Assembly (NCBI RefSeq): GCF_009650765.1
Contig: NZ_CP045740.1
Span: 7,726,001 to 7,790,000, forward strand
Length of the DNA: 64,000 bases
Direction of reading: 5' to 3'
From: Streptomyces sp. SUK 48
GTDB lineage: Bacteria; Actinomycetota; Actinomycetes; Streptomycetales; Streptomycetaceae
The position numbers and the translations under genes are program-made. Numbering within the stretch: position 1 is the first letter of the stretch; each line of letters starts with the position of its first letter. Below the pieces are notes generated by a model, which worked only from the letters and a program-made list of their open reading frames with translations, was not told the DNA's origin and did not search any database. Positions 1-64,000 of the stretch are shown here, piece after piece.

Positions 1-36
1 TGATCAGACCACATTGGCCATGGCGAGGGAGTCCGC

Positions 37-639
37 GTGCCCGGAGGCGTTCGGAACGGACTGATCATCTTCCTGAACGGGACGTCGAGTTCAGGCAAGT
101 CCAGCATCGCGAGGGAGCTGCTGGAGGTGATGGAGGAGCCGGGCTTCCATCTGCCGGTGGACGCCTTCCACGCGATGCGGACGCGCCGAAAGGTCGATCC
201 GGACGAGTTGCCCGGCATTCTGCGGCGCACCTGGGCGGGCTTTCACCGCGCGGTCGCCGGCATGGCCGCGGCCGGCAACCACGTCGTGGTCGATCATGTG
301 CTCAGCGAGGAATGGCGCCTGCTGGACTGCCTGGAGCTCTCCACCGCGAAAGACGTCGTCCTCGTCGGTGTGCGGTGCTCGCCGGAGGAACTCCACCGGC
401 GCGAACAGGCCCGCGGCGACCGCCCAAAGGGCCTGGCGGCACGGCAGTTGGAACTCGTCCACGCCCACGGCCGGTACGACATCGAATGCGACACCACCAC
501 GATGAGCCCCCGGGACTGCGCCCGCCGGATCAGCGCCTTCCTGTCCCGGCGCCCGACCCCGACGGCGTTCGAGCAGCTCCGCGCGGAACTGCGCCCCGAT
601 CTGACGGCTCCCGGTCCAGCGGCGATTGCGCTGCCCTGA
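37..639 (+). CDS. CPT-like P-loop phosphotransferase
   Basis: A 200-residue protein of the chloramphenicol-phosphotransferase-like kinase family, predicted to be soluble. A Walker A loop (GTSSSGKSS) sits at residues 15-23, and an acidic residue in LPVDAF (D42) occupies the place of the catalytic Asp of CPT. VVVDHV and the RGDR lid motif follow in the family order. It is a diverged paralogue of the protein at 1008-1541, and its C-terminus is about 20 residues longer than CPT. The GTG at 37 is the only good start near the Walker A segment; the ATG at 20 is out of frame. The real substrate is not determined by the sequence and could be another small alcohol or antibiotic. The family is confident, chloramphenicol as substrate is not. 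Confidence 0.8.
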   Translation: MPGGVRNGLIIFLNGTSSSGKSSIARELLEVMEEPGFHLPVDAFHAMRTRRKVDPDELPGILRRTWAGFHRAVAGMAAAGNHVVVDHVLSEEWRLLDCLELSTAKDVVLVGVRCSPEELHRREQARGDRPKGLAARQLELVHAHGRYDIECDTTTMSPRDCARRISAFLSRRPTPTAFEQLRAELRPDLTAPGPAAIALP

Positions 640-727
640 GGCTGCCGGGCGACTCTGCCCGGGTCCTCCGCCGCGGCGGACGCGCGGCCCCGTCCCGCGC
701 ATCCGCCACGCTCCCGACGAGGGGAAC

Positions 728-913
728 TCACATGGTGCCGGGACCGCTCGTCGGGATCTGCGGTGCCGTCGGGATGTAGTGCTGGGCCAGGTTGGCGTCA
801 CGGTTGTGCGCGCTGTGGTGTTCGCCCTCGCGGGCCTCGTACTCCTCGATGTCCCGGCGGCCCGAGACGGTGTCCTGAATACGCGTCATGACGCGGGTGA
901 GCAGACTCTTCAT
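728..913 (-). CDS. Small hydrophilic hypothetical protein
   Basis: A 61-residue charged protein beginning MKSLLTRVMTRIQDTVSGRR and ending in a proline-rich tail (IPTAPQIPTSGPG). I do not recognise a family. The ATG at 913 is preferred because a purine-rich GGGGGAAC ribosome binding site lies directly upstream; the longer in-frame extension has none. There is no signal peptide, membrane segment or cysteine. The N-terminal 30 residues look like a basic amphipathic helix. It is convergent with the kinase at 37-639 and downstream of cpt on the same strand, about 95 nt away, so it could be cotranscribed with it. Codon use is typical of the region, which supports a real gene. Confidence 0.6.
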   Translation of the reverse strand: MKSLLTRVMTRIQDTVSGRRDIEEYEAREGEHHSAHNRDANLAQHYIPTAPQIPTSGPGTM

Positions 914-1007
914 CAGTGTTCCCCCAGGTGAACGTGGTCTTATCGGAAATTGTGCAGCAGTTTCCCGGCCGTACGCGCACCTTCTGAGCTGAACTTGAGC
1001 CAACGCG

Positions 1008-1541
1008 TCACCCGACCCGTGCGGCGATGGCCCGGGCGCACTCCACCGCCTCCGTGTGCGTGGTGTCGACTTCCAGGTCGTACGTCACGCCCCGGTGGAC
1101 CGCCGCCGCCTGAGTGGCCGCCATCCCCACGGCCCGGTCGCCCCGCGCGAGTTCACGGCCGGCGGCGACCGCGGCCTCGCAACGGACCCCCACCCACAGC
1201 ACCCGCAGCCCGTCGAGCGCCTTCTGCCATCGCTGCTGGGAGTACGGTCCGCCGAGGAAGACCTCGTCGACGACGATCCGCGCGCCCGCACGGGCCATCG
1301 CGGCGATCCCCTCGATCCACGCCGCCTCCAGCGCCCGGAACCCGGGCCCGACACCGACCTGTCCGTCGGCGGCGAACTCGATACCGGCGTCCGACGCCCG
1401 CATGGCCGGTGGCAGCGCCGCCACCATCGTGTCCGTCCCGAGCGCCAGCCAGGGATCCGGCAGGATCGCCTGGAGGCACCGGATGATCCCGGACTTGCCC
1501 GAGCTGGAACCGCCGTTGACCACGATCACCTGAGTCGTCAC
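1008..1541 (-). CDS. cpt: Chloramphenicol 3-O-phosphotransferase
   Basis: A 177-residue enzyme expected to transfer phosphate from ATP to the primary hydroxyl of chloramphenicol, inactivating it in the cytoplasm. The start [19 protein letters not shown] carries the Walker A loop at residues 10-17. D37 in LGTDTM matches the catalytic Asp37 of the Streptomyces venezuelae enzyme, which from memory is 178 residues long and similar throughout, including FRALE, DEVFLGG, LWVGVRC and [11 protein letters not shown]. The GTG at 1541 is chosen from this similarity. No good Shine-Dalgarno precedes it, but a TACTGT -10-like hexamer ends six bases before the GTG, so the mRNA may be leaderless. It lies just downstream of a tRNA-like element and a hairpin. 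Confidence 0.88.
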
Positions 1542-1586
1542 CGCGCCACAGTAGAGGCGCCGGTGCGACCCGCGAAACGTGTTTCC

Positions 1587-1602
1587 GCCGGGCGTACCCG
1601 GC
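1587..1602 (-). terminator. Hairpin after tRNA-like element 1
   Basis: A perfect 6-bp inverted repeat, GCCGGG-CGTA-CCCGGC, lies 11 bases beyond the 3' end of tRNA-like element 1 in its direction of transcription. There is no T-tract, as is common for Streptomyces terminators. It would end a short stand-alone tRNA-like transcript before cpt. Confidence 0.5.
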
Positions 1603-1613
1603 TGGCTCTGGGG

Positions 1614-1709
1614 CGGAGAGGGCAGGATTTGAACCTGCGTGGGCCGCGAAGGGCCCGACCATGAGGCGTGGCTCGGTGGTCCCCGATAAGCCGCTCCGGG
1701 CACCTCTCC
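1614..1709 (-). tRNA. Serine-type tRNA-like element 1, abnormal anticodon arm
   Basis: On the minus strand this folds as a class II tRNA. It has a 7-bp acceptor (GGAGAGG/CCTCTCC), UG at 8-9, D-stem CCCG/CGGG, a 5-bp variable arm (GGGCC/GGCCC) and T-arm GCAGG-TTCAAAT-CCTGC, with G as discriminator; CCA is not encoded (CCC follows). The acceptor, G73 and long variable arm are serine-like. The anticodon arm is not normal: stem GACCA/TGGTC closes a 15-nt loop (CCGAGCCACGCCTCA) instead of 7 nt, and GAG/CTC inside it can form a further short helix. No U33-anticodon triplet can be assigned. It is 96 nt long and has its own downstream hairpin. It may be a pseudo-tRNA, or a structured RNA that is still aminoacylated. 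Confidence 0.7.
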
Positions 1710-1738
1710 CTGTTCCCGGCCCCGGGCGGTGCCCCGAA

Positions 1739-1774
1739 CCGTTCACAGGAGAGAGAGTGACACGGTCCGCTGAC
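1739..1774 (-). promoter_or_regulatory. Conserved upstream region of tRNA-like 1
   Basis: Read on the minus strand, the blocks GTCAGC, CGTGTCA and TGTGAACGG occur in this order upstream of tRNA-like element 1. The same three blocks occur in the same order upstream of element 2 (4234-4280). Their spacing differs by 13 nt at one junction. Conservation outside the mature RNA suggests a shared promoter or processing signal. Confidence 0.5.
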
Positions 1775-1816
1775 GTGGGACTGACGCGGCACCGGCGCTT
1801 CCGAGCCCCGCCCGGC

Positions 1817-3238
1817 CTATGACCGCGCACGCACCCCGTCGAGCAGCTCCAGCTCCCGAGGCGTGAACTGGGGCCCCTCCAACTGCGGCCGGAGCGGCCC
1901 CAGCAGAGCGGAGAGCAGCACGCCGGGGCGGACCAAGGACGTGGGCGGAGCTTGCAGCGTCAGCACGTCGGTCAGGGCCGTGGCCGTGCGGAAGGAGCCG
2001 GTCGCGGTGCGCGAGAGGCGGCTGACGTACCGCTGGAGCAGCCGGTCGGCGAAGTGGGGGTTCCTGCCGGTGGTCGTGGCGAAGTGGATGTCCTGCCCGA
2101 CGGTCAGCGCCCACGCCGCCTCGACCGGCCGTGCGATCGCCCGCTGGGCACGCCGGGACAATCCCGGGACCAGGCCGCCGCGGGCCAGGTCACGCAGCGC
2201 CAGCGCCCCCCGCGCGATCACCGAAAGGCCCTGCCCGTACACGGGATTGAAGGCCGCCACGGAGTCGCCCAGCGCCACCAGCCCGTCGGGCCAGGACGCG
2301 AGCCGCTCGTAGTAGTGGCGCCGGTTGGCCGTGCTGCGCGTGATGCTGACGTCCGTGAGCGGCTCGGCCAGTTCCAGCAGGTCGGCGATGACCGGGTGCC
2401 GCAGGGTGCGCGCGAAGGGCTCGAAGGCGTCCGCGTCCCGGGTGGGCCGCCCGCCGGGAGCGCCCATCAGGCTGACGTGCCAGCGGTCGCCCTCGATCGG
2501 CAGGATGCCGCCGGCCCTGGCGGGCTCGGGCAGCCGTGGGTCGGCGTTCACGCTGACCACCGGCCAGCCGCGGGTGGGCACGGGCGCGCGGTACATGCGG
2601 CTCGCGTAGACCAGGCCGGAGTCCACGCGGTCCTCGGCGAGTCCGCCGATGCCCAGCTCGGCGAGCCAGTGGGGCAGACGGGAGGCCCGGCCGGACGCGT
2701 CGATCACCAGATCGGCACGCAGTTCGCTCTCGTGCTCGCCCGCACCCTCGCCCGCGGTCCGGACGCGCACTCCGGTGACCCGTCGCCCGTCGCCGAGCAG
2801 CCCGACCGCCCTGGCCCGCGTACGGACGCTGACGTGAGGTTCCTTGAGCACCCGCTCCCTGATGACATGGTCCGTGAGGTCCCGGCTCGCGGTCAGCAGC
2901 CGGTGGGTGGCGCGCCGCCAGCGCCGGTACCAGCCCTCGGGCGAGTAGATGACCATGTTGGTGGTCACCGGTATGCGATGTGCCCCCGCGACCGCCAACT
3001 GGTCGACCACGCCGGGCAGCAACTCCTCCAGCGCGTCCACACCCCCGGACTGGAAGAGATGGATATGTACGGCCTGCGGGACGCCGACGCGCGGTTCCGG
3101 CCCCTCGGGAAGATCGCCGGACTCGATGATCTCCACCGATCCCACCTGGTCCTTGACGGCGGCCGCGGCGAGCATGCCGGCCATACTGCCCCCGATGACG
3201 ACGGCGCGGGCGGGGCGGTGCCGGATGGCTTCACTCAT
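1817..3238 (-). CDS. FAD-dependent monooxygenase or reductase
   Basis: A 473-residue flavoprotein of the group A hydroxylase / geranylgeranyl-reductase-like superfamily. The N-terminal dinucleotide-binding segment VVIGGSMAGMLAAAA is at residues 13-27, and the second FAD motif, LVALGDSVAAFNPVYGQG, at about residues 320-340 is well conserved. VIDASGR around residue 178 fits the middle motif. Start ATG at 3238. Its substrate cannot be read from sequence; relatives oxidise phenols, polyketides or isoprenoids. It is followed on the same strand by tRNA-like element 1 and preceded by the NTF2-like gene after a 228-nt gap with no clear gene. The 30-nt direct repeats in the two tRNA-like elements bracket it and the NTF2-like gene. 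Confidence 0.8.
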   Translation of the reverse strand: MSEAIRHRPARAVVIGGSMAGMLAAAAVKDQVGSVEIIESGDLPEGPEPRVGVPQAVHIHLFQSGGVDALEELLPGVVDQLAVAGAHRIPVTTNMVIYSPEGWYRRWRRATHRLLTASRDLTDHVIRERVLKEPHVSVRTRARAVGLLGDGRRVTGVRVRTAGEGAGEHESELRADLVIDASGRASRLPHWLAELGIGGLAEDRVDSGLVYASRMYRAPVPTRGWPVVSVNADPRLPEPARAGGILPIEGDRWHVSLMGAPGGRPTRDADAFEPFARTLRHPVIADLLELAEPLTDVSITRSTANRRHYYERLASWPDGLVALGDSVAAFNPVYGQGLSVIARGALALRDLARGGLVPGLSRRAQRAIARPVEAAWALTVGQDIHFATTTGRNPHFADRLLQRYVSRLSRTATGSFRTATALTDVLTLQAPPTSLVRPGVLLSALLGPLRPQLEGPQFTPRELELLDGVRARS

Positions 3239-3466
3239 GGTCGGCTGCTTTCTGCGGGGAGACGGGGGTGTGCGCGGAGATCTTGGACCACGGGCGAGCC
3301 GGGCGCGCGGGACAGCGGGACCAGGTCCTCGGCACGCCAGCCCGTCGGGCCGGGCGTGGCCGGCATCCGGCCGGGGTGGCGTACCGCCGCTCCAGGGTGC
3401 GGGCGACCGGATGACCGTTGCGGGCTACGACGGCCTACGGGCCGCCGTACCCCACCGAGCCCGCGT

Positions 3467-3853
3467 TCATACGCTGTCGGACGGGACGGGGGTGGCCTGG
3501 TGGTAGTACATCTGCCAGGTCCCGTCCGCGTCCCGCTTGCGCCAGAGCGAACTGCGCCGTGCCCGGTCGCCGTCCAGCGTGGTCTCGTAGGTGAGATGCA
3601 CCAGGCCGGGCGCCAGCAGGACACCGGCGAACTCCGAGGGCTCGTAGCGCGGGCCGCTCTCCGTGGCACCGTCCATCTCGGGCATCGCGGCCAGTATCTC
3701 GTCGTACGTCCACCGCCGCCCCGAAGAGCCGACCTCCACGAAGTCCGGGGCCAGCAGCTGCCGGGCGAGCGGGCGTGACACGCGCACGGTGGGATCCATC
3801 AGACGCAGTTCGCCCGCGATCGCCTGGTTTACCTCATCGACCTCTCGGCTCAT
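3467..3853 (-). CDS. NTF2-like / DUF4440 family protein
   Basis: A 128-residue soluble protein with the layout of SnoaL/NTF2-like cone-fold proteins: an N-terminal helix (EVDEVNQAIAGELRLMDP), the segment LLAPDFVEVGSSGRRW and a C-terminal strand pair ending WRKRDADGTWQMYYHQATP. The ending RDADGTWQMYYHQ is characteristic of DUF4440-type nuclear transport factor 2 family proteins. Such proteins bind small hydrophobic ligands or act as cyclases/isomerases, but many have no known activity, and none can be assigned here. It is upstream of and co-oriented with the FAD monooxygenase. Start ATG at 3853. Confidence 0.75.
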   Translation of the reverse strand: MSREVDEVNQAIAGELRLMDPTVRVSRPLARQLLAPDFVEVGSSGRRWTYDEILAAMPEMDGATESGPRYEPSEFAGVLLAPGLVHLTYETTLDGDRARRSSLWRKRDADGTWQMYYHQATPVPSDSV

Positions 3854-4086
3854 ACGGGCATCTTCGCGCAGGCGACCGGGCCCGTCGCACGCCGGGTCAC
3901 TGGGGCGACGGCCAGGCTTTCTTCCTCGCCGTTCAGGGCTTCTGATACGCCCTTACCTGTGAGGTAATCGCGCGGCTCGGCCGGGCGCGGCACAGTGGAG
4001 TCATCGGGTTCCGGGCCGGCGCACTCCGGCCCGGGACCCGATCCGATGTGTGCGGCGCGGGCGAGTCGAGCGGCGAAGAGCAGCGG

Positions 4087-4103
4087 GCCCCGGGCGGTGG
4101 GGC
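4087..4103 (-). terminator. Short hairpin after tRNA-like element 2
   Basis: GCCCC-gggcggt-GGGGC can form a 5-bp stem directly beyond the CCA end of tRNA-like element 2. It is weaker than the hairpin after element 1 but in the equivalent position. Confidence 0.35.
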
Positions 4104-4104
4104 G

Positions 4105-4202
4105 TGGCGGAGAGGGCAGGATGTGAACCTGCGTGGGCCCCGGGAGGCCCGACCTCGAGACATGCTCGCTGGTCCCCGATCAGCCACTCCGGGCACCTCT
4201 CC
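4105..4202 (-). tRNA. Serine-type tRNA-like element 2, abnormal anticodon arm
   Basis: A second class II tRNA-like fold with the same acceptor (GGAGAGG/CCTCTCC), G discriminator, an encoded CCA end, D-stem CCCG/CGGG, variable arm GGGCC/GGCCC and T-arm GCAGG-TTCACAT-CCTGC. The anticodon arm is again extended: GACC/GGTC, an A-A mismatch with a bulge, then a second helix CGAG/CTCG capped by the five bases CATGT. A 7-nt anticodon loop with U33 cannot be drawn. Acceptor, T-arm and variable-arm bases are nearly identical to element 1 (30 of 31 bases at the 3' end), while the anticodon arm differs yet keeps the extension. That pattern is unlike simple decay of a duplicate. Confidence 0.7.
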
Positions 4203-4233
4203 TCGTGTCCGGCGGCGGGTGCTCCGCCCGCCG

Positions 4234-4280
4234 CCGTTCACATGGAAGAGCGTGGCAGAGGGTGCTGACACGATGCTGAC
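4234..4280 (-). promoter_or_regulatory. Conserved upstream region of tRNA-like 2
   Basis: This carries the same GTCAGC, CGTGTCA and TGTGAACGG blocks (minus strand) as the region upstream of element 1, although the surrounding sequence has diverged. The rest of the 3854-4301 gap holds only this element and tRNA-like 2; I see no gene in it. Confidence 0.5.
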
Positions 4281-4301
4281 GCCCGCTGCCGGGGCGGGAG
4301 T

Positions 4302-5765
4302 TCACGCGTCGGCGAGCAGGGGGTCGTACGGCGTGGAGAGCCGGCGGCCGGACATGAAGGACAGGAAGTCCCGGACGAAGGCGCTGCGGGTGTAGACGGT
4401 GGTGCCGGTGTCGGCATCGCCGGTGGTGTCACGGTGGAACGCCGTGCGGAACAGAGCGCGGTACTCGGTCTCGTCGATGCGCTGGTCGCCGTCCTTGTCG
4501 GCGGTGTCGAAGAGGACTTCGGCGGTCCTGATCAGCGCGGGTGTGGCCAGGGAGGGCGCGGCCGCGGCGTACTCCTCGGCGCTGACGCGGCCGTCGCCGT
4601 CGGTGTCGAGAGCCGTCTGGAGCTCGCGCCACCAGTCGGCGAAGGCGTCGTAGAGCCGGTTCTCGGCGGCTTCGTCCAGGTCGAGCCGGCCGCACAACTC
4701 CCGTGCCATGGCGGCGAGATCGGGCCAGGTGAGGTATCCGTCGCCGGTCTGGTCGAGTACGTCGCGGAAGAACTCCTCCGCGCTGCGCTGTCCCGACGGT
4801 GGTGCCGCGGGGGCGGGCTGGAAGGACGTCGGGGTGATGAGGCGGAGCAGCGCGCCGGCCCGCCGCATCCGCTCGTGCAGCGCCGTGACGGTCCTGGCCC
4901 GGGGGTCGTCGCCGCCGGGGGAGAGGGCCAGCAGATCGGCGACGTTCTGGGCCCTGAGCCAGCCCTCGGGCAGGAAACGGGCCAGGTCGGCCGCCAGGTA
5001 GGCGCCCTGCATCAGGGCTCCCGCGCCGAGGACTTCCGGCAGGCCGGCCCGGCGGCGGAACGGTTCGGGGAGGGACGCCACCGTGATCGTTCCGATGGCG
5101 GGCCCGACGACGGCCCGGCCGAGTGCCCACAGGGTGGGAAGGCCGTGGAGCAGCGGGGGAGCGGGAAGGTGGTCGAAGAGCTTGTAGAGGATGATGCGCA
5201 TCGCCTCGGTGTTCTCCAGTTCCTCCTCCACCATGCGGTCGTAGTAGGACCAGAACTCCGTCAGTTTGGGAGGCAGTTGACCGGCCTCGTCGCCGAAGGC
5301 CGCGTGGTACGCCCGGAATTCGGTGTACAGCCGCTCCACCGCGCTCGGCGGCAGCGGCCGGCCGCTCAACCGGCACATGGTGACGGCGCTTTCGAACAGC
5401 GTCGCGACCACCCAGGCCCGTACGCCGGGGTCCATCGCGTCGTAGGGACGGTCGTTCGCGTCCCTGCCCGTCAGCCGTGTGTGCAGGCGATTGAGCCGCG
5501 CCGCCTCCTTGGCGCGCACCTCGTCGTCGGCGCCGAACATGCGCTGGAGGCTCAGGAACGTGTTGCGCAACCGGCGCCAAGGGTGGGTGACAAAAGTCGA
5601 GTTGTCGATCAGCGCGCCGCCGATCTGCGGATGCGCGGCCTCCAGCACGGTGGCCCGGACCAGGGCGAAGGCCCAGCGCGGGTCGTCGAAGAGCTCGTGG
5701 AACTGCGATCCCGGCCCGAACAGGGGCGGTTGTGCGGTGCCGTCGGCTGTGTTGCTCACGGTCAC
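4302..5765 (-). CDS. MpaB-family (DUF2236) oxygenase fused to EF-hand domain
   Basis: A 487-residue two-part protein. Residues about 25-310 match the DUF2236/MpaB family (FDDPRWAFALVRATVLEAAHP, then YDAMDPGVRAWVVATLFES). Members are heme oxygenases that cleave isoprenoid double bonds, such as Lcp on rubber and MpaB on a farnesyl chain. The C-terminal third carries calcium loops: DQTGDGYLTWPD at 338 (last position D rather than E), canonical DTDGDGRVSAEE at 387 and DKDGDQRIDETE at 423, and a degenerate fourth near 445, as in sarcoplasmic or calerythrin-like calcium proteins. Many homologues have WVHATL where this has WVVATL, so the likely axial heme His may be missing. Its ATG overlaps the prenyltransferase TGA by four bases (ATGA), implying coupled translation. 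Confidence 0.8.
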   Translation of the reverse strand: MTVSNTADGTAQPPLFGPGSQFHELFDDPRWAFALVRATVLEAAHPQIGGALIDNSTFVTHPWRRLRNTFLSLQRMFGADDEVRAKEAARLNRLHTRLTGRDANDRPYDAMDPGVRAWVVATLFESAVTMCRLSGRPLPPSAVERLYTEFRAYHAAFGDEAGQLPPKLTEFWSYYDRMVEEELENTEAMRIILYKLFDHLPAPPLLHGLPTLWALGRAVVGPAIGTITVASLPEPFRRRAGLPEVLGAGALMQGAYLAADLARFLPEGWLRAQNVADLLALSPGGDDPRARTVTALHERMRRAGALLRLITPTSFQPAPAAPPSGQRSAEEFFRDVLDQTGDGYLTWPDLAAMARELCGRLDLDEAAENRLYDAFADWWRELQTALDTDGDGRVSAEEYAAAAPSLATPALIRTAEVLFDTADKDGDQRIDETEYRALFRTAFHRDTTGDADTGTTVYTRSAFVRDFLSFMSGRRLSTPYDPLLADA

Positions 5766-6538
5766 GGTTCTCCGTTCTGCTTCGGCAGCGGGCCCAGGCC
5801 GCCGAACCGGCGCTGGCGCTGCTGATAGGTGTGCAGGCAGTCAAGGAAGTGCGGTGCGCGGAAGTCGGGCCACAGGACGGGCGGGAAGACCCATTCGGCG
5901 TAGGCGACCTGCCAGAGCATGAAGTTGGAGATGCGCTGTTCCCCCGAGGTACGGATGACCAGATCGACGTCCGGTGTGTCCGGGAAGGGCAGGTGAGCGG
6001 CGAAACTCTCCTCGGTCACGGCCTCGGCCGGTACCCCGCTGCGGATGAGGGATCGGGCCGCCGCCACGATGTCCCGGCGACCGCCGTGATCGAAGGCGAC
6101 GGTCAGGGTCATGCCCCGGTTCGTGCCGGTCAGGGTCGTCAGGTCGGCGAAGTCCTGGGTCAGCGCCGGGGGGATGCGCGGGTGGCTCACGCCGAGGAAA
6201 CGGCAGCGGATCCCCCGCGCCTGCAACAGCGGGGCGTGCTTGCGCACCGCGTGCCGTACCAGCCGCATGAGAAAGGTGACTTCGGCATCGGGCCGACGCC
6301 AGTTCTCCGTGGAGAACGCGTACAGGCTCAGCCACTCCACCCCGGCCGACCGCGCCGCCTCGATGACGTCGATCACCGTGCTCTCCGCGGCCCGGTGGCC
6401 TGCCGTACGCGGCAATGAACGCTGGGCCGCCCACCGGCCGTTCCCGTCCATCACGCACGCGACATGCCGAGGAACCGGACGCCTGCCGGAACCCTCGGGC
6501 GAGGAGCCCGCGCCCTCGACGGCCGACCGAGACGCCAT
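5762..6538 (-). CDS. cis-Prenyltransferase (UppS-like isoprenyl transferase)
   Basis: A 258-residue cis-prenyl diphosphate synthase that elongates an allylic diphosphate with isopentenyl diphosphate. The catalytic P-loop-like motif VACVMDGNGRWA is at about residues 26-37, with the essential Asp at 31. The family signatures SLYAFSTENWRRP and RTSGEQRISNFMLWQ are intact, as is YAEWVFPPVLWPDF at the end. The start at 6538 is chosen for the very strong GGGGGGAAGG upstream; a longer reading to 6607 has no such site. It is coupled to the MpaB/EF-hand gene, not to cell-wall genes. It is therefore probably an accessory enzyme rather than the housekeeping undecaprenyl synthase. Product chain length is unknown. 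Confidence 0.9.
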   Translation of the reverse strand: MASRSAVEGAGSSPEGSGRRPVPRHVACVMDGNGRWAAQRSLPRTAGHRAAESTVIDVIEAARSAGVEWLSLYAFSTENWRRPDAEVTFLMRLVRHAVRKHAPLLQARGIRCRFLGVSHPRIPPALTQDFADLTTLTGTNRGMTLTVAFDHGGRRDIVAAARSLIRSGVPAEAVTEESFAAHLPFPDTPDVDLVIRTSGEQRISNFMLWQVAYAEWVFPPVLWPDFRAPHFLDCLHTYQQRQRRFGGLGPLPKQNGEP

Positions 6539-7032
6539 GCCTTCCCCCCACCCCACGCGACACCGGCCGCCCACCACCCGGAAGCCGGCCTCCACCCCGT
6601 CACGCACCCGTCCCGACGTGTGCGTATGAGCTGATCACCACATGGAAGGTTGCCATCTCGCGCTCGCACACGGCGTGCTGGCGGAGGAGATTCACCCTTG
6701 GTGCGGGCGTTCGAGCCGGAGCCGTTCGACGTTACTTACCGAGCCCGTCCGCGGAGCCGGAGGATCAAGGAGGGCGGGACGGCGCCGGCCGCACAGCAGG
6801 GGGCGTCGACGGTGCGGTCCGCAGCAGGCCCACGGCATCGGCGGGGAGAGGGGGCGCACCCGGCCGGGGTGGCGCGCCGGGGGCGCACGCTCATCGGATC
6901 GGATGGATGTCCGGTGGATCGCCGGTCCTGACGGCCGGATGCGAAGTCTGCTGGAGGGGCGGGGCCGGCAGGCGGCCCCGGCTCTGTGGCGGTGGCCGCC
7001 GGATCAGGGCGGACACGGACGAAGGGATGACC
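6539..7032 (+). other. Intergenic region without recognised gene
   Basis: These 494 bases lie between the divergently oriented prenyltransferase and the broken gene at 7033. They must hold the promoter of the prenyltransferase operon. No convincing coding frame, tRNA or repeat was seen. GAAGGG at 7021-7026 serves as ribosome binding site for the next gene. Confidence 0.4.
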
Positions 7033-7757
7033 ATGCCGACGATCAAGGCCGAATTCAGGGTCAACTCCAAGAACTGGGCCAGGTTCGAGGGGCACGTCTG
7101 GGCGGACGGGGCGACCGGCTCGCGTTCGAAGGCACCCTGACCGCCATCACGATGCTCGACCGCAGCCACGCCGGCTTCCCCAACCAGGTGCGCCTCGGGC
7201 ACGGGGGCACCAAGAACAAGTACGAGCGCATGGAGTTCGAGATCAAGGGCGTCGAGCGGGAGAACACCTACCAAGTGGAGGGCCGGGGCAGCCGCCAGAC
7301 CAATGACACCGTGGACTTCTACGTCGGCCTCAACGAAGGCTTGGACGGCTCCTACAAGGACGGCCCCGAGGTGACGTCGGTGGCCGGCGGCCCGGCCCAG
7401 CGTCTCAGCGCGTCGTACCAGAAGTTCGACTCGTACGACGCGCTGACGTACGACGTGAGGTTCGAAGGCTCGGCCCGCGCCGACGGAGAGACCGGGTTCG
7501 TCATCACCGGAACCCTCGACGGCGCCGAGCCGCCGGGTGTGGTGGCCGCCAATTCCGCGACCCTGGGCTACAAGACGGATTCCGGCTCCTGGCAGTACAA
7601 GACCTGAGCCTTCACGGAGCTGCCCCGGAAGATCATGGTCACCGGCAGCCGCAAGCCCGGCGAGGGGCTGACGGTGCAGCTGGGCGCCACCAGCGGTGTC
7701 GCGAACGCCTACCAGTACGGAGATCCGAAGACGGTCAAGCTGCCCGACACGTGCTGA
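7033..7757 (+). pseudogene. Frameshifted beta-rich hypothetical protein with an internal stop
   Basis: The reading frame starts ATG (7033, or 7027) as MPTIKAEFRVNSKNWARFEG and continues, after a shift at the four-G run 7108-7111, as DRLAFEGTLTAITML. One added base there gives a continuous 191-residue protein. It has no signal peptide and looks beta-rich, polar and low in Cys; I do not recognise a family. It ends at a TGA (7605-7607). The same frame then runs on, coding-like, for 49 codons (AFTELPRKIMVTGSRKPGEG to TVKLPDTC) to a second TGA at 7755. The gene is either truly broken twice or affected by sequencing error at the G-run. It lies alone between two minus-strand operons. Confidence 0.6.
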
Positions 7758-7865
7758 CCGCCCCCTGCACAAGCAGCTTGTCGGCTCAGCCCCGCACGGC
7801 CGCGGCCCTGCGGGGCTGAGCGCCTGACACGCCCTCTCCGGGGCGACGAGGACGAGGGCGCGCGG

Positions 7866-8873
7866 TCAGTCGCGTCCGAGGGTGCTCTCGCGGTGCACCA
7901 GGGTGTAACCGGCGTGGATCCGGCGGGCCCGCTGCCGTGGGGCGCCGTCGAGTTGGGAGAGGACCGACTCGACCGCCATCCGGGCGATGGACGCCTTGTC
8001 GGGGGAGACCGAGGTGAGGGTGACGGCGCCGAAGCGGCCCTCCACCACATCGTCGAAGCCGACGACCGCGACGTCCTCGGGGACGCGCAGCCCGCGTTCG
8101 GACAGCACGCGCAGGGCGCCGATGGCGATGAGGTCGTTGTAGGCGAACACCGCGTCCGGCCGATGGCCCGCGTCCAGCAGGCGTGCCATGGCCGCCGCCC
8201 CGTCGGCGTGCCCCCAGCCGTCGGTGGCGGCCACCAGCCGGCCGTCGGCCACGAGGCCCGCCGCGTCCAGCTCCTCGCGCCAGCCGCGCAACCGCAGGTG
8301 GGCGGGCTGGCTGCGGCCGCGCCGGGCGCCCAGGAAGGCGATGTCCCGCCGCCCCAGGGAGATCAGATGGCGCACCGCCTCGCGGGCGGCGGCGACATTG
8401 TCGATGGAGATGTGGTCGTAGGGCAGGTCGTACTCGCGCTCGCCGAGCAGGACGAGCGGGACGGGAGCCCGCTCGCGCAGATCGTCCGCCTCCAGTTCGA
8501 TGGGGCTGAGGATCAGCCCGTCGATCACCCGGCTGCGAAAGCCCTGGCTGACCAGGGTCTCCTGGTCGCGGCGGCCGCCCGTGTGGTCGAGCAGGACGGT
8601 GTAGTCGTGCTCGGCGGCCGCGTCGACGACCTCGGCGGCCAGCTCGGCGAAGTAGGGATTGCCCAGCTCGGGCAGGGCCAGGGCGACGATCCCGGTCCGG
8701 CCCTTGCGCAGATGCCGGGCGGTGAGGTTCGGGCGGTAGCCGAGTTCGTCGATGGACTTCTGGACGCGGGCCCGCATCGCGGGGGTGACATGCGGCTGGT
8801 CGTTCACCACGTTGGACACGGTCTTGATGGAGACACCCGCGTGCGACGCGACGTCCTTGAGGCTCACCCGCAC
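7866..8873 (-). CDS. LacI-family regulator A
   Basis: A 335-residue LacI/GalR repressor. The N-terminal helix-turn-helix VSLKDVASHAGVSIKTVSNV and the hinge helix GYRPNLTARHLRKGRTG are typical, followed by a periplasmic-binding-protein-like sugar domain. The GTG at 8873 is chosen from the domain start and the GGAGGAAC site upstream. Its HTH and hinge are nearly identical to those of the LacI regulator at 16464-17480, so both probably bind the same operator and arose by duplication around the transport operon. It is downstream of, and co-oriented with, the GH54 gene. A palindrome at 8972-8987, about 100 nt upstream of its start, suggests autoregulation. The likely effector is a sugar from arabinan or arabinoxylan. 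Confidence 0.88.
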   Translation of the reverse strand: MRVSLKDVASHAGVSIKTVSNVVNDQPHVTPAMRARVQKSIDELGYRPNLTARHLRKGRTGIVALALPELGNPYFAELAAEVVDAAAEHDYTVLLDHTGGRRDQETLVSQGFRSRVIDGLILSPIELEADDLRERAPVPLVLLGEREYDLPYDHISIDNVAAAREAVRHLISLGRRDIAFLGARRGRSQPAHLRLRGWREELDAAGLVADGRLVAATDGWGHADGAAAMARLLDAGHRPDAVFAYNDLIAIGALRVLSERGLRVPEDVAVVGFDDVVEGRFGAVTLTSVSPDKASIARMAVESVLSQLDGAPRQRARRIHAGYTLVHRESTLGRD

Positions 8874-8969
8874 GACGTTCCTCCCCGTCCGGGCAGGACC
8901 CCCGGGCCGACGAACCGTTCCAGGCCCGGCGACCGGACCGCACCCGGCGTTCCGAACGGGTCGACGCCG

Positions 8970-8988
8970 GTTTTCCAACGTTATACGG
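8970..8988. promoter_or_regulatory. LacI-type operator, site A
   Basis: TTTCCAACGTTATACG, centred on the AACGTT at 8977-8982, resembles the other two sites at 11101 and 11374 in this regulon. The shared core is (A/C)CAACGTT(G/A). It lies in the promoter region of LacI regulator A. Confidence 0.55.
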
Positions 8989-9109
8989 TCCCGTGCTCCG
9001 TCCTGGCAAGCCCGGTCACCGGCGGGGCAACGGGGAGGGGGTGCGGGAGCCATGACGGGGCTCCCGCACCCTTCGAATGCAGATCCTCACAGGATGAGTT
9101 GACGTGTCG

Positions 9110-9870
9110 TCAGCTCAGTTTGAACTTCTGTGCGGCGGATCCGTTGCAGTCCCAGATCTGGAGCCGGGTGCCGTTGGCGGTGGCGCCGCTGGGGGAGTCG
9201 AGGCAGCGGCCGGACTGGGGGTTGAGCAGTGATCCGTCGCCCTGCTGTACCCACTTCTGTCCGCCGACGCCATTGCAGTCCCACAGCTCGACCTTGGCAC
9301 CGTTGGCCGTGCCGTTGCCGTTGATGTCGAGACAGCGGCCGAGGGTGCGCAGCGAGCCGTCGGCGTTGTGGAACCAGTGCTGGTCGGCGGCCCAGGACTG
9401 GCAGTCCCACAGCTGTACGGCCGCCCCGTCGCCGCCGCTGTCATCGGCGGCCACGTCGACGCACTTCGCGCCCGTGCCGACGACCGGCGCACCGCCGTCG
9501 ACGGAGAACTTCTGCGCGGCGGCGCCGTTGCAGTCCCAGATCTGGAGCCGGGTGCCGTTGGCGGTCGCGCCGCTGGGGGAGTCGAGGCAGCGCCCGGACT
9601 GGGGGTTGAGGAGCGATCCGTCCGCCTGCTGTACCCACTTCTGTCCGCCGACGCCGTCGCAGTCCCACAGCTCGACCTTGGCACCGTTGGCCGTGCCGTT
9701 GCCCTCGATGTCCAGGCATCGGCCGATCGTGCTCAGGGAGCCGTCGGCGTTGTGCTGCCAGTGCTGGTCCTCGGCCCAGTTCTGGCAGTCCCACAGCTGT
9801 ACGGCCGTGCCGTTGGTGCCGGTGTCGTCCGCGGCGACGTCCACGCACTTGCCGCCCGGCCCGGTGATCG
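9110..9870 (-). repeat. Tandem duplication encoding the two lectin domains
   Basis: Two direct copies of roughly 380 bp, at about 9110-9490 and 9490-9870, encode the paired ricin-lectin domains. Long stretches are identical, for example the segments starting with the cagatctggagccgggtgcc motif. This indicates a recent duplication or gene conversion inside the gene. Confidence 0.75.
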
Positions 9871-11002
9871 TGCCCTGGGGCCCGTTGGGCACGTCCGTCT
9901 CACCGGAGTAGCCGACGGAGACCACGTTCGACTGGACGGCGTTCTCGGCGGCGTCGGACGGGTAGCCGGCGACCATCACGCCCTCGAAGAAGGTGCCCCG
10001 GTTCCAGTTGCTGTTGTCACCGCCCGTGCCCAGGATGATGCCGCCCTCCTGGTGCATGGGCCGATAGCCGGAGCGGGTGGGCAGACCGCCGTCCCACCAC
10101 GTACTCAGCGCCCCCGACTGGGAGTTGCCGCCCTTGAGCGCGTACTTGGTCTGCCCGTCGTTCTTCAGCACGGCGGTGACGAAGGGGCTGTTGTTGCCCC
10201 GGTTGGCGGTGTTGGAGCCGTTGTCGCCCTGGAACATGCCGTTCTCCATGTCGGCCTCGATCCACGGCCCCGACCCGGTGCACGGCGCGAAGTAGCAGGT
10301 GGTGGCGATGGAGACGGCGTCCATATGGCCGTTGCCGGTGTCGGCCGGGGTGCTCTCCGCGTTGCCGTAGTCGAAGCAGCAGTCGGAGCCGACATGCGTC
10401 CCGCTGGCCACCATGTAGGCGCCCTCGGCCTGCCCGTTGACCGCGACGCCGGAGGCCACCCCGGTGTAGCGGTAGCCCACACCCGGCGAGATCCAGATGC
10501 CGTACACCTTGTGGCCGCCCGCCGTCACCGCGATCTCGCTCGCGTCCGCGCCGCGGTCGGCGCCCATGCCGGAGGTGCCGGCCGGACCCGGGGTCAGGTC
10601 GTTGTGCCGCGAGGTCTGGTCGTAGACCTTGGTGATCCGGCAGGTGGTGTTCTGGCAGAACGTGTCCTGCTGGGCGGCGTTGGCGTATCCGCCCGCCGAC
10701 AGCGGCCCGATGTCCGCGCGGGCCCCGTCCGAGGCACGCGTGACCTGGTAGAGGGGGCCGTTGTACGACGACAGCAGGGCGCGCGTCGTGCTGTGCGCGG
10801 CGACGCAGGGGGTGCCGGCGGCGCCGTAGATGTCGCACGGCAGCGAGCCCGCCGCCTGTGAGACGCCCGGCAGGGCGATCAGGGCGCCGAGGACGAGCCC
10901 GATCGCCGCGACGGCGGACAGCAGATGGCGCACGGGACGGAGGAGCGCCCGCCGCGAGGACCGGCGGAAACCGCCTCCTGCGGTGGATTTTTCTCTGCGC
11001 AT
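9110..11002 (-). CDS. Secreted GH54 alpha-L-arabinofuranosidase with two ricin-B lectin domains
   Basis: A 630-residue exported enzyme that removes arabinofuranosyl side chains from plant polysaccharide. The ATG at 11002 follows a GGGAG site. Residues 1-50 form a long twin-arginine-like signal (RRSSRRALLRP, then a hydrophobic stretch ending SQAA). The catalytic domain, about 51-390, starts LPCDIYGAAGTPCVAAHSTT, typical of AbfB/GH54. It contains WIEADMENG (nucleophile Glu near 249) and GTGGDNSNWNRG (acid/base Asp near 328), and is Cys-rich. Instead of the usual CBM42, the C-terminus has two tandem ricin-type beta-trefoils of about 128 residues each with QLWDC/QxW repeats, nearly identical to each other. 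It is divergent from the furanose transporter and has a LacI-type site upstream. Confidence 0.88.
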   Translation of the reverse strand: MRREKSTAGGGFRRSSRRALLRPVRHLLSAVAAIGLVLGALIALPGVSQAAGSLPCDIYGAAGTPCVAAHSTTRALLSSYNGPLYQVTRASDGARADIGPLSAGGYANAAQQDTFCQNTTCRITKVYDQTSRHNDLTPGPAGTSGMGADRGADASEIAVTAGGHKVYGIWISPGVGYRYTGVASGVAVNGQAEGAYMVASGTHVGSDCCFDYGNAESTPADTGNGHMDAVSIATTCYFAPCTGSGPWIEADMENGMFQGDNGSNTANRGNNSPFVTAVLKNDGQTKYALKGGNSQSGALSTWWDGGLPTRSGYRPMHQEGGIILGTGGDNSNWNRGTFFEGVMVAGYPSDAAENAVQSNVVSVGYSGETDVPNGPQGTITGPGGKCVDVAADDTGTNGTAVQLWDCQNWAEDQHWQHNADGSLSTIGRCLDIEGNGTANGAKVELWDCDGVGGQKWVQQADGSLLNPQSGRCLDSPSGATANGTRLQIWDCNGAAAQKFSVDGGAPVVGTGAKCVDVAADDSGGDGAAVQLWDCQSWAADQHWFHNADGSLRTLGRCLDINGNGTANGAKVELWDCNGVGGQKWVQQGDGSLLNPQSGRCLDSPSGATANGTRLQIWDCNGSAAQKFKLS

Positions 11003-11100
11003 GATGTGCTCCCGGTGCTGGGGGAGAGGGGGAGTGGAGCTCGGCCTGCCGAGGCGGCGGCAGGGCGCACTCGGCTCGGCACCTTCGCGGCGCCGGGCTC

Positions 11101-11114
11101 TACCAACGTTGTAA
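11101..11114. promoter_or_regulatory. LacI-type operator, site B (GH54 promoter)
   Basis: TACCAACGTTGTAA is a near-perfect palindrome centred on AACGTT (11105-11110). It lies about 100 nt upstream of the GH54 start on the minus strand, the same distance as site A from LacI regulator A. Confidence 0.6.
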
Positions 11115-11373
11115 ACGGGATCCGCCACATGACAGCACAGCGCCCACGGGGGCGTCCATCCCCGTGCGCGAATCCGGCCGCACGCCCGGCCGCGATCCGA
11201 CGGAGGACCGTAAACCCGCTGCTCATAAGGGAGTTGGCGGCGCCCGTGGCAGGCTCGTCGAAGAGCGCAGGTGCTCCGGAGACTCCGCCGGGCCACCCTT
11301 CACGGCGACGAAAAGCCCCGCTCGAAGAGTTGCGTACCGCGGGTTGACATCGGGTTTGACGTTCCATCAATGT

Positions 11374-11388
11374 CTACAACGTTGAAAA
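11374..11388. promoter_or_regulatory. LacI-type operator, site C (transporter promoter)
   Basis: CTACAACGTTGAAAA, centred on AACGTT (11378-11383), lies about 100 nt upstream of the binding-protein gene. It agrees with sites A and B at CAACGTT. Confidence 0.6.
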
Positions 11389-11486
11389 GCCCGCCTGTCG
11401 TACCACCCTCCGCGATCGAGGGTCCAGGTGGCCTCGTCTCTTCAGCCCCCGCCCCTTCGTTGCATCGTTGAGGATGTGATCGGCGC

Positions 11487-12602
11487 GTGAACGTCTCCCC
11501 CCGAGCCAAGGCTCTGACCGCCGCAGTGCTCACCGCCGGCCTGTGCCTGGCCGCCACCGGATGCACCAAGTCGGACTCCGCCGGCGGCGACTCGGGCGCC
11601 TCGGCGGCCGCGAACAACGGCTCGGCCGCCTCCCAGCAGGTCGCCTCACCCTCGGCGGCGGGCCCCGGCTGTACCTACAAGACGTACGGCGGCGGCGTTC
11701 CCCGGCTGGACATCACCGACGGCAGGACGGTCGTCGGCTTCTCCCAGTCGGAGTCGACCAGCAATCCCTTCCGCGCCACCGAGACCAAGAGCATCGAGCA
11801 GCAGGCGAAGAAGCTCGGTGTGAAGCTCATCGAGCGCAACGCCAACGCGGACGTCAACACCCAGAACTCGCAGATCGAGGACATGATCGCGCAGGGTGCC
11901 AAGGTCCTGATCGTCGCGCCCGAGAACTCCGACGGTCTCGGCCCCGCCCTGGCCAAGGCGAAGTCCGCCAAGGTCCCCGTGCTCACCATCGACCGCACCG
12001 TCGGCGGCGCCGCCTGCACCGACTTCATGGCCTTCATCGGCTCGGACTTCTACCACCAGGCACAGCTCGCGGCCGACGACCTCGCCGGCGCCACCGGGGG
12101 CGGCGACGCCCATGTCGCCATCCTCACCGGCACCCCCGGCAACAACGTCACCACCGACCGGACCAAGGGCTTCGAGGACCGGGCCAAGGCGAAGTACCCG
12201 AAGATGAAGGTCGTCGCCTCGCAGACCGGCAACTTCGCCCAGACCGACGGCCAGAAGGTCATGGAGCAACTGCTCCAGTCCCACTCGGACATCAACGCCG
12301 TCTACGCGGAGAACGACGAGATGGCGCTCGGCGCGATCCAGGCCATCAGGTCGGCGGGCAAGACGCCCGGCAAGGACGTCAAGGTCGTCTCCATCGACGG
12401 CATCGAGCAGGCCGTCAAGAACGTGGGCGCCGGTCAGATGGTGTCCGACATCGAGACCAACCCGCGCTTCGGCCCGCTGGCCCTCCAGGCGCTGAAGGAC
12501 TTCTACGGCACCACCGGCGTACAGCCCAAGGTGATCATCAAGGACGGCCACTTCACCGCCGACAACGCCAAGCAGGCCCTCGACCAGGGCCTCGTCTACT
12601 GA
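11487..12602 (+). CDS. Furanose-type sugar ABC transporter binding lipoprotein (YtfQ-like)
   Basis: A 371-residue substrate-binding lipoprotein of the periplasmic-binding-protein I family. The signal ends in LAATGC, a lipobox with Cys at about residue 26. The ligand domain starts RTVVGFSQSESTSNPFRATE and includes IVAPENSDGL, RTKGFEDRAKAKYP, QTGNFAQTDGQKVMEQ and AENDEMALGAIQAI, the pattern of E. coli YtfQ, which binds galactofuranose. Followed by one double ATPase and two permeases, it completes a YtfQRT-YjfF-like system. With an arabinofuranosidase divergent to it, L-arabinofuranose or a short arabinofuranoside is the best guess for its ligand. The GTG at 11487 has only a distant GAGGA. It is first in the operon, behind operator C. 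Confidence 0.85.
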   Translation: MNVSPRAKALTAAVLTAGLCLAATGCTKSDSAGGDSGASAAANNGSAASQQVASPSAAGPGCTYKTYGGGVPRLDITDGRTVVGFSQSESTSNPFRATETKSIEQQAKKLGVKLIERNANADVNTQNSQIEDMIAQGAKVLIVAPENSDGLGPALAKAKSAKVPVLTIDRTVGGAACTDFMAFIGSDFYHQAQLAADDLAGATGGGDAHVAILTGTPGNNVTTDRTKGFEDRAKAKYPKMKVVASQTGNFAQTDGQKVMEQLLQSHSDINAVYAENDEMALGAIQAIRSAGKTPGKDVKVVSIDGIEQAVKNVGAGQMVSDIETNPRFGPLALQALKDFYGTTGVQPKVIIKDGHFTADNAKQALDQGLVY

Positions 12603-12662
12603 GCCACGGCCGAAAGGCGAGGCAGGCGGCTGCCGCCGGCGGCCCGCACGAGGAGGAAGACG

Positions 12663-14456
12663 TTGGTCCAGCAGGGCCGGGCACCTCAGAGCGACTGGAT
12701 CCTCGAAGTCGCCGAGGTGGACAAGAGCTTCGCGGGCGTCCACGCCCTGCGGGGGGTGGACTTCCGCCTGCGCCCCGGTGAGGTGCACGCCCTCATCGGC
12801 GAGAACGGCGCCGGAAAGTCCACGCTGATCAAGGTGATGACCGGTGTGTACCGGCCCGACGCGGGGCGGGTCCGCCTCGCGGGGGAGGACCGCGCCTTCC
12901 GCAACCCTCTGGAGGCGCAGGCGGCCGGCATCTCCACCATCTACCAGGAAGTGAACCTCGTCCCGCTGATGTCGGTGGCCCGCAACCTGTGCCTGGGCCG
13001 CGAACCGCGCCGCTTCGGCCTGGTCGACGTACGGGCCGTCAACCGCATGGCCCGCGAGACGCTGACACGCTACGGCGTCGACGTGGACGTCACCCGCCCG
13101 CTCGGCAGCCTCGGGCTGGGCGCCCAGCAGATGGTGGCGCTGGCCCGCGCGGTGCGGATCGACGCCCGCGTGGTGGTGATGGACGAACCGACCTCCTCGC
13201 TGGAACCCCGCGAGGTCGAGACCCTCTTCTCGGTGATCCGCGGCCTGCGGAGCCAGGGCATCGCCGTCGTCTACGTCAGCCACCGCCTCGACGAGCTGTA
13301 CGAGATCTGCGACCGGGTCACCGTGATGCGCGACGGCGCGGTCGTGCACACCGGCGACATGGCCGGCCTGGAACGGCTGAAGCTCATCTCGCTGATGCTC
13401 GGCCGCGAGATGTCCACCGTGCGGACCAAGGGCGCCACGGCGTTCGGTGACGGCCGGCACGGGCCGCACGGCGCGGACGGCGGGGACGGTCGGCACGACG
13501 GGGACAGAGAGGACAACGGGGACGGCGGGCGCGGCGGCCGTGACGACGTTCCGGTGCTGCGCGCCACCGGCCTGACGGTCCGCCACAAGGTCCACGGCGT
13601 CGGCCTCGACATCCGCCACGGCGAGGTCGTCGGACTGGGCGGCCTGCTCGGCGCGGGCCGCAGCGAGACCGCCAAGGCGATCACCGGCGCCCTCGCCACC
13701 GACGCCGGCACCGTCGAGGTGGAGGGCGTCCCCCTCGCCCGCCGGAGCCCGGCCGCCGCCATCAAGGCGGGCGTCGTGATGCTCGCCGAGGACCGCACGT
13801 CCGAGGGCATCCTGCCCAACCTCTCCGTCCGGGAGAACATCTCGCTGGCCCTGCTGCCCCGGCTCGCTCGCGGGGGCGTGGTCTCGGGGGCCAGACAGGA
13901 CGACGTCGTGCGCTTCTTCATGGAGCGCCTGCGCATCAAGGCGTCCGGTCCCGACCAGAAGGTCAGCGACCTCTCCGGCGGCAACCAGCAGAAGGTCCTG
14001 CTCGCTCGCTGGCTGTGCCTGGACCCCAAGGTGCTGCTCCTGGACGAGCCCACCCGGGGCATCGACGTGGGTGCCAAGGCCGAGGTGCAGGCGCTCATCG
14101 ACGAACTCGCCGAACAGGGAATCGGGGTGCTGCTGATCTCCTCCGACCTGGAGGAACTGATCGAGGGCTCGGACCGGCTCGTCGTCCTCAAGGACGGCCG
14201 GGCGGTCGGCCACTTCCAGGGCGGGGACATCACCGAGCGGACCGTCCTGGACACGCTCGCCGCCGCCTCGTCCTCCGAGGACCCGCACCACGAGGACCCG
14301 CGCCACGAGGACCCGCACAGCGAGGACCCGCACCACGAGGACCCGCACGGTGAAGACCCGCACGGGGAAGCCCCGGCCCCGCCCCCCGACGACAACCCGA
14401 CGCAGGCCCAAGGACGTCCGACCGCCCCGGCCATGACGAAGGAGGAGCCCCGATGA
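12663..14456 (+). CDS. Sugar ABC transporter ATPase, duplicated domains (YtfR-like), His/Asp-rich tail
   Basis: A 597-residue ATPase with two ABC domains. The first has Walker A GENGAGKSTLIK, signature LGAGAQQ-like LGLGAQQMVALAR and Walker B VVVMDEPTSSL. The second has the degenerate loop GLLGAGRSETAKA, signature LSGGNQQKVLLAR and LLLDEPTRG, as in the RbsA/AraG/YtfR class. Start TTG at 12663 behind GAGGAGG. Two parts are unusual: a linker near residue 262-298 rich in Gly, Asp and His, and a C-terminal tail of six five-residue repeats (consensus EDPHH) followed by a proline stretch. These are absent from enteric relatives, as far as I recall. It overlaps the first permease by ATGA. Confidence 0.88.
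   Translation: MVQQGRAPQSDWILEVAEVDKSFAGVHALRGVDFRLRPGEVHALIGENGAGKSTLIKVMTGVYRPDAGRVRLAGEDRAFRNPLEAQAAGISTIYQEVNLVPLMSVARNLCLGREPRRFGLVDVRAVNRMARETLTRYGVDVDVTRPLGSLGLGAQQMVALARAVRIDARVVVMDEPTSSLEPREVETLFSVIRGLRSQGIAVVYVSHRLDELYEICDRVTVMRDGAVVHTGDMAGLERLKLISLMLGREMSTVRTKGATAFGDGRHGPHGADGGDGRHDGDREDNGDGGRGGRDDVPVLRATGLTVRHKVHGVGLDIRHGEVVGLGGLLGAGRSETAKAITGALATDAGTVEVEGVPLARRSPAAAIKAGVVMLAEDRTSEGILPNLSVRENISLALLPRLARGGVVSGARQDDVVRFFMERLRIKASGPDQKVSDLSGGNQQKVLLARWLCLDPKVLLLDEPTRGIDVGAKAEVQALIDELAEQGIGVLLISSDLEELIEGSDRLVVLKDGRAVGHFQGGDITERTVLDTLAAASSSEDPHHEDPRHEDPHSEDPHHEDPHGEDPHGEAPAPPPDDNPTQAQGRPTAPAMTKEEPR
14277..14366 (+). repeat. Six tandem 15-bp repeats in the ATPase gene
   Basis: The unit gaggacccgcaccac occurs six times head to tail with few changes, encoding the acidic, His-rich repeats at the C-terminus of the transporter ATPase. 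Copy number of such a short repeat may vary between strains. Confidence 0.85.
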
Positions 14457-15421
14457 CGCCCACGGCCTGGGCCGCCCCCGGCCCGCTGGACCGGGCCCGG
14501 CTGACCCGCCTGCTCCAGTCGTACGGCGTCTACGCCGCGCTGCTCGTCCTGTTCGCCGTGGCCGCCGCCCTGGACGGCTCGTTCCTCTCCGCGGGCAACG
14601 TCCGCATCCAGCTCTTCCAGGTCGCCCCCACCCTGATCGTCGCCCTCGGCATGGCCCTGGTCATCGGCACGGAGGGCGTCGACCTCTCGGTCGGCGCCGT
14701 GATCGCCCTGGCCGCCTCGGTCGTCCCCCTCTACCTCGGCTACGGCGCGCCGCTCGCGGTGCTGATCGCCCTGGTCTGCGGCGCGGTCTCCGGCGCGGTC
14801 GGCGGCACCATGGTCGCTTTCGCCCGCATCCAGCCGATCGTGGCCACCCTCTCCCTGATGATCGGACTGCGGGGCGTCGCCGAGCTGATCAACGGCAACT
14901 CCGCCAAGCCGGTCACCGACTCCGGACTGCTGGGCCTCGGTTCGGACGGGTTCGCCGGTGCCCCCGTGATGGCGTGGATCGCCGGGGCGTGCGCCGTGCT
15001 GACCGCGCTGCTGGTGCGCCGGACCACCTTCGGCCGGCAGCTGGTGGCCATCGGGGACAACCGCCGGGCGAGCAAGCTGGCCGGGCTGCCGGTGCGCCGG
15101 GTGCTGGTCACCGTCTACGTCCTGTCCGGCGTCCTCGCCGCCCTCGCCGGCGCGATGATCGTCGGCCACGGCGCCGAGGCGGACCCCGCCAACCAGGGTC
15201 TCAACATGGAGCTCGACGCCATCACCGCCGTCGTGGTCGGCGGCACCCCGCTCACCGGTGGCCGGGTCCGGGTCCTCGGCACCGTGGCCGGTGCGCTGTT
15301 CATGCAGCTCATCACCGCGGTCCTCACCCAGCACAACGTGCACACGTCCTACACCCAACTCGTGGAGGCCGTCATCATCTGCCTCGCGGTCTACGCCTCA
15401 CAGGAGCGAGGTACCCGATGA
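14453..15421 (+). CDS. Furanose ABC transporter permease 1 (YtfT-like)
   Basis: A 322-residue integral membrane permease of the BPD_transp_2 (RbsC/AraH) family with about eight to ten hydrophobic segments. Characteristic stretches are LGMALVIGTEGVDLSVGAVIALAA near residue 65 and the loop FGRQLVAIGDNRRASKLAGLPV near 190, which is thought to contact the ATPase. It starts at ATG 14453, overlapping the ATPase stop, and its own stop overlaps the second permease by ATGA, so three genes are translationally coupled. It forms the membrane channel as a heterodimer with the next gene. The short cytoplasmic N-terminus has no signal peptide. Confidence 0.88.
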   Translation: MTPTAWAAPGPLDRARLTRLLQSYGVYAALLVLFAVAAALDGSFLSAGNVRIQLFQVAPTLIVALGMALVIGTEGVDLSVGAVIALAASVVPLYLGYGAPLAVLIALVCGAVSGAVGGTMVAFARIQPIVATLSLMIGLRGVAELINGNSAKPVTDSGLLGLGSDGFAGAPVMAWIAGACAVLTALLVRRTTFGRQLVAIGDNRRASKLAGLPVRRVLVTVYVLSGVLAALAGAMIVGHGAEADPANQGLNMELDAITAVVVGGTPLTGGRVRVLGTVAGALFMQLITAVLTQHNVHTSYTQLVEAVIICLAVYASQERGTR

Positions 15422-16437
15422 CCCCCTCCGCCCTGCGGCCCGCCACCCTGCCACCGCGCCCTGCGTCCGACGCCGCGCAGCCGGCCGCCCTGCGCGAGTG
15501 GCTGGCCTCCCACATCCAGCGCCGGGGCGCCCTGGCCGTGCTGGTGCTGATGGCCGCCCTCGCCTCCGCGACCTCGTCCACCTTCCCCACCTGGTCCAAC
15601 ATCTCCAGCATCCTCGGCAACAACGCCTTCGTGTGGCTGCTGGCGCTGGGCATGACCTTCGTCATCCTCACCGGTGGCATCGACCTGTCCGTCGGCTCCG
15701 TGTACGCGCTGGGCGGGGTGCTCGGCGCCTACGGCGCGCACACCGGCGGCACCTGGCTCGCCGTCGTCCTGCCCGTGGCCGTCGGCGCGCTCTGGGGCAC
15801 CGCCCAGGGACTGCTCGTCGCCCGCGCCCGGATGGCCCCCTTCATCGTCACCCTCGCCGGACTGCTCGGCGCGCGCGGTCTGCTCCAGGCGCTGACCGAC
15901 GAGGGGGCCACCACCTACCTCGTCCCCGCCGACTCCGCCTTCCGCCGCCTGGGCGACGGCACCTGGGTGCCGGTCCTCCTCGTGGCAGCCCTCTTCGCGG
16001 CCGGCGCGCTGCTGCTCACCCGCACCCGGTTCGGCGCCACGGTCACCGCGCTGGGCGGCAACGAGAACGCCGCCACGCTCATGGGCCTCCCCGTCGCCCG
16101 CACCAAGGTCCTCGTCTACGTCCTGTCCGCCACCCTCGCTGCCGGCGCCGGCGCACTCGGCAGCGCCCGCCTGGGCTCCGGCGTCACCACCATCGGCGTC
16201 GGCTACGAACTCACCGCCATCGCCTCGGTGGTGATCGGCGGCACGCTGCTGACCGGCGGCAGCGGCTCCATCGGCGGCACGGCGAGCGGTGTGCTGGTGC
16301 TGGCCGTCATCCACAACCTGATCGACCACTACTTCTCCCCGTACGGCTCCGCGTTCACCGACACGGTCAACGGCGCGTTCCTGGCCGTCGTGGTCCTCGT
16401 CCAGGCCCTGCTCAGCCGCACCCGGCAGACGGACTGA
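15418..16437 (+). CDS. Furanose ABC transporter permease 2 (YjfF-like)
   Basis: A 339-residue second permease of the same family, with ALGMTFVILTGGIDLSVGSVYAL and the coupling loop FGATVTALGGNENAATLMGLPV. The pairing of two different permeases is the hallmark of the YtfT/YjfF galactofuranose-type importer, whereas ribose and xylose importers use one permease gene. A 40-residue Pro/Ala-rich N-terminal extension precedes the first membrane segment. Start ATG 15418, overlapping the previous stop. The LacI gene follows after 26 nt, so all five genes probably form one transcript from the operator C promoter. Confidence 0.88.
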   Translation: MTPSALRPATLPPRPASDAAQPAALREWLASHIQRRGALAVLVLMAALASATSSTFPTWSNISSILGNNAFVWLLALGMTFVILTGGIDLSVGSVYALGGVLGAYGAHTGGTWLAVVLPVAVGALWGTAQGLLVARARMAPFIVTLAGLLGARGLLQALTDEGATTYLVPADSAFRRLGDGTWVPVLLVAALFAAGALLLTRTRFGATVTALGGNENAATLMGLPVARTKVLVYVLSATLAAGAGALGSARLGSGVTTIGVGYELTAIASVVIGGTLLTGGSGSIGGTASGVLVLAVIHNLIDHYFSPYGSAFTDTVNGAFLAVVVLVQALLSRTRQTD

Positions 16438-16463
16438 CGCCGCCGACCTACCGAAGGAGTCCC

Positions 16464-17480
16464 GTGGGCGTCAGCCTGAAGGACGTCGCACAGCGCGCCG
16501 GGGTTTCCGTCAAGACTGTGTCGAACGTCGTGAACAACTATGTCCATGTCTCCCCCGGCACCCGGGCACGGGTGCAGCGGGCCATCGACGAACTCGGCTA
16601 CCGGCCCAACCTCGTCGCCCGCCATCTGCGCAACGGCCGTACCGGCATCATCGCGCTGGCCGTCCCCGAGCTGGGCAACCCCTACTTCTCCGAGGTGGCC
16701 GGCGCCGTCATCGACGCGGCCGCCCGGCACGACTACACCGTGCTGCTCGACCACACGGCGGGGCTGCGGGAGAAGGAGATCCTCGTCTGCCAGGGCTTTC
16801 GCGCGCAGATCATCGACGGCCTGATCCTCAGCCCGATCCGGATGGCGACGGAGGACCTGCTCGCCCGCACGGACACCTCGCCCCTGGTCCTCCTCGGGGA
16901 GCGCGAGTACGAAGCCCCCTTCGACCACATCGCCATCGACAACGTGGCGGCGGCGCGCGCCGCGGTGCAGCACCTGCTCGACACCGGCCGGCGCCGCGTG
17001 GCCTTCCTCGGCGCCCGCCACGAGAGCGCGCGGGAACCCGCCCGCCTGCGGCTGCGCGGATGGCGCGAGGCACACACCGCCGCCGGTCTGCGGCCACCCG
17101 AACCCCTGGTCATGGCCACCGACGGCTACGACCGCCAGGACGGCGCCGTGGCGATGGCCGCCCTCCTGGACCGCGGTGAACGGCCGGACGCCGTCTTCGC
17201 CTTCAACGACCTCGTCGCCCTCGGCGCCATGCGTGTTCTGGCCAGCCGCGGACTGCGCGTCCCTCAGGACATCGCCGTCGCCGGCTTCGACGACATCGAG
17301 GAGGCCCGCTACGCGGCCGTTGCCCTGACCACCATCGCCCCCGACAAACGCGCCATCGCCCAGATCGCCGTGGACTGCGTCGTGGAACGCATCGCCGCCC
17401 GGACCGCACCGGTCCCACGCCGGATCCTGCCGGGCTTCGAACTCGTGGTGCGGGAGTCGACGGTGGAGCGGCGCGGCTGA
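16464..17480 (+). CDS. LacI-family regulator B
   Basis: A 338-residue LacI repressor, last gene of the transporter operon. The HTH VSLKDVAQRAGVSVKTVSNV and hinge ELGYRPNLVARHLRNGRTG differ from regulator A at only a few positions, and the whole effector domain is similar (VPELGNPYFSEV, LLGEREYEAPFDHIAIDN). The GTG at 16464 sits behind GAAGGAG with good spacing. Both regulators can therefore recognise the AACGTT palindromes at 8977, 11105 and 11378, possibly with different inducers. Encoding one repressor inside the operon and one beside the glycosidase gives feedback on both halves of the regulon. Confidence 0.88.
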   Translation: MGVSLKDVAQRAGVSVKTVSNVVNNYVHVSPGTRARVQRAIDELGYRPNLVARHLRNGRTGIIALAVPELGNPYFSEVAGAVIDAAARHDYTVLLDHTAGLREKEILVCQGFRAQIIDGLILSPIRMATEDLLARTDTSPLVLLGEREYEAPFDHIAIDNVAAARAAVQHLLDTGRRRVAFLGARHESAREPARLRLRGWREAHTAAGLRPPEPLVMATDGYDRQDGAVAMAALLDRGERPDAVFAFNDLVALGAMRVLASRGLRVPQDIAVAGFDDIEEARYAAVALTTIAPDKRAIAQIAVDCVVERIAARTAPVPRRILPGFELVVRESTVERRG

Positions 17481-17891
17481 GACGGGGACGGTGCCGGTAC
17501 GACCGCGGAGCGGACCGTGCGGCCGCACCCCGGCACGCACGCCCCGGTGACCTTCGGCGCCTCTGCCGGCTTTCCCCGCGCACCGCGTGGACGAGGACGA
17601 AACACCCATCACGCCCCGGCCCGCTCCGCCGGCGCCGCCACGCCCGGACGCCCGCGGTCCGGACAGCGGTCGTACCCGCGCGGCGACCGATCGCTTCGCT
17701 GACCGTCCGGGGTCGGCGACGACTTTTGTACAAGGCCGGGGGACTGGGTTAACCTGCGGCGTATTTTCCCCTCGTACAAATCCGTGAACTGGGGAAATGC
17801 ACATGTGAACCGCCGGGTCAGGCCGCGTGCCCGGCGATGGTTCCGAGCCCTCCCCCACCGAGGGCTCCTTGGGGTGCGGAATGAGGCGCGC
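17481..17891 (+). promoter_or_regulatory. Upstream region of the HAMP kinase
   Basis: This 411-nt gap contains no convincing gene. A palindrome TTGTACAA (17726-17733) and a GTACAAA 45 nt further on flank a GTTAAC-containing stretch, the most AT-rich part of the gap. These are the best candidates for the promoter and a regulator site. GAGG at 17883-17886 sets the start of the kinase at 17892. Confidence 0.4.
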
Positions 17892-20800
17892 ATGGCCGGC
17901 AAGGCGACCGGGACGACCGACGCGGTACCGGGCGACGAAGAACTGAGACGACTGCTCGCGGGGCTGACCGCGGTCCGTGACGGGGATTTCGGTACCCGGC
18001 TGCCGGACGACTCCCCGGGGCTCATGGGCGACATCGCCACCGTCTTCAACGGCATGGTCGACCAGTTGTCCGTGTTCACCTCCGAGGTCACCCGCGTGTC
18101 CCGCGAGGTGGGCACCGAGGGCACCCTCGGCGGCCAGGCGCAGGTGCCGGGGGTCTCGGGCACCTGGGCCGACCTGACCGACTCGGTCAACGCGATGGCG
18201 GGCAACCTCACCACCCAGGTCCGCGACATCGCCCAGGTGGCCACCGCGGTCGCCAAGGGTGACCTGTCGCAGAAGATCGACGTCCCGGCGCGCGGCGAGA
18301 TCCTTCAGCTGAAGGAGACCGTCAACACGATGGTCGACCAGCTCTCCGCCTTCGCCGACGAGGTCACCCGCGTCGCCCGCGAGGTCGGTACCGAGGGCCG
18401 GCTCGGCGGTCAGGCGCAGGTCCCGGGCGTCGCCGGCGTCTGGCGCGACCTCACGGATTCGGTCAACTTCATGGCCGGAAACCTCACCGCCCAGGTGCGC
18501 AACGTCGCCCAGGTGACGACGGCCGTCGCGCAGGGTGATCTGTCGCAGAAGATCACGGTGGATGCCCGGGGCGAGATCCTGGAGCTGAAGTCCACCATCA
18601 ACACGATGGTGGATCAGCTGTCCGCGTTCGCCGACGAGGTGACGCGCGTAGCGCGCGAGGTCGGTACCGAGGGCCGGCTCGGCGGCCAGGCCGACGTCAA
18701 GGGCGTGAAGGGAACCTGGCGGGACCTCACGGATTCGGTCAACTTCATGGCCGGAAACCTGACCAACCAGGTGCGCAACGTCGCCCAGGTGGCCACCGCG
18801 GTGGCGCAGGGTGATCTGTCGCAGAAGATCACGGTGGATGCCCGGGGCGAGATCCTGGAGCTGAAGAGCACCATCAACACGATGGTGGATCAGCTGTCCG
18901 CGTTCGCCGACGAGGTGACGCGCGTAGCGCGCGAGGTCGGTACCGAGGGCCGGCTCGGCGGCCAGGCGCAGGTGCGGGGAGTCGCCGGCACCTGGAAGGA
19001 CCTCACCGACAACGTCAATGTGATGGCCTCCAACCTCACCGGCCAGGTCCGCTCCATCAGCCAGGTCGCCACGGCCGTCGCCAAGGGCGACCTCTCGCAG
19101 AAGATCATGGTCGAGGCCAAGGGCGAGGTCGCCGCGCTCGCCGACGTCATCAACACCATGGTCGACACGCTCTCGGCGTTCGCCGACGAGGTCACCCGCG
19201 TGGCCCGCGAGGTGGGCACCGAGGGCCGGCTCGGCGGCCAGGCCCATGTGCCCAACGTGGCGGGCACCTGGAAGGACCTCACCGACAACGTCAACTCCAT
19301 GGCCAACAACCTCACCGGCCAGGTGCGCAACATCGCGCTGGTGACCACCGCCGTGGCCAAGGGCGACCTGTCGAAGAAGATCGACGTCGACGCGCGCGGC
19401 GAGATCCTCGAACTGAAGACGACCATCAACACGATGGTGGACCAGCTGTCCGCGTTCGCCGACGAGGTCACGCGTGTCGCACGCGAGGTGGGCACCGAGG
19501 GCCGGCTCGGCGGTCAGGCCGAGGTCGAGGGCGTCTCCGGCACCTGGAAGCGGCTCACCGAGAACGTCAACGAGCTCGCCGGGAACCTCACCCGGCAGGT
19601 CCGCGCCATCGCCGACGTCGCCAGCGCCGTCGCCGAGGGCGACCTCACCCGCTCCATCACCGTCGACGCCTCCGGCGAGGTCGCCGACCTCAAGGACAAC
19701 ATCAACTCCATGGTGGAGTCCCTGCGCGAGACCACCCGGGCCAACCAGGAACAGGACTGGCTCAAGACCAACCTCGCCCGGCTCTCCGGCCTCATGCAGG
19801 GCCACCGCGACCTGCGCGTCGTGGCCGAGCTGATCATGGACGAGCTGGTGCCCCAGGTGTCCGCCCAGTACGGCGCCTTCTACCTCGCCGAGGACGCCGC
19901 CGCCGGCCCCGAGCTGCGGCTCGTCGGCGACTACGGCCGACCCGACGAGGACGAGCGCCCCGAGCGCATCCCCTTCGGCCGCTCCCTGGTCGGCCAGGCC
20001 GCCCGCAGCCGCCGTACGATCGCGGTCGACGAGCTGCCGCCCCGCTACGTCACCATCTCCTCCGGACTCGGACAGATCGAGCCCACCGCGCTGCTGCTGC
20101 TGCCCATCCTCTTCGAGGAGCAGGTGCTCGGCGTCATCGAACTCGCCTCCGTCTCCCGGTTCACCACCGTGCAGCGGGACTTCCTCCAGCAGCTCGTGGA
20201 CACCATCGGCGTCAACGTCAACACGATCGTCGCCAACGCCCGCACCGACGAACTGCTCGAGGAGTCCCAGCGGCTCACCAGCGAACTCCAGGCCCGCTCG
20301 GCCGAGTTGCAGGCCCAGCAGGAGGAACTCCAGCGCTCCAACGCGGAACTGGAGGAGAAGGCGTCGCTGCTCGCCGAGCAGAACCGCGACATCGAGGGCA
20401 AGAACCTCCAGATCGAGCAGGCCCGGCAGGAACTGGAGGCACGCGCCCAGCAGTTGTCGCTGGCCTCCAAGTACAAGTCCGAGTTCCTCGCCAACATGAG
20501 CCACGAGCTGCGCACCCCGCTCAACAGCCTGCTCATCCTGGCCCAGCTGCTCGCCCAGAACCCCTCCCGCAACCTCACCCCGAAGCAGGTCGAGTACGCG
20601 GGCATCATCCACTCGGCGGGCTCCGACCTGCTCCAGCTGATCAACGACATCCTCGACCTGTCCAAGGTCGAGGCGGGCAAGATGGACGTCACCCCGGAGC
20701 GGGTCCCGCTGCGCCAGCTCATCGAGTACGTCGAGGCCACCTTCCGGCCGATGACCTCGCAGAAGAGCCTCGGGTTCACCATCACCACGTCGGCCGGCGC

Positions 20801-22148
20801 GCCCGCCGACCTGCTCACCGACGACTCCCGGCTCCGTCAGATCCTGCGCAACCTGCTGTCCAACGCGGTGAAGTTCACCGAACAGGGCGGGGTCGAACTG
20901 TGCGTCGAGCCCGCGGCCGACGACGAGGTGCCCCGCGCCGTGGTCCGCGGCGGCGCGGTGGTCGCCTTCCGGGTGACGGACACCGGCATCGGCATCCCGG
21001 AACAGCAACTGGAGAGCATCTTCGGCGCGTTCCAGCAGGCGGACGGCACCACCAGCCGCAAGTACGGCGGCACCGGGCTCGGCCTGTCCATCACCCGGGA
21101 GATCGCCCATCTGCTCGGCGGTGCCGTCACCGTCGACAGCACACCGGGCAAGGGCAGCACTTTCACCCTCTTCCTGCCCGTGGCCCGGCCCGACTTCGAC
21201 GACCACCTGCGCGGTGTCCGCGGCACCGTCGAACCGGCCGAACTGGAGCACGCGGACGCCACCGCCCCGCACGAGCTGAAGGCGGCGCCGCCCCTCGTCT
21301 CCGCCAAGCGGCCGCGCGCCCGCAGGCTGCTCGTCGTGGAGGAGCGTCCGCGCGGCCTGCTGACCCTGGTCGCCGAGAGCGTCGTGGGCGATCTCGACCA
21401 CGGGCACGCCGACGGCATCCCCGTCGACATCATCACCGCGGTCGGCGCCCAGGAGGCGGCCGGCGCCCTCGCCGCCGAACCCTGCCACTGCGTCGTCGTC
21501 GAACTGGGCGCCTCCGACGGGGAGTCGGCCCGGTTCCTGCACGCGCTGCACGGCGACTCGGCCCTCGCCGGCGTCCCCGTGCTGGTGCACAACGGCTCCC
21601 ACCGCGCCGAGTACCCGGAGGCGGAGCCGGGCGGCTCGCTGGAGTACCTCTCCAGCCTGGACGAGCTGCGCGAGCGGATCGCCCTCCACCTGTCCGCGGA
21701 GGAGCCCGGCGAGGTGCTCACCTTCGTCCGCGGCGAGGAACTCCAGCACACCCCGGACCAGGTCGACGAGTACAACCGGGGCCGTACCGTCCTCGTCGTC
21801 GACGACGACGCGCGCAACCTCTTCGCGCTCAGCGGCATCCTCGAACTGCACGGCTTCCGCGTCCTGCACGCGGAGAACGGCCGCAAGGGCATCGAGACGC
21901 TGCTGAACAACTCGGACGTCGAACTCGTCCTGATGGACGTGATGATGCCCGAGATGGACGGGTACGCCGCCACCGCCGAGATCCGCAGCATGCCGCGGTA
22001 CGCGGACCTGCCGGTGATCGCCGTCACCGCGAAGGCGATGCAGGGCGACCGGGAGAAGAGCCTCGCCTCCGGCGCCAGCGACTACGTCACGAAACCGGTG
22101 GACACCCGCGACCTCATCGCCTGCGTCCGGCGCTGGCTGCCCGCATGA
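17892..22148 (+). CDS. Soluble multi-HAMP hybrid histidine kinase
   Basis: A 1418-residue cytoplasmic hybrid sensor kinase with no membrane segment. Residues 1-615 hold about seven HAMP-like units; six copies of a 92-residue repeat contain [15 protein letters not shown] and [15 protein letters not shown] domain follows (about 633-780, starting [19 protein letters not shown]), then a coiled coil (783-863), the HisKA domain with the phospho-acceptor His in [10 protein letters not shown] (about 871) and the ATPase domain with [16 protein letters not shown] and [10 protein letters not shown] receiver-like domain without clear acidic pocket (1140-1266) precedes a full receiver with DDD and the phospho-acceptor in LVLMDVMMP (about 1349). 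The HAMP array recalls fungal group III osmosensing kinases. The ATG at 17892 has GAGG upstream. It overlaps the phosphatase gene by ATGA. Confidence 0.9.
18079..19734 (+). repeat. Six in-frame 276-bp repeats encoding HAMP units
   Basis: The motif encoding EVTRVxREVGTEG recurs at 18079, 18355, 18631, 18907, 19183 and 19459, exactly 276 bp apart (92 codons). The stretches after 18500 and 18776 are almost identical in DNA, including synonymous positions, which suggests recent gene conversion between units. Confidence 0.85.
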
Positions 22149-24640
22149 AGCCGGACCACGACACCGCGCAACCGCCCGTCCGCAGGCCGAGGAGTACCCG
22201 TCCGGTGAACATCCAGCCGCCCGCCGACCCCGGCACCCCGCTCGACCCGTCGAACGGTGTGCCGGCCCCGCTGCCGCCGGTGGACGTGGTGGCGGTGGCC
22301 GAGGTGCCCGCGGACTCCCCGGTGGGCAGGCTCGCCGCCACCGTGGAGCGGTTGCGAAGCGAGGTGCGGACCGCACAGGCGGAGGCCGAGGGCCGGGCAC
22401 TGATCGAGCTGGCCAAGGGCATCCTGGTCGAACGCCTCGGCTGCGGGCCCGCCCAGGCCGCCCGGCAGCTCGCCGAACTGACCGAACAGGCGCAGGTGAC
22501 ACCGCTGGAACTGGCGGTGGACGTCATCAACCAGGCGGCCAGGGACCGGGTCGCCGAGGTGACCGAGGCGTTCCTCTCCACGACCGCGGACCCCGGCGCC
22601 CCGGACGAGGACTCCGCCGCCGTACGGCTGCGCGCCGCCGAGAGCGGGGTGCTGGCCGCCCACGACACCGAGACGATGGCCGCCTCCCTGCTCGAACACG
22701 CCCTGCGTCCGCTCGGCGCCGTCGCCGTGGCCATCTGGGCGGCCGGCTCGGACGGTTCGCTGACCCTCGCGGGCAGCGCGGGCTTCACCTCCGCCGAGGC
22801 GGCCCGCTGGTGCTACGTCCCGCCGGACGTGGCCACGGTGGCCCGCCGGGGCCTGACCGAGCCCGACGGACAGTGGCTGCCCTCGCTCGCCGAGTCGGGG
22901 CTGCCCACCATCGGGCGGCGCGAGTACGCCGAGGGCGCCCGGATCGCCGTACCCGCCGGTGCGGGCGGCCGCATCCACGGCGTCCTGGAGATCGCCTGGC
23001 CCAAGCCCGAGGGACCGCTGCCGCGCCCCGTGCTGCGTCAGGTGGAGACGCTCGCCGAACTGTGCGCGCACACCCTGGACGACTTCGTCCCCTCCGCCGT
23101 GCCCAGCCCGGAATCCCGGGTCATGCCGGACGTCGCGGAGCTGATGGACCTCGCGGACGGCCTGCACGACCCCGCCTTGGTGCTGGTGCCGCACCTCGAC
23201 GACGCGGGCCGGCTCCTCGACTTCCGCATCCAGCACGTCAACAACCACTTCCTCGACCCGGCGGGCCGCCCGCGGGCCGTCATCGGCGGCGCCCTGCTGC
23301 TGGAGGCGTACCCGATGGCGGCCGGCACCAGCGAGCTGTTCCAGCGCGTGGAGCGGGTCTACGCCACCGGCGAGCCGTTCCGCGCCCAGCGCGTGCGGCT
23401 CACCGCGCTGGTCGACCAGGTCCCGCTCTCCGCGGTCGCCGACATCAGCATCAGCCGCCACGGCTCCACCCTGCTGCTCATCTGGCGCATCGAGGACGAG
23501 ACCGCGCGCCTGGCCAGCCTGCTCCAGCACGCCCAGCGGCTCGGCCGGATCGGCGGCTTCGAGGAGAACCTGCTGACCGGCGAGATCACCTGGAACGGGC
23601 AGCTGTTCACCCTCTACGGCCGCCCGGCCACGAGCTCCCCGGTCGCCCTGGAGGAACTGCCCGCCTACTCCCACCCGGACGACGCCGTCCAGATCGGGCG
23701 GTTCCTGCGCACCCTGCTGCACCACCGCAGGCCGGCCTCGGCGGCGTTCCGGCTGCAGCGGCCGGACGGCGTGTCCCGGCACATGCGCCTGGTCGCCGAA
23801 CCGGTCCTCGACACCGACGGCCAGCTGTTCGGGGTGCGCGGCGCCTACCAGGACATCTCCGCCCAGCACTGGACCGAGGTCGCCCTCGCCGCGACCCGCG
23901 ACCAGCTCGCCCACACCGAGCAGCAGGCCGCCGAACGCAACCGGCTCGCCCTCCAGCTCCAGCACGCGATCATGCCCCCCGCCCAGGCACCGCTGCGCGT
24001 GCCCAGCATCCAGGTGGCGGTCCGCTACCGGCCGGCCGAGACGGAGCATCTGGTCGGCGGCGACTGGTACGACGCCGTGGTGCTCCCCTCGGGACTCATC
24101 CTGCTGTGCGTCGGCGATGTCGCCGGACACGGCATCGAGGCGGCCACCAGCATGGTCGTCCTGCGCAACGCGCTGCGCGGCCTCGCCGTCACCGGGGCGG
24201 GCCCGGCGCAGCTGCTGTCCTGGCTGAACATCGTCGCCCACCATCTGACGGGCGCCGTCACCGCGACCGCGGTGTGCGGCCTGTACGACGCGGAGACCCG
24301 CACCCTGCGCTGGGCGCGGGCCGGTCATCTGCCGCCCGTCCTGGTCCGAGAGCAGGAGGCCACCCCCCTGCCCACCCTCAGCGGTCTGCTGCTGGGCGCC
24401 CTCCCGGAGGCGGTCTACGAGGAGACCGAACTGAGCCTGGCCGCCGGCGACACCCTCCTCATGTACACCGACGGTCTGATCGAACGCCGCGACCGCTCGG
24501 TCGAGGAATCCCTCACCCACCTCCTGGACCAGGCCCGCTCGGGCCCCCGGACCCTGGACCAGCAGCTGGACAGACTGCTCACGTACAGCAGGTCGGACAC
24601 CGACGACGACACGTGCATCGTGGGGATCAGGGTGGACTGA
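22145..24640 (+). CDS. ANTAR-GAF-PAS-PP2C (SpoIIE-type) phosphatase
   Basis: An 831-residue regulator. After a proline-rich 50-residue lead comes an ANTAR domain (about 60-120: EGRALIELAKGILVERLGCGPAQAA), normally an RNA-binding antiterminator module. It is followed by a GAF-like domain (about 155-310), a ligand-sensing segment, a PAS domain (about 475-580, GGFEENLLTGEITWNGQLFTL) and a SpoIIE/PP2C serine phosphatase (about 600-831) with LQHAIMPP, GGDWYDAV, GDVAGHG and YTDGLIERR. The metal-binding acidic residues are present. PP2C enzymes of this type usually dephosphorylate anti-sigma-factor antagonists. The ATG at 22145 overlaps the kinase stop, so kinase and phosphatase are made together. 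ANTAR joined to a PP2C domain would link phospho-signalling with RNA-level control. Confidence 0.88.
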   Translation: MKPDHDTAQPPVRRPRSTRPVNIQPPADPGTPLDPSNGVPAPLPPVDVVAVAEVPADSPVGRLAATVERLRSEVRTAQAEAEGRALIELAKGILVERLGCGPAQAARQLAELTEQAQVTPLELAVDVINQAARDRVAEVTEAFLSTTADPGAPDEDSAAVRLRAAESGVLAAHDTETMAASLLEHALRPLGAVAVAIWAAGSDGSLTLAGSAGFTSAEAARWCYVPPDVATVARRGLTEPDGQWLPSLAESGLPTIGRREYAEGARIAVPAGAGGRIHGVLEIAWPKPEGPLPRPVLRQVETLAELCAHTLDDFVPSAVPSPESRVMPDVAELMDLADGLHDPALVLVPHLDDAGRLLDFRIQHVNNHFLDPAGRPRAVIGGALLLEAYPMAAGTSELFQRVERVYATGEPFRAQRVRLTALVDQVPLSAVADISISRHGSTLLLIWRIEDETARLASLLQHAQRLGRIGGFEENLLTGEITWNGQLFTLYGRPATSSPVALEELPAYSHPDDAVQIGRFLRTLLHHRRPASAAFRLQRPDGVSRHMRLVAEPVLDTDGQLFGVRGAYQDISAQHWTEVALAATRDQLAHTEQQAAERNRLALQLQHAIMPPAQAPLRVPSIQVAVRYRPAETEHLVGGDWYDAVVLPSGLILLCVGDVAGHGIEAATSMVVLRNALRGLAVTGAGPAQLLSWLNIVAHHLTGAVTATAVCGLYDAETRTLRWARAGHLPPVLVREQEATPLPTLSGLLLGALPEAVYEETELSLAAGDTLLMYTDGLIERRDRSVEESLTHLLDQARSGPRTLDQQLDRLLTYSRSDTDDDTCIVGIRVD

Positions 24641-24645
24641 GGCGC

Positions 24646-25146
24646 GTGACCCCGGACCACGACCTGGTGGGGCGCCGGTGCGCGTACCTGGGCCGTGTCC
24701 TGCTGCCGCTGGTGGACCAGGAGCCATGGCGTCGGTCCCGCCGCCGGGAGGACCCGCGGGACCGGGGCGTCGACCCGGCGGTGGGGGAGCGGCTGATCGA
24801 GATCTTCGCGGTGCCGGCCGCCCACGCCGTCGCGCTCGACGCCTCCGTGTCCCCGGCGGAGTTCGACGGCCTGCCCCTGCTCGCCGTGGCCGGGGCCCTG
24901 ACCGGCAAGCGCGATGCCGGACTGCTCGCCGGGCTCCCGGACACCTTCACCGACGTCCGCGAGGAACAGGCCGTCGACCTCTTCCGCCGGTGCGCCCACG
25001 CGAGCCATCGGACCCGCCTCCGGGTCTTCCGGCTGAGCGGCGAGGTGCGCCACGCGCTGGTCGTCCTGGCCGAACGCCCGCCGGCACGGTCCGCCACCTG
25101 CGGCGACGTCTTCCGCGGGGCGGCCGAGGCCGGCTTGGCGCCGTGA
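24646..25146 (+). CDS. Hypothetical protein downstream of the phosphatase
   Basis: A 166-residue soluble protein starting at GTG 24646, five bases after the phosphatase stop, so probably the third gene of the kinase operon. I do not recognise a domain. It has the segment VGERLIEIFAVPAAHAVALDA, a basic cluster RRSRRREDPRDR and two cysteines near the C-terminus. It may be a partner of the signalling pair, but nothing in the sequence proves it. Codon bias matches its neighbours. Confidence 0.6.
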   Translation: MTPDHDLVGRRCAYLGRVLLPLVDQEPWRRSRRREDPRDRGVDPAVGERLIEIFAVPAAHAVALDASVSPAEFDGLPLLAVAGALTGKRDAGLLAGLPDTFTDVREEQAVDLFRRCAHASHRTRLRVFRLSGEVRHALVVLAERPPARSATCGDVFRGAAEAGLAP

Positions 25147-25228
25147 CCATGGGGGGACGCCTACGAGAGCAGCTCATGGGGGCACCTCGCGGGCGTGCCG
25201 AAGTCCCCTGCCCACGTACCCTCTTCCT

Positions 25229-26185
25229 GTGTCCGCCCCTCGTCTGCACCGCGTCGCCGTCCTCGTCCTCGACGGCGCGAAGCCGCTCGATGTCGGGATT
25301 CCCGCGCAGGTGTTCACCACCCGCGCGAGCATGCCGTACGAGGTGCGGGTGTGCGGGGCCCAACCCGGGCTCGTGGCCGGGGGCGACGGGCTCGCGTACG
25401 AGGTCGCCCACGGCCTGGACGCGCTCGCATGGGCCGACATCGTGTTCGTGCCCGGGTACCGCTTCCCGGACCGCGAGGACCCGCCGCAGGCCGTCGTCGA
25501 CGCGCTGATCGCCGCCCATGAGCGGGGCGCGCGGCTCGCCGCCATCTCCACGGGCGCCTTCGCGCTCGCCGCGACCGGCCTGCTCGACGGCAGACGCGCC
25601 ACGACGCACTGGCACTACACGCAGGCGCTCGCGGCCCGCCATCCGCTCGTCCGGGTCGACGAGAACGTGCTGTTCGTGGACGAGGGCAGCGTGCTCACCT
25701 CGGCCGGCGCCGCCTCCGGTATCGACCTGTGCCTGCACATCCTGCGTGGCGACGTCGGCGTGGCCGCCTCCAACCACGCGGCCCGGCGGCTGGTCGCCGC
25801 CCCCTACCGCAGCGGCGGCCAGGCCCAGTACGTGCCGCGCAGCGTCCCCGAACCGCACGGCGAACGCTTCGGCGCCACCCGCGAGTGGGCGCTGCACCGG
25901 CTCGGCGATCCCCTCACCCTCGACACGCTGGCGCGGCAGGCGGGGGTCTCGCCGCGCACCTTCTCCCGGCGCTTCGTCGAGGAGACCGGCTACACGCCGA
26001 TGCAGTGGGTGATGCGCGCCCGCATCGACCTGGCCCGCGAACTGCTCGAACGCTCCCAGCGCGGTGTCGAACAGATCGCCGCCGACGTCGGGCTCGGCAC
26101 CGGCGCGAACCTGCGCCTGCACTTCCAGCGCATCCTCGGCACCACACCCAGCGAGTACCGGCGCACCTTCACCCGGGGCGAGTGA
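25229..26185 (+). CDS. GlxA-type AraC regulator (DJ-1/PfpI plus AraC HTH)
   Basis: A 318-residue transcription factor: an N-terminal DJ-1/PfpI-like domain (about 8-170) and a C-terminal AraC DNA-binding domain with two HTH motifs (LDTLARQAGVSPRTFSRRF and IAADVGLGTGANLRLHFQRI). The usual nucleophile Cys of the DJ-1 elbow (C-T/S-G-A-F) is Ser here (AISTGAFALAATGLLDGR). The domain therefore probably only senses a ligand, as in other GlxA-like regulators. RRATTHWHYTQAL is typical for the family. Start GTG 25229. It is followed on the same strand by GAPDH, separated by 108 nt; a regulatory link is possible but not shown. Confidence 0.88.
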   Translation: MSAPRLHRVAVLVLDGAKPLDVGIPAQVFTTRASMPYEVRVCGAQPGLVAGGDGLAYEVAHGLDALAWADIVFVPGYRFPDREDPPQAVVDALIAAHERGARLAAISTGAFALAATGLLDGRRATTHWHYTQALAARHPLVRVDENVLFVDEGSVLTSAGAASGIDLCLHILRGDVGVAASNHAARRLVAAPYRSGGQAQYVPRSVPEPHGERFGATREWALHRLGDPLTLDTLARQAGVSPRTFSRRFVEETGYTPMQWVMRARIDLARELLERSQRGVEQIAADVGLGTGANLRLHFQRILGTTPSEYRRTFTRGE

Positions 26186-26293
26186 CCCGCACGGCCACCA
26201 TATGGCGGAATCCTTTTGAACCATGGCGATCCCGCCACTGTCAGCGGCGCGCACCGCGAGCGAGCCTGGTGGCGAACGGAAGGGACACCACAC

Positions 26294-27292
26294 ATGACTC
26301 GCATCGCCATCAACGGGTTCGGCCGCATCGGACGCAATGTGCTGCGCGCGCTGCTCGAACGGGACAGCGCCCTCGAGGTCGTCGCCGTCAACGACCTGAC
26401 GGAGCCCGCCACCCTCGCCCGGCTGCTCGCCTACGACAGCACGGCCGGCCGGCTCGGGCGTCCGGTGACCGTCGACGGCGACACCCTCGTGGTGGACGGC
26501 CGCCGGATCACGGTGCTGGCCGAGCGTGAGCCGGCGCAGCTGCCCTGGGCCGAACTCGGCGTCGACATCGTCCTGGAGGCCACCGGCCGCTTCACCTCGG
26601 CGAAGGCCGCCCGCGCCCACCTCGACGCCGGTGCGAGGAAGGTGCTCGTCAGCGCGCCGTCCGACGGCGCCGACGTCACCCTCGCGTTCGGCGTCAACAC
26701 CGACGCCTACGACCCGCAGGTGCACACGATCGTCTCGAACGCCTCCTGCACCACCAACGCGCTGGCGCCGCTCGCCGCCGTCCTCGACGAACTCGCCGGT
26801 ATCGAGCACGGGTTCATGACCACGGTGCACGCCTATACGCAGGAGCAGAACCTCCAGGACGGTCCGCACCGCGACGCCCGCCGCGCCCGTGCCGCCGGCG
26901 TCAACATCGTGCCGACCACGACCGGCGCCGCCAAGGCGATCGGCCTGGTCCTGCCGAACCTCGAAGGCAAGCTGTCGGGCGACTCGATCCGCGTCCCGGT
27001 GCCGGTGGGCTCGATCGTCGAACTCAACACGACCGTCGCCCGCGACGTGACCCGCGACGAGGTGCTGGCGGCCTACCGCGCCGCGGCGGAGGGCCCCCTC
27101 GCCGGCGTCCTCGAGTACTCGGACGACCCGCTCGTCTCCTCCGACATCACCGGCAACCCCGCCTCCTCCATCTTCGACTCGGCCCTCACCCGGGTCGACG
27201 GCCGCCACATCAAGGTGGTCGCGTGGTACGACAACGAGTGGGGCTTCTCGAACCGCGTGATCGACACCCTCACCCTGCTCGCCACCCGCTGA
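26294..27292 (+). CDS. gap: Glyceraldehyde-3-phosphate dehydrogenase, type I
   Basis: A 332-residue NAD-dependent dehydrogenase that oxidises glyceraldehyde 3-phosphate in glycolysis. INGFGRIGRNVLRAL is the NAD-binding loop, and the catalytic Cys lies in SNASCTTNALAP. HAYTQEQNLQDGPHRDARRAR and WYDNEWGFSNRV are the usual substrate and C-terminal motifs. ND in AVNDLT at about residue 34 suggests NAD rather than NADP preference. Start ATG 26294 with GAAGGGA upstream. Streptomyces genomes often have more than one gap gene. This one is not next to pgk or tpi, so it may be an accessory copy. Confidence 0.95.
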   Translation: MTRIAINGFGRIGRNVLRALLERDSALEVVAVNDLTEPATLARLLAYDSTAGRLGRPVTVDGDTLVVDGRRITVLAEREPAQLPWAELGVDIVLEATGRFTSAKAARAHLDAGARKVLVSAPSDGADVTLAFGVNTDAYDPQVHTIVSNASCTTNALAPLAAVLDELAGIEHGFMTTVHAYTQEQNLQDGPHRDARRARAAGVNIVPTTTGAAKAIGLVLPNLEGKLSGDSIRVPVPVGSIVELNTTVARDVTRDEVLAAYRAAAEGPLAGVLEYSDDPLVSSDITGNPASSIFDSALTRVDGRHIKVVAWYDNEWGFSNRVIDTLTLLATR

Positions 27293-27470
27293 CATCGCCG
27301 CCGCAGCGGTGGCGTGGCCGTCCACGTCACCGCGCGCTGCTCGACCCCCTGGTGACCGCGCCGCGGGACCTCGGCGGCGAAGCCCCTCCCGAAAAGGCAC
27401 ACCTGCCACCCGGAGGGTCTCGTAGCCTCGTACCCGTACCTGTCGCGTCCTGTTGCCCTTGGAGTCGCAG

Positions 27471-27818
27471 ATGGCCGTTCGCCGTGTCATGCCCATCATC
27501 CATTCCGCGGCCGCGGAGGAGAGCCGTGACTTCTACGGCCTGCTGGGCTTCGAGGAGGTCATGAATCTCGACTGGGTGATGACACTCGCCTCGCCGTCGA
27601 CCCCGGCGGCACAGATCAGCGTCGTGTCCACCGACCGGACCGCCCCGGTCACCCCGGACATGAGCATCGAGGTGGACGACGTGGAGGCGGCCTACGCGGC
27701 CATGCGGGCCGCCGGCGCGGAGATCGTCCACCCGCTGCGGGACGAGGAGTGGGGAGTACGCCGCTTCTTCGTCCGCGATCCGAGCGGTCGCGTGATCAAT
27801 GTCCTGAGCCACCGCTGA
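27471..27818 (+). CDS. VOC/glyoxalase-fold protein
   Basis: A 115-residue single-domain vicinal-oxygen-chelate protein: MAVRRVMPIIHSAAAEESRDFYGLLGFEEVM at the start and VRRFFVRDPSGRVINVLSH at the end give the paired beta-alpha-beta units. The GGAG at 27461-27464 fixes the ATG at 27471. Such proteins act as dioxygenases, lyases or antibiotic-binding resistance proteins, usually as dimers. The first His/Glu metal position (IIHS) is present, but I cannot assign a substrate. It stands alone downstream of gap. Confidence 0.8.
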   Translation: MAVRRVMPIIHSAAAEESRDFYGLLGFEEVMNLDWVMTLASPSTPAAQISVVSTDRTAPVTPDMSIEVDDVEAAYAAMRAAGAEIVHPLRDEEWGVRRFFVRDPSGRVINVLSHR

Positions 27819-28006
27819 CGCTGGTCGCACGCGGAGGCGAACGGCGTGCTGGCGCCCTCGGCGACCGCTCGGCCGCGGGGGAGCCGAGCGGCCAGGTCGC
27901 GAGACCCCGCGAGAGAGGACGGGTGGCGGTCCACGAACCGGCCTTCACCGTCTTGTCGGCCCTGCACAGCGCCGGAGCGCCGGACGCGAGGTGATCGACC
28001 GCATGC

Positions 28007-28599
28007 TCAGCCCCTGTCCGGGGCGGGTGCGGGGCCCCGGTTCCCGGTCACCTCGCGCGCGATGCGACGCCACTCGGCCTCCCCACCGGGCAACGGCCAG
28101 GCCCACGTCGGTCGTTCCGCCGTGTCCAGGTCGTGGAGGGCGCGGGCGAGTCGCGGACCGGCGCTGGCGGTGCCGTCCGGGACGGTGGGGCCGTGGGCGG
28201 CGCGGAGCCGGGCGAAGCGTGCCAGTTCGGACGCGTAGAAGCCCACGGCGTCATCGACGCCCGCGGCCAGTTCGTCGCCCGGCATCGTGCGGTGCAACTG
28301 GAGAACCAGTCGATGTACCCGTCCGGATGACCCTCGACGAGCATCGAGCGCCAGTAGTCTCCGTGCGAAGTCTCGGCGCGGAGCGGCGGGACGAAGGAGC
28401 GGTACTCGTCGGTGCGCCAGAAGTCCACGTCCTGAAGGTGCTCGTCGACAACGGCGAGCAGTACGGTCCGCGACCGCTGCGCGACGAGCAGCCGCCGCTC
28501 CGCACTGAACACGCACAACCCCGGCTCCCGGCGCCCCGGTACGTCAAGAGACAGGCCCACCCAGGTGCCGTCTCCCCGAGTGACATCGCCGCGCCGCAT
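28007..28599 (-). pseudogene. Frameshifted conserved-looking hypothetical gene
   Basis: The first half reads from ATG 28599 as MRRGDVTRGDGTWVGLSLDV to HPDGYIDWF. The second half continues one frame over as LQLHRTMPGDELAAGVDDAV to NRGPAPAPDRG. The break is at about 28300-28305, where TTCTCC on the coding strand would be TTCCTCC in an intact gene. Restoring one base gives a 197-residue soluble protein. I do not recognise a family; the repeated FWRTDEYRSF and LARFARLRAAHG segments look helical. The gene may be a true pseudogene, or intact in the organism if the missing base is an assembly error. Confidence 0.55.
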
Positions 28600-28800
28600 A
28601 CCGGGAAGCGTAGACGGCCGCGGCCCAAGTCCCCGGCCCGCCCCAGGAGAGCCGGCGCCCGCTCCGGGGCGCGCCCGCGTCGTCCCGGAAGCCCGTCCCG
28701 GAAGTCGTCCTTGAAGTCGTCCCGGAAAAGGGTTGGACGGGACGACGACCTCGCTTGTAGCTTGCAGTCGACCGTGACACCGCCCGAGGAGGTGAGACCC

Positions 28801-28854
28801 ATGAACGCTGTATCGACGTGGGTGCTCCCCCTTTCCGTCACGGCCGGCGATTGA
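28801..28854 (+). CDS. Possible 17-residue leader peptide
   Basis: A short frame, MNAVSTWVLPLSVTAGD, is preceded by a strong GAGGAGGTGA seven bases from its ATG, better than the site of the gene that follows 55 nt later. No attenuator hairpin is obvious. A leader or upstream ORF controlling the hydrolase-like gene is possible; a chance frame cannot be excluded. Confidence 0.4.
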   Translation: MNAVSTWVLPLSVTAGD

Positions 28855-28909
28855 CGTAGGCGTCGCCGGGAGCGCCTCCACACCAAGGCACTCCCGAAAG
28901 GCAACACCC

Positions 28910-29674
28910 ATGCTCTCTTTGCACTTCACCGCCGAGTCGTCGTCGGACGGCCTGGTCGAGCGCGACTTCACCGTGGGGGACATCCCCGGAGTCCTCTGGT
29001 CGCCGGCCTCCGGCGGCGACCGCGCGCCCCTGGTCCTGATGGGCCACGGCGGCGGCAGGCACAAGAAGGAGCCGGCCATGACGGGCCGCGCCCGCCTCCT
29101 CGTGAACGGCTACGGCCTCCACGCCGCCGCCATCGACGCGCCCGGTCACGGCGACCGGCTGCGCACCGCCCACGACGAGCGGGACATCGCAGCGCTGCGC
29201 GAGGCGCAGGCGGCGGGCGCGCCGGAAGGCCCGGTCGTCGTCCCGTACAACGCCCGCCTGGCCGAGCTCGCCGTGCCCGAGTGGCAGACGGTCCTGGACG
29301 CCCTCCAGCGGCTTCCCGAGATCGGCGCCGACGGGCCGGTGGGCTACACCGGCCTCGGCCTGGGCACCGCGATCGGGGTGCCGCTGGTGGCGGCCGAGCC
29401 CAGGATCAAGGCCGCGGTCTTCGGCATGCACTGGCCCGACGCCCTGACCGAGACGGCCGGGCGGATCACCGTCCCGGTCGAGTTCGACATGCAGTGGGAC
29501 AACGAGCGCATCCCGCGCGCGGCCAGCCTCGCGCTGTTCGATGCCTTCGCCTCGAAGGAGAAGACCTTGCACGCCAACGCGGGCAAGCACTTCGACTGGC
29601 CCAGGTTCGAGGCCGACAGCGCGGTCCGGTTCCTCGCCCGGCACCTCGGCCGGGCGGTCACCGTACCGGCCTGA
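28910..29674 (+). CDS. Alpha/beta-hydrolase-fold protein lacking the nucleophile
   Basis: A 254-residue protein of the dienelactone-hydrolase-like alpha/beta hydrolase family. LVLMGHGGGRHKKEP gives the oxyanion region, AAAIDAPGHGDR the following strand, and the C-terminal HFDWPRFE contains a possible catalytic His. The nucleophile elbow reads GYTGLGLGTAIG at about residues 147-158, where relatives have G-L-S-M-G. Ser is therefore Gly, and ordinary esterase chemistry should be lost. It may be a binding or regulatory protein. Start ATG 28910 behind GAAAGG. A strong hairpin ends the transcript at 29688-29716. Confidence 0.75.
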   Translation: MLSLHFTAESSSDGLVERDFTVGDIPGVLWSPASGGDRAPLVLMGHGGGRHKKEPAMTGRARLLVNGYGLHAAAIDAPGHGDRLRTAHDERDIAALREAQAAGAPEGPVVVPYNARLAELAVPEWQTVLDALQRLPEIGADGPVGYTGLGLGTAIGVPLVAAEPRIKAAVFGMHWPDALTETAGRITVPVEFDMQWDNERIPRAASLALFDAFASKEKTLHANAGKHFDWPRFEADSAVRFLARHLGRAVTVPA

Positions 29675-29687
29675 CGGTGAGCGCGCG

Positions 29688-29716
29688 CGGCGCCCGGTCC
29701 GACGGACCGGGCGCCG
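29688..29716 (+). terminator. Strong hairpin after the hydrolase gene
   Basis: CGGCGCCCGGTCC-gac-GGACCGGGCGCCG is a perfect 13-bp stem with a 3-nt loop, 14 bases past the stop codon. It lacks a T-tract, as is common in high-GC actinomycetes. Confidence 0.8.
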
Positions 29717-29891
29717 CGGCGTCGTCACCTCGCGGCTCTCGCCGACCGGTTCCCGCCGACCGGTTCCCGTCACCGTCGTACAGATCGCCAGGATTGCGGC
29801 CGGGGCGGGCGGGAAGGCGGACCGCAGGCCGATGGACGCGCTGCTTCGGGGCGGTGGCCCGAGACGAAGGCGGCGGGAGGGGTGGGTGCGG

Positions 29892-30497
29892 GTGAGCAGG
29901 CAATCGACGGTGGAGCCGGGGCAGGAGCCCTCGGCGGGGGACCGCGACGAGGTGCGGGTGCCGCCGATACGGCCCGGCGGTTACGACCCGGCCGACTACG
30001 CCGCCATCGTGGTACGCAGCGCCGAGGAGGCCGGAGTGTCGGCGCTGCTCGTCATGACGGTGCTCCACAACGAGGCGTACAAGCCGCACCATCCGCTGCT
30101 GGAGCGGCTGTGGCAGTGGTGGAAGCCCGGGGCGTCCTTCGGTGTGGCCAACATGCACCGCGCGACCTTCGAGGGGGTGCGGCGGGCACACGACCTGCCG
30201 GGGCGGTGGCAGGACCTGCGCGACGATCCGGCCTTCGCCATCCACGCGGCGGCGCTGCACCTGAAGGACCTCGACCGCAGGCTTCCGCGACGGCACGTGC
30301 GCCGCTACACCCGCGACGAACTGCTCGCCCTGGGCTATAACACGGGCGAACGCAATATGCGGGCCTTCGCCCGGGGTGTCCTGCCGGGCCCCATGGCACG
30401 GTCGTACCTGCGCCGGTTCCGCGCCTACCGGGGGAGTGCCGCCGAGGCCCTCGCCGCGGCGGATCGCCGTGACCCGTGGGGCACGGCGGCCGAATGA
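29892..30497 (+). CDS. Lysozyme-like (transglycosylase-fold) hypothetical protein
   Basis: A 201-residue protein with the layout of a soluble lytic transglycosylase-like domain. DYAAIVVRSAEEAGVSALLVMTVLHNEAYKP holds a Glu at the catalytic position, and ASFGVANMHRATFEGVRR matches the usual serine/glycine loop. YTRDELLALGYNTGERNM corresponds to the YNxG motif that contacts glycan. There is no signal peptide in the chosen form, starting GTG 29892 nine bases after GGAGGGG, so the route to the cell wall is unclear. It may act inside the cell or use an upstream start at 29832. The gene converges with the cold-shock gene. Confidence 0.7.
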   Translation: MSRQSTVEPGQEPSAGDRDEVRVPPIRPGGYDPADYAAIVVRSAEEAGVSALLVMTVLHNEAYKPHHPLLERLWQWWKPGASFGVANMHRATFEGVRRAHDLPGRWQDLRDDPAFAIHAAALHLKDLDRRLPRRHVRRYTRDELLALGYNTGERNMRAFARGVLPGPMARSYLRRFRAYRGSAAEALAAADRRDPWGTAAE

Positions 30498-30546
30498 GCG
30501 GCCGCGGAACGGCGGAACAGGCGGGTGCCCCAGCCGGGGCGGCCCG

Positions 30547-30598
30547 CACCCGTGAGAGGCGGCCGCCGTACGGCAGCCGCCTCGGAAGGTCACGGGTG
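30547..30598. terminator. Bidirectional hairpin between convergent genes
   Basis: CACCCGTGA + GAGGCGGC pair with GCCGCCTC and TCACGGGTG, giving two perfect stems of 8 and 9 bp stacked with a small side bulge. It lies between the ends of the lysozyme-like gene and the cold-shock gene and can terminate both. Confidence 0.8.
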
Positions 30599-30605
30599 TG
30601 GCCGG

Positions 30606-30809
30606 TCAGCCCCGGATGATGTTCTGGGCCTGGGGGCCCTTCTGGCCCTGGCCGATGTCGAAGGTGACCTGCTCGCCCTCGGTGAGCTCGCGGAATCCAC
30701 CGCCCTGGATCTCGGAATAGTGCGCGAAGACGTCAGCTCCTCCGCCGTCCTGGGCGATGAAGCCGTACCCCTTCTCGGAGTTGAACCATTTCACGGTGCC
30801 GCTGGCCAT
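30606..30809 (-). CDS. Cold-shock domain protein
   Basis: A 67-residue single OB-fold CspA-family RNA/DNA chaperone. The RNP1 motif KGYGFI is at residues 13-18 and RNP2 (DVFAHYS) at 26-32; the usual VFVHYS is VFAHYS here. The C-terminus [15 protein letters not shown] is typical of Streptomyces paralogues. It melts RNA secondary structure and may be constitutive or cold-induced. The 180-nt upstream gap has room for a structured 5' leader, but no defined element was recognised. Streptomyces genomes carry many copies, so no specific symbol is assigned. Confidence 0.93.
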
Positions 30810-30990
30810 CGATCGATCCTTCGTTCATACCGGGAGCCACCCATGTCCGGGGCCGCTCCGGCTCCCTTGGCAGTAGGAGCCGACATCGTTTCTACCCCGA
30901 GCACCGCCGCCTATCCGGCTCATGACACAGCAGTCGGTGTGGCGTCGTCGCGGAGAACCCGTTGCGCACCCCATTCGGCCGCGCCCGGGA

Positions 30991-31884
30991 TCACGGCAGG
31001 GTGAGGCCGAGGCGTTCGGTCAGTTCGGTGAGGGCCTGGCCGAGCGGCATCTCCACGTGCGCGTGCGCGAGGTCGTCGCCGCGTGTCGGGCCGAGGTTGA
31101 TGACGGAGACGGGCTTGCCGTCCTTGGCGGCGCGTCGGACGAACCGCAGGCCCGACAGGACGGCCAGGGACGAGCCGAGGACGAGCAGCGAGCCGGCCGC
31201 GTCGATCAGGTCCATGCAGCGCCGGGTGCGGGGCTTGGGCACGTTCTCACCGAAGAACACGACGTACGGCTTGAGCACGCCACCGCACCGCTCGCACGGC
31301 ACCACGCGGAACGTGTGCACGAGGTCGTCGGGCAGCTCGATGTCGCCGTCGGGGTTGACCCGGAGCCCGGCGGCGTCCCGCGCGGCGAGGAGTTCCCCGT
31401 TGGCGGCGAGCAGCCGCGCGTCGAGTTCGTCGCGCGGGCTGATCGTCTCGCAGTCGAGGCATACGACCCGGTCCAGACTGCCGTGCAGGGCGACTGCGTC
31501 CGTCGTCCCGGCCGCCTGGTGCAGCCCGTCCACGTTCTGCGTGATCACGGCATCGACGTACCCGGACGCGCGCAGCGCCTGCACGGCGTGGTGACCGGCA
31601 TTGGGCCGGGCCTCGGCGATGGCCCGGCGCCCGACATAGCCGCGGGCCCAGTAGCGGCGCCGGTTCGCCTCGTCCGCCACGAAGTCCTGGTACGTCATGG
31701 GGGAGTGCCGCCGGTGCCGCCCGGTCACGCCCCGGTAGTCGGGGATACCGGACTCGGTGGAGATCCCGGCCCCGGTCAGCACCGCCACCTTGCCGGCGGC
31801 CAGTTGCCCGGCGATCTCGTCCATCCCGCCGGCGGGACGTGTACCGGTGTCGGGCAGGGGACCGACGATCGGACGCATACGCAT
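30991..31884 (-). CDS. Sir2-family NAD-dependent protein deacylase
   Basis: A 297-residue sirtuin. VAVLTGAGISTESGIPDYRG binds NAD, ITQNVDGLHQ and ALHGSLDRVVCLDC supply the acceptor-side residues with the catalytic His in LHGSL, and two pairs (CLDC and CERC) form the zinc site. GSSLAVLSG and VSVINLGPT complete the Rossmann fold. It removes acetyl or other acyl groups from lysines using NAD. A roughly 35-residue insert between the first zinc pair and the next is longer than in E. coli CobB and is a feature of many actinobacterial members. The start at 31884 or the ATG two codons later is equally plausible. Confidence 0.93.
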   Translation of the reverse strand: MRMRPIVGPLPDTGTRPAGGMDEIAGQLAAGKVAVLTGAGISTESGIPDYRGVTGRHRRHSPMTYQDFVADEANRRRYWARGYVGRRAIAEARPNAGHHAVQALRASGYVDAVITQNVDGLHQAAGTTDAVALHGSLDRVVCLDCETISPRDELDARLLAANGELLAARDAAGLRVNPDGDIELPDDLVHTFRVVPCERCGGVLKPYVVFFGENVPKPRTRRCMDLIDAAGSLLVLGSSLAVLSGLRFVRRAAKDGKPVSVINLGPTRGDDLAHAHVEMPLGQALTELTERLGLTLP

Positions 31885-31992
31885 ATCAGCAGCTTAGGAC
31901 GCCGACCGGCGTAGTGCGCCCCCGAAGGGCAAGCGCGGCTTCGCCCCGCGCCGCGCCCGCGTCCGCGCCCGTTTCGGCGGGACCGGCGCCGT

Positions 31993-32838
31993 TCAGGAGA
32001 CGGAGATGGGGACCGCCGTGCCCGTCACCTCGATGCCGCTGGACGGATCCGCCGGGATCTTCACCGTCAGGAGACTCGGGCGGCCCATGTCCACGCCCTG
32101 GTGGATGGTCAGCACCGCGGGCGGTGTGACGAGCCCGTTGCCGCGGAGGTAACCGCCGAGGGCCGCGGCCGCCGCGCCGGTGGCCGGGTCCTCGACGACA
32201 CCGCCCGGCGGGAAGGGGTTGCGGGCGTGGAAGACCGAGTCCGACTCGCGGTGCACGAGGGCGATGGTCGTCCAATCCCGCCGCACCATCAAGGCGTTGA
32301 GCGCGGGCATGTCGTAGTCGAGGTCGGCCAGCCGTGCCCGGTCGGCGGTGGCGATGACCGGGTGCCAGGCGCCGCCGTAGGCGACCTGCGGCGGCAGCGC
32401 CGGGTCGAGGTCGGCGGCGGACCAGCGCAGGGCGGTGAGGAGTTCGGCGAGATCGGTGCCGGAGAGCTCCGCCGTACGGGGCTCGACGCTGACCAGGGTG
32501 GCCGTGACCGCGCCGTCCGGGGTGGTCGAGGTGGTCACGGGGACGGGTCCGGCCTTGGTGTGCAGCAGCAGGCGGCCGACGCCGTGCCGGGAGGCGTGTG
32601 CGACGGCCGTCGCGATGGTGGCGTGGCCGCAGAACGGGACCTCGGCCTGCGGGCTGAAGTACCGGATGTCGAGCGACCCGTCGGGGCGGGCGACGGCGAA
32701 CGCCGTTTCCGAGTAGCCGACTTCGGCGGCGGTGGCGGCCATCGTCGCCTCGTCGATGCCGGTGGCGTCCAGCACCACACCCGCCGGGTTTCCGCCCAGG
32801 GGGTCACTGCTGAAGGCCACGTAGCGCAGGATGTCCAT
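31993..32838 (-). CDS. PhzF-family isomerase/epimerase-like protein
   Basis: A 281-residue member of the PhzF family (two similar diaminopimelate-epimerase-fold halves). LGGNPAGVVLD is the N-terminal signature, the Glu in GYSETAF matches the catalytic Glu of PhzF, and VPFCGHATIATA and VEDPATGAAAAALGGYL are the conserved phosphate/loop motifs. No other phenazine genes are nearby, so phenazine synthesis is unlikely. Most family members have no known substrate. The ATG at 32838 starts the conserved MDILRYVAF segment; an upstream reading to 32913 lacks support. Confidence 0.9.
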   Translation of the reverse strand: MDILRYVAFSSDPLGGNPAGVVLDATGIDEATMAATAAEVGYSETAFAVARPDGSLDIRYFSPQAEVPFCGHATIATAVAHASRHGVGRLLLHTKAGPVPVTTSTTPDGAVTATLVSVEPRTAELSGTDLAELLTALRWSAADLDPALPPQVAYGGAWHPVIATADRARLADLDYDMPALNALMVRRDWTTIALVHRESDSVFHARNPFPPGGVVEDPATGAAAAALGGYLRGNGLVTPPAVLTIHQGVDMGRPSLLTVKIPADPSSGIEVTGTAVPISVS

Positions 32839-32952
32839 CGGGCGACGGTAGACGCCCCGTCGTTGGGCGGTCAAAGGTGTTCCACGGCAAGGAGGTTGCC
32901 GTCCTGCGGGCATCGACCGCGTTCCGGCGGTACGACGTTCAGGCGGGACGTC

Positions 32953-33423
32953 TCAGGACGCCGACGCCCGCCCGTCCCAAAGTCGCCCGGCGAAGGCCCG
33001 TGCGGCGGCCAGGTCCCCGGCGTTCGGCCGCTGCTTGTTGATGCCACCGAGCAGCTTGAAGGGCGCCCAGGTGTCGAACGCCCGGCAGGAGAAGCTCCCT
33101 TCCACCTCGAAGCCCTTGGCCTCCAGGAGCCGGACCAGGGGGCGGGCGAAGGGCATCAGGGGGAGCTCGGGGAGCCCGCTGGTGGCGAACACGAACGCCC
33201 GGCCCCGCCCGGCGGGCAGCGCCTTGGCGAAGTCGGTCAGCCGGGGGTGGAGCCTGCTGTAGAAGACGCCCGATCCGAATCCCACGAGGTCGGCGGCGGC
33301 CAGCTCCGCCGGGTCGGCCTGTTCCGGGGAGACGACCTTCGCGTCCAGGGTCTCGGCCATGCTGTCGGCGACACGACGCGTGTTGCCGTGCGACACGGAG
33401 GCGCACACGATGACGGTCTTCAT
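32953..33423 (-). CDS. Flavodoxin-like protein
   Basis: A 156-residue single-domain flavodoxin. The phosphate-binding loop SVSHGNTRRVADSMAETL follows the first strand, and GFGSGVFYSRLHPRL and FVFATSGLPELP are the isoalloxazine loops. It could carry electrons to an oxygenase, or be a menaquinone-type protoporphyrinogen oxidase-like flavodoxin. Cysteine 117 in EGSFSCRAFDTW is conserved in similar proteins I have seen. The ATG at 33423 begins MKTVIVCASVSHG. It lies 128 nt downstream of the PKS on the same strand and could be cotranscribed with it. Confidence 0.85.
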   Translation of the reverse strand: MKTVIVCASVSHGNTRRVADSMAETLDAKVVSPEQADPAELAAADLVGFGSGVFYSRLHPRLTDFAKALPAGRGRAFVFATSGLPELPLMPFARPLVRLLEAKGFEVEGSFSCRAFDTWAPFKLLGGINKQRPNAGDLAAARAFAGRLWDGRASAS

Positions 33424-33551
33424 CCTCACGATCCCTTCTCTCGCTTCCGTATCAAGGACCGGCGCGGCGGCGTCGGATGTGACATGCGGCGAGCGTGACG
33501 GCGCCCACATCCCGCGGCTCCGTCCCGCTCCGCCCCTCTCCCCGGGCGTCC

Positions 33552-36500
33552 TCAGACCGGCCCGTCCCCCAGCCACTGGTGGACGGCGAGCGCGGTGGTG
33601 CGGGCATGCTCCTCCAGCAGGGTGAAGTGGTCCCCGGGCACGGTGATCCCGGCGTGCGGCAGGCTCCAGGCCGGCGCGGGCCCGGCGCCGGGCAGGGTGT
33701 CCTGGGCCCGTACGTACAGGGTGGGGCAGGCGAGCGGCGCGGGCTTCCAGCCGTCGAAGAGCTCGAAGTATCCGGCCATCGCGGTGAGCCGCTCGGGGCT
33801 GGCGGAGGCGTACGTCGCCGCCCGGCGCAGCATGTCCGACGTCATCGCGGAGAGCGCCTGATCCCGGTCGCCGTGACCCGGGGGATAGGTGTCCAGCAGC
33901 ACCACGGCGGCCGGGCCGGCACCCTCGGACTCCAGGCGTTCGGCCACGGCGTGGGCCACCCAGCCACCGGCCGACCGCCCGAGCAGGACCAGGGGGCCTT
34001 GGGCCGCGGCCGCGCGGACGGCCATGACCTGGGCGGTGACCAGCGCGTCCAGCGTGGCGGGCAGGGCTTCTCCGGGGGCGAACCCCGGGTGCCGTACCGC
34101 GGAGACCGGCCGCAGACCGCGCAACCCGGCACCGAGGCGCGCGTACTCCTGCGGCCCGGAGACCGCGCTGAGCGCGGGGGAGCAGACCAGCCGGGCCCCC
34201 GTGCCGCCCGCCGCCAGCATGACGGGCTCGTGCGTCGCGCCGGGCGCACCGGACCTGTCGAACACCGGGCGCAGGCGCGCGGCGACGGTGAGGAGCACCA
34301 TGCCGTCCCAGGTCCGTCCCCGGGCGCACGCGGTACGGAAGAGAGCGCCCAGGGAGTCCGGGGCCGCGTCGGCGTCCGGCGCGTCGGCGGCCCGTGGGCC
34401 GGCGGTGTCCGGGGAGCCGTATGCGGCCTGGCCGCCGCCCGCCTCGCCCGGGGAACCCGGAGGGCCGACGGCCTCGGACCCCGCCGGACCATCGGGCGTG
34501 GCGGCCGGAGAAGGCGCCTCGGCGGCGTACCCGCGCGCCAGCTCGGCGGCGAGCGCGCGCGGGGTCGGGAAGTCGAACAGCAGCGTGGTCGGCAGCGCGA
34601 GCCCCGTCCACGCGGCGAGCTCATTGCGCAGATCGACCGCGGCCAGGGAGTCCAGCCCCAGGTCCGCCAGCAGGGCGTCCGCGTCGATCGCGCTCGCCCC
34701 GTCCGGGTGGCCCAGGACGCGGGCCGCCAGGGTCCGGACCTCGGTGAGCAGCACCCCGGCCTGGGCGCCGGGCGGGGCGGCGGCCAGCGCCTGGGCGAGT
34801 CGGGCCCCGCCGCGGTCGGCGGCGCGGGCCCGGACCCGGTGCGCCGTGGGGCCGGTGCCGTGGAGGGCGGCCGGCGCGAGACGGGCCGCCACCACCACGG
34901 GCTCGCAACCGTCCACGGCGGCGTCGAAGAGGGCCAGGCCCTCCTCCTGCCCGAGCGGTGCGAATCCGGCACGGGTCATCCGCCGCCGGTCCGCTTCGTC
35001 GAGGTGCGCCATCATGCCGTCGTCCTGCCGCCAGGGGCCCCAGGCGATCGACGTACCGGGCAGCCCGAGCCGGACCCGATGCCGTGCCAGCGCGTCCAAC
35101 ACGCTGTTGGCGGCGGCATAGTTGGCCTGGCCGGCGGAGCCGAAGGTGCCGGCCACGGAGGAGAACAGCGCGAACAGGGGCAGATCCTGACCGCGCGTCA
35201 GCTCGTGCAGTGCGAGCGCGGCGTCCGCCTTGGGGCGCAGCACCCGCCTCAGCCGGCCGGTGGTGAGCGCCGTGACGACACCGTCGTCCAGTACCCCGGC
35301 GGTATGGACGACGCCGGTCAGCGGGTGGGCCGCCGGTACCGTGCCGAGCAGGGCGGCCAGCGCGGTCCGGTCCGCGACGTCGCAGGCGCGCACGGTCACT
35401 TCGGCGCCCGCCTCGCCCAGCTCCGCGACGAGTTCTGGGGCCCCGGGGGCGTCCGGGCCGTGTCGCCCGACGAGCAGCAGATGACGCACGCCGTGGGCGG
35501 TGACCAGATGCCGCGCCACCAGCCTGCCGAGCGAACCGGTGCCGCCGGTGACCAGGACGGTGCCCTTCGGGTCGAGCGGCCGCCGCGTCCGCGACTCCGT
35601 TGTGGCCTCGGCCAGTTGTACGAGTCTCGGCACGCGCACCGTCCCCCGGTGGACGGCCGCCTCCGGCACCGAGGCGGCGAGCAGGGCGGGCAGCGCGGCC
35701 CAGGAATCGGGGTGTTCGTCCACGTCGACGAGGGCGAAGCGCCCCGGGTGCTCGCGCAGGGCCGAGCGGATCAGCCCCCATACCGGTGCGTGTGACGGCA
35801 CGGCCGCCGCGTCGCCCGACCGGCCACCGGCGACCGCCTCCGGGAGGAAACCGTCGTCGACCGGAGCGACGGCACCGGACGTCACGAGGACGAGCCGGGA
35901 GCGGGACAGCCGCGGCTCCGCGAGCCACTCCTGTACGAGCCTCAGCGCCCGGTCCGCCGCCGCCAGCGACTCGGCGGCCCCGTCCCGCGCGTCGCCGTCC
36001 GTGCCGGGCGGTGGGCAGGGCGCCACGACGACGGCCGACGAGGCGTCGCATGCCGCCGGGCGCGCGTACACGGGGACACCGGAACCGGGCGGCGCGAGGG
36101 CGTCCATCAGCGGTTCGCCCGCCGTGCCCAGAACCGCCCAGCGGGGCATCGCCGCGGGCGCGGGCGGCTCGGGCAGCGGCACCCAGTCCATGCGGTGGAG
36201 GGCACCGGTGAGCGTGCCCGTCGTCGCCGGGCCGGTCCGCGGCAGGGGCCGGAGCGTGAGCGAACGGATCGTGGCCACTGGCGTGTTCGTCTCGTCGGTC
36301 AGCTCCACCCGGGTCCGCCCGTCGGGCCCTGGGGCCACCCGGACCCGCAGGCGTCGTACACCGGTGGTGTGCACGCGCACGCCACCGAAGGCGAACGGCA
36401 GGGACAGCCCCCCGGCCGGTGGGGCGTCCGCCCCGGGACCGGCCGGGAGGAGGCCGGCCAGGGCCCGGACGTGCAGCGCCGCGTCGAGCAGTGCCGGGTG

Positions 36501-39500
36501 CAGGACGAACTCCGGTTCACCAGACTCTGGTTGGGGCCCCCGGGCCGCTTCGGGCAGCTCGACGTCGGCGTACAGCTCCTCCCCGCGCCGCCAGGCGGCA
36601 CGCATGCCCCGGAAGGCGGGACCGTAGCGCAGCCCGTCGGCGGCGAGCCGGTCGTACGCTCCGCTTCCCGGACCCCCGGCCCGCAGGGGCACCGCCCCCT
36701 CCGGCGGCCAGGACGCGCCCTCGGCCCCGGCCGCTCCCCGGTCCGCGGGCGGTGGTGCCGGCATGAGCGTTCCGACGGCGTTCCGGACCCAGGGCTCGTC
36801 ACCCGCTGCGGGATGTGGCCGGGAGTGGAAGGACACGGTCCGTCGTCCCGCGTCGTCCGGCCCCGCCAGTTTCACCTGCACGGCGACCGCGCCGTCCGGG
36901 GGCAATGGCAGCGGCGCGGTCAAAACCAGCTCGTCCAGCACGTCGGCCCCCGCCGACTCGCCCGCGTGCAGGGCCATATCGACGAAGGCGGTGGCCGGCA
37001 GCAGGATCTCTCCGGCCACCACATGGTCGGCGAGCCACGGCTGGTCGCGCACCGAGAGCAATGCGCTCAGCAGCAGGCCGTCGTCGTCGGCGGTGCGGAT
37101 GCACGACCGCAGGAGGGGGTGGGTGGCCCCGGCCGCCGGGATCACGGGCGGAGGCGGGGCGGCGTCGGCCGCCAGCCAGTACCGGCGGCGCTGGAAGGCG
37201 TACGTGGGCAGCGCGACCCGCCGGCCGCCGCGCCCGGCGAAGACGGCCGGCCAGTCGACGGCCACGCCGTGCGCGTGCAGCGCCGCCAGTGTGTCGAGCA
37301 GGGCGTCCGCTTCCGGCCGCGAGGCGCGCAGGGTCGGCAGGACCACCGGTTCCGGGTCCCGTTCACCGTCGCGTGCCGCCGGGTGTGTCCCCGCCACGGC
37401 GAGGCAGTCCCGCACCAGGCCGGTGAGCACCCCGTCCGGACCCAACTCGACGTAATGCGTGGCCCCTTGCCCGCCCAGGTACGTCACCGAGTCGGCGAAG
37501 CGGACCGGGCGGCGGACATGGTCCACCCAGAACTCCGGTGTGCACAGCTCCTCGTCGGTGGCCGCGCGGCCCGCGACCGCGGTGAGCAGCGGCAACCGGG
37601 GCGCGGCGAAGGAGAGGTGCCGGAGCACGTCCGCGAAGCCGGCCAGCGCGGGCTCCGTCCGGGCGGAGTGGAAGGCATGGCCGACCCGCAGCAAGGTCAC
37701 CGAACGGCCCTGTGCCCGGAAGTGCCCGGCGATATCCCGCACCGCGGTCTCGTCGCCGGAGACGACCACGGAGGCGGGCCCGTTGACCGCCGCGATCTCC
37801 GCCGTACACCCGGTCCCGGCGAGGTGTGCGGCCACCTCGTCCGCACCGGCGGCCACCGCCGCCATCCCGCCGCCCGCGGGCAGCGCGTCCATCAGCCGGC
37901 TTCGGGCCGCCACCAGCGTGCACGCGTCCGCCAGGGACAGCACCCCGGCGACATGGGCCGCCGTCACCTCGCCCACCGAGTGCCCGGCCACCAGGGCGGG
38001 GCGCACACCCCAGGCCGCGAACTGCCGGAACAGGGCCGTCTCCAGGGCGAAGAGGGCCGGCTGCGCGAACCGGGTCGTGCGCAGCAGCCCGCCGGTCTCC
38101 GTGCCGGGCGCGGCGAACATGACGTCCCGCAGGGGCACCGGCAACAGTGGGTCGAGCAGGGCACAGCACTCGTCCAGCGCGCGGGCGAAGGCAGGGTGCA
38201 GATCCCGCGACTCGTACAACGCACGTCCCATGCCGACGCGTTGGCTGCCCTGGCCGGTGAACAGCAGGGCCACGCGGCTCAGGTCGCGGGACATGCCCCG
38301 GTGCACTCCGCAGGGGCTGTCCCCCTCCGCCAACGCCCTCAGGGAGTCGAGCAGTTCGGTACGGTCCCGCGCCACCACCACGGCCCGGTGCTCGAAGGCG
38401 GCCCGGGTGGTGGCGAGCGAGTACCCGAGGTCCGGCAGGGACGCGTCGGGGGCGGCGGCCACCTGTTCGTACAGCCGTCGCGCCTGGGCCCGCAGCGCCG
38501 GCACGCTCCTGGCCGACACGGGAAAGGCCACCGCGGCCCGCCCGGGCGGCGGCACAGGGCGCATCCCCGGGGCCGCCGTACCTTCCCGTACCTCCCGGCG
38601 GTTTGCCGCCCCGTCCTCCTCCGCGCCCCCCAAAGGCTCTTCGAGCACCACATGGGCGTTGGTGCCGCTGATGCCGAAGGACGACACCCCCACCCGGCGC
38701 GGACGATCCGTCGCGGGCCACTCCACCGCCCGGCTCAGCAGCGCGATCCGCTCCGAGGACCAGTCGACCCGGGGGGTCGGCTCGTCGGCGTGCAGCGTGC
38801 GCGGCAGCACGCCGTGCCGCATCGCCTGCACCATCTTGATCACACCGGCCACTCCGGCGGCGGCCTGGGTGTGCCCGATGTTCGACTTCACCGAGCCCAG
38901 CAGCAGCGGACGCCGCCGCGCGTCGTGGCCGTACGTCGCGAAGAACGCCTCCGCCTCGATGACGTCGCCCAGCCGGGTGCCGGTTCCGTGCGCCTCCACC
39001 GCGTCGACGTCCCCGGGGACCAGTCCCGCGTCCGCGAGCGCCTGCCGGATCACCCGCTGCTGCGCCGGTCCGTGCGGTGCGGTCAGCCCGTTGCTCGCGC
39101 CGTCCTGGTTCACCGCCGAGCCGCGCACCACGGCCAGCGCCGGGAGTCCCGCGCGGCGCGCCCGCGACAACCGGCTCAGCAGCAGCATTCCGGCACCCTC
39201 GGCCCACCCCGTGCCGTCGGCGCCCGCGCCGAACGCCTTGCAGCGGCCGTCCGGTGCCAGCGCCCGCTGGCGGCTGAACTCCACGAACGAGGAGGGACCC
39301 GACATCACCGTGGCACCCCCGGCCAGCGCGAAGGCGCACTCACCCCGGCGCAGCGCCTGGGCCGCCAGATGCAGGGCCACCAGGGAGGACGAACACGCCG
39401 TGTCCACCGTGAGGGCCGGACCTTCGAGCCCGAAGGTGTACGCGATACGACCCGAGGCGACGCTTCCGGCGTTGCCGAGGCCGAGATACCCCTCGACCTG

Positions 39501-41948
39501 CTCGGGCGTCCTGGTCAGCCGGCGGGCGTAGTCGCTGTACATCAGCCCGACGTACACCCCGGTCGCCGAGCCGCGCAGGACGGCGGGGACGAGACCGGCG
39601 TCCTCGAACGCCTCCCACGCCACTTCGAGCAGCAGCCGGTGCTGCGGGTCCATGGCCAGCGCCTCGCGAGGGGAGATGCCGAAGAAGCCGGGGTCGAAAC
39701 GGTCCACGCCGGAAAGGAATCCGCCCTCGCGCACGTACGTCCGCCCGGGCCGCCCGGGATCCGGGTCGTACAACGCCCCGGTGTCCCAGCCCCGGTCGGT
39801 GGGGAAGGGGCCGATGGCGTCCCTCCCGTCGGCGACCAGCCGCCACAGTTCCTCCGGAGAGCTCACCCCTCCGGGATAGCGGCACGCCATCCCCACGATC
39901 ACCACGGGGTCGTCGTCCGACCGGACCGCGTCCCGGTGCACGGGCCCGGCCCCGGCCGGCGCGGCGGCGGCGCGTTCCCCGAGGTGCGCGGCGAGCGCGG
40001 CGGCCGTCGGGAAGTCGAACGCGACGGCCTCGGAGAGCGGCAGCCCGGTCACCGCCGACAGCCGCTCCCGCAGCACCGTCGCCGTCAGGGAGTCCATCCC
40101 CAGGTCCCGCAGGGCGGTGCCCGGCTCCACCGACCGAGGCGCACACCCGAGGACGGCCGCCACCTCGCTCCGCACCAGGCCCAGCAGGTCCCGCGACGGC
40201 GACCGGCGCGGATCGGCGGGCTCGCCCCTTCGCCGCTCCGCGGGCCCCTCGGCGGCCTCCGCTCCCAGCGCCCGCGCCGGCAGACCGGCGAGGTCCCGGC
40301 GCACGATCTTTCCGGAGACGGTACGGGGAATGCCCGCCACCTCGAACAGCTCGACGGGCACCTTGGCGGCGGACAGCCGCGCGCGGCAGGCGGCGAGGAC
40401 GCGTCCCCTGTCCAGCGCGCCGCCACCGGGCCCGGCGACCAGATAGCCGACCGGCACCTCGCCGAAGACGGGGTGCGGGCGTCCGGCCACGGCCGCGTCC
40501 GCCACCCCCGGGAGGCGTCGTAGCACCGCCTCCACCTCCGAGGGATGGACGTTCACCCCACCCCGGATGATCAGATCACTCGCCCGGCCGGTGATCGTCA
40601 GTTCACCGCGGCCGTCGATCCTGACCAGGTCGCCCGTGCGGAACCAGCCGTCGCGCAGGACCTCCGCGGTGTCCTCTGTCCGACCGTGGTAACCGGCCAT
40701 GATCCCGGGCCCGTTGACCCACAGCTCTCCCTCACCCGTGTCCCGCCCGTCGGCACCCCCGCCGACCCGGACCCGGGTCCCGGGCAGCACCCGGCCGCAC
40801 GCCCCCTCCGCCGTCGCCTCGCCCGGCCCCGCCATGGTGACCGGGCCCGCCTCCGTACTGCCGTAGTGCTCCAGATAGGGGGCACGGCACACCGCCTCGA
40901 AGGACGTGCGGAAGCCGGGCCCCGCCGCCGCGCCACCGCTGATGCAGGCCCGCAGCGCGGGGGCGCCGAGGCCGACCCCGTCCGCCTCGCCGCGGACCGC
41001 GTCGAGCAGCGCGGAGTACGTGGTCGGGACCCCGCCGAGCAGGGTGAACGGGGCGTCCCCGCCGCGCAGTTCACCGAGCACGCCGGCCACCGAGAACCTG
41101 GGCAGCAGCACCGCGCTCGCCCCCACCGCGGTGACCCCGAGGAAGCACACGATCTGGCTCATGGCGTGATGGAGGGGCAACGGCCAGAGCACATGGTCCC
41201 GTTCGGACAGACCCAGGACGCCGGCCAGGCCCGTCGCCACCGGCGAGAGACGGTTGCGCTGCGTGGACAGGACACCCTTGGGTACGCCGGAGGAGCCCGA
41301 GGTGTAGAGCAGCCAGGCCACTTCGTCCAGCGCGAGATCGTCCCGGGCGGGCGTCCGGGGCTCCGTGGCCGCCAACTCCTCGTACGACAGCTCGCGGTGG
41401 GCGACGCCGGGCCGGTCCCCGTCCGCGCCGGGCCGGTCCCGGTCCGTGGCGGCCCCGTCCCCGTCCGTGGCGGCTCCGTCCGCCGGCCCCTCGATGTCCG
41501 CGCGGGAGGCCGGCCCGCCGCCGCTTCCGCCCTCCTCGCCGCCCTCGGCCACCACCACGGTCAGCCCCGGCCGGCACGACAGCGCGCGCCGCCGCGCCGG
41601 ACAGGCGTCGTCGGTGATGAGCACCCGCGCCCCGCTGTCGTCCAATAAGCGGGCCAGCTCCTCCTGCGCACTCCCCGGGTCCAGCGGCACGCCCACGCCG
41701 CTCGCCCGGGTGACGGCGAGCAGACTCTCGACCGCCTCGACACGGTTGCCGAGCAGCACGGCCACCCGGTCACCACGGGCCACCCCGAGCCCGGCCAGAT
41801 GACCGGCGAGCCGCGCGGTCCGCTCCGCCAGCTCCCGGTAGGTCAGCCGACGGGACCGGTCCTGGAAGCAGACCTTGTCCCCGAGACGACGAGCGTGTTC
41901 CCCGAGCAGCTCCGGCAGCGGCCTGACGACATCGGCGTGCGTACCCAC
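33552..41948 (-). CDS. Stand-alone type I PKS (AL-ACP-KS-AT-DH-KR-ACP-TE)
   Basis: A 2798-residue megasynthase. The N-terminal acyl-AMP ligase (about 1-560; [12 protein letters not shown] near 218, [19 protein letters not shown]) activates a carboxylic acid and loads ACP1 (LGMDSL near 617). KS (about 680-1110) has TACSSSL near 851 and the His motifs EAHGTGT and KSNIGHT. AT (about 1230-1530; GHSVGE near 1323) has HAFH, indicating malonyl-CoA. DH has [10 protein letters not shown] (near 1640) and the second-half Asp in LLDAALH. KR has GGTGSLG and an LDD motif (B-type) plus the catalytic Tyr (NYAAAN). ACP2 (LGLDSL near 2433) and a TE (GRSAGG near 2655) follow. There is no ER or MT. One round would give a chain two carbons longer with an alpha,beta double bond, released as acid; iteration is possible. 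Confidence 0.93.
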
Positions 41949-42122
41949 GGCTTAACCCCCTTGAGACGAACCGTCGTTGAGGACGGCCGCGCGATCGAGC
42001 TGGTTGCCCACCCGGTTCAACGAGCGGGGGGTACGCCGTCGTGGCGCAACGGCGGAGTCGGCTGGAGGGGTCGCTCCGCAGGGGGCGCTGGGCAGGGGGC
42101 GCTGGGCAGGGGGGAGCGCTTC

Positions 42123-42859
42123 TCACCCCGCCGTCGGTGTCGAGCGGGACGGCCGGAGCCGGCGGGTGCGGATGTGGACGCCGTCCACCAGCCGGCCGCC
42201 CGAGTCCGCGACGGCGGACAGGCAGAAGCGGACCCACATGTTGAGCTGGATCTCCTTCGCCACGCGCAGGTAGGAGTAGAGGACGTGCACCAGGCGGGTG
42301 GCGGCGCGTGCCCACAACTCGATCTCGAACACGAGCAGGTCGCCGTCCTCGTGTGCGCCGAACCGCACCTGCCCGGCCTCCATGTGACCGCGCAGCGTCA
42401 CCAGGTGCAGCGACCCCGGTTCGCGGCGCAGGACCCGCACCGGGCCGTTCCAGGGGCCCGGCACCTCCACCACCAACTCGTCCGCGACGTCCAGGCCCTG
42501 GGTGCGGAGTTCACCCGCGCGGATACCGACCACCTCCGAGGGACGAAGCGCTCGAAGTGACGGCAGACGTGGTCGAGGAGTCCGACGCCGTCGACGTCGG
42601 CCCCCGCGATACGCACCCGGAAGACCCGGTGGAACAGCGGGCCGCAGCCGTCCTCGGCCGGCTGCACCCGTTCGTCGGCCGCCGCGGCGGGAAGCGCCGG
42701 CGGGCGGTCCCGTTCGTCGCCCTCGCACTCGCCGGCGCGGTACAGGGGCGTCGTCTCCCAGAGGTAACGCCAGGTGACCAGCATCGTGCCCAGGAGCCAC
42801 CGCGACAGCACGGTCAGCCCCCGTTGCCAGCGCTGTCGGGGCACCGAACCCCCTCGCAT
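42123..42859 (-). pseudogene. Frameshifted DUF1990-like gene
   Basis: The first part runs from ATG 42859 (MRGGSVPRQRWQRGL, then a membrane-like LLGTMLVTWRYLW) to VCRHFERFVP. The second continues in another frame as SEVVGIRAGELRTQGLDVAD to the end. The break is at the G-run 42540-42542 (CCC on the coding strand); adding one C restores a 245-residue protein. The C-terminal part (GAHEDGDLLVFEIELWARAATRL) resembles DUF1990/UPF0548 proteins, like the neighbour at 43183. The function of that family is unknown. The gene is divergent from the 42964/43183 pair across an AT-rich promoter, and may be intact if the missing base is a sequencing error. Confidence 0.55.
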
Positions 42860-42867
42860 CATCGGAT

Positions 42868-42915
42868 GGGCATAAAGCATAAATATGTATGAATAGGTGC
42901 ATACCCTGGTATAGG
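42868..42915. promoter_or_regulatory. AT-rich divergent promoter/operator
   Basis: CATAAAGCATAAATATGTATG and the sequence up to GGTATAGG form the most AT-rich stretch of the window. An inverted repeat GTATG-(8 nt)-CATAC spans 42887-42904. TATAGG at 42910-42915 is a good -10 for the plus-strand genes. It sits between two divergent gene sets of related type. Confidence 0.5.
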
Positions 42916-42963
42916 GCTGGTGACACGGTGGTGTGACACGAGCGGATGAACCGGGAGGCGCGC

Positions 42964-43179
42964 ATGGTGGTCCGGCTGCTGCACCGAGCGGGCATGCGCA
43001 GCACGCAGCTGCACCTCGCCTCGCTCGGGGCGATCGGTCTGTGCGTGACGCTGTGGGTGCGCGCGAAGGCCATCGACCAGGAGCAGCGAGGCAACGCCGA
43101 ACGGCGCGCGCTCTTCGTGGGCCTGTGGCCGCCGATGCTGTGGCTGATCGGTGAATCACTGCGGGAACCGGAGCGATGA
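42964..43179 (+). CDS. Small membrane protein
   Basis: A 71-residue protein starting MVVRLLHRAGMRSTQLHLA, with two likely membrane helices (HLASLGAIGLCVTLWV and ALFVGLWPPMLWLIGES) joined by a charged loop. The ATG at 42964 is preferred because GGGAGG lies six bases upstream; an ATG at 42946 has no such site. Three bases separate it from the DUF1990 gene, so the two are probably translated from one message. I do not recognise a named family. Confidence 0.6.
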   Translation: MVVRLLHRAGMRSTQLHLASLGAIGLCVTLWVRAKAIDQEQRGNAERRALFVGLWPPMLWLIGESLREPER

Positions 43180-43182
43180 CCC

Positions 43183-43905
43183 GTGGACGACCGGCCCTTC
43201 GGGCGGTTCGACGCGGTACGGGCGTGGAAAGAGCTCGCGGGCGCCTCCGTCAACTACTCGCTCGACGAGGTACGCCGCCCCGCGTGGAACATCGACGTCC
43301 ACCGCATCCCGCTGCCCGCCGAACCCCCGGGACCTCCCGCGTCCGGGGGGTCCTGGACGCACGCCTGCCGTCTCGTGCGCGACTACGAGTTCTCGCCACC
43401 GGAGATCGTACGGGCGCTGTACGACCCGGCGGCCCCCCTCCTCGGCCGTGACATGCTGCTCGAAGCCAGGTTCCACGGCCTGCACTTCTACTGCGGCGTC
43501 CGCGTCACCGAAGTCGTCGACGAGACGCGCGACGGCACCGACCACGTCTGGGGCTGGGCCTACGAGACCCTCGACGGCCACTTGGAGCGCGGCAAAGTCA
43601 CCTACGAGGTGGTGAAGAACAGCCGGACGGGCGCGGTCGAGTTCCTGGTCACCTGCCATTCCCAGGGCGCGCCCACCCTGGGTCCGGTCATCGCGCTCGG
43701 ATGGCGGCTGTTCGGCCGCCGCACCCAACTGCGTTTCTACCGGCGGTGCGGCGCACGCATGCGGCGCTTCGTCGAGGCGGCGTCGCGCGGCGAGCCCGTC
43801 CCACGCCGCCCGCCGGTGAGGGTCGATCACCTGGTGTACGCCCCCTCGGACGCGCGGCCCCGTCGCCTGGACGCGCTGGCCTTCCGCCGGGTCTCGCCGG
43901 CCTGA
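43183..43905 (+). CDS. DUF1990 (UPF0548) family protein
   Basis: A 240-residue soluble protein of the DUF1990 family of unknown function, also found in plants (UPF0548). WNIDVHRIPLPAEPPGPP, then CRLVRDYEFSPPEIVRA and WGWAYETLDGHLERGKVTYEVVKN are typical, as is FYRRCGARMRRFVE at the end. The start is GTG 43183, next to the stop of the small membrane protein. Together with the divergent 42123-42859 gene it makes a locus with two DUF1990-like genes and a membrane protein, suggesting a shared, unknown membrane or lipid-related role. Confidence 0.8.
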   Translation: MDDRPFGRFDAVRAWKELAGASVNYSLDEVRRPAWNIDVHRIPLPAEPPGPPASGGSWTHACRLVRDYEFSPPEIVRALYDPAAPLLGRDMLLEARFHGLHFYCGVRVTEVVDETRDGTDHVWGWAYETLDGHLERGKVTYEVVKNSRTGAVEFLVTCHSQGAPTLGPVIALGWRLFGRRTQLRFYRRCGARMRRFVEAASRGEPVPRRPPVRVDHLVYAPSDARPRRLDALAFRRVSPA

Positions 43906-43995
43906 CGTACGGCAGGCCGTGGTGTGAAGGCTCGCTCGCGCGGGGCCGCACGGACAGGGGGCGGCCTGAGGCCCGGCCCTTCGGGGGCCGGCAGG

Positions 43996-44349
43996 TCAGG
44001 AGAAGACGACGGACCGCAGGCGGAGCCGGTCGCCCGCGCCCGCGCCGGGAGGCAGGGTGTAGTAGATGTCGCCCTCGCAGTCGGGGCCGAGGAAGACGGT
44101 GGCGGTGGCGTCCGTGTGGTTCTTGGGGGCCCTGGCGGCCGATCCCGGCTCGGAACCCGGGCCGCGCAGATTGATGCACTCGCCGCTGACGGGGTGGTTC
44201 AGGAAGCCGACGGCTTCGTATCCCTCGGCGGTGGTGTACGCGTAGCGGAACTGGCCGGTCGCCGCCGAGGCCGAACCGGGTGCGGACAGCAGCAGGACAA
44301 AGGCACTACAGGCGGCGCCGAGGGCCGCGGTGAGGGAGCGAGCGGACAT
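43996..44349 (-). CDS. Small secreted protein
   Basis: A 117-residue exported protein: a signal peptide (MSARSLTAALGAACSAFVLL, cleavage probably after SASA near residue 29) and a mature part of about 88 residues with two cysteines (GECINL and GPDCEG) that can form a disulfide. The sequence looks beta-rich (FRYAYTTAEGYEAVGFLNHP, GDIYYTLPPGAG) and resembles many small Streptomyces secreted proteins of unknown function. The ATG at 44349 follows a GAAAGAGAG site. No neighbour hints at a role. Confidence 0.75.
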   Translation of the reverse strand: MSARSLTAALGAACSAFVLLLSAPGSASAATGQFRYAYTTAEGYEAVGFLNHPVSGECINLRGPGSEPGSAARAPKNHTDATATVFLGPDCEGDIYYTLPPGAGAGDRLRLRSVVFS

Positions 44350-44485
44350 CGAGATCTCTCTTTCGGGTGTTGATGGGGTCAGTGCCAGCGATGCCCCGAA
44401 AACAGTTGGATAGGCGCTTTGTCCCTCGAACGGGTCGCCGCGTGGGTCGGACATGCCCTTAGGGGGATGGCGGTACGTTGATCCG

Positions 44486-45127
44486 ATGACCGAATCCCTG
44501 CCGCCCGGCGGCGCTGTTCTCGACGCGGACGAACTGGATGCCCGGTGGGCGCATGCCTGGCGGCCCGAACAGGCCGCGGAGCGGCTGCACGGGGTCGGTG
44601 TGCCCTGGTGCGTGGCGGCGGGGTGGGCGCTTGACCTGTTCCGCGGAAAACAGACCCGGCCCCACGGCGACCTGGAACTCGCGGTCCCCGCAGCGGGGTT
44701 CACGGAGATCCGCGACCGCTTCCCCGGGTACGTGTGTGACGCGGTGGGCTCGGGAAAGATCTGGGCGGGCGCGGGAGCCGAGGCACTCGCCGCCACCCAC
44801 CAGACGTGGCTACGGGACCCGGCGAGCGGCCGTTACCTGTTCGACGTCTTCCGCGAGCCGCACGACGGGGAGACGTGGATCTGCCGACGGGACGAGAGCC
44901 TGCGGCTGCCCTACGACGCGATCATCGAGCGGACCGCGGACGGCATCCCCTATCTGATTCCGGAACTGGTCCTGCTGTTCAAGGCGAAGGCGGCACGCCC
45001 CAAGGACCGGGCGGACTTCGGGGCGGTCCTCCCGCTGCTGGACGCGGCGCGGCGCGAGCGTCTCGGGGAGTGGCTGACGCGGGTGCATCCCGGACACGGC
45101 TGGCTGACGGAACTGGCGGTCGGCTGA
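44486..45127 (+). CDS. Nucleotidyltransferase-fold protein (aminoglycoside adenylyltransferase-like)
   Basis: A 213-residue protein with VPWCVAAGWALDLFRGKQTRPHGDLELAV, the pattern of ANT(2'')-type and related minimal nucleotidyltransferases. The motif G-W-A-x-D supplies the first acidic residue and H-x-D-L-E-L the metal-binding pair. DVFREPHDGETWICRRD and IPYLIPELVLLFKAKA complete the fold, with the basic Lys motif near the end. Members AMP-ylate aminoglycosides, but many Streptomyces ones have no shown drug activity. The ATG at 44486 is used; a GTG-type start upstream is less likely. Confidence 0.75.
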   Translation: MTESLPPGGAVLDADELDARWAHAWRPEQAAERLHGVGVPWCVAAGWALDLFRGKQTRPHGDLELAVPAAGFTEIRDRFPGYVCDAVGSGKIWAGAGAEALAATHQTWLRDPASGRYLFDVFREPHDGETWICRRDESLRLPYDAIIERTADGIPYLIPELVLLFKAKAARPKDRADFGAVLPLLDAARRERLGEWLTRVHPGHGWLTELAVG

Positions 45128-45299
45128 GGCAGTCCGCACGCCCTTCGGCTTCGAGTGCGAAGAAACCCTCGGGGATGGCGCAGAATTCATCGCCCTCAGG
45201 TCCGCCATCACGCGGAACCCGCCATCCGCGTACCGCTCCGGCCTGCGCCCGCCGAGCCGCTCCCTTTTGATCGGTTCGACCGGCTGTTAGCGTGCGCGG

Positions 45300-45839
45300 A
45301 TGGAAGATCTTGGGGCCGTGGCCTGGCCGCCCGAGCCGATCAGGACCGAGAGGCTCGTGCTCCGTGAGCCCGAGGCCCGGGACCGCGCGGCGTTCATCGA
45401 ACTGCTCGCCTCGCCGCAGGCGCACACCTACCTCGGCGGCCCTCGCCCGCGTGACGAGCTCGAACGCGAGATGCCCGAGGTGCCCGAGCGGTGGCCCGGC
45501 AGCTTCGTCGTCGATCTGGACGGGGCGATGATCGGACAGATCCTGCTCAGGCGAGCCACGGGGCACGCTCGCCCCGCCGCCGCGGGGAAGGCCGACCTCG
45601 GCTATCTGTTCCTGCCGCGGGCGTGGGGACTCGGGTACGCCGCCGAGGCGTGCGCGGCGGCACTCGGCTGGCTCCAGGACACGCTGCCCGGCGAGCCGGT
45701 GGTGCTCACCACCCAGAGCGCCAACGCCGCTTCGATGCGGCTCGCGGCGAAGCTGGGGTTCACCGAGGCGGAGCGGTTCGTGGCATGGGACGCCGAACAG
45801 TGGCTCGGCATACGGCCCCCGGCCACCCGGCCCCATTGA
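45300..45839 (+). CDS. GNAT acetyltransferase (RimJ/RimL-like)
   Basis: A 179-residue N-acetyltransferase. IRTERLVLREPEARDRAAF is the usual N-terminal signature of the RimJ/RimL group, LGYLFLPRAWGLGYAAEACAA contains the acetyl-CoA-binding (R/Q)-x-x-G-x-A-like loop (RAWGLGYA), and TTQSANAASMRLAAKLGFTE is the N-x-x-S-x-x-L-x-x-K-x-G-F motif. Start ATG 45300. The substrate is not known; relatives modify ribosomal protein N-termini or small amines. It is convergent with the DUF2236 gene, only 28 nt from its end. Confidence 0.88.
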   Translation: MEDLGAVAWPPEPIRTERLVLREPEARDRAAFIELLASPQAHTYLGGPRPRDELEREMPEVPERWPGSFVVDLDGAMIGQILLRRATGHARPAAAGKADLGYLFLPRAWGLGYAAEACAAALGWLQDTLPGEPVVLTTQSANAASMRLAAKLGFTEAERFVAWDAEQWLGIRPPATRPH

Positions 45840-45867
45840 GCCGCGGCACGCGCTCAAAACCCGCCTC

Positions 45868-47133
45868 TCAGGCGGCGGCCTCTCGCGCGGCCTCCGGCAG
45901 CCGGGCCACGCCGGCAGGCCGGCCGTCGTGGAACATCGAGGCCAGCTGCCGGTCCTGCGCCCGCGCCCCGCGTACCTCGAGCCGCTCCCGGCCGCCGGGC
46001 AGGACCCCGAGGAGCCGGTAGCGGAGGGTGTTCCCCGCCAGGGCGAGCAGCAGGGCCCAGGGGAACCGGCGTCGCAGTCCCAGATCGCGCATCCCGTCCT
46101 TCCCCATGAAGGCGCTGAGGATGCTCGCCTGCCGGGCCCGCTCATAGCGCCGGTGGAGCCGCTCGACGGTGGGAGCGCGGTGCCCGAAGTCCCGTTCGGC
46201 CTGGGCGTCCAGAGTCAGCCGGGCCAGATCCCGGCCTGCCTGGGTCTGCCCGCCGGCGGCCAGCAGGATGTGGTAGTTCCAGCGGTGCCGGACGTGCTCG
46301 ACATCGGTCAGCCACTCCGGCGACACACCCATCAGCCAGCCGACGTACCGCCACAGGTGCATGAGGTCGTCGCGCTGCGCACGGGTCAGCCGCACACCCA
46401 GGGCGAGGCAGCCGATGATCACGGTGCTGTCGAAGAGCCCGAGGGTGGCCGCCTGATCGGCCTGGTTGACCGGACAGCCCCAGCGTCCGGTGTCCCAGCG
46501 GGATTCGAACCGGGCGTTCACCAGGGCGTGCATGGCGCGCACATGCACGGTGAGGCGCCAGCCCTCCGCGCCGGGCCGCAGGCCCCCGGCCCGGGTGACG
46601 GCATGGGACCACGTGCTCGTCTCGCCCAGGCGCCGCAGAGTCGTCCCGCCCGACAGCCCGCCGGTGAGGACGAGCAGGTCGGCCGGGCCGCCGAAGCGGT
46701 AGCCGCCGATGAGGGAGAGGAGGGTGAGCACGTCGCCGCTGTTGCGGCCCAGGAAACGGTACGCCGCGGCTCCGCGCTCGATCCGGTCCCAGTCCACCCA
46801 CTCGGGTACGGTCGTCGCCTGTTCGAGGAATGACCGCAGCGCGGGCGGCAGATCGTGGGACGCGTCCGCCGCGCGCAGCGCCCGGCCGATCTGCGCGTGC
46901 GTGACCCGGCCCGGATCTCCGGCCGGCCGCCGCATCGCCTCGGCGAGGGCGGCGCCCAGCTCGTCCCGCTGGAGGAGAGCGTCGCCCACCCGCTCCATGA
47001 GGGCCTCGTCGACCTCGTCGTCGATGCCGGTGAAGAGGAAGAGCGCACGGGCGATCTTGCGGCCGCGCCGCTCGGCCTCCCGGAAGCGGCGGGGGAAGCG
47101 GGCGCCGTCACGGACCTCGCTGCTCTGCGTCAT
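45868..47133 (-). CDS. Lcp-type DUF2236 heme oxygenase-like protein
   Basis: A 421-residue protein of the DUF2236 family that includes latex-clearing protein (Lcp). GGYRFGGPADLLVLTGGL, LRRLGETSTWSHAVTRAGGL and VHVRAMHALVNARFESRWD follow the Lcp pattern, with the His of the R-A-M-H-A segment (about residue 205) in the place of the axial heme ligand. CPVNQADQAATLGLFDSTVIIG is another conserved block. Lcp cleaves cis-polyisoprene, but this member has no signal peptide, so an intracellular isoprenoid or lipid is a better guess. The ATG at 47133 is preferred because a palindrome lies between it and the alternative at 47175. It is divergent from the furan-type operon. Confidence 0.8.
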   Translation of the reverse strand: MTQSSEVRDGARFPRRFREAERRGRKIARALFLFTGIDDEVDEALMERVGDALLQRDELGAALAEAMRRPAGDPGRVTHAQIGRALRAADASHDLPPALRSFLEQATTVPEWVDWDRIERGAAAYRFLGRNSGDVLTLLSLIGGYRFGGPADLLVLTGGLSGGTTLRRLGETSTWSHAVTRAGGLRPGAEGWRLTVHVRAMHALVNARFESRWDTGRWGCPVNQADQAATLGLFDSTVIIGCLALGVRLTRAQRDDLMHLWRYVGWLMGVSPEWLTDVEHVRHRWNYHILLAAGGQTQAGRDLARLTLDAQAERDFGHRAPTVERLHRRYERARQASILSAFMGKDGMRDLGLRRRFPWALLLALAGNTLRYRLLGVLPGGRERLEVRGARAQDRQLASMFHDGRPAGVARLPEAAREAAA

Positions 47134-47519
47134 ACCATCCGTTGTAACGCGAACATTCACTCGCATACAACGCATGCGGCGCGGAAGGCGCGACAGAGGC
47201 GCTCGGCGCCCGGCGGGTCCTCGGACGGCCCGCGAGCCGGCGCGCGGAACCGATCGAAGAACTCACCGTGCCGGCGGCGGCGCGGTCACCAGGCAGGCGA
47301 CCCTGCCCCAGGCGATGCGGGCCGACCGGCCGCTCACATGGGCCGGTCCACGCCGGTCCACGCGGCGCACAGCGCATCCTCGCGCGCGCCGCACGGGAAC
47401 CCCGCACGCTCTACCGGCGCCCGCAGACGGCGGAAATGATGAGCGCACCGCACACGAACCAGGTGATCCGCACCCCCCTGCCCCCGGGCCGGGCGGGCCC
47501 GCGGCGGAAGGAGCTCACG
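47134..47519. promoter_or_regulatory. Divergent promoter region of the oxygenase and furan operon
   Basis: These 386 bases separate the minus-strand oxygenase from the plus-strand MfnB-like gene. Apart from the palindrome at 47141-47171 and the AAGGAG site at 47507-47512, I see no gene or structured element. An in-frame ATG at 47438 could extend the MfnB-like protein by 27 residues, but the extension is not family-like. Confidence 0.45.
47141..47171. promoter_or_regulatory. Inverted repeat, TetR-like operator
   Basis: GTTGTA at 47141-47146 and TACAAC at 47166-47171 form the arms of a 31-bp imperfect palindrome with GCGA in both inner halves. The size fits TetR-family operators. Its position just upstream of the oxygenase start suggests repression of that gene. 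No tetR gene is adjacent. Confidence 0.5.
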
Positions 47520-48275
47520 GTGTTGCTTCTCATCTCCCCGGACAGTGTCGAGGAGGCCCTCGACTGTGCGAAGGCGGCGGAGTACCTCGACATCGTCGAC
47601 GTCAAGAAGCCCGACGAGGGCTCGCTCGGCGCCAACTTCCCCTGGGTCATCCGGGAGATCCGCGACGCCGTCCCGGCCGACAAGCCGGTCTCCGCCACCG
47701 TGGGGGACGTACCGTACAAGCCCGGCACGGTCGCCCAGGCGGCGCTCGGCGCGGCCGTCTCCGGCGCCACGTACATCAAGGTCGGCCTCTACGGATGCAC
47801 CACGCCCGAGCAGGGCATCGAGGTCATGCGCGCGGTCGTACGGGCGGTGAAGGACCACCGTCCCGACGCGCTCGTCGTCGCCTCCGGGTACGCCGACGCC
47901 CCTCGCATCGGCTGCGTCAACCCGCTCGCCGTACCCGACATCGCCGCCCGCTCCGGCGCCGACGCGGCCATGCTCGACACCGCCGTCAAGGACGGCACCC
48001 GGCTGTTCGACCACGTTCCGCCCGACGTCTGCGCCGAGTTCGTCCGGCTGGCCCATGCCGCCGGCCGGCTCGCCGCCCTCGCCGGCAGTGTCCGACCGGC
48101 CGACCTCGGTGCGCTGACCCGCATCGGCACCGACATCGTCGGCGTGCGCGGAGCGGTCTGCGAGGGCGGTGACCGCGATGCCGGCAGGATCCAGCCGCAT
48201 CTGGTGGCCGCCTTCCGGGCCGAGATGGACCGGCAGGCCCAGGAGCACGCGGCCGGCGTCGCCGCCGCGAACTGA
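47520..48275 (+). CDS. MfnB-like (5-formylfuran-3-yl)methyl phosphate synthase
   Basis: A 251-residue TIM-barrel enzyme of the MfnB (DUF556) family, which joins two molecules of glyceraldehyde 3-phosphate to 4-(hydroxymethyl)-2-furancarboxaldehyde phosphate in methanofuran synthesis. It starts [14 protein letters not shown] from GTG 47520, six bases after AAGGAG. The signature [18 protein letters not shown] is intact. K29 and K87 (YIKVGLYG) line up with the Schiff-base and catalytic lysines (K27/K85) of the archaeal enzyme; D27 and the Asp of MLDTAVKDG also fit. It is the first gene of a four-gene operon with dehydrogenases and a methyltransferase and no methanofuran genes, so the furan is probably used in a secondary metabolite. 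Confidence 0.9.
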
Positions 48276-48283
48276 CCGCCGGC

Positions 48284-49702
48284 ATGCCGACATCCGAGCC
48301 CCCGACATCCGGGCCCGACCGCGTCCCCGGACGCGGGGACGCGCGCTTCGCCGTCGTGGATCCGTCGACCGGGGAGACCTTCGACGAGGCTCCCGACCAG
48401 CAGCCGGACGAGTTGGACGCCGTGGTCGACCGGGCCCACCGGGCGTGGCACGACTGGCGCGCCGATCCCGCCGCCCGCGCCACCGCCCTGCGCCGGGCGG
48501 CCGACGCGGTGGAGGCGGCCGGTGACGATCTCGCCCGGCTGCTCACCCGGGAGCAGGGCAAGCCGCTGGCCGAGTCGTACGCGGAGATCGCCCGTACGGC
48601 GGCCCGCCTGCGCTACTTCGCCGGCCTGGCCCCCAGAACCAGGCGGATCGGCGACGGCCGGCCCGTACGGAGCGAGGTCCGCTGGCGGCCCCTCGGGCCC
48701 GTCGCCGCGATCGTGCCGTGGAACTTCCCGCTCCAGCTCGCGGCGGCGAAGTTCGCGCCCGCGCTCGCGGCGGGCAACACGGTGGTCCTCAAGCCGTCAC
48801 CGTGCACGCCCCTCGCCACCCGGCTGCTCGGCTCCGTCCTCGCCACCGCGCTGCCCGAGGACGTGCTGACCGTCGTCACCGGCCGGGAACCCCTCGGCGC
48901 CCGCCTCGCCTCCCACCCGCGCATCCGCCATGTCACCTTCACCGGCTCGGTGCCCACCGGGCGGGCCGTCGCCAGGGCGACGGCGGCCTCCCTCGCCCGG
49001 GTCACCCTGGAACTGGGCGGCAACGACGCCGCGGTGCTGCTGGACGACGTCGACGTGGACCGGATCGCGGACCGGCTGTTCTGGGCCGCGTTCCGCAACT
49101 GCGGACAGGTCTGCATGGCGGTCAAGCGCGTCTACGCCCCGGCCCGGCTCCATGCCGAGGTCGTGGAAGCCCTCGCCCGGCGCGCGAAGGCCGTCGCCGT
49201 CGGATCCGGCCTCGACCCGGACACCCGGCTGGGCCCGGTCAACAACGCCCCCCAGCTGGCCAGGGTCGAGCACCTCACGCGGCGGGCCCTGGCCGACGGC
49301 GCCCGCGCCGCGGCCGGGGGCCACCGGCTGGACGGGCCGGGCTACTTCTTCGCACCCACGATCCTCACCGACGTCCCGCCCGACAGCCCGGTGGTGACGG
49401 AGGAACAGTTCGGCCCCGTCCTGCCGGTGCTGCCGTACCGCGGCCTCGATGAAGCCGTCGACGCGGCCAACGGCACCGGCTTCGGCCTGGGCGGCTCCGT
49501 ATGGGGCACCGACACCGACCGGGCCGAGGCGGTGGCCGACCGGCTCGAATGCGGCACCGCCTGGATCAACCACCACGCCGAACTCTCCCTCGCCCAGCCC
49601 TTCGCGGGCATCAAGGACAGCGGCGTCGGCGTCGCGGGCGGACCGTGGGGGCTCTACGGCAATCTCCGGCCCTTCGTCGTCCACCGCCCGGAGGAGGAAT
49701 GA
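48284..49702 (+). CDS. Aldehyde dehydrogenase in furan operon
   Basis: A 472-residue NAD(P)-dependent aldehyde dehydrogenase. PVAAIVPWNFPLQLAAAKFA, FTGSVPTGRAV and LELGGNDAAVLLDD carry the cofactor-binding and general-base Glu positions. The nucleophile Cys lies in FRNCGQVCMAVKR, and EEQFGPVLPVL and INHHAELSLAQPFAGIKDSG are the usual late motifs. It starts at ATG 48284, nine bases after the MfnB-like stop, and overlaps the next gene by ATGA. Context suggests oxidation of the furan aldehyde (or a dialdehyde) to the acid. The N-terminal 20 residues are extra and proline-rich. Confidence 0.9.
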   Translation: MPTSEPPTSGPDRVPGRGDARFAVVDPSTGETFDEAPDQQPDELDAVVDRAHRAWHDWRADPAARATALRRAADAVEAAGDDLARLLTREQGKPLAESYAEIARTAARLRYFAGLAPRTRRIGDGRPVRSEVRWRPLGPVAAIVPWNFPLQLAAAKFAPALAAGNTVVLKPSPCTPLATRLLGSVLATALPEDVLTVVTGREPLGARLASHPRIRHVTFTGSVPTGRAVARATAASLARVTLELGGNDAAVLLDDVDVDRIADRLFWAAFRNCGQVCMAVKRVYAPARLHAEVVEALARRAKAVAVGSGLDPDTRLGPVNNAPQLARVEHLTRRALADGARAAAGGHRLDGPGYFFAPTILTDVPPDSPVVTEEQFGPVLPVLPYRGLDEAVDAANGTGFGLGGSVWGTDTDRAEAVADRLECGTAWINHHAELSLAQPFAGIKDSGVGVAGGPWGLYGNLRPFVVHRPEEE

Positions 49703-50811
49703 CGATGAGGTTCCAGGCGGCCGTACTGCGCTCGTACGACGGCCCGTTCACGGTCGAGGAGGTGACCCTGCGCACGGAACCCGCCGAGGGCGAGATCCTG
49801 GTCGAGATCGCGGGCTGCGGGATGTGCCGTACCGATCTCGCGGTACGGCGATCGGCCGGCCGCAGCCCACTGCCCGCGGTGCTCGGCCACGAGGGGGCCG
49901 GGGTCGTCGTGCGGACCTGCGGCGGCCCGGAGGCCGCGATCGGCGTCGGCGATCACGTCGTACTGAGCTTCGACTCCTGCGGGCGCTGCCGCAACTGCCT
50001 TGGCGCGGCCCCCGCTTACTGCGACTCCTTCGCCGCCCTCAACCTCTTCGGAGGCCGCGCGGAGGACACCCCGCGCCTCACCGACGCGACCGGGGCAGCG
50101 CTGGCCCCCCGGTGGTTCGGCCAGTCCTCGTTCGCCCGCTACGCGCTCGTCCCCGCCCGCAACGCCGTACGGGTGGACCCCGCACTGCCCCTCGAACTGC
50201 TCGGACCTCTCGGCTGCGGCTTCCTCACCGGCGCCGGAGCCGTCCTGAACACCTTCGGCGCAGGCCCCGGCGACACCCTCGTGGTCCTCGGCGCGGGCGC
50301 GGTGGGCCTGGCCGCGGTGATGGCGGCCACCGCCGCCGGCGCCCCGGCCGTCGCCGTCGACCGGCATCCCCGGCGGCTGGCCCTGGCCGAACGGTTCGGC
50401 GCGATCCCGCTGCCCGCCGAAACGGCCGGACTGCCCGAGCGCATCCGGCGGCTGACCGACGGCGGCGCGCAGTACGCGCTGGACACCACGGCCTCGCCCC
50501 CGCTCGTCAACGACGCGCTCCGCGCCCTGCGCCCCACCGGAACCCTCGGCCTGGTGGCACGCCTGCACACCGCGCTGCCGCTCGAACCCGGCACGCTGGA
50601 CCGGGGCCGCGGCATCCGCCACATCTGCGAAGGGGACGCCGTACCCGGACTGCTGATACCCCGGCTGACCGGGTTGTGGCGGGCCGGACGCTTCCCCTTC
50701 GACCAACTGATCCGCGCCTACCCCCTGTCCGAGATCAACCGGGCCGAACGCGACTGCGACGAGGGCCGCGTGGTCAAACCCGTGCTCCTGCCGGAAGGAA
50801 GAGGCCGATGA
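49699..50811 (+). CDS. Zinc-dependent alcohol dehydrogenase (aryl-alcohol type)
   Basis: A 370-residue medium-chain dehydrogenase. IAGCGMCRTDLAVRRS supplies the catalytic zinc Cys, and LGHEGAGVV carries the His-Glu pair. SCGRCRNCLGAAPAYC holds the four structural-zinc cysteines. VVLGAGAVGLAAVMAA is the NAD-binding loop, followed by DRHPRRLALAE. The overall pattern (LNLFGGR, WFGQSSFARYAL, GPLGCGFLTGAGAV) is that of benzyl/aryl-alcohol dehydrogenases. It begins at ATG 49699, overlapping the ALDH stop. In this operon it probably oxidises the hydroxymethyl group of a furan alcohol, or reduces the aldehyde. Confidence 0.9.
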   Translation: MTMRFQAAVLRSYDGPFTVEEVTLRTEPAEGEILVEIAGCGMCRTDLAVRRSAGRSPLPAVLGHEGAGVVVRTCGGPEAAIGVGDHVVLSFDSCGRCRNCLGAAPAYCDSFAALNLFGGRAEDTPRLTDATGAALAPRWFGQSSFARYALVPARNAVRVDPALPLELLGPLGCGFLTGAGAVLNTFGAGPGDTLVVLGAGAVGLAAVMAATAAGAPAVAVDRHPRRLALAERFGAIPLPAETAGLPERIRRLTDGGAQYALDTTASPPLVNDALRALRPTGTLGLVARLHTALPLEPGTLDRGRGIRHICEGDAVPGLLIPRLTGLWRAGRFPFDQLIRAYPLSEINRAERDCDEGRVVKPVLLPEGRGR

Positions 50812-51806
50812 GCGCGGCATACGGCACTCCGGACCCACCGCGTCCGACCGGCAGGCCCCTCGCAGTCCCCACCCCCGCACCCCCCGTCGACGGAGGAGAC
50901 ATGGCCGGTACGGCGCCCCAGCACACGGACGTGGAAGGCGTGGACGGGGGAGTGGGCCTGACCGCCCTCCTGGTCGCCGCGGCACGGGCGATCGAGACCC
51001 ACCGCCACGACAGCCTGGCCCAGGACATCTACGCGGAGCCCTTCGTGCGCGCCGCCCCGGCGTGCGCGGACTGGCCGGTGCGCATCCAGCAGGTCCCGGA
51101 CGGGGACGACAACCCGCTGTGGGGGCGGTTCGCACGCTACTTCGGCCTGCGCACCAGGGTCCTCGACGACTTCGTCCTGCGGTCGGTGCGCGCGAGCGCC
51201 CGCCAAGTGGTGCTGCTGGGCGCGGGGTTGGACACCCGCGCCTTCCGGCTGGACTGGCCGTCCGACTGCGTGGTCTTCGAGATCGACAGGGCGGGCGTGC
51301 TGGCGTTCAAACACCAGGTGCTCACGGAGCTGTCGGCCACGCCGAGGGTGAAGCGCGTTCCCGTACCGGTCGACCTGCGCGAGGACTGGGTCACCGCGCT
51401 GTCCACCGCCGGCTTCGACCCGGCCGTGCCGAGCGTCTGGCTGGCCGAGGGCCTGCTCTTCTACCTGCCGGGCCCCGCCGAGACCTCCCTCATCGACAGG
51501 GTGGACCGGCTGAGCGCCGAGGGCAGCGCCCTGGCCTACGAGGCCAAGCTGGAGAAGGACCTGCTCCAGTACCGTGACAGCGCGATCTACACCGCGACCC
51601 GCGCACAGATCGGTATCGACCTGCTCCACCTCTTCGACAAGGGGCCCCGCCCCGACTCCGCGGCCCAGCTGACGGACAGGGGCTGGTCCGCCTCGGTCCA
51701 CACTCCCTTCGAATTCACCGACCGACACGGCCGCGGCCCCCTCCCCGAGCCGAACGACGCGCTGGAGGGCAACCGATGGGTGTTCGCGGACAAGGCCCGC
51801 CTCTGA
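50808..51806 (+). CDS. LCM-family SAM-dependent methyltransferase
   Basis: A 332-residue class I methyltransferase of the leucine-carboxyl-methyltransferase-like family common in actinomycetes. VVLLGAGLDTRAFRLDWP is the SAM-binding motif, EIDRAGVLAFK the acidic loop after strand two and VWLAEGLLFYLP motif IV. The proline-rich first 35 residues precede a typical start, VGLTALLVAAARAIETHR. Start ATG 50808 overlaps the ADH stop by ATGA, so the last three genes of the operon are translationally coupled. Methylation of a furan carboxylate or hydroxyl is inferred from context. The stop codon lies inside a terminator hairpin. Confidence 0.85.
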   Translation: MSAAYGTPDPPRPTGRPLAVPTPAPPVDGGDMAGTAPQHTDVEGVDGGVGLTALLVAAARAIETHRHDSLAQDIYAEPFVRAAPACADWPVRIQQVPDGDDNPLWGRFARYFGLRTRVLDDFVLRSVRASARQVVLLGAGLDTRAFRLDWPSDCVVFEIDRAGVLAFKHQVLTELSATPRVKRVPVPVDLREDWVTALSTAGFDPAVPSVWLAEGLLFYLPGPAETSLIDRVDRLSAEGSALAYEAKLEKDLLQYRDSAIYTATRAQIGIDLLHLFDKGPRPDSAAQLTDRGWSASVHTPFEFTDRHGRGPLPEPNDALEGNRWVFADKARL

Positions 51807-51827
51807 CCGGAGCCGGGCCTTGTCCGC
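51786..51827 (+). terminator. Terminator hairpin of the furan operon
   Basis: GCGGACAAGGCCCG and CGGGCCTTGTCCGC form a perfect 14-bp stem around a 14-nt loop that contains the TGA of the methyltransferase gene (51804-51806). The left arm codes for the last residues FADKAR. Confidence 0.8.
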
Positions 51828-52300
51828 TCGGCAACGGCAACCGGACGCCCCCGCGTCGAAGACACGTTTTTGGACGTGGCGGGAATCCCGGCGCGAGGCG
51901 CATGCGCGTGCGTGCCGGATACATCGACCCTTGGCCGGGCGGCCCGGTCGGGGAGTTCTTGAGGTGGCCGAAACGCCGATGGCCGTCATGGGGGCCGCCG
52001 TGTGAGCCGTCCGGCCCTGGGACGCGCGCGCGGAAGGCGGCTGTCGTGGAGTGTGACGCAGCGGACATCCCCGGCGTGAGGTCGATCACGACCTGGTGGT
52101 GAGCGGGTTTCCACGGCCTTCGGAACGCGGCCCGGAGGACAGGGATTCGTGCAGCCCGGAAAGGCTTGCGGACGGGCGTGCGCGCCAGGGGCCGGGACTC
52201 GACGTAATCGGTCACCGTTCGGTCACCCGGCACAACCGGCGGCGGACAGCCCTTAGACTCGGCGCCCGTACCAGTCATGATCACTACGGGAAGGGACCCC
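51807..52300 (+). other. Intergenic region before the 68-residue protein
   Basis: After the terminator hairpin this 494-nt stretch shows no convincing gene. A small inverted repeat CACGT-ttttgg-ACGTG lies near 51866-51881. TAGACT at about 52253 resembles a -10 element for the small gene at 52301. Confidence 0.4.
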
Positions 52301-52507
52301 ATGTTCCAGGACGCTCCGATCTACCACCAACTTGTCGCGGAGCGTGGCGACGTACCTGCGCGCGTACGGGACGCGGCGACGAGCATATTGCGTGAACTCG
52401 ACCACGTGATGGGGGGAATGGCGTTGCCCGCCCTCTCGACCGGCCCGCTGCCGATGCGCCAGCCCGACGCCTCCGCGCGAGCCGCGCTCCAGCTGCCCAG
52501 GGCGTAG
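52301..52507 (+). CDS. Small hypothetical protein
   Basis: A 68-residue soluble protein starting MFQDAPIYHQLVAERGDVPA, with an N-terminal half that looks helical and charged (ARVRDAATSILRELDHVMGG) and a Pro/Ala-rich tail. The GGGAAGGGA nine bases upstream supports the ATG at 52301. Proteins beginning with M-F-Q-D-A-P-I-Y are, as I recall, widespread in Streptomyces as small uncharacterised products, but I cannot name a function. It is monocistronic, followed by a convergent TetR gene. Confidence 0.65.
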   Translation: MFQDAPIYHQLVAERGDVPARVRDAATSILRELDHVMGGMALPALSTGPLPMRQPDASARAALQLPRA

Positions 52508-52571
52508 ACCGCCGCCGGGTTGGGGGTGTCGCCGGGCGGATTCCTGTGCGTGCCGCGCACAGGAATCGTGA

Positions 52572-53156
52572 TCACGGGGCAGGTCGCGACGCGGGCGGTT
52601 CCGCGCGGCTGTCCGCCGCCCAGGTCTCGAACGAGGAGGCCGGCGCCTCCCGCCCCGTGGGAAGCGGGAAGCCCAGCGCGACCAGGACGTTCAGCAGCAT
52701 GCCGTGAGCGAGGAAGTCCAGGACCTCCGCGGCCGGCGCCTGGGTGAGTCCGGCCACCGTCCGCCAGATCCGGAGGAAGCCCCGCCGGGCGATCTCCTGG
52801 CACTCGGGGTCGTCCAACGCCCCCGAGTAGACATGCAGTTGCAGACGGAGCAGATCCCCGCCGCACACCAGTTCCTCATATCGCCGCCGCAGTTCGGGAA
52901 ACGTGGAGAGGTTCCCGGCGCGACCGCGCAGGGCGGTCTCCGTCTCCTGGAAGGCGCGCTCCACGGCCGCCAGGTACAGGGCCCGCTTGCTGGGGAACAG
53001 CCGGAACAGGTACCCCTGCGAGATTCCGGCGCCCTGCGCGATCGCCGTCGTCGACGCGCCGTCCGGCCCGAAGCGCCCGAACTCCGTCATGGCGGCCCGT
53101 AGTACCGCTTCCCGACGCTGATCCGCGTTCTGCCTCGCCATGGCCACCATTCTCAT
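52572..53156 (-). CDS. TetR-family regulator 1
   Basis: A 194-residue TetR repressor. The HTH DGASTTAIAQGAGISQGYLFRLF is at about residues 33-55, and the C-terminal ligand domain ends LAHGMLLNVLVALGFPLP. ATGs at 53156, 53150 and 53141 are all possible; the HTH spacing fits the latest (MARQNADQRREAVL). Its target is not evident: neighbours are the small protein (convergent) and a secreted protein on the same strand. It may act on a distant operon, and is a candidate to bind the palindrome at 47141, but this is speculative. Confidence 0.88.
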   Translation of the reverse strand: MRMVAMARQNADQRREAVLRAAMTEFGRFGPDGASTTAIAQGAGISQGYLFRLFPSKRALYLAAVERAFQETETALRGRAGNLSTFPELRRRYEELVCGGDLLRLQLHVYSGALDDPECQEIARRGFLRIWRTVAGLTQAPAAEVLDFLAHGMLLNVLVALGFPLPTGREAPASSFETWAADSRAEPPASRPAP

Positions 53157-53271
53157 TCATGCCGCAGGCCCCCGGCCCGGTCCGCCTCACCCGCTCGGGC
53201 GGGTCGGCGCCGGACGCCCGGACGCCGTACGGCGCGGACCCGCATGCCGTACGGCGCGGAGCGGCCGGGCG

Positions 53272-53694
53272 TCAGCACGCCGAGTTGTAGTCCGGTTCGG
53301 GGCAGGTGGGAAGGGACCAGGGCGACCAGGTGCCGCCGGCGGAGCGGGTGCGGTGCCAGGGGTTGCCGTCGGTGCCGGTGACGACGATCGAGAACACCCA
53401 GCCGCCGTCGCTCACGTCCCAGACGGAGATCCCGCTCCGGGCGACGCCGCCCATGGACTCCCAGCCGTACCAACTGCCGTCGGGCAGGCTCCAGTTCGTC
53501 CACACGGCGCTGTCGGTGCCGATGACGAACACCTGCTCCGTGCCGTTCGGGAGCGGCTCGGACGTCACGGTGTAACCGCAGTTGTACGCCTTGCCCATGA
53601 GCTTGCAGGTGCCGGCCTGGGCCGGCGCGGCGGCGATGCCGAGACCGCCCAGGGCGACGGTGGCGGCGACGAGAGCGGCCTTGATCTTGTTCAT
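53272..53694 (-). CDS. Secreted Trp-rich, propeller-like protein
   Basis: A 140-residue exported protein. The signal peptide (MNKIKAALVAATVALGGLGI, cleavage after AQA near residue 27) is followed by a mature domain rich in Trp and Gly. It has repeated strands (VFVIGTDSAVWTNWSLPDGSWYG, VVTGTDGNPWHRTRSAGGTW) like short blades of PLL/tectonin-type beta-propellers. Four cysteines (CKLMG, NCGY, PTCPE and the final C) may form disulfides. The ATG at 53694 follows GAAGGAA. Probably a secreted lectin-like or interaction protein; its ligand is unknown. Confidence 0.7.
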   Translation of the reverse strand: MNKIKAALVAATVALGGLGIAAAPAQAGTCKLMGKAYNCGYTVTSEPLPNGTEQVFVIGTDSAVWTNWSLPDGSWYGWESMGGVARSGISVWDVSDGGWVFSIVVTGTDGNPWHRTRSAGGTWSPWSLPTCPEPDYNSAC

Positions 53695-53804
53695 GTCCGA
53701 TTCCTTCGCGTGAGCCGGGGTTCCGGTCGGCGGCGCCGGGGCTGATGCCCCTTCACCGGCCTGAGGAAGTCGATCACGGCGGAGTTGTCCCGGACCATGC
53801 GGAA

Positions 53805-53843
53805 GCACAGGCAGAACTGCCGTACGGCTACTTCTGCCTGTGC
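53805..53843 (-). terminator. Hairpin after TetR regulator 2
   Basis: GCACAGGCAGAA and TTCTGCCTGTGC form a perfect 12-bp stem around a 15-nt loop that contains a smaller palindrome GCCGTACGGC. It lies 32 nt beyond the TetR stop and about 110 nt upstream of the secreted protein start, so a terminator is likely; a regulator site is an alternative. Confidence 0.65.
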
Positions 53844-53874
53844 TCCGTCCGCGGGCGGTGGCCCCGGGCCCGGG

Positions 53875-54459
53875 TCAGCCGGCGCGGGTCCCGGTCCAGC
53901 CGTCGGCGAGCAGGCCGAAGACCCGGTCGAGGGCCGCGTCGGGATCGCGGGAGCCTCGGACGAGGACGGGTGCCTCCAGGGCGAAGTGGGCCAGGGCCTG
54001 GCAGCCCGCGTCATCGGCGGGCAGTCCGGCGTCGTCGGCGATCGCGGCGGCCAGGGCGTGCTCGTGCCGCAGCCACATCCGGCGGGCGTACTCGCGCAGT
54101 GCCGGGGTGGTGTCGATCAGGCGCAGGAAGTCGTCGAACCCGGGATCGGTGTGCACCCGCCGGGAGTGTTCGCCCTTCAGCAGCCGGTGCAGGGCCTGCG
54201 GCACGGACTGGCCGGAGGGGCGCTCGCGGACCGCCGCGACCAGCGCCGCCTCGCGGTCCACGTCCTGGTCGAAGACCAGCGCCTCCTTGCCGTCGGGGAA
54301 GTGCTTGAAGAGCGTGGTCACCGAGACGTCGGCCGCGTCGGCGATCTCGCGCACCCCGACGTCGTCGTAGCCCCGCTCGGAGAAAAGCCGCAGCGCCGCG
54401 TCGGCGAGGGCCTGGCGGGTGGCTGCCTTCTTGCGCTCTCGGCGCCCCATCTCGGTCAC
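53875..54459 (-). CDS. TetR-family regulator 2
   Basis: A 194-residue TetR repressor. MGRRERKKAATRQALADAALRLFSERGYDDVGVREIADAADVSVTTLFKHF shows the complete HTH (residues about 30-55). The ligand domain (LRLIDTTPALREYARRMWLRHEHALAAAI) is of the AcrR type. It is divergently transcribed from the FAD monooxygenase at 54590, the usual arrangement for a repressor and its target oxygenase, so it probably binds the 130-nt region between them and is relieved by the oxygenase substrate. Confidence 0.88.
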   Translation of the reverse strand: MTEMGRRERKKAATRQALADAALRLFSERGYDDVGVREIADAADVSVTTLFKHFPDGKEALVFDQDVDREAALVAAVRERPSGQSVPQALHRLLKGEHSRRVHTDPGFDDFLRLIDTTPALREYARRMWLRHEHALAAAIADDAGLPADDAGCQALAHFALEAPVLVRGSRDPDAALDRVFGLLADGWTGTRAG

Positions 54460-54589
54460 CGGACCACCTTATCCCGATCGTGGAGCGAATCAGAAAGTTG
54501 AGCTGTTACGCTTTTTTAGCGGTTGCACCTCCGGAGGGGGTGCTGTCGCGACTCGTTCGCGACCCGCGCCACCCGAGGGGAAGGTCCCG
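54460..54589. promoter_or_regulatory. Divergent TetR/monooxygenase promoter region
   Basis: The AT-rich stretch around 54497-54525 (GTTACGCTTTTTTAGCGG) contains the arms GCT/AGC about a T-run and is the best candidate for operator and promoter. The rest of the region includes GAGGGGAAGG, the ribosome binding site of the monooxygenase. Confidence 0.45.
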
Positions 54590-55840
54590 ATGACGAACAG
54601 CACACCCCGGCCCACCGCACCGCGCGTCTGTGTGATCGGCGGCGGGCCCGCCGGCCTGACCTGCGCCCGTGTCCTGCAAGGACAGGGCATCGAGGTCACG
54701 GTGTACGACGCGGACGACGCCGTGGACTCCCGTGATCCCGGCGGCACGCTCGACCTGCACGCCGACTCCGGGCAGATCGCCCTCGAGGACGCCGGGCTGC
54801 TCGACGCCTTCATGGCGCGGGCCCGGCCGGAGGGGCAGGCCAAGACCCGCCGCGATCACCAGGGCGCGGTCCTGGCGGAGTTCGTGCCGGGCCCCGGCGA
54901 CGAGGCCGCGCCGGAGATCGACCGCGGCCGGCTGCGCCGCATGCTCTTCGACCACCTGCGGCCCGGCACCGTCCGCTGGGGCCACCGGCTCGTCCGCGTG
55001 GACCCGCTCGGCGCGGGCCGGCACGGTCTGGAGTTCGCGGACGGCACCACCGTGGCGGCCGACCTGGTGATCGGCGCCGACGGAGCGTGGTCGAAGGTCC
55101 GCCCCCTGGTCAGCGAGGCCGCCCCGCGGCACCTGGGGGTCTGCTTCCTGGACGCCCGGTTCGACGAGGTCGACTCACGCCACCCCGAGGTCGCCGGGAT
55201 CGTCGGCGCCGGCCACATGTTCTCCAACGACAACGACGGCCGCGCGGTGATCCTCCAGCGCAACGGCGACGGCGTGGTCCGCGGCTACCTCGCGTTCCGT
55301 GCCGCGCCCAACTGGCACGTCGCCGCCGGTGTGGACCTCGCCGACCGGGAGAGCGTCCGCTCGTACCTCGTACGGGAGTTCGGCCACTGGTCGTCGGACA
55401 TGCGCGCGTTGATCGTGCGCAACGACGGCGACTACGTCCCGCGGTCCTTCTGGGCGCTGCCCGCCCCGCTCACCTGGGAACACGTCCCCGGCGTCACGCT
55501 GATCGGGGACGCGGCCCACCTGATGGCCCCCTTCGGCGGTCACGGCGCCAACCTCGCGATGCTGGACGGCGCGGAACTCGCGCACGCCGTCCGCCGGGCC
55601 GTCGGCCCCGACCCGTCGGCCACCCTCGACGAGGCGGTCGCCCAGTACGAGTCGGAGATGTTCGCCCGCTCCGGCGAGCTGGCCGCGAGCTCCAACGAGG
55701 CCCTGGTGCGGTTCTTCGCCACCACCGACGAGCCGGACCTCCCGCCGGACCAGGAGCAGGAACACCGGGACTACCTTGCCCGGGCGGAGGCGTACCGGCG
55801 GGAGCGGGCCCGGGGGAGGGGCGAGCGGACCGGGGCCTAG
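54590..55840 (+). CDS. TetX-like FAD-dependent monooxygenase
   Basis: A 416-residue flavoprotein monooxygenase. VCVIGGGPAGLTCARVLQGQGIEVTVYD is the dinucleotide fold; the segment GGTLDLHADSGQIALEDAGL is typical of TetX-like hydroxylases. VIGADGAWSKVRPLV and GVTLIGDAAHLMAPFGGHGANLAMLDG supply the DG and GD motifs. It could hydroxylate an antibiotic or endogenous aromatic compound; tetracycline inactivation is not proven. Start ATG 54590 behind GAGGGGAAGG. Its TAG stop (55838-55840) lies inside the left end of a MITE-like element, so the last codons may have been altered by the insertion. Confidence 0.85.
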   Translation: MTNSTPRPTAPRVCVIGGGPAGLTCARVLQGQGIEVTVYDADDAVDSRDPGGTLDLHADSGQIALEDAGLLDAFMARARPEGQAKTRRDHQGAVLAEFVPGPGDEAAPEIDRGRLRRMLFDHLRPGTVRWGHRLVRVDPLGAGRHGLEFADGTTVAADLVIGADGAWSKVRPLVSEAAPRHLGVCFLDARFDEVDSRHPEVAGIVGAGHMFSNDNDGRAVILQRNGDGVVRGYLAFRAAPNWHVAAGVDLADRESVRSYLVREFGHWSSDMRALIVRNDGDYVPRSFWALPAPLTWEHVPGVTLIGDAAHLMAPFGGHGANLAMLDGAELAHAVRRAVGPDPSATLDEAVAQYESEMFARSGELAASSNEALVRFFATTDEPDLPPDQEQEHRDYLARAEAYRRERARGRGERTGA

Positions 55841-56002
55841 GGCCTCTCGTTTGGATCTTGCCGGGCTCGCGGGGTCTGGTGCCGCGCCTCGCGGCGTTGT
55901 CGTCGGTTGCCATGGCTCCGCCATGTCGCCCTCCTCCGCCTTGCGACGCACGGCACCAGACCCCGCTCCCTGATCCGGCCTGATCCAAACGAAAGACCCT
56001 AG
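55837..56002. mobile_element. MITE-like palindromic repeat
   Basis: A 166-bp element. The outer inverted repeats run CTAGGG(C/T)CT(C/T)TCGTTTGGATC, 19 of 21 bases matching between 55837-55857 and 55982-56002. A perfect inner pair, GCGGGGTCTGGTGCCG (55869-55884) and its complement (55951-55966), lies inside. There is no transposase. I remember similar palindromes in intergenic positions of other Streptomyces genomes. It overlaps the stop codon of the monooxygenase and could also act as a terminator. Confidence 0.7.
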
Positions 56003-56029
56003 GCGCCGCCGCCGATCCCGCCGATGCGC

Positions 56030-57529
56030 TCAGTCCGGGTTCCTGATCAGGCGGTTGAGGTGGCGCAGGCCGGGCGCGTACGCGGATTCGGGGGTGTTGC
56101 CGTAGCCCAGGACGAGGCCGTTGTGGGTGGTGCCGGGGAGCAGGGAGTACTGGGACAGCGGCCAGGGGGCCAGCCGGTGGCGCCGGGCGGCGCGGGCCAG
56201 GGGCTGGTCGGGGACGTCGGCCGGCAGCCGTACGGTCAGGTGCATGCCGCTGTCCCCGCCGGTGACGGTGTGAGGCACGCCGAGGTGGTCGGCCAGTGCC
56301 GTCCTGAGCGCGTCGCGTCGGCGGCGGTAGAGGCGGCGCATACGGGCGAGGTGTCTGGCGTACTGCCCGCTCTCCATGAAGTGGGCGAGGGCGAGCTGTT
56401 CGCCGCGGTGTCCGCCGCGCAGCAGCTCGTCCACCACCGGTGCCGCCCGGTCCGCCAGCGCCTCGGGCAGGACGAGGAAGCCCAGGCGCAGGGAGGGGAA
56501 GAGGGTCTTGCTGAAGGTGCCGACGTAGAACACGGGTGCGCCGGGGGTCAGGCCCTGCATGCAGGCGAGGGGCTCCGCGGTGTGGCGGAACTCGCTGTCG
56601 TAGTCGTCCTCCACGATCCAGGCGCCGTGCAGGCGACACTTCTCGATCAGGTCGAGGCGCCGGGAGGCGGTGAGCACCGCGCCGGTCGGGTACTGGTGCG
56701 CGGGAGTGGTGCAGACGAGGCGGGGCGGGTGCCGCTTCCAGTCGGCGGCGGTGGTCCGCAGGCCCTCCGCGTCGACGGGCATGGGGATGACGTTCAGGTC
56801 GCCGCAGGCCAGCGCGGTCTGTGCGCCCCGGTGGCCGGGGTCCTCCAGCCAGGCGGTGTCGCCCGGGTCGGTGACCAGCCGGACGCACAGGGAGAGCGCC
56901 TCCTGCGCTCCCTCGGTGATGACGAGCTGTCGGGGGGTGCAGTCGATGCCGCGGGCGAGCGCGAGGTGGCGCAGGATGGCGGTCCGCAGGGCCGGTTCGC
57001 CCCGTGGCGGGCCGTAGCCGAGCAGCTGTGTTCCGCCCTGTTGGAGGGCCCGGTCCAGGGAACGCCGCCAGGAGGCCAGGGGGAACTGGGCCAGAGCGGG
57101 GACGCCCGGGGTGAAGGCGAGCGAGTCGGCGTCCGCCGGGCCGGGCGTGCGGATTCGGTCGCCGCGTCGTGACAGGGTGGCCGGGGCCGGCCGGGCAGGG
57201 GTCTCCGGCCGCGGGCGGGCCAGGGCGGCGACGCGGGTGCCCTGTCTGCTCGGCTCGATATAGCCCTCCGTGCTCAGGACGTCGTACACGAGCGTCACGG
57301 TGTTGCGTGACACCCCGAGGCCCTGGGCCAGGGCGCGCGAGCCCGGCAGGCGGCTGCCCGCCGGGAGGCGGCCGTCGAGGACGGCGGCCCGCAGGCGGTG
57401 CAGGAGCTGCTTCTGCAGGGAATCCCCGCCGCGGGCCCGGGACAGCGGCGCCTGGAGCAGGAAGTCGAACGGCGGCCCGAGGGCTTCACGGTCGTCCGGT
57501 CCTGGTGCGATCCCCGCGCGTGGCTCCAT
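56030..57529 (-). CDS. MocR-type GntR/aminotransferase regulator
   Basis: A 499-residue MocR/PdxR-like regulator. The N-terminal winged helix (about 36-100; LHRLRAAVLDGRLPAGSRLPGSRALAQGLGVSRNTV) is followed by a fold-type I aminotransferase-like domain with LVITEGAQEALSL, EDPGHRGAQ, IVEDDYDSEFRH and the PLP Lys in GTFSKTLFPSLRLGF. It senses PLP or an amino compound. It is divergent from the acetyltransferase at 57616 with a TGGACC/GGTCCA palindrome between them. MocR proteins often control a neighbour in this way, so GNAT expression is the likely target. Confidence 0.9.
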   Translation of the reverse strand: MEPRAGIAPGPDDREALGPPFDFLLQAPLSRARGGDSLQKQLLHRLRAAVLDGRLPAGSRLPGSRALAQGLGVSRNTVTLVYDVLSTEGYIEPSRQGTRVAALARPRPETPARPAPATLSRRGDRIRTPGPADADSLAFTPGVPALAQFPLASWRRSLDRALQQGGTQLLGYGPPRGEPALRTAILRHLALARGIDCTPRQLVITEGAQEALSLCVRLVTDPGDTAWLEDPGHRGAQTALACGDLNVIPMPVDAEGLRTTAADWKRHPPRLVCTTPAHQYPTGAVLTASRRLDLIEKCRLHGAWIVEDDYDSEFRHTAEPLACMQGLTPGAPVFYVGTFSKTLFPSLRLGFLVLPEALADRAAPVVDELLRGGHRGEQLALAHFMESGQYARHLARMRRLYRRRRDALRTALADHLGVPHTVTGGDSGMHLTVRLPADVPDQPLARAARRHRLAPWPLSQYSLLPGTTHNGLVLGYGNTPESAYAPGLRHLNRLIRNPD

Positions 57530-57544
57530 GAAATGACCCTACGG

Positions 57545-57564
57545 TGGACCTTATCGAGGGTCCA
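57545..57564. promoter_or_regulatory. MocR operator candidate
   Basis: TGGACC-(8 nt, ttatcgag)-GGTCCA is a perfect 6-bp inverted repeat in the 86-bp gap between the divergent MocR and GNAT genes. A TAGCCTGAG -10-like sequence lies just downstream, toward the GNAT start. Confidence 0.55.
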
Positions 57565-57615
57565 TGCGGCGGCCTAGCCTGAGCGGGAGAGATCAGCACA
57601 CACCAGGAGAAGAGC

Positions 57616-58347
57616 ATGTCCGCGCGTCTCAATGAACACGGTCAGCCCGTCGGCCCGTCGCTGCCCGGCTGGACAGCCCGTCCCGCGCCCGCCCGGGTCA
57701 CCCTCGACGGCCGCTTCTGCCGGGTGGAGCCCCTGGACGCGGACCGCCACGCCGAGGATCTGTACTCCGCCTACGCCCTCGCGCCGGACGGCGGCGACTG
57801 GACGTACATGGGGGCCGGTCCCTTCGACGACCCGGCCGCCTGCCGCGCCCACGTGACCGCGGTGGCCCGGGGGGACGACCCCCTGTTCTACGCGGTCGTC
57901 GACGTCCGCACCGGCAAGGCCGCGGGCATGCTCTCCCTGATGCGCCAGGATCCGTCCAACGGCGTCGTCGAGGTCGGCAGCGTGGCCTTCTCACCGCTGC
58001 TGAAGCAGACTCCGGCGTCCACGGAGGCCCAGTTCCTGCTCATGTCCTATGTCTTCGACGAACTCGGCTACCGGCGCTACGAGTGGAAGTGCGACAGCCT
58101 GAACGCGCCCTCGGGCCGGGCGGCCCTGCGCCTGGGCTTCACCTTCGAGGGGATCTTCCGTCAGGCCGTGGTCTACAAGGGCCGCAGTCGTGACACGGCC
58201 TGGTACTCCCTGCTCGACTCCGAGTGGCCACAGGCCGGCAAGGCCCTGCGGGAGTGGCTCTCGCCCGACAACTTCGACGCGCGAGGCCGCCAGAAGCGGT
58301 CCCTTGCCGATCTGCGCTCGGCCGGCGCGCTCGACGAGAAGCCGTGA
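57616..58347 (+). CDS. GNAT acetyltransferase controlled by MocR
   Basis: A 243-residue N-acetyltransferase. VTLDGRFCRVEPLDADRHAEDLY opens the domain; VVEVGSVAFSPLLKQTPASTEAQFL and WKCDSLNAPSGRAALRLGFTFEGIFRQAVVYKGRSRDTAWYS are the pattern of the large RimJ/RimL-like proteins often annotated next to MocR genes. C-terminal residues 210-243 are charged and probably flexible. The ATG at 57616 follows GGAGAAGAG. Possible substrates are a polyamine or amino acid derivative sensed by the MocR protein; this is inference from the pairing. Confidence 0.88.
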   Translation: MSARLNEHGQPVGPSLPGWTARPAPARVTLDGRFCRVEPLDADRHAEDLYSAYALAPDGGDWTYMGAGPFDDPAACRAHVTAVARGDDPLFYAVVDVRTGKAAGMLSLMRQDPSNGVVEVGSVAFSPLLKQTPASTEAQFLLMSYVFDELGYRRYEWKCDSLNAPSGRAALRLGFTFEGIFRQAVVYKGRSRDTAWYSLLDSEWPQAGKALREWLSPDNFDARGRQKRSLADLRSAGALDEKP

Positions 58348-58468
58348 CGCCGGCGCTCGCCGTACGGACAGCACAGGCCATCGATCCGAATGATCATCTG
58401 ACATAAGATCATTTCCTTCTGTTGACCAACGGGATCGGTCACCAGACCGGTTCCGACGAGGGGGACCC

Positions 58469-59023
58469 ATGAACAAGACCCGCGCGACGCTCGTCCTGGC
58501 CGCCACCGCACTGACTCCGGTACTGCTGCTGGCCGGCCCGTCCTTCGCCGCCGCCCCGGCCGTCCCGCACACGTCCGCGGTGGCCGGCTCCGACGAGGAC
58601 AACGCCGTCGCCATCGCCCGGATCCTGGCCGACCCGGCCGCCGGCAAGGCCGTCAGGCGGGAGGCCAATAAGGCTCTCGACGGCACGCCGGCCGACCGGG
58701 CCGCGTTCCTCGCCACCGGCTACGCCAAGGCCCAGGACGAGGACAACGCCTTTGCCATCGTTCGGCTGCTGGCCGACCCGGCCTCCGGCAAGGCCGTCAA
58801 GCGGGAGGCGAACAAGGCTCTCGACGGCAGCCCGGCCGACCGGGCCGCGTTCCTGAAGAGCGGCTTGCGGCTCGCCCGGGCGGAGGACGACCGCGTCGCC
58901 ACCGCCCGGATCCTGGCCCGCCCCGGCATCAGCAAGGCCCTGCGCGCCGCGGCCGAGAAGGCCATGGACGGCACGCCGGAGGAGCTGCGTTACTTCATCA
59001 CCGTCGGCCAGTACCAGGTCTGA
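58469..59023 (+). CDS. Secreted ALF-repeat protein
   Basis: A 184-residue exported protein. The signal peptide (MNKTRATLVLAATALTPVLL, cleavage after FAA near residue 28) is followed by three copies of the ALF repeat of about 45 residues: ARILADPAAGKAVRREANKAL, VRLLADPASGKAVKREANKAL and ARILARPGISKALRAAAEKAM, each ending with a P-A-D-R-A-A-F-L or E-E-L-R-Y-F segment. ALF repeats occur almost only in actinomycete surface and secreted proteins and have no known function. An AT-rich promoter-like stretch (TGATCATCTGACATAAGATCA) lies near 58391-58411. GAGGGGGAC precedes the ATG at 58469. Confidence 0.85.
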   Translation: MNKTRATLVLAATALTPVLLLAGPSFAAAPAVPHTSAVAGSDEDNAVAIARILADPAAGKAVRREANKALDGTPADRAAFLATGYAKAQDEDNAFAIVRLLADPASGKAVKREANKALDGSPADRAAFLKSGLRLARAEDDRVATARILARPGISKALRAAAEKAMDGTPEELRYFITVGQYQV

Positions 59024-59034
59024 CCGGCCCCTGG

Positions 59035-60210
59035 TCAGCCGCGCGGACGGAACTGAGGGCCGTAGGTCGCCCCGGGGCCGGTGACAGGCATCTCCATCAG
59101 TTCCACGGCGGGGGTCTCCAGCCTGCGCATACGACGCACGGCGGTCCTCAGGCTGTGGTGGTCGCCCTCCCGCCACGCCGTTTCGAGCGCGTCGAGAACC
59201 GTGGTGTACGTGTCGTCGAAGTCGTCCAGGAGCCTGCGGGCCCCGGCGGGCGGCCGGGGCCAGCCGCCCGCCGGGACGACGGACATGGGCCGCGTGTCGG
59301 GGAAGGGGACCGGAGCCCCGGTGAACTGCCATGTGCCGTCGGCCTCCCGCAGCCGACGTCCGTGGTAGATCTCGGCGAACGCGTAGTAGTGCGCCAGGTG
59401 TCCGTCTCCCAGGTCGTCGGCGGGGGAGACCGAGGTGCCCTCCCCCTGGTCCTTGATGACCTCGATCGAGCGCTCGACGTCGTCGAGCGTTCTGACGGGC
59501 CTGAGGACGTCCTCGCCGACGCGTTCGCACAGCTGCCGGTCGGCGGACAGATCCGGGGCCACCGACCGGAACGCCGTGAGCAGTTCGTCGTAGAAGTGGC
59601 CGATGCTGAGAGGGTCGCGCGCGCTGCCGGTCAGTGGTGCCGCGGGCGCCTCGATGGCCATCATCACGTCCCGTACGAGCGCCCTGGTCAAGCCTGACAG
59701 GTATACGTCCACCCCCGGATGCACGCCGCCCGGCAGCGGGCCCGGGTAGACCGGCGCCGCTCCCTTGATCCGGGGGCGGCCCCCCAGCGCGACCAGCAGA
59801 TTGCAGACGATCCCGAGGTGGTACATCTCGTCGGAGACGATGCGCCGGATCAGCCGGGCGGCGTCGCACGTGCGGTTCTTGATGGACCACCAGCCGCACA
59901 GATAGGGCGGGATGGTGGAGAACTCGATCTCCACGGCCACCTGGAGGGCCGATCTGAGCCAGTCGACACCGCGGTGCTTCTCGGGGACGGTGATCAGGCG
60001 GGCCACCCTCCCGCGCCGTGCCGGAATGTGCCGTGCGGGCTTCGCGGGCGGGCGACCGGGAGCGCACGCGGCCGCCGAGACCTGCGTGCCCGCGGCCAGC
60101 GCGGCGGACGCCAGGAGACTGCGACGCCGCACAGGAGATCCGGCCGGCTCCTCGGGAATTCCGGTCGCCTTCGTCACCGCCGCCTCCGTACCCGCCGGTG
60201 CTCCCGGCAT
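59035..60210 (-). CDS. Exported ferritin-like (VioB/RebD-type) protein
   Basis: A 391-residue protein. Residues 28-50 (VRRRSLLASAALAAGTQVSA, then AACAPG) look like a twin-arginine signal ending in a lipobox Cys. The body is the ferritin-like domain of the VioB/RebD/StaD-related family: VAVEIEFSTIPPYLCGWW and RRIVSDEMYHLGIVCNLL give the Glu and E-x-x-H metal ligands, and DGHLAHYYAFAEIYHGRR another. Well-known relatives dimerise imines from indolepyruvate inside the cell, whereas this is apparently exported as a lipoprotein. The C-terminal third (LLDDFDDTYTTVLDALETAWR) is helical. No partner oxidase lies nearby. Start ATG 60210. Confidence 0.8.
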   Translation of the reverse strand: MPGAPAGTEAAVTKATGIPEEPAGSPVRRRSLLASAALAAGTQVSAAACAPGRPPAKPARHIPARRGRVARLITVPEKHRGVDWLRSALQVAVEIEFSTIPPYLCGWWSIKNRTCDAARLIRRIVSDEMYHLGIVCNLLVALGGRPRIKGAAPVYPGPLPGGVHPGVDVYLSGLTRALVRDVMMAIEAPAAPLTGSARDPLSIGHFYDELLTAFRSVAPDLSADRQLCERVGEDVLRPVRTLDDVERSIEVIKDQGEGTSVSPADDLGDGHLAHYYAFAEIYHGRRLREADGTWQFTGAPVPFPDTRPMSVVPAGGWPRPPAGARRLLDDFDDTYTTVLDALETAWREGDHHSLRTAVRRMRRLETPAVELMEMPVTGPGATYGPQFRPRG

Positions 60211-60439
60211 CGCCCTCGAACCAGGTGCGCGAAGCTAGCAGCCTCGCCCGGTCCCTGAGGGGTGTCCGCGACGGCCGACGCGGCTTCTCACGCCGTCGGT
60301 CCAGAACCGGGAACCAGGCCGCGGCTCGCGACGACTACCTGGGGATCGACGGGTCGCCCGTACCGGGAGACCGGATGTGATCTTGGATACCCGAGCGGAG
60401 CCGTGGTTGCGCGCAAGCGGGGGGACGGCTCTACGGTGG

Positions 60440-60618
60440 GCGGGCCGTGGTGTTCGGGAAGACCGGTGACAGCCCTCAGCGGGGCTCAGACCGGAGCGGC
60501 CCTCGCCACTGTGATCGGGGAGTGCCCGTCCCAGTTCTGCACGGTCACTGTTCGCCGCCCGGCGGACGGGAAGGCCGGGACGTACACGCGCGCACCCGTA
60601 AGCCAGGAGACCGGCCAC
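60440..60618 (+). ncRNA. Cobalamin riboswitch
   Basis: A B12 box, AAGCCAGGAGACCGGCC, lies at 60600-60616. Upstream in the expected order are GGGAAGACCGGTGACAGCCC (60457-60476), GCCACTGTGAT (60506-60516) and GGGAAGGCCGGGAC, the canonical core of adenosylcobalamin riboswitches. It ends 43 nt before the transporter start and should lower its expression when B12 is plentiful. Short frames within it are not real genes. The remaining 230 nt up to 60211 show nothing else. Confidence 0.88.
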
Positions 60619-60661
60619 GGCACTTCACGAGCTGATCCACGAGGTGCTGGAGCGTGACCGC

Positions 60662-61753
60662 ATGACCCTGCCCGCAGAGCCGACCCGATTTCACTGGCGG
60701 CGCGAGGACACCGTCCGTACCGCCGGGCTGCTGGTGGTGATCGCCGCCCTGCACGTCGTGGCGTTCGGCATCCTGTTCCTGCTGGTCGTGCCCGGCCACT
60801 ACGAGATCGGCTCCAAGGCGTTCGGGATCGGCCTCGGGGTGACCGCGTACACCCTGGGCATGCGGCACGCGTTCGACGCCGATCACATCGCCGCGATCGA
60901 CAACACCACCCGCAAGCTGATGGCCGACGGCAAGCGTCCGGTGTCGGTCGGCTTCTGGTTCGCGCTCGGCCACTCCAGCGTGGTGGTCGCCATGGCGGCC
61001 CTGGTCGCGGGCGGCGCACAGCTCGCCGGCACCCTGCTCGACGACGACTCCCGCACCCACCAGACCCTCGGCGTCGTCGGCACCACGGTCTCCGGGACGT
61101 TCCTCTACCTCATCGCGGCGCTCAACCTCGTGGCGCTCGCGGGCATTCTGCGGGTCTTCCGCGCGATGCGAGCGGGCACGTACGACGAGACCGCGCTGGA
61201 ACAGCACCTGGACTCGCGGGGGTTCATGAACCGGTTCCTGGGCCGCTTCACCAGGTCGATCACCCGGCCCGGGCAGATGTTCCCGCTGGGCTTCCTGTTC
61301 GGGCTCGGCTTCGACACCGCGACCGAGGTCACCCTGATGGTGATGGCGGGCAGCGGCGCCGCGGCCGGGCTCCCGTGGTACGCGATCCTGTGCCTGCCGC
61401 TGCTGTTCGCCGCCGGGATGAGCCTGTTCGACACCCTCGACGGCACCTTCATGAACTTCGCCTACCAGTGGGCGTTCTCCAACCCGGTGCGCAAGGTGTT
61501 CTACAACCTGACCATCACCGGCCTGTCCATCGCGGTCGCCTTCCTGATCGGCACCATCGAACTGGTCGGCGTGCTGCACGAGAAGCTCGACCTGAGCGAC
61601 GCGGTGACCGGCTGGATCGCCGATCTGGACCTGGACAACGTGGGGTACGTCATCGTCGGCCTGTTCGTGGTCGTGTGGGCGGCGGCCCTGGCGTACTGGC
61701 GGCTGGCCAGGGTGGAGCAGCGGTGGGCGGGCCGGCTCGGCGAGGGCGGCTGA
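60662..61753 (+). CDS. HoxN/NixA-family nickel/cobalt permease
   Basis: A 363-residue secondary transporter with eight predicted membrane helices. The NiCoT signature RHAFDADHIAAIDNTTRKL is in helix II; LGHSSVVV, LGFDTATEVTLM and FAAGMSLFDTLDG are the other signature motifs. It imports Ni2+ or Co2+; the cobalamin riboswitch directly upstream points to cobalt for B12 synthesis. The ATG at 60662 is preferred, though a GTG-type start at 60644 would add six residues. It is apparently monocistronic, followed by a 190-nt gap before the copper genes. Confidence 0.92.
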   Translation: MTLPAEPTRFHWRREDTVRTAGLLVVIAALHVVAFGILFLLVVPGHYEIGSKAFGIGLGVTAYTLGMRHAFDADHIAAIDNTTRKLMADGKRPVSVGFWFALGHSSVVVAMAALVAGGAQLAGTLLDDDSRTHQTLGVVGTTVSGTFLYLIAALNLVALAGILRVFRAMRAGTYDETALEQHLDSRGFMNRFLGRFTRSITRPGQMFPLGFLFGLGFDTATEVTLMVMAGSGAAAGLPWYAILCLPLLFAAGMSLFDTLDGTFMNFAYQWAFSNPVRKVFYNLTITGLSIAVAFLIGTIELVGVLHEKLDLSDAVTGWIADLDLDNVGYVIVGLFVVVWAAALAYWRLARVEQRWAGRLGEGG

Positions 61754-61942
61754 CCCTCCGGCCGCTCCCGGGACCTCCGTGAGCCGTCGTCAGCGCCGGT
61801 GGGCACCGGGGGCGCCGACGGCTATGGCGTACGTCACGATCATGCCCCGGAACTCGACGCTCCACCGGTCCGACTACTGCGACGGTACGGCTTCCACCGC
61901 CAGCTCTCGCACGACGGTCCGATGCGACCAGGAAGGTCGGGC

Positions 61943-62173
61943 ATGGCCGATATCCCGTTGTCACCCGGCTCCACCCGTACGACCCCCGGCAGGCTGCTGC
62001 CGCCTCCCGCGCTCTGCGGATTCCTGCTCCTGCTGGTGCTGCTGTTCTCGGTGTCCTACGCCGTCGGCTCGGCGGCGGGGCCGGTGGCACCCGGCATGCA
62101 CGGCACCGGGAGCGGCGGGAGCGGCGGCGGTACGGGCGACATGCCCGGGATGAGTCATGGGGGCGGCGAGTGA
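61943..62173 (+). CDS. Small membrane protein with Met/His tail before copA
   Basis: A 76-residue protein with one membrane helix (PPALCGFLLLLVLLFSVSYAVG) and an outward C-terminus rich in Gly, Met and His (MHGTGSGGSGG, then DMPGMSHGGGE), a pattern of copper-binding peptides. GGAAGG lies upstream of the ATG at 61943. Its stop overlaps the GTG of the copper ATPase by four bases (GTGA), so the two are translated together. It may collect copper or help sort it to or from CopA outside the membrane. I do not know a named family. Confidence 0.75.
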   Translation: MADIPLSPGSTRTTPGRLLPPPALCGFLLLLVLLFSVSYAVGSAAGPVAPGMHGTGSGGSGGGTGDMPGMSHGGGE

Positions 62174-64000
62174 CCGCTCTCGAACCGGCGGCGGAACTCG
62201 TCGTCACCGACCTCACCGTGGGCGGGATGACCTGCGCGGCCTGTGTCCGCCGGGTGGAGAAGAAGCTCGGCAGGCTGGACGGCGTCACGGCCACGGTCAA
62301 CCTGGCCACGGGGCTCGCCCGGGTCAGCCACCCGGCCGATGTCGCGCCCGAGAGCCTCGTCACCGCGGTCGAACAGGCCGGGTACCAGGCCGCGTTGCCG
62401 GTGACCGAGGTCGCCGAGGTGGCTGCGAGGGCCGAGGACGAGGAGGAGGCCGGGTCCCGGCGCGAGCGGGAGCGCATCACGGTGACCGCGCTGCTGGCCG
62501 TACCGGTGCTGGTGCTCTCCATGGTGCCGGCCCTGCAATTCGGGAACTGGCAGTGGCTGTGCTTCGTGCTGGCCGCTCCGGTGGCCGTGTGGAGCGCCTG
62601 GCCCTTCCACCTCCGCGCGCTGCGGGGGCTGCGCCACTCCACGGCCACGATGGACACCCTGGTCTCGCTGGGGATCGTGGCGTCGTTCGCGTGGTCGGCG
62701 TACGCGCTGTTCCTCGGCGGGGCGGGTGAGCCCGGGATGCGGATGTCGTTCAGCCTCCTGCCCTCCGCGTCGGACGGCAGGGCGCACCTGTATCTGGAAG
62801 CGGCCGTCAGCGTCCCGCTGTTCGTGCTGACCGGACGGTTCCTGGAGGGGCGGGCCCGGCGGGGGACCGGGGCGGCGCTGCGGTCGCTCGCCGAGCTGGC
62901 GGCCAAGAAGGTCTCGGTGCGCGACGAGCTCGGCGAGCGGTCGATCCCGGTCGAGCGGCTGCGCGTGGGGCAGACCTTCGTGGTGCGGCCGGGGGAGCGG
63001 GTCGCCACCGACGGACGCGTGACGCGGGGCACCTCCGCCGTGGACCTGTCCCTGGTGACCGGCGAGAGCGAGCCGGTGGCGGTGGGTCCGGGCTCGGCCC
63101 TGGTCGGCGGCGCCGTCAACGCCGGCGGGCTGCTTCTGGTGGAGGCCACGGCGGTCGGCGCGGACACCCGGCTCGCGCGGATCACCCGCCTCGTCACCGA
63201 GGCACAGGCCGGAAAGGCACGGGCGCAGCGGCTGGCGGACGCGGTCGCCGGAGTGTTCGTACCCGTCGTCCTCGCCCTCTCGGTGACCGTCCTCGGGTTC
63301 TGGCTGGGTGCCGGCGCCGATCCGCAGGCGGCCCTCACCGCCTGCGTGGCCGTACTCGTCGTGGCCTGCCCCTGCGCGCTCGGGCTGGCGACGCCCACCG
63401 CGCTGATGGCCGCCACCGGGCGCGGGGCGCAGCTGGGCGTGCTGGTGCGGGGACCGCGGACACTGGAGGCCCTTCAGCACGTGGACACGGTCGTCCTGGA
63501 CAAGACCGGCACGCTGACCAGCGGTCATATGACGGTGGCCCGGGTCACCGCGCTGCCGGGCGCGCTCGGGCAGGAGGCGCTGGTGCGGCTGGCCGGCGCC
63601 GTGGAGCAGGGCTCCGAGCATCCGATCGGACAGGCCGTGACCGCGTACGCCCGCCGCACGGGCGAGGTGGGACCCCTGCCGGACGTGACGGACTTCGCCG
63701 CCGTCCCCGGGTACGGGGTCCACGGCCGGGTGGACGGTCTGGCGGTCGAGGTGGGCTCCCCGGAGGGCGAGCTGCCGCGCGAACTGGCCAAGGCGCTGGC
63801 CGCGGCGGAGGAGGCCGCGCACACCCCGGTCCTGGTACGGGTCGACGGGCGCGCCAAGGCGCTGATCGCCGTCGGCGACGTGCTGCGCCCCGGCAGCTAC
63901 CGGGCCGTGGACCGGCTGCGGCGGCTCGGCATCCGCCCGGTGCTGGCCACCGGAGACCGCAAGGCGTCCGCCGAGGCCGTCGCCGCCGCGCTCGGCATCG
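62170..64000 (+). CDS. copA: Copper-exporting P1B-type ATPase (N-terminal 610 residues)
   Basis: The reading frame from GTG 62170 stays open to the end of the window. An N-terminal heavy-metal-associated domain with GMTCAACVRRVEKKLG is followed by membrane helices, the actuator motif LVTGESEPV, the metal-binding VACPCALGLATPTAL, the phosphorylation site LDKTGTLTSGHM, SEHPIGQAV and ATGDRKASAEA. CPC marks a Cu+ pump that expels or delivers copper across the membrane. The C-terminal part of the hydrolase domain and the last helices lie beyond the window. It is coupled with the Met/His-rich small protein. Confidence 0.93.
   Translation, partial: MTALEPAAELVVTDLTVGGMTCAACVRRVEKKLGRLDGVTATVNLATGLARVSHPADVAPESLVTAVEQAGYQAALPVTEVAEVAARAEDEEEAGSRRERERITVTALLAVPVLVLSMVPALQFGNWQWLCFVLAAPVAVWSAWPFHLRALRGLRHSTATMDTLVSLGIVASFAWSAYALFLGGAGEPGMRMSFSLLPSASDGRAHLYLEAAVSVPLFVLTGRFLEGRARRGTGAALRSLAELAAKKVSVRDELGERSIPVERLRVGQTFVVRPGERVATDGRVTRGTSAVDLSLVTGESEPVAVGPGSALVGGAVNAGGLLLVEATAVGADTRLARITRLVTEAQAGKARAQRLADAVAGVFVPVVLALSVTVLGFWLGAGADPQAALTACVAVLVVACPCALGLATPTALMAATGRGAQLGVLVRGPRTLEALQHVDTVVLDKTGTLTSGHMTVARVTALPGALGQEALVRLAGAVEQGSEHPIGQAVTAYARRTGEVGPLPDVTDFAAVPGYGVHGRVDGLAVEVGSPEGELPRELAKALAAAEEAAHTPVLVRVDGRAKALIAVGDVLRPGSYRAVDRLRRLGIRPVLATGDRKASAEAVAAALGI

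Follow-up and report, generated by a model that had tools for sequence, protein, structure and literature searches.

What does a serine tRNA do once the part that reads the code has been replaced? The window analysed here, the whole stretch of 64,000 nucleotides from Streptomyces sp. SUK 48, raises this question twice, in two elements that keep the body of a serine tRNA around an altered anticodon arm. The first-pass annotation had suggested that they do not decode, that they may serve as aminoacyl donors or regulators, or that they stand close to the allo-tRNAs. The loss of decoding is well supported and the comparative evidence favours an aminoacyl donor, whereas the kinship with allo-tRNAs is not supported.

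Structure of the two elements

Both genes lie on the minus strand and were delimited with the covariance model R1 and the sequence itself. Copy 1, at 1614..1709 (G000:C1:7727614-7727709, G000 being the source genome), scores 104.4 bits (E 3.7e-16), and copy 2, at 4108..4202 (G000:C1:7730108-7730202), scores 110.6 bits (E 2.3e-17), both copies being in the seed of the model. The serine tRNA-type body described earlier is confirmed: each copy has the acceptor GGAGAGG/CCTCTCC, G73, a 4-bp D-stem, a long variable arm and a 5-bp T-stem, and the T-loop is TTCAAAT in copy 1 and TTCACAT in copy 2. Copy 2 has an encoded CCA at 4105-4107. With their 7-bp acceptor, G73, long variable arm, and D and T arms, the elements resemble canonical bacterial (class II) tRNA-Ser, but they have no anticodon loop, and the arm is instead a capped hairpin of variable sequence. 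Sequence and fold place the replaced arm of copy 1 at 1657..1681 (minus strand; 25 nt, outer helix GACCA/TGGTC, inner helix GAG/CTC, loop CCACGC) and that of copy 2 at 4151..4174 (minus strand; 24 nt, outer helix GACC/GGTC, inner helix CGAG/CTCG, loop CATGT), so that the 24-25 nt arms with a second small helix are as first annotated. The 5' leaders, at 1710..1738 for copy 1 and 4203..4233 for copy 2 (both minus strand), were read from the sequence and would be removed by RNase P. A G+C-rich inverted repeat can be spotted by eye in the leader of copy 2.

General tRNA models pass over these genes. ARAGORN calls no tRNA in the whole window, and Rfam at the gathering score gives no match there. 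Below threshold, copy 1 matches Rfam tRNA-Sec at 24.4 bits (gathering 47), and RF00005 lists 2 of the 13 copies in the genome at 28.5-28.6 bits, under its 29-bit cut-off. This weak tRNA-Sec match, together with unusual arms on a tRNA with a long variable arm, recalls the allo-tRNAs and tRNA-Sec. Membership was rejected, and the proposed kinship with the allo-tRNA class is not supported, since the acceptor/T branch is 7+5 bp here, not longer as in the acceptor stems of allo-tRNAs in the accessible text of PMC7609411, and the anticodon loop is missing.

Run with filters off on the host tRNAs, R1 gives 47.5 bits for Ser(UGA), 42.3 for Ser(GGA), 40.8 for Ser(GCU) and 36.4 for Ser(CGA), as against 41.4 for tRNA-Tyr and 25.8-29.4 for tRNA-Leu. 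The top score among the nine class II host tRNAs scored is therefore that of a tRNA-Ser; the closeness of tRNA-Tyr, which is also the best non-family match in the filtered search of the genome, speaks against the serine type. SerRS does not read the anticodon.

A family of capped arms in Streptomyces

A sequence search recovers 13 family copies in the 8.34-Mb genome (E <= 1.5e-19), and the covariance model recovers the identical 13 (E <= 3.3e-13). Because both searches return 13 copies at these E-values, the elements are not chance resemblances. Judged by their sequences, the two window elements are members of a larger tRNA-Ser-like family in which a capped hairpin replaces the anticodon arm. 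A covariance search for Streptomyces homologues, as proposed in the first-pass annotation, detects family members in 51 of 392 sampled genomes; the copy numbers per genome in this survey are lower bounds, with 10 candidates scored in each (in G000, 10 of its 13). Copies are also found on 12 Streptomyces plasmid records. A phage origin was rejected, with 0 matches among 50,697 phage records.

Outside the genus, the phylum sample contains 55 genomes with a model hit at E <= 1e-6. The order-level search was run at E <= 0.001, and family membership was accepted only at E <= 1e-8, because a score of about 42 bits, common among the hits, is also reached by the tRNA-Tyr of the source genome. Family members in other orders were rejected: all 18 loci examined among these 55 genomes are ordinary tRNA-Ser, a result that also supports the serine type of the family.

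Alignment A1 was made from 33 of 34 hits, minus 4 exact duplicates. The extraction gave 218 rows, one of them an empty parse, hence 217 elements, 187 of them distinct; one short copy (77 nt, locus L237) was left out and 186 distinct copies were analysed. Across the family, the acceptor, G73 and T-arm hardly vary. The arm folds in 185 of the 186 distinct copies (one did not), and in 183 of these 185 it is capped by a loop of 3-6 nt (30, 94, 53, 6, 1 and 1 loops of 3, 4, 5, 6, 7 and 8 nt, respectively). There are 17 GNRA and 16 UNCG loops, and the loop sequence is not conserved. A canonical arm with a 5-bp stem, a 7-nt loop and U33 is possible in 4 of the 186 distinct copies, as compared with 4/4 host tRNA-Ser, and the remaining 182 have no anticodon loop. 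The earlier suggestion that these RNAs do not decode is thus well supported on structural grounds. Decoding tRNAs with unusual arms, for instance frameshift or suppressor tRNAs, might be expected from the anticodons that ARAGORN assigns to some family copies elsewhere (Thr, Ala, Trp, Lys, Asp, Ile, Arg or unknown), but these calls are mutually inconsistent, and the arm test leaves this explanation with practically no chance.

Changes on both sides of the helices exceed those in all 500 shuffles for arms of 20, 21, 22, 23 and 24 nt (15, 10, 18, 22 and 52 distinct arms, respectively). No covariation signal is seen in the 25-nt arms (7 distinct), the length found in copy 1, or with one of the two pairings tried for 23-nt arms. 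The covarying inner helix looked for in homologues is therefore present for arms of 20-24 nt and not for those of 25 nt. In the variable arm, 666 of 720 cells are paired, a value reached by 0/500 shuffles.

Promoters and a putative SARP regulon

The promoter regions, defined from the sequence and the family promoter consensus, are at 1739..1785 for copy 1 and 4234..4280 for copy 2 (both minus strand). Upstream blocks common to both copies had been noticed before, and each copy is indeed preceded by two GTCAG units 11 bp apart (starts 1785 and 1774 for copy 1, 4280 and 4269 for copy 2) and by GTGAACGG, at 1746-1739 in copy 1. From the last GTCAG unit to TGAAC there are 29 nt in both copies, as in most of the family. 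Among the 209 of 217 elements with a full 150-base upstream region, 162 have at least two RTCAG units at 11 bp, compared with 0/209 shuffled regions and 4/209 on the reverse strand. In the source genome, 14 instances of the triple site were counted (control 2), of which 7 are before elements, 5 more in the azoxy cluster and 2 elsewhere; as a point against the preferred reading, the full triple site is missing at 6 of the 13 copies. Copies inside and outside the cluster have SARP-type promoter repeats in common with the operons of the cluster. Direct repeats 11 bp apart upstream are the criterion for a SARP regulon in the accessible text of PMC10936776. Here, such repeats are found together with a SARP gene in the cluster, and the best explanation is that the window copies are dispersed members of a putative SARP regulon. 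These SARP-type promoter repeats, like the linkage to VlmA-type clusters, set the elements apart from canonical tRNA-Ser.

The VlmA-type azoxy gene cluster of the source genome lies at about 2098560-2141827. The cluster genes include LPG_synthase_C, DAGK, MmgE/PrpD, flavin reductase, AurF-like, serS and SARP. VlmA-, VlmB-, VlmO-, VlmR- and VlmH-type genes stand together in the cluster of the source genome, the VlmB name being taken from the annotation of a relative, and the VlmH-type gene, which has weak acyl-CoA dehydrogenase matches, being in part presumed. A plasmid relative is annotated with a "VlmB-like protein", serS and AfsR/SARP. A second seryl-tRNA synthetase is a frequent feature of the azoxy-type clusters, as is a SARP activator. 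Residues D51, H82, H110 and D114 of VlmO, as given in the accessible literature, occur with identical numbering in the homologue of the source genome and in the 5 others compared. The neighbours of the dispersed copies in G000 were rejected as a clue to function: beyond weak P450/MFS similarities none is of cluster type, the Pfam naming of neighbours covering those in the window. A function in place is thus possible for these copies.

Link to VlmA-type enzymes

According to the accessible text of three papers, seryl-tRNA is the source from which VlmA obtains serine when valanimycin is made (PMC9379638, PMC11705231, PMC12945691). A VlmA-type enzyme is encoded in all 51 element genomes. At E <= 1e-40, VlmA-like genes are present in 49 of these 51 as compared with 31 of the 341 genomes without an element hit (Fisher p 1.8e-38, the genomes not being independent samples). 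The remaining 2 have a weaker match: about 2.5 kb from their element lies a VlmA-like gene with 40-41% identity. In 42 of the 51 genomes, as tallied from coordinates, an element and a VlmA homologue share a contig and lie no more than 30 kb apart, which links the family genetically to a tRNA-dependent non-ribosomal transferase. No element is seen near VlmA in 6 of the 51 (G033, G141, G170, G245, G310 and G326; 3-20 kb around VlmA, about 10 candidates per genome). The element label switches 4 times on the VlmA tree, against a mean of 25.5 for shuffled labels (0/500 as low), and one group holds 49 of the 50 element-labelled rows plus 3 others. No element was found near G361, G110a and G097, the VlmA rows without an element inside this group. 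The SerRS paralogue (>= 68% identity) occurs in 24 genomes, all of them element genomes; its share is thus only 24/51 at this identity, and 29/51 at the looser E <= 1e-100.

A VlmA homologue without an element hit is found in 31 genomes, and VlmA chemistry as such is therefore independent of the element. At 13 such loci (L320-L332, of these 31 genomes), R1 gives only chance-level scores (<= 17.3 bits, E 1) and ARAGORN finds no tRNA-like RNA; Rfam finds none at L325-L327. The published azodyrecin proposal, in its accessible text, has alanyl-tRNA rather than seryl-tRNA serving one VlmA homologue, a proposal that weighs against a seryl donor.

These data also bear on whether the family has a function at all. 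Decaying tRNA pseudogenes or a functionless mobile repeat would likewise be multi-copy and dispersed, would accommodate the plasmid copies, and would fit the copies at 1298k and 8233k in the source genome, whose flanks are common on both sides and indicate a recent duplication. But 6 of the 12 dispersed copies of this genome have two-sided syntenic counterparts in other genomes, compensatory changes are found in the arm and the variable arm, the acceptor and T-arm are near-invariant, the promoters are conserved, and the family co-occurs with VlmA. Pseudogenes were rejected on covariation, promoter conservation and linkage, and we regard this explanation as very improbable.

A regulatory or sensing role is another explanation, which we consider unlikely. 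The elements would then not be donors but would imitate tRNA, binding to SerRS or a different tRNA-binding protein and thereby adjusting serine charging or cluster expression. Arms that vary in sequence and keep their fold would suit such a role, as would dispersed copies without cluster-type neighbours. A precedent is the pseudo-tRNA tRNA-Other of Bacillus cereus, described in the accessible text of PMC3399842 as the tRNA-like part of a regulatory RNA; it has a Trp anticodon, is poorly aminoacylated, belongs to a longer iron-regulated RNA and is linked to antibiotic phenotypes. As our elements would be, it is a tRNA-like RNA outside translation with an antibiotic link, in another taxon and with other partners. 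A mimic, however, need not keep a near-invariant acceptor, G73 and T-arm, and the linkage to a tRNA-dependent transferase clade and a SerRS paralogue argues for a donor.

The acceptor of the amino acid could be different, with charged donors serving membrane lipids via MprF-type enzymes, or peptidoglycan, and sharing only regulation with the azoxy cluster. Four weaker matches to the VlmA-like query, at 24-27% identity and within long open frames, do exist in G000, but the elements associate with a single VlmA clade and sit inside the azoxy cluster, making this alternative improbable.

A proposed supply line for serine

The reading we prefer, with a probability of about 0.8, is that both elements encode a non-decoding seryl-tRNA dedicated to feeding VlmA-type transferases. 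Because they lack the code-reading part and co-occur with clusters for antibiotic-like compounds in which the main enzyme draws serine from tRNA, the elements are probably serine carriers for natural products rather than for proteins, and the VlmA-type transferases of the azoxy clusters are the favoured candidate recipient. In the proposed mechanism, the SARP of the cluster would switch on the copies, and SerRS, either the cluster's own or the housekeeping enzyme, would charge them with serine. Since the copies would be unreadable on the ribosome, the charged pool would be reserved for the VlmA-type enzyme, which would transfer the serine to a hydroxylamine as a step towards an azoxy natural product. 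The extra dispersed copies, including the two in the window, would raise the supply. More generally, we think it likely that there is a class of tRNA outside translation, in which an anticodon-less seryl-tRNA and a VlmA-type transferase, often with its own SerRS, form an insulated supply line under one SARP regulon, with at least 10 chromosomal copies in some genomes and plasmid copies in others.

Staphylococcal tRNA-Gly is a non-translational tRNA of peptidoglycan synthesis, and such donor tRNAs keep their anticodon arm and feed Fem-type enzymes. By analogy, the elements probably work as specialised amino-acid donors outside translation; unlike the peptidoglycan donors, they are of serine type, go with a VlmA-type enzyme and have lost the anticodon arm. 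VlmL is part of the valanimycin/azoxy pathway. The clusters described here resemble that pathway in their VlmA-, VlmB-, VlmO-, VlmR-, VlmJ- and VlmK-type genes, often with serS, and differ from it in having their own tRNA, no special tRNA appearing in the accessible text of PMC9379638, PMC11705231 and PMC12945691. None of the open-access matches listed, a set outside subscription papers and preprints, describes such a tRNA for an azoxy cluster in its accessible text. The peptidoglycan class is mentioned in the accessible text of PMC3399842.

If this model is right, natural-product enzymes that depend on aminoacyl-tRNA can avoid competing with the ribosome, and some clusters bring their own tRNA with decoding removed. 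The SerRS, the tRNA and the transferase might then form a natural set, and the elements would serve to recognise one type of azoxy cluster in a genome. The same model may explain tRNA genes that are called with inconsistent anticodons, as they are here by ARAGORN.

The two copies in the window

Both elements, copy 1 at 1614-1709 and copy 2 at 4108-4202 (with an encoded CCA at 4105-4107), lie on the minus strand and have the acceptor stem GGAGAGG/CCTCTCC and G73. Their D-stem has 4 bp, their variable arm is long and their T-arm has the usual size. The segment between D-stem and variable arm (25 nt in copy 1, 24 nt in copy 2) is predicted to form an outer helix and an inner one, closed by loops of 6 and 5 nt, respectively. 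The first-pass annotation, which had described serine-type tRNA-like genes with these same parts and extended two-helix anticodon arms, was accurate for both. Within the window, neither ARAGORN nor Rfam at gathering score detects a tRNA. Two chloramphenicol-phosphotransferase-like (CPT) genes lie near copy 1 (37-639, plus strand; 1008-1541, minus strand). Around copy 2, a minus-strand row at 1817-6607 encodes a FAD enzyme, a DUF4440 protein, a cis-prenyltransferase and an mpaB/rubber-oxygenase domain with EF hands; together these may form a small terpenoid cluster. A Cobalamin riboswitch is found at 60431-60633 (plus strand, 64.3 bits).

An RNA family of Streptomyces

The window's elements belong to an RNA family with 13 copies in the 8,341,671-bp chromosome of Streptomyces sp. 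SUK 48. The covariance model R1, built from 29 copies out of five genomes, recovers the same 13, the next match being tRNA-Tyr at 41.5 bits. Among 392 Streptomyces genomes, 51 have family members by R1 (E <= 1e-4). Pattern scanning across named genomes yielded at least 120 stretches; among the matches listed, at least 102 are from Streptomyces, at least 13 from Kitasatospora, at least one each from Embleya, Streptantibioticus and Streptacidiphilus, and at least two carry no genus. Elements occur on 12 Streptomyces plasmid records and in none of the phage records. Copies of the family are either single and dispersed or arrayed in tandem, two to four together. In a phylum-wide sample, R1 matched 57 of 391 genomes (E <= 1e-6). 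In two, both Streptomyces, the match is to the true family; the other matches were tRNA-Ser in all 18 loci fetched. Two SUK 48 loci, at 1298k and 8233k, have near-identical flanks on both sides and are a recent duplication.

Loss of the decoding arm

Extraction yielded 217 elements (187 distinct), and the arm was analyzed in 186, of which 185 could be parsed. Terminal loops are of 3 nt (30 arms), 4 nt (94), 5 nt (53), 6 nt (6), 7 nt (1) and 8 nt (1), with 17 GNRA and 16 UNCG tetraloops. A canonical anticodon arm (5-bp stem, 7-nt loop, U33; one mismatch tolerated) can form in 4 of 186 elements, as against all four host tRNA-Ser genes, and ARAGORN's anticodon calls on some copies are mutually inconsistent. 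On this structural evidence, the family is unable to decode, as the first-pass annotation had suggested. The arm varies in sequence while its pairing is conserved: changes on both sides exceeded those in all 500 shuffles for arms of 20, 21, 22, 23 and 24 nt, in tests that kinship among the sequences inflates. One of the two pairings tried for 23-nt arms gave no covariation signal, nor did the 25-nt arms (7 sequences), so that the inner-helix covariation sought among homologues since the first-pass annotation holds for 20 to 24 nt. Since the structures for 20-22 nt were derived from the tested sequences themselves and those for 23-25 nt were set by hand, paired percentages are biased towards them. 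The variable arm is paired in 666 of 720 cells, with 59 both-side changes, beyond all shuffles, and acceptor, G73 and T-arm are nearly invariant.

The element body appears to be of serine type. Without filters, R1 scores host tRNA-Ser(UGA) at 47.5, Ser(GGA) at 42.3, Tyr at 41.4, Ser(GCU) at 40.8, Ser(CGA) at 36.4 and Leu at 25.8-29.4 bits, which leaves tyrosine not far behind serine. Host tRNA-Tyr carries A73, and the anticodon is read by TyrRS, not by SerRS. Among known RNAs, membership in canonical tRNA-Ser fails on the decoding test, and membership in allo-tRNA, a class suggested as one option in the first-pass annotation, on the acceptor test; Rfam searches bring the elements to the cut-off of no family, two of the 13 lying just under that of RF00005 (68 matches above it genome-wide). 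The element is thus a member of no family that could be tested, and none of the papers listed in searches of an open-access library describes it.

Azoxy-type clusters and a probable VlmA partner

In 20 neighbourhoods fetched from 17 genomes, an LPG_synthase_C gene is present in 15, directly adjoining the element(s) in 14 and 9 kb off in one. Other neighbours recur in sets that vary by locus: desaturase, KAS II, KAS III, ACP, flavin reductase, AurF-like oxygenase, aminotransferase, aldehyde dehydrogenase, DAGK, MmgE/PrpD proteins, SARP and a second SerRS. In the annotation of a Streptomyces plasmid, this cluster carries a DUF2156 protein, a "VlmB-like protein", an AfsR/SARP regulator and serS. 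In published work on valanimycin synthesis, VlmA joins an N-hydroxylamine to seryl-tRNA, VlmO requires D51, H82, H110 and D114, and VlmJ and VlmK carry out later steps on the serine part. A small protein of the clusters has these four residues at identical numbers in the SUK 48 version and the five further versions compared. The SUK 48 cluster (about 2098560-2141827) encodes a SerRS (2131925-2133202; TIGR00414, 401.9 bits), the VlmA homologue (2137510-2138385), an element (2138694-2138784), a SARP (2139161-2139871), an amino-acid permease and a type I PKS. It resembles in layout and place the azoxyalkene KA57-A cluster reported for S. rochei, and our guess is that the two are the same.

Of the 392 genomes, 80 encode a VlmA homologue (E <= 1e-40). 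They comprise 49 of the 51 element carriers and 31 of the 341 genomes that lack elements (Fisher p 1.8e-38, the genomes not being independent). In the two exceptions, a VlmA-like gene of greater divergence lies about 2.5 kb away from the element, so all 51 encode one. The two genes lie within 30 kb on one contig in 42 of the 51 and on separate draft contigs in three (G126, G137, G218), and coordinate comparison saw no element near VlmA in six. In a tree built quickly from 82 VlmA sequences, element presence requires 4 changes against a shuffled mean of 25.5 (0/500 shuffles as low). Of the 50 element-labelled rows, 49 fall in one group (SH-aLRT 97) together with three rows without element; the fiftieth is the second VlmA of a genome (G327) whose other copy sits in that group, and the remaining 29 rows lack elements. 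Each of the 24 genomes that encode a SerRS paralogue at >= 68% identity has elements, and among the 31 VlmA genomes without them, one (G177) has a SerRS paralogue at E <= 1e-100. At three loci (L325, L326, L327) with an element-clade VlmA and an azoxy-type cluster, no element was found.

Shared promoter repeats

Among 209 elements with a full 150 bases upstream, RTCAG units at 11-bp spacing occur at least twice in 162 and at least three times in 119; two or more were seen in 0/209 shuffled and 4/209 reverse-strand controls. In the 145 distinct upstream regions that contain such runs, the consensus reads GTCAG-N6-GTCAG-N6-GTCAG, followed by CTGnCA and GTGAACGG. TGA(A/C)C is present in 121 of these 145, starting 29 nt past the last unit in 110, and copies 1 and 2 both have a GTCAG pair with this 29-nt spacing. 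SARP activators recognize repeats spaced by 11 bp, which in the solved case lie over the -35 region (PMC10936776).

The triple site occurs 14 times in SUK 48 (control, 2): seven precede elements, including the cluster's, five more lie within the azoxy cluster and two elsewhere. Shorter pairs precede further cluster genes, and 6 of the 13 copies lack the full triple site. Because element promoters and the azoxy cluster have these sites in common, the 12 dispersed copies look like members of its regulon, to judge from sequence. Neighbour comparison found no cluster-type genes beside them beyond weak P450/MFS similarities. Six, including copy 1, have a two-sided syntenic counterpart among 205 elements from other records, so at least these were inherited in place.

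A proposed seryl donor

The elements are probably (about four chances in five) dedicated seryl donor RNAs feeding the VlmA-type enzyme. The first-pass interpretation, of RNAs that do not decode and may act as aminoacyl donors, is supported in part. The SARP would switch on transcription of the element, whose RNA would be matured and then charged with serine by SerRS. The ribosome would be unable to read the charged RNA, insulation from translation being the hairpin's presumed purpose, and the VlmA-type enzyme would empty it. Cell-wall synthesis employs non-translational donor tRNAs, to which the element may be likened in its way of working. Counting against a donor role are the VlmA clades without elements, the element genomes with none seen near VlmA and a published proposal in which one VlmA homologue uses alanyl-tRNA.

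An 85-kb S. collinus plasmid, pSCO1, has one element with no annotated azoxy-type gene within 6 kb, and a 149-kb linear Streptomyces plasmid (NZ_CP108456.1) has elements and an azoxy-type cluster. In G192 and G324, a divergent cluster combines an element with a 40-41% VlmA-like gene and SARP-, aminotransferase- and DAGK-like genes, and perhaps makes another azoxy-type product.
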